Shown: piece after piece, positions 1 through 6,774 of the stretch | How positions within the stretch are numbered: the first letter of the stretch is position 1 | How the letters are laid out: the number at the start of each line of letters is the position of its first letter | DNA from: Methanobacteriota archaeon | GTDB lineage: Archaea; Thermoplasmatota; Poseidoniia; Poseidoniales; Poseidoniaceae | Direction of reading: 5' to 3' | Length of the DNA stretch: 6,774 nucleotides | Assembly: GCA_002701145.1 (NCBI GenBank) | Contig: PAEE01000022.1 | Coordinates: 9,517-16,290 of the forward strand | Program-made: the position numbers and the translations under genes | The notes under the pieces: model-generated | The model's database searches: none | Told to the model about the DNA's origin: nothing | The model's input: only the letters and a program-made list of their open reading frames with translations

Positions 1-704
1 GAACGATTTGCATTTCGATTAACCTCGATTGCAGTTGGGTCGAAACGACTTGAGTGGCAAATGCAGAACATCTTACTTCCTCCATCATCAGCACCACCAG
101 GTGTCCAATTATCGTCAGTAAAAGAATTGGAAACTAGTTGCCACCCTGGTATGCAACACAGGTGTGTACATCGAGCGAAACTCATTACGAGATTGTTGTT
201 GGGGTCAAAGATTTCAGGATTGCCTAGCAAAAATTCAGTTGCATGGCCAACGTAATTCTTACCGATGTCATATCCTGCCATTTCTTGGAACCTAGGGGAA
301 TTGTCTGCGACTGGGCTGCCTGAGTTTTCAGCATGCGGGACATAATTTACAATTACCGGTAAACCATTCCAAACACCCTGTGCTCCAGACATTCCTATGT
401 TCGACTTAGCAGCTTCAGCCTCAAAATCGGACTTGGACATAGATTGCAAGTGTTTTGCTCCATACCATGCTTCATCCTCTCTCCCTTTGGCCCAGTAAAG
501 TACTGCGGAATCTCCTCCTCCTCCGGCAGCAGGTGGCATAAGAATCGAAGCAAAGCCTAGTGCTCCCAATGTAGCAGCTAATACTCCTCCTGCTGCGTTG
601 AATCCGTGTCTCATGAACTGTCTGCGATTTACAGACATGTTTCCATCTAGGAGGTCTGAATCGCCTTCGGGGCGAGGGGCAGGTCGTAATTTCATATCGT
701 CCAT
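1..704 (-). CDS. Rieske [2Fe-2S] protein with Tat signal anchor, partial (C-terminus off the left edge)
   Basis: I translated this by hand; 234 complete codons lie in the window. It is the iron-sulfur subunit of a cytochrome bc/b6f-like quinol oxidase, acting on the outer face of the cytoplasmic membrane. Residues 26-31 are NRRQFM, a twin-arginine motif, followed by a hydrophobic stretch at about 35-56 that should stay as a membrane anchor, then a glycine-rich hinge at 61-64 (GGGG). Cluster-binding box 1 is CTHLCC at 179-184 and box 2 is CICHSS at 214-219. By analogy with bovine Rieske, ligands are C179, H181, C214 and H217, with a disulfide C184-C216. Box 1 has Cys183 where Gly is usual, and Phe221 sits where high-potential Rieske proteins have Tyr. 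The spacer between boxes (about 29 residues) is long. I chose the ATG at 702-704 because GGTGAT lies 3 nt upstream; ATGs at 695 and 638 are alternatives. It is the third gene of a minus-strand operon, 4 bp after the previous stop. Confidence 0.93.
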   Translation of the reverse strand, partial: MDDMKLRPAPRPEGDSDLLDGNMSVNRRQFMRHGFNAAGGVLAATLGALGFASILMPPAAGGGGDSAVLYWAKGREDEAWYGAKHLQSMSKSDFEAEAAKSNIGMSGAQGVWNGLPVIVNYVPHAENSGSPVADNSPRFQEMAGYDIGKNYVGHATEFLLGNPEIFDPNNNLVMSFARCTHLCCIPGWQLVSNSFTDDNWTPGGADDGGSKMFCICHSSRFDPTAIEVNRNANR

Positions 705-707
705 AAA

Positions 708-713
708 ATCACC
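708..713 (-). promoter_or_regulatory. Shine-Dalgarno site of the Rieske gene, overlapping the previous stop
   Basis: On the minus strand the sequence reads GGTGAT, then TTT, then ATG. GGTGAT matches the core of the archaeal 16S anti-Shine-Dalgarno complement. The TGA stop of the preceding gene (709-711) lies inside this site, which suggests translational coupling and decides the Rieske start at 704. Confidence 0.6.
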
Positions 714-1161
714 AATTATACTCTCTCCAGTCTTTCTGATGCTCAGGTACGTACTTGTTTTGGCTGTGCTTCACAATTATTGTGTTTGGAAGTACCCACT
801 TCAAGTAAACTATTCCCATCATGATAAGAGTTGAAAGCCCCATTGCTGAGTGGTATGCTAGTTGTTGTTGGTCCCACGCTGAACCATTTAGTAATCCATA
901 AAGCATGGTGCCAAACCAAAATATGGTCCAAAATATTCCCCAGCCAAAGAAAAACACCGTTAGGGCGGAAGATCCAGATGGTGCTAATGATGCGGAAATT
1001 ATTGTTCCTGGTTCGGCAGGGTTAAACACGCCGTGATTGATTGCAGCATCCATCTCTTCTTCGGTTAGCGACGCATCTTCAAGTGCTAACCTTGCATCTT
1101 TGACGCTTACTTTGCCAGACGCAACTTTCTCAAGAAGTTGTGTGATAGTATCTTTAGGCAT
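709..1161 (-). CDS. Small two-helix membrane protein of the Rieske operon, function unknown
   Basis: The product has 150 residues. I do not recognise a named family. Residues about 5-45 form a soluble, helical, charged N-terminus with a repeated look (TQLLEKVASGKVSVKDARLA, then an acidic SLTEEEMD helix), resembling short helical regulatory or docking segments. Two membrane helices follow, at about 66-90 (rich in Phe and Trp) and about 103-124, and the tail is polar (ends WREYNW). It lies between a CxCH secreted/anchored protein and a Rieske protein, overlapping the former by 1 bp and preceding the latter by 4 bp, so an accessory subunit or assembly factor of a bc-type complex is a fair inference. 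The ATG at 1159-1161 is preferred over the adjacent GTG at 1164, since GAGGTGA stands 6 nt before the ATG. No cysteine is present, so it is unlikely to carry an iron-sulfur cluster or covalent heme. Confidence 0.85.
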   Translation of the reverse strand: MPKDTITQLLEKVASGKVSVKDARLALEDASLTEEEMDAAINHGVFNPAEPGTIISASLAPSGSSALTVFFFGWGIFWTIFWFGTMLYGLLNGSAWDQQQLAYHSAMGLSTLIMMGIVYLKWVLPNTIIVKHSQNKYVPEHQKDWREYNW

Positions 1162-1949
1162 CACTGGTCACCTCTTCTGTTCATCTTGTAGCGAAGGCGA
1201 AGTAGGTTACTTCGTCCTTCATAGGAGGTGGAGAATCCGTACCTTAGCAGCAATCCACAGAAAATGACCACAGCAATTACTGCGCCGAATCCTAGTAGGC
1301 CGAGGACGTGTGCTCTGAATCCAGCACCCATTGTTGAGATGTCGATAGCTCCTGAATCTGCTTCTGGTGCTTCAGGTGTTCCGCTTCCAGCGATCAATGT
1401 TCGAGTTCCTTTGCCATCATCCTCTGCCGATTCAACAAGGTTGAACACTAATTGATTCCAATAATCTCCTGCTGGGCCGTCGGCTCCATTGACTGCGTTA
1501 CCGCTTATCCAGAAATCGATATGTCCTGCTCCAGCGGCAGGGGATGTCCAAGTGATTTCAAAAACCCGAGTTGCTGATGAAACATGAGTTCGAGTCATAG
1601 TATCGTCCTCCCATGCTTGTCCATCTCCAGAAATCTCACCCGCACTTACTCGTGCTGCGAATCCTCCCATATCGGTAGCTGGGCCTCCTACAATTTCCAA
1701 TCTCATGTTGTAAACTTGTTCTGGAGCCCAACTGTGCGGTACGTCTACAAGTAAAATCATCACGGAATTGCTAGGCAACTCACCGTGACATAGGCATCCC
1801 TCTTTGGCGACATCGTCTATCGTTTCTCCAGCATTACTTTGCTCTCCACCGATGCCTTCAGGGTATGCTTCACTAATGCCGGGTAAAAGCATCAAAGACA
1901 CAAGGATTAGGGGTAGCAAAGTTCGGATGAAAACCCGTGACATGCCCAT
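1161..1949 (-). CDS. Exported, membrane-anchored Reeler/choice-of-anchor-V-like protein with CxCH motif
   Basis: The product has 262 residues from the ATG at 1949. A Sec signal peptide covers about 1-28 (hydrophobic LLPLILVSLMLL, cleavage after SEA). The mature N-terminus has GCLCHG (C52, C54, H55). A beta-sandwich-like region at about 60-172 carries MGGFAARV, FEITWTSPA, GHIDFWISGNAVNG and GDYWNQLVFNL, a pattern I associate with the Reeler/choice-of-anchor V domain, which often follows a CxxCH-like motif. A linker rich in Gly, Ala and Glu leads to one membrane helix at about 214-236 and a basic cytoplasmic tail (RLRYKMNRR), so the domain faces outward. First gene of the operon with the Rieske protein, it could be a redox partner or a structural subunit of that complex. 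Heme binding is uncertain because the motif is one residue shorter than CxxCH. AGGGAT lies 5 nt before this ATG; TTG at 1955 and ATG at 1943 are alternatives. Confidence 0.85.
   Translation of the reverse strand: MGMSRVFIRTLLPLILVSLMLLPGISEAYPEGIGGEQSNAGETIDDVAKEGCLCHGELPSNSVMILLVDVPHSWAPEQVYNMRLEIVGGPATDMGGFAARVSAGEISGDGQAWEDDTMTRTHVSSATRVFEITWTSPAAGAGHIDFWISGNAVNGADGPAGDYWNQLVFNLVESAEDDGKGTRTLIAGSGTPEAPEADSGAIDISTMGAGFRAHVLGLLGFGAVIAVVIFCGLLLRYGFSTSYEGRSNLLRLRYKMNRRGDQ
1168..1174 (-). promoter_or_regulatory. Strong Shine-Dalgarno site before the two-helix membrane protein
   Basis: The minus strand reads GAGGTGA, a near-complete archaeal Shine-Dalgarno sequence, 6 nt before the ATG at 1161 and only 3 nt before the GTG at 1164. 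The spacing favours the ATG, which shares its A with the TGA stop of the upstream gene (TGATG). The site lies inside the end of the upstream coding region. Confidence 0.65.
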
Positions 1950-2103
1950 AGCCAATCCCTACCGATTTATGCGACTGGTATTGTGCCTATAATCGTTCGT
2001 ACCCTATCGTAGATAGGGGGCTTTGCAGTGTTACAATTTGTCCAGTTTTTATGACCATCCGAATAATGGCAAAACATATGCCAAATAACATCGAGCGTGA
2101 GCC
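1950..2103. promoter_or_regulatory. Divergent promoter region between the Rieske operon and the TPR/FtsZ-like operon
   Basis: This 154-bp gap lies between two divergent starts, so it should hold both promoters. For the minus-strand operon, TATA-like elements are ATTATAGG (1986-1993) and CATAAA (1966-1971). For the plus-strand operon, candidates are TTTTTATG (2046-2053) and AAACATATG (2072-2080). None is a strong canonical archaeal box, and I cannot choose between them from sequence alone. The CATAAA box lies about 25 bp from the ATG at 1943, which would fit a leaderless transcript if that start were used. Confidence 0.4.
2002..2018. repeat. Perfect 7-bp inverted repeat, possible operator
   Basis: The sequence is CCCTATC, a 3-nt spacer GTA, then GATAGGG. 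The two arms are perfectly complementary. It sits near the middle of the divergent intergenic region, where a dimeric regulator could act on both operons. As a transcribed hairpin its 3-nt loop is tight, and no T-run follows, so a terminator is unlikely. Confidence 0.5.
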
Positions 2104-2409
2104 ATGTCCGACCACGCTTTCGAGAATACTTATGACCTCTCGGATGACCAACTTACAAAATTAGATGAGGCGGAAGAAAAGATGCTAAGGAATAATCTTG
2201 GTCGAGCAGAAGAAATCCTTCTTGAGATGTTGGAGGATGATGATGAATGCATTCCTGTATTGAATAACCTCGCACACCTTTACGGAAGACATTTTTCCGA
2301 TTTTGAAAAGGCTGTAGAATTGTATGACAAGGTTTTGTCCTTGGAGCCAGACAATGCTTGGGCGAGGGATGCTCGCCGTCGTTACATGCGATATGTAGGA
2401 AGAGATTGA
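2104..2409 (+). CDS. Small acidic TPR-repeat protein
   Basis: The product has 101 residues, is acidic, and has no signal peptide or membrane segment, so it is cytoplasmic. A degenerate first helical pair covers about 13-46 (DEAEEKMLRNNLGRAEEILL), and a clear TPR unit covers about 49-82, with PVLNNLAHLYG in helix A, FEKAVELYDKVLSL in helix B and the terminal EPDN. A basic final helix (about 84-97, ARDARRRYMRY) caps the array. TPR domains bind partner proteins, and this one is short enough to be an adaptor. The next gene on the same strand, an FtsZ-like GTPase, begins 10 or 25 bp after its stop, so the two are probably co-transcribed and the GTPase is the first candidate partner. The ATG at 2104 is the only sensible start; GTGAG lies just upstream. 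I do not recognise it as a named gene. Confidence 0.88.
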   Translation: MSDHAFENTYDLSDDQLTKLDEAEEKMLRNNLGRAEEILLEMLEDDDECIPVLNNLAHLYGRHFSDFEKAVELYDKVLSLEPDNAWARDARRRYMRYVGRD

Positions 2410-2434
2410 ATAACCCCCGATGCAAGGGACTTAC

Positions 2435-3364
2435 ATGGATGGTGCGCAGATACTCATTGCAGGTATCGGCGGTCTTGGTGGTTCCTGGGCTCAGAGAGCA
2501 CATTCCAAAACAGGTCATGATATTGATTTGGTTTTGATCGATGCCGATGAAACTACATTCAATGCACCTGATGCCCACGTCATTCGACTTGGTAGAGATT
2601 TAGATTCAGCAGGATGTGCTGCTTTACCGCCACTTGGTGAACAGAGAATGCGACAAGCTTCAGATGTTTCAAGAACATTACTTGACGGTGTAGAATTGGT
2701 GATTCTCCTTACCGGTTTGGGTGGAGGTACAGGGACAGGGGCAGCCCCTGAATTTGCTAGGCAAGCACGTTTGTCTGGGGCGATTGTGATATCTATTGCA
2801 GCTATACCTTTCGAGGCTCAGGAAACTAGAGTGAAAGTTTCTAAAGAGGGTTTATCTAAACTCGAAGCTAATTCCGATGTATGTGTTCGACTAGACCTCG
2901 ATAGACTTGCATGGCAAGCCCGTGAAAGGGGAATCGATTGGAGGTTAGGGGCATCCTGGGTTGAAGAATTCGTCGATGGACTTGTGCGTACATTGATGCG
3001 ACTTGGATTAATCAACCTCGATTTAATGGATTTGAAAACTATTGTAGGCCATTCTGGAGGTTCAACACTGATGGTTGGTCAAGGCGACCCCGAAGATGCA
3101 AACTCATTATTGGAGGACGCACTAAGCGCCCCTCTTGCAAATCTTTCATTGGATGGAGCAAAGGCTTGTTTGCTACAGATTGAGGGTGGCCCCGGAATGA
3201 CCGTTGGACAAGTCGGCTTAATTGCAGATGCATTTACTGCAAGGTTTGATGACAATGCGCAAGTCATCCTTGGCGCTAGAGTAAGCGATGACTTACACGG
3301 TCAAATCAGAGTCGTTGCAGTTGTTGCAGGTTTAGACGAAACTACTGGGTTAAGCCTTGTTTAG
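2435..3364 (+). CDS. Divergent FtsZ/tubulin-superfamily GTPase
   Basis: The product has 309 residues from the ATG at 2435, chosen because AAGGGA lies 5 nt upstream and the FtsZ-like beta strand begins directly; ATG at 2420 would add five residues. T1 loop GIGGLGG is at 10-16 and the tubulin signature GGGTGTGAAP at 96-105. PFEAQETR at 125-132 matches the FtsZ PFxFEGxxR segment. The T7 loop NLDLMD at 194-199 keeps the Asn and both Asp residues that activate GTP hydrolysis in the next subunit. The C-terminal domain is recognisable (GGSTLMVGQG, IEGGPGM, VILGARVSDDLHG, IRVVAVVAGL). The T3 region (about 56-70, DSAGCAALPPLGEQ) lacks the usual AGxxP pattern, and the protein ends with the globular domain, with no C-terminal linker or membrane-protein-binding tail. 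Polymerisation into GTP-dependent filaments is likely from the family. It looks like a paralogue rather than the main division FtsZ. It follows a TPR gene and overlaps the convergent gene by 4 bp. Confidence 0.9.
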   Translation: MDGAQILIAGIGGLGGSWAQRAHSKTGHDIDLVLIDADETTFNAPDAHVIRLGRDLDSAGCAALPPLGEQRMRQASDVSRTLLDGVELVILLTGLGGGTGTGAAPEFARQARLSGAIVISIAAIPFEAQETRVKVSKEGLSKLEANSDVCVRLDLDRLAWQARERGIDWRLGASWVEEFVDGLVRTLMRLGLINLDLMDLKTIVGHSGGSTLMVGQGDPEDANSLLEDALSAPLANLSLDGAKACLLQIEGGPGMTVGQVGLIADAFTARFDDNAQVILGARVSDDLHGQIRVVAVVAGLDETTGLSLV

Positions 3365-4632
3365 TCGACCAATTCAATTTCATCTGAAACAGTTTCTTTA
3401 CTCTCAATAACTTCTTCATTGTCATCAGGCTCGATTGTCTCTTCAGGTTCCTCATCTTGGTTTTCCTCTTCTGAATCATCATCCTCTTCTGAATCTAAAT
3501 TAGATTCGATAGTAATATTACTTGCAGTTTCGAATATGCCAGATGTTATTCTGCTTGCTCGCAATGTAGGCCTCAATAGCAACATCATTGCACATATTGA
3601 CAAGACGTGACCAAAAATCATTACCTCCTTCAAACTGTCAAATGTCCCCGTCAACATTGCTACAGATCCAGCGTATGCGTAACCAAATGAAATTCCAAGT
3701 GGTAATGAGGCATCCTCGGAAATCAATCTTTTACCATCTCTAACTGTATAGGTAGTAAGTGACCATACTGCGAAAATTACGGTGAATGCCATCAACAAAC
3801 CTTCTTCGATTAATGTTGAAACTTCACTAGGGTTCATTTGTGCTCTTCGGTAAATACTGAATGCGTGCCATGTAATGAATAATTGAGCAACAATCATCCA
3901 CTTGAATGAAAACCCAGCAAGGCCCTTTTCATTTCCTGCTGCTTCTCTCTCATCGCGAGTTAACCACATCGTTATCGCTTGCAATATTACGGTTATAGCA
4001 AGGAATGCAATGCCTCCGAAAAGCGCATCTTGGAAATTCTTTTGCTCAGCATCGGTCGCCATTTGACCAATCCATATGATGATAAATGCAAATGCCTGTA
4101 CAATTACAAATTGAGATGCAGTTGAGGCCTTTTCCCTGTAGGTGTGTAATTTTGCATCACCTAAACCATTAGCCAACCATTCGACCATTCCCGTTCTGAA
4201 AGATGCCGCTTGTGCTATTGACCAGACTATGAATAATGATGCTAGCATAGGTGATATCCATGGGTTGCTTTGTCCACCCAATATGCTCCACATCAAGCCG
4301 ACTAATGTTGCTGCAAGAAGTATTGGTACTATTGTTATTCGAAAACTAAACAAAAGTCGTACAAACCAGCTAGATTCACTCTTATCAACAGGCAATTTAG
4401 TCAAACTCTGAATCATTTCCTTGTTTGATAGGGCTGCGATTAGGGTGTATGATATTGACAATGAAATGAAAGCCATTGCGACAAATACTTCTTGTGTATT
4501 GACTAAGAATAACAGGATTGTAGAAATCAAAGCGATCATTATGATGTGCGGAAGTGTTCTTGGTGACAACATATTACGAATTAATTGCAAAATTCCAATC
4601 TGTTCAAATTGGGTCTCAATTTCTTCAGACAT
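3361..4632 (-). CDS. Ten-helix membrane protein with acidic C-terminal tail, function unknown
   Basis: The product has 423 residues and I do not recognise the family. A short N-terminal cytoplasmic segment (1-27) precedes about ten hydrophobic segments: 28-45, 49-69, 91-117, 126-145, 174-191, 203-224, 242-261, 276-297, 311-330 and 335-354. There is no signal peptide. Residues 377-423 form a strongly acidic, low-complexity tail made mostly of Glu and Asp, with almost no basic residues. An even helix count puts both termini on the same side, cytoplasmic by the positive-inside pattern of loops such as KLHTYREK and YRRAQ. No transporter signature, nucleotide-binding motif or metal site was seen, so transport or membrane scaffolding is only a guess. 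It is a single-gene unit, convergent with the FtsZ-like gene (4-bp overlap) and divergent from the RNase P gene. The ATG at 4632 is preceded by GGCGAG at 5-nt spacing. Confidence 0.85.
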   Translation of the reverse strand: MSEEIETQFEQIGILQLIRNMLSPRTLPHIIMIALISTILLFLVNTQEVFVAMAFISLSISYTLIAALSNKEMIQSLTKLPVDKSESSWFVRLLFSFRITIVPILLAATLVGLMWSILGGQSNPWISPMLASLFIVWSIAQAASFRTGMVEWLANGLGDAKLHTYREKASTASQFVIVQAFAFIIIWIGQMATDAEQKNFQDALFGGIAFLAITVILQAITMWLTRDEREAAGNEKGLAGFSFKWMIVAQLFITWHAFSIYRRAQMNPSEVSTLIEEGLLMAFTVIFAVWSLTTYTVRDGKRLISEDASLPLGISFGYAYAGSVAMLTGTFDSLKEVMIFGHVLSICAMMLLLRPTLRASRITSGIFETASNITIESNLDSEEDDDSEEENQDEEPEETIEPDDNEEVIESKETVSDEIELVD

Positions 4633-4636
4633 GTAA

Positions 4637-4655
4637 CTCGCCTAACAGGGGCGAG
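4637..4655. repeat. Inverted repeat over the ribosome-binding region of the ten-helix protein gene
   Basis: On the minus strand it reads CTCGCC, a 7-nt loop CCTGTTA, then GGCGAG, ending 4 nt before the ATG. The downstream arm GGCGAG is the best ribosome-binding candidate for that gene. If the leader RNA includes both arms, the stem would hide it. It could equally be a protein operator in the divergent promoter, or chance. Confidence 0.4.
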
Positions 4656-4667
4656 CAGTGTCATCAT

Positions 4668-4690
4668 GTTAAGGCAAGTGGCGTTAAGGC
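4668..4690 (+). repeat. 8-bp direct repeat GTTAAGGC in the promoter of the RNase P gene
   Basis: GTTAAGGC occurs at 4668-4675 and 4683-4690, 15 bp from start to start, ending 6 bp before the ATG of the Pop5-like gene. A related inverted copy, GTTAGGC on the minus strand (4640-4646), lies in the neighbouring hairpin. The first copy is about 25 bp from the start codon, where an archaeal TATA box would be expected for a near-leaderless transcript, but its match to a TATA box is poor. Confidence 0.4.
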
Positions 4691-4696
4691 CCATCC

Positions 4697-4981
4697 ATGG
4701 CCAAGAAGTTAACAAAGGCGTTGCGAGGCAAACGTCGTTGGATTGGCTGTAATTGTGATGGCTTTGAGTCTCGCAAACAATTGGAAAAACATCTTGAGGA
4801 TTTGCCGGTCAAACTCTATGATTTTGAAAATGACATGTGTATTGTTGTAGTTTCTTTAGAGAATTACGGGGAAACAAAGTCTAAACTGACTAGTGGTCGT
4901 GTCATTAGCCAAACTTCAAGCGGTAAAATCAGATTAGTTCGTGACAGAATGGGATTTACTCGTAAGCCTAGAAAGCGTTGA
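4697..4981 (+). CDS. rnp2: Reduced RNase P protein component 2 (Pop5-like)
   Basis: The product has 94 residues and is basic at both ends. Pop5 is a protein subunit of archaeal RNase P, which binds the catalytic RNA and helps remove the 5' leader of pre-tRNAs. From memory of the Pyrococcus protein, the pattern aligns: ALRGKRRWIG at 8-17 matches the KKRYIAF first strand, VKLYDFENDMCIVVVS at 38-53 matches LIKFDETTQTGIIRC, the NYGETKSKLT helix (57-66) matches the HVEYVRFALT helix, and RVISQTSSGKIRLVRDRMG (68-86) matches RTLGVSGTIKRLKRKF. It is shorter than the roughly 120 residues of Pyrococcus Pop5, mainly through a shorter first helix and a missing central insertion. The C-terminus (TRKPRKR) should contact RNA. 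The ATG at 4697 is clear. A small membrane-protein gene follows 25 bp downstream. The assignment is by motif and fold pattern only; another small RNA-binding protein is possible. Confidence 0.6.
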   Translation: MAKKLTKALRGKRRWIGCNCDGFESRKQLEKHLEDLPVKLYDFENDMCIVVVSLENYGETKSKLTSGRVISQTSSGKIRLVRDRMGFTRKPRKR

Positions 4982-5006
4982 AGTGCTTCACATACTGCCG
5001 ATAGTC

Positions 5007-5474
5007 ATGGGAGCGGGCGGAGAAGCACCACCTGTGAGGGGTGAGGACGTGATGATTCTCATCGGTTCATCGATTATTCTGCTCATGTTCATCATTCAAA
5101 CCTGGGTCGTTCCAACCGTCATAAATGAGGATTCAGATTCTCAATTTGAAGTAAAATATGACCTCGCAAAGGATGATTTGTTTTCCTTAGAAGTGATTGA
5201 AGGTGAAGTTACACCAACTGTGACGTCGCCTTCTGGTGAAGTAGATACTTTTAGCAACGTAGATTCGAAGTGGGAATATACTGCCAAAGAGTCAGGTGTT
5301 CACACTTTCAAATTCTACTCAATAGATGAATCAGTAATCGAGTATTCTGTGAGCAGGGGCTTAGTGTATGATTATGCATTATATCCTATAGGCGTGGTAA
5401 TCTTATTATTTGGAATTGTCAAGAAAATCTCATTACGAGAAGATGAACCAATTGAGGCAGTATTGGAAGATTAA
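5007..5474 (+). CDS. Small membrane protein: helix, beta-rich external domain, helix
   Basis: The product has 155 residues from the ATG at 5007. One membrane helix lies at about 16-37 (MILIGSSIILLMFII...). Residues about 46-116 form an alternating, beta-rich domain with TVTSPSGEVDTF, SKWEYTAKESGVHTFKFYS and EYSVSRG, a pattern like GOLD/emp24-type or other small beta-sandwich extracellular domains (W-x-Y-T-A...G-V-H-T-F). A second helix covers about 122-140, and the tail is acidic. The beta domain lies between the helices, so it probably faces outward with both termini inside. The start is uncertain: ATG at 5052 has a better Shine-Dalgarno match (GGTGAG, 6 nt upstream) and would begin at the first helix, giving 140 residues; ATG at 4941 would overlap the previous gene. 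The gene probably shares a transcript with the Pop5-like gene, without obvious functional link, and its stop overlaps the convergent gene by 4 bp. No named family is recognised. Confidence 0.82.
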   Translation: MGAGGEAPPVRGEDVMILIGSSIILLMFIIQTWVVPTVINEDSDSQFEVKYDLAKDDLFSLEVIEGEVTPTVTSPSGEVDTFSNVDSKWEYTAKESGVHTFKFYSIDESVIEYSVSRGLVYDYALYPIGVVILLFGIVKKISLREDEPIEAVLED

Positions 5475-6724
5475 ACCCAAGTGATGTATTCTCCATCATC
5501 AATTGCCTCTCCACCTAATAGTAATTCACCGCGCTCATTCAGGTCAAAATCACTGTAGATGGTTCCATTATATCTTGGAAGGCCTAGAGATTTCATTTTT
5601 CCAAGAACTTGATTTCTTATTTCCTCGTGCCTTACAGGGGGTAAGTCCTCTCTGAATTCTAACAAAGATGCCAGTTCACAGTGTAATCTACGATCAAACT
5701 CCTCAAATTCTATTTCATATATTTCGTCCAAGAATGCCATCTCGAACTCTGAATCATGAATTGCTGTTTTCAAGTTCATTCCTATTCCCAATACTACTCG
5801 CATTCCTTGCTGGATATTTCTTCCCTCTGCCAATATTCCGCATAATTTTTTACCGTCGATTAGAATGTCATTTGGCCACTTCAAAGTCAGCTGTTCCAAT
5901 CCAAGTGAATTAAGGACGGCCAAACCTCCTGATAATTGTAGGTGTCCTGGGTTTATGTCAACACCTTCAGCAACTATCCAAGAGCCAGCATAGCACCCTT
6001 CTATAGAGGTCCATTGCCGTTGCCTCCTGCCCCTTCCTGATGTTTGCAGCCCTGTCGAGATGTGCGTTCCAATGCCGCTTTTCAAAAGTAGATCTTCATT
6101 GGTCGAGCCGGTTTTTTCAACATACTTATTTTCGGCTCCCTCATAGGGAATCCAGAAACATCTCAAAGCTAAATGTTCTCCATCTTCAAACTCTAACTCA
6201 TCCCAGGTGCGATATGCAAAAGAATGTCCATTGTTGGTAGACTCTTTCCTTCCTAAAACTAGAATTCTTCCTAAGGGTGAAAGTAGTTGATTACTTACTA
6301 TACTTTGAAGCAATCTATTGCCTAATCCTAGTTTGTCTGTGTCGATTAGAGCCGCCTCTTCCATCGGCCCTAAAACCTGCTCGATATCTTTGGGGTCGAT
6401 ATACGGTAGATTCCAAATTATCAGATCGAATTTCTCATTGAATGGAAAAGGCTCTGGTCCGACCCCTCCCTCTCTAATATCTCCATTGAATCCGTTGGCT
6501 GACATATTTCCCGCTGTGGCGGCTACGGCGAAGGGGGTAACGTCACAACCGCTAACCTTCCATCCCATGTAATTTGCAAGAATTGAAAGTGCTCCAGAAC
6601 CAGTCCCTACCTCTAGGAATTTACGCCCTCTACCCGGGCCTAATGATATAATCCTACGAGCCAATAAATCTGTATCTTCCCTGGGGGGGTAGACTGTAGG
6701 GGGTATAATAAGTGTGAATTTCAT
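5471..6724 (-). CDS. Fusion: HemK2-like methyltransferase with biotin-protein ligase
   Basis: The product has 417 residues in two domains. Residues 1-190 are a class I SAM-dependent methyltransferase: VYPPREDTDLLA (11-22) is the HemK/PrmC-family lead-in, FLEVGTGSGALSI (37-49) is motif I, D61 is the probable ribose-binding acid, and NLPY (105-108) stands where HemK enzymes have NPPY. Archaeal/eukaryal HemK2 methylates the GGQ glutamine of release factor 1, so that is a plausible target. Residues about 195-417 are a biotin-protein ligase without a DNA-binding domain: TGSTNEDLL (205-213), QTSGRGRRQRQW (227-238), KWPNDILIDGKKLCGILAE (282-300) with Lys293 equivalent to BirA Lys183, and VVLGIGMNL (310-318), then a small C-terminal domain. 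It should attach biotin to the carrier protein of acyl-CoA carboxylases. The reading frame stays open upstream to the window edge, so an earlier start cannot be excluded; AGAGGG precedes this ATG closely. Both halves look intact. Confidence 0.9.
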   Translation of the reverse strand: MKFTLIIPPTVYPPREDTDLLARRIISLGPGRGRKFLEVGTGSGALSILANYMGWKVSGCDVTPFAVAATAGNMSANGFNGDIREGGVGPEPFPFNEKFDLIIWNLPYIDPKDIEQVLGPMEEAALIDTDKLGLGNRLLQSIVSNQLLSPLGRILVLGRKESTNNGHSFAYRTWDELEFEDGEHLALRCFWIPYEGAENKYVEKTGSTNEDLLLKSGIGTHISTGLQTSGRGRRQRQWTSIEGCYAGSWIVAEGVDINPGHLQLSGGLAVLNSLGLEQLTLKWPNDILIDGKKLCGILAEGRNIQQGMRVVLGIGMNLKTAIHDSEFEMAFLDEIYEIEFEEFDRRLHCELASLLEFREDLPPVRHEEIRNQVLGKMKSLGLPRYNGTIYSDFDLNERGELLLGGEAIDDGEYITWV

Positions 6725-6774
6725 ACCCTCTGCTGGTGACCAAAAAGATGCACTGGGCTCTCTTTGAAGTCTTT
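6721..6774 (-). CDS. Possible 3' end of an upstream gene, partial
   Basis: In one minus-strand frame the last 54 bases encode 17 residues ending HLFGHQQRV before a TGA at 6721-6723. This stop would overlap the ATG of the fusion gene as ATGA, a common arrangement in archaeal operons. The segment is too short to show coding character, and the frame of the fusion gene is also open here, so only one of the two readings can be right. Confidence 0.25.
   Translation of the reverse strand, partial: KDFKESPVHLFGHQQRV

What the first reader, a model, noticed from the sequence alone, without database searches (positions are those of the whole stretch)
2435..3364. FtsZ-like GTPase with an intact T7 loop but no canonical T3 loop and no C-terminal tail
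The protein keeps the tubulin signature GGGTGTG and the catalytic T7 residues N194, D196 and D199, so it probably polymerises and hydrolyses GTP. The T3 region, which senses the gamma phosphate in FtsZ through an AGxxP segment, is replaced by an unrelated stretch (about 56-70). It lacks the C-terminal linker and peptide that tether FtsZ to the membrane. This does not look like standard archaeal FtsZ1, FtsZ2 or CetZ and may be a distinct family with a different role or different assembly dynamics.
Basis: partly seen in the sequence, partly recalled or inferred. Interest (0 to 1): 0.7.

Follow-up and report, generated by a model that had tools for sequence, protein, structure and literature searches.

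The report
Tail-less third FtsZ of marine archaea
Marine archaea of the order Poseidoniales carry, beside their two ordinary FtsZ cell-division proteins, a third shortened FtsZ whose nucleotide pocket is rewritten while its catalytic loop is intact, encoded right behind a small TPR-like protein in every locus examined; it is predicted to be an accessory, slow-turnover part of the division filament.

Summary
Window 2435-3364 encodes a 309-residue FtsZ with an intact T7 loop (N194, D196, D199), an altered T3 loop and no C-terminal tail. The T3 loop is not an unrelated insert: it aligns without gaps (GAGGNP in M. jannaschii FtsZ1, GCAALP here). Residues recalled to hold guanine are replaced across the family: N165 to L/M (134 of 135), F182 to W (135 of 135), D186 to A/S (132 of 135); N43 becomes D (133 of 133). 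R142, D45 and the T4 glycines stay. It is a third FtsZ paralog of Poseidoniales: strong matches in 246 of 271 genomes, none in 21 of the sister family. It occurs beside FtsZ1 and FtsZ2, also on the single-contig MG-II chromosome. It forms one clade (100/100) on a very long stem; a sister relation to Poseidoniales FtsZ1 is rejected, to FtsZ2 not. A 101-residue TPR-like gene lies just upstream on the same strand in 132 of 132 distinct loci with room. Best reading: an accessory FtsZ, likely assembling head to tail with slow hydrolysis, docked through the TPR protein instead of a tail. Its function is untested.

The parts
2435..3364 (+). third FtsZ paralog (working name FtsZ3), 309 aa plus stop; an in-frame ATG at 2420 exists but the family starts at 2435
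2104..2409 (+). 101-aa TPR-like protein, upstream neighbour of FtsZ3
   Evidence: TPR matches just below Pfam cut-offs; same strand, directly upstream in 132 of 132 distinct loci with room, gap 7-117 nt, median 37
1956..2103 (.). intergenic stretch between the divergent gene at 1161-1955 and the TPR-FtsZ3 pair; presumed promoter region (inferred, not tested)
   Evidence: gene layout; sequence printed
2462..2485 (+). T1 loop, residues 10-17 (GIGGLGGS): glycines kept, N24 equivalent replaced
2540..2548 (+). T2 D36-A37-D38 in place of N-T-D (E. coli N43-D45); D38 kept
2612..2629 (+). T3 loop, residues 60-65 (GCAALP) in place of GAGGNP
2720..2740 (+). T4 tubulin signature GGGTGTG, residues 96-102
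2828..2830 (+). R132, equivalent of E. coli R142 (S. aureus R143), kept in 135 of 135
2897..2899 (+). L155 in place of the T6 asparagine (E. coli N165)
2939..2953 (+). W169 in place of F182 and A173 in place of D186 at the start of H7
3014..3031 (+). T7 catalytic loop NLDLMD, residues 194-199
3332..3361 (+). last 10 residues: no linker, no SepF-type C-terminal peptide

Best explanation
This is a conserved third FtsZ paralog of Poseidoniales, lacking the C-terminal tail and with a rewritten nucleotide pocket, that likely works as an accessory subunit of the FtsZ1/FtsZ2 division filament. Shown here: third paralog across the order, intact T7 triad plus D45 and R142, replaced base-side residues, no tail, and a fixed TPR-FtsZ3 gene pair. 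Inferred: its T7 face would cap the nucleotide of the subunit below and support hydrolysis there; its own pocket, with Q47, the A-G of T3 and the recalled guanine contacts changed, would bind nucleotide loosely or turn it over slowly, so that it would stabilise or pace the filament; and the co-encoded TPR protein would act as its docking handle in place of the missing SepF-binding tail.
For: T7 N/D/D kept in 135 of 135 distinct FtsZ3, R142 in 135 of 135, D45 in 132 of 133. These are five of the six residues that Ruiz et al. 2022 tested at the SaFtsZ interface (PMC8936486, section 11 read in full). The sixth, Q48 (E. coli Q47), is Q in 1 of 128 FtsZ3 with a residue there; the Q48A mutant still assembles, hydrolyses GTP about 6-fold more slowly and makes stabilised filaments. 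Replaced: N43 to D 133 of 133, G71 to A 131 of 133, N165 to L/M/A 135 of 135, F182 to W 135 of 135, D186 to A/S 132 of 135. No tail: 1-10 residues after the core in 56 of 56 FtsZ3, against 27-40 in 15 of 15 canonical Poseidoniales FtsZ. FtsZ1, FtsZ2 and FtsZ3 are all on the single-contig genome G036, the same length as record CM001443.1. TPR gene upstream on the same strand in 132 of 132 distinct loci with room. Of 25 genomes without a strong FtsZ3 match, 7 have the TPR gene, each 0-478 nt from a contig end on the FtsZ3 side, and 4 of these 7 hold an N-terminal FtsZ3 fragment cut by that end; the other 18 have neither gene. Purifying selection.
Against: Nothing here shows contact with FtsZ1, FtsZ2 or the TPR protein. 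In G036 the gene lies about 0.5 Mb or more from ftsZ1 and ftsZ2; its distance to sepF was not measured. The pocket keeps the phosphate loop and R142, which fits self-assembly as well as mixed assembly. A test for unequal retention of pocket and T7/H8 columns was not significant (Fisher p 0.27, only 4 T7/H8 columns). T3 (56-59) and T7 (191-195) are among the worst-modelled segments (pLDDT under 50), so no loop geometry can be claimed. The roles of N165, F182 and D186 in guanine contact are recalled, supported only by a docking paper, and the H7 alignment has a nearby gap (column 181).
Confidence: 0.42

Rival explanations
1. FtsZ3 forms its own filament, separate from the division ring, perhaps for cell shape or for positioning something through the TPR protein.
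For: Both faces keep catalytic parts: T7 below, and the T4 glycines, D45 and R142 above, as a homopolymer would need. It has its own gene partner and a long independent stem. Archaeal CetZ is a precedent for an FtsZ relative outside division (CetZ1 and rod shape, seen in the start of abstracts in the listing).
Against: No tail in 56 of 56 and at most 3 residues before the core in 52 of 56 (two of these cut by contig ends), so no membrane attachment of its own in sight; Q47 and the recalled guanine contacts are lost.
Confidence: 0.3
2. FtsZ3 no longer polymerises; it is a soluble regulator that caps or titrates the division FtsZs through its intact T7 face.
For: T3, T6 and H7 nucleotide-side residues are replaced in essentially all members while T7 is unchanged.
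Against: The T4 glycines (133 of 133), D45 (132 of 133) and R142 (135 of 135) would not be expected to stay so fixed in a dead pocket (inference).
Confidence: 0.18
3. It is the ordinary division FtsZ of this lineage, merely diverged.
For: Pfam and NCBIfam place it nearest FtsZ; one source names some relatives 'cell division protein FtsZ'.
Against: An FtsZ1 with a C-terminal tail is in the same genome, and FtsZ1 and FtsZ2 with tails are in relatives, including the single-contig G036.
Confidence: 0.03

Closest known systems
Archaeal FtsZ2
   Same: FtsZ fold and FtsZ_C domain; T6 of FtsZ2 type (LDNNRL) resembles LDLDRL here; T7 NLDxxD; a sister relation is not rejected (p-AU 0.25 and 0.30).
   Different: The FtsZ2 rows keep AG in T3, N165, F182 and D186 and have a C-terminal tail; in Odinarchaeota that tail is what SepF binds (PMC12583498, abstract and passages). 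FtsZ3 has none of these.
Archaeal FtsZ1
   Same: Fold, T4, R142, T7.
   Different: FtsZ1 has the canonical pocket and, in the Poseidoniales rows, a tail ending in EFVN or similar; a sister relation of Poseidoniales FtsZ1 and FtsZ3 is rejected (p-AU 0.024).
Extra FtsZs of other Thermoplasmatota (L209, L211:5477-6535, L213:373-1383, L218:423-1484)
   Same: Additional FtsZ in genomes that also hold a canonical one, ending differently from the usual DFIK/DFVR-type tail (by eye); one side of a branch with FtsZ3 in the tree, support only 69/89.
   Different: They keep NTD, G71, N165 and the H7 Asp; the TPR partner was not found in G364, the source of L211.
CetZ and non-canonical archaeal tubulin-superfamily proteins
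   Same: Further groups beside FtsZ1 and FtsZ2 in many archaea, the non-canonical ones patchily spread (PMC9856176, passages).
   Different: FtsZ3 matches the FtsZ_C domain and FtsZ structures; a direct tree with CetZ was not made, and the cited paper's non-canonical sequences were not compared.
FtsZl1/FtsZl2 of Makarova and Koonin 2010 (PMC2875224, passages)
   Same: Divergent FtsZ relatives of unknown role. The same paper already notes numerous archaeal FtsZ paralogs, some lacking known motifs.
   Different: The S6-T7 region of FtsZl1 does not fit the known structure and its C-terminal domain is unlike FtsZ; FtsZ3 keeps the whole FtsZ core and has no PF13809 match.

Membership tests
FtsZ/tubulin superfamily | tubulin signature GGGTGTG and GTPase domain (PF00091) | tested here: met
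   60.6 bits against cut-off 33; GGGTGTG at 96-102
FtsZ/tubulin superfamily | T7 catalytic NxDxxD | tested here: met
   135 of 135 distinct FtsZ3
FtsZ | FtsZ_C domain (PF12327) | tested here: met
   62.7 bits against cut-off 27
canonical FtsZ (NCBIfam TIGR00065 equivalog) | score over the curated cut-off | tested here: not met
   155.9 against 295.2 bits
canonical FtsZ | T3 loop AGxxP | tested here: not met
   A70 is C in 92 of 133, G71 is A in 131 of 133; Pro74 kept in 128 of 133
canonical FtsZ | base-side residues N165, F182, D186 (role recalled; partly) | tested here: not met
   L/M/A, W, A/S/G/P in 135 of 135
canonical FtsZ | C-terminal linker and conserved peptide | tested here: not met
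   1-10 residues after the core in 56 of 56
archaeal FtsZ1 | branches inside or beside FtsZ1 | tested here: not met
   separate clade 100/100; sister to the six Poseidoniales FtsZ1 rows rejected, p-AU 0.024; other FtsZ1 groupings were not tested
archaeal FtsZ2 | branches beside FtsZ2 | tested here: inconclusive
   not recovered, not rejected, p-AU 0.25 and 0.30; long stem 3.06
CetZ | branches with CetZ | not tested
   no CetZ row was fetched; only indirect evidence
FtsZl1/FtsZl2 (Tubulin_2) | PF13809 match | tested here: not met
   not among matches with E up to 0.1
GTP-dependent filament | polymerises and hydrolyses GTP | not testable with these tools
   needs purified protein

The most novel reading that the evidence does not exclude
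FtsZ3 is a tubulin-superfamily filament protein that has abandoned guanine recognition: under strong purifying selection its base-binding residues were swapped for Leu/Met, Trp and Ala/Ser while the phosphate loop, R142, D45 and the T7 triad stayed fixed, so it runs on another nucleotide or holds one permanently, and a dedicated TPR protein replaces the C-terminal tail as the link to the division machinery of a major group of planktonic marine archaea.
Probability: 0.25. Interest if true: 0.85.

Novelty: new variant of a known kind. Interest (0 to 1): 0.6.

Why it matters
Poseidoniales are widespread, little-cultured planktonic archaea (recalled), and the searches made here found no paper on how they divide (listings). 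A third FtsZ that keeps its catalytic loop but not its recalled base-reading residues is a natural test of which parts of the FtsZ pocket are needed for assembly, for hydrolysis and for nucleotide choice. The fixed TPR partner would point to a new way of linking an FtsZ to the rest of the cell without a C-terminal tail. Both claims can be tested with two small proteins.

Tried and rejected
Ordinary division FtsZ: rejected, since FtsZ1 is in the same genome and FtsZ1 plus FtsZ2 in relatives. Pseudogene or assembly error: rejected, since an unbroken frame scoring over 280 bits with the FtsZ3 profile is in 188 fetched loci (135 distinct proteins; many loci are repeats of one genome and a few are cut by contig ends) and pN is far below pS. 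Mobile or viral origin: no PHROG match; one scan of viral contigs gave a single 23%-identity relative, L274; the gene sits in a conserved neighbourhood. Pure nucleotide-free cap: downgraded because the T4 glycines, D45 and R142 are about as fixed as T7. A statistical contrast of pocket against T7/H8 retention was not significant (Fisher p 0.27) and is not used as support. Neither FtsZ3 nor the TPR gene was found in 18 genomes, among them five of the ten genus-g12 genomes in the table (G100, G105, G208, G217, G271); whether this is loss or incomplete assembly was not settled. For 10 of the 18 the neighbour gene p1161 was searched and gave only weak matches (best E 3e-20). Literature: searches gave no paper describing a third FtsZ of Poseidoniales; I saw listings, and passages of PMC8178401, PMC9871819, PMC8187382, PMC9258230, PMC12583498, PMC2875224, PMC9856176 and PMC10020519, one section of PMC8936486, and no supplements. 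The library lacks most subscription journals, so this is not proof of novelty; that archaea hold further FtsZ-like families in general is in print (passages). Searches for a source of the guanine contacts gave none or a short list from which one docking paper was read in passages.

Rows dropped: partial loci L225, L239 and L243 before the tree; long-branch rows L230, L231 and L237 before the residue counts (55 canonical rows kept). Representative FtsZ3 rows were chosen under 75% identity, without X and over 295 aa; L020 and L058 were added by hand.

Full report

It is a third FtsZ. The same genome has an FtsZ1-type protein (350-377 residues by start choice, ending in IEFVN) on contig C83. Of 61 genomes searched with this protein, all 61 have some FtsZ match and 40 have exactly three (fragments count as matches). 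G036 is a single contig of 2,064,136 bases, the length of the named MG-II chromosome CM001443.1; it carries FtsZ3 at 965197-966114, an FtsZ1 at 364865-365779 and an FtsZ2 at 443931-444806 (types by alignment and, for FtsZ1, tree). FtsZ2 was not found in G000 itself, which is incomplete.

Who has it. A profile of 20 FtsZ3 (A1) was run on 292 genomes of the class. Counted by eye from that table at E below 1e-60, 246 of 271 genomes of families f1 and f2 have a strong match (one of them, G286 at 2.8e-64, is near the line). In family f3, 19 of 21 have best hits of 5.6e-45 to 4e-51, the level of canonical FtsZ, and 2 have none. Source names (Poseidoniaceae, Thalassarchaeaceae) fit f1 and f2 as the two Poseidoniales families; that f3 is an MGIII-type group is my inference. 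In 194 genomes of the phylum the complete FtsZ3 hits score 308 bits or more, and the best hit outside the class scores 218 (E 1.6e-64). The 80 best of 291 loci in named genomes carry titles of Poseidoniales/Poseidoniaceae/Poseidonia or of unspecified Euryarchaeota; the other 211 were not seen. Of the 25 genomes without a strong match, 7 hold the TPR gene, each time 0 to 478 nt from the contig end where FtsZ3 would follow. In 4 of these 7 an N-terminal FtsZ3 fragment runs into that end (G170, G232, G242, G191); the other 3 leave at most 81 nt. The one genome listed at 90% completeness or more without a match, G039, is one of those 3. The remaining 18 have neither gene; half of the genus-g12 genomes (5 of 10) are among them, so loss in part of one genus is possible.

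What is changed. In E. coli numbering (135 distinct FtsZ3 against 55 canonical FtsZ; two FtsZ3 lack the N-terminal part), kept: T4 glycines 105, 106, 107, 109 and 111 (133 of 133), D45 (132 of 133), R142 (135 of 135), T7 N207, D209 and D212 (135 of 135). Replaced: N43 to D (133 of 133), T44 to A/S/G (133 of 133), G71 to A (131 of 133), N165 to L (112), M (22) or A (1), F182 to W (135 of 135), D186 to A (91), S (41), G (2) or P (1). N24 is N in 2 of 132. Q47 is Q in 40 of 55 canonical rows and in 1 of 128 FtsZ3. Loop T5 is one residue shorter in 20 of 21 tree rows. The core is followed by 1-10 residues in 56 of 56 FtsZ3, against 27-40 in 15 canonical Poseidoniales FtsZ. Before the core, 52 of 56 FtsZ3 have at most 3 residues (two of them cut by contig ends), 4 have 17-33 (start choice uncertain), and the canonical ones have 1-56.

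What the changes mean. Ruiz et al. 2022 (PMC8936486; section 11 read in full) tested D46, Q48, R143, N208, D210 and D213 of S. aureus FtsZ. Five of the six are fixed here. The sixth, Q48, gave as Q48A polymers that still form but are stabilised, with GTPase about 6-fold lower. That N166, F183 and D187 (S. aureus numbering) hold the guanine is recalled; a docking study of S. epidermidis FtsZ lists N166, R143 and F183 for GTP, and D187 for another ligand (PMC10020519, passages). So FtsZ3 keeps the parts for phosphate, metal and catalysis and has lost the parts recalled for the base. A formal contrast of pocket and T7/H8 columns was not significant (p 0.27). Loop geometry cannot be read from the model: residues 56-59 and 191-195 are under pLDDT 50.

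Descent. In a 79-row maximum-likelihood tree FtsZ3 is one clade (21 rows, 100/100) on a stem of 3.06 changes per column. Grouping with Poseidoniales FtsZ1 is rejected (p-AU 0.024); grouping with Poseidoniales FtsZ2 (0.25) or with all 16 FtsZ2 rows (0.30) is not. Four extra FtsZs of other Thermoplasmatota, which end differently from the usual tail but keep the canonical pocket, fall next to it with weak support (69/89). Its T6 (LDLDRL) resembles the FtsZ2 form (LDNNRL) more than the FtsZ1 form (IPNDKL). Origin from an FtsZ2 is my inference; with so long a stem, its place is unsure.

The gene pair. Directly upstream, on the same strand, lies a 101-residue TPR-like protein (2104-2409). It is there in 132 of 132 distinct FtsZ3 loci with room for it (135 distinct; three lacked room), with 7-117 nt between the genes, median 37 (start codons chosen by rule). 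The most diverged FtsZ3 (L058) has it too. 23 of its 101 positions are invariant in 14 rows. It was not found in the six f3 genomes or the four other Thermoplasmatota genomes searched. Co-transcription is inferred from spacing.

Division context. Poseidoniales have weak SepF matches (4 of 41 genomes, one over the Pfam cut-off) in open frames of 150-179 residues that resemble each other by eye, so a SepF-type anchor is likely present but diverged. In Odinarchaeota the FtsZ2 tail binds SepF and FtsZ1 uses a terminal amphipathic helix (PMC12583498, abstract and passages). FtsZ3 has no tail, and no N-terminal extension in 52 of 56 members.

Verdict. The best reading is an accessory FtsZ that likely assembles head to tail with the division FtsZs, turns over slowly and is docked by the TPR protein. 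A separate FtsZ3 filament is nearly as likely. The family is not described in the papers found, within the limits of an open-licence library. I rate it a new variant of a known kind.

Noticed in passing
window 5471-6724 (-): One ORF joins an N-terminal HemK/PrmC-like methyltransferase and a C-terminal biotin-protein ligase domain; homologs were found in 118 of 188 fetched FtsZ3 loci.
   Followed up: partly
window 1161-1955 (-); L001:2500-3099: A predicted secreted protein with a CLCHG motif lies divergent to the TPR-FtsZ3 pair; a diverged paralog abuts ftsZ1 in 5 of 5 MGIIa-type FtsZ1 loci looked at (L001, L059, L062, L064, L068) and was not found in 3 of 3 MGIIb-type (L066, L070, L072).
   Followed up: partly
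L249-L252: Diverged SepF-like proteins in open frames of 150-179 aa in Poseidoniales; only one of four is over the Pfam cut-off.
   Followed up: partly
L209, L211:5477-6535, L212, L213:373-1383, L218:423-1484: Extra FtsZs of other Thermoplasmatota that end differently from the usual tail but keep the canonical pocket.
   Followed up: partly
L235, L236, L238: Second FtsZs of family f3 (same class) sit on a long stem (1.76) and have S in place of the H7 Asp.
   Followed up: no
L057, L058: Genome G052 has two near-identical FtsZ3 genes on two contigs; they are the most diverged members seen, with NQGIMP at T3.
   Followed up: no
window 3361-4632 (-): A 423-aa protein with about 7 hydrophobic segments, convergent with FtsZ3, without Pfam match; homologs were found in 139 of 188 FtsZ3 loci.
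   Followed up: no
L274:3001-3876: A viral contig encodes a 23%-identical FtsZ/tubulin relative.
   Followed up: no
window 3-704 and 709-1164 (-): Two genes without Pfam match, the first with CTHLCC and CICH motifs that suggest a Rieske-type protein (name recalled); part of the conserved upstream neighbourhood.
   Followed up: no
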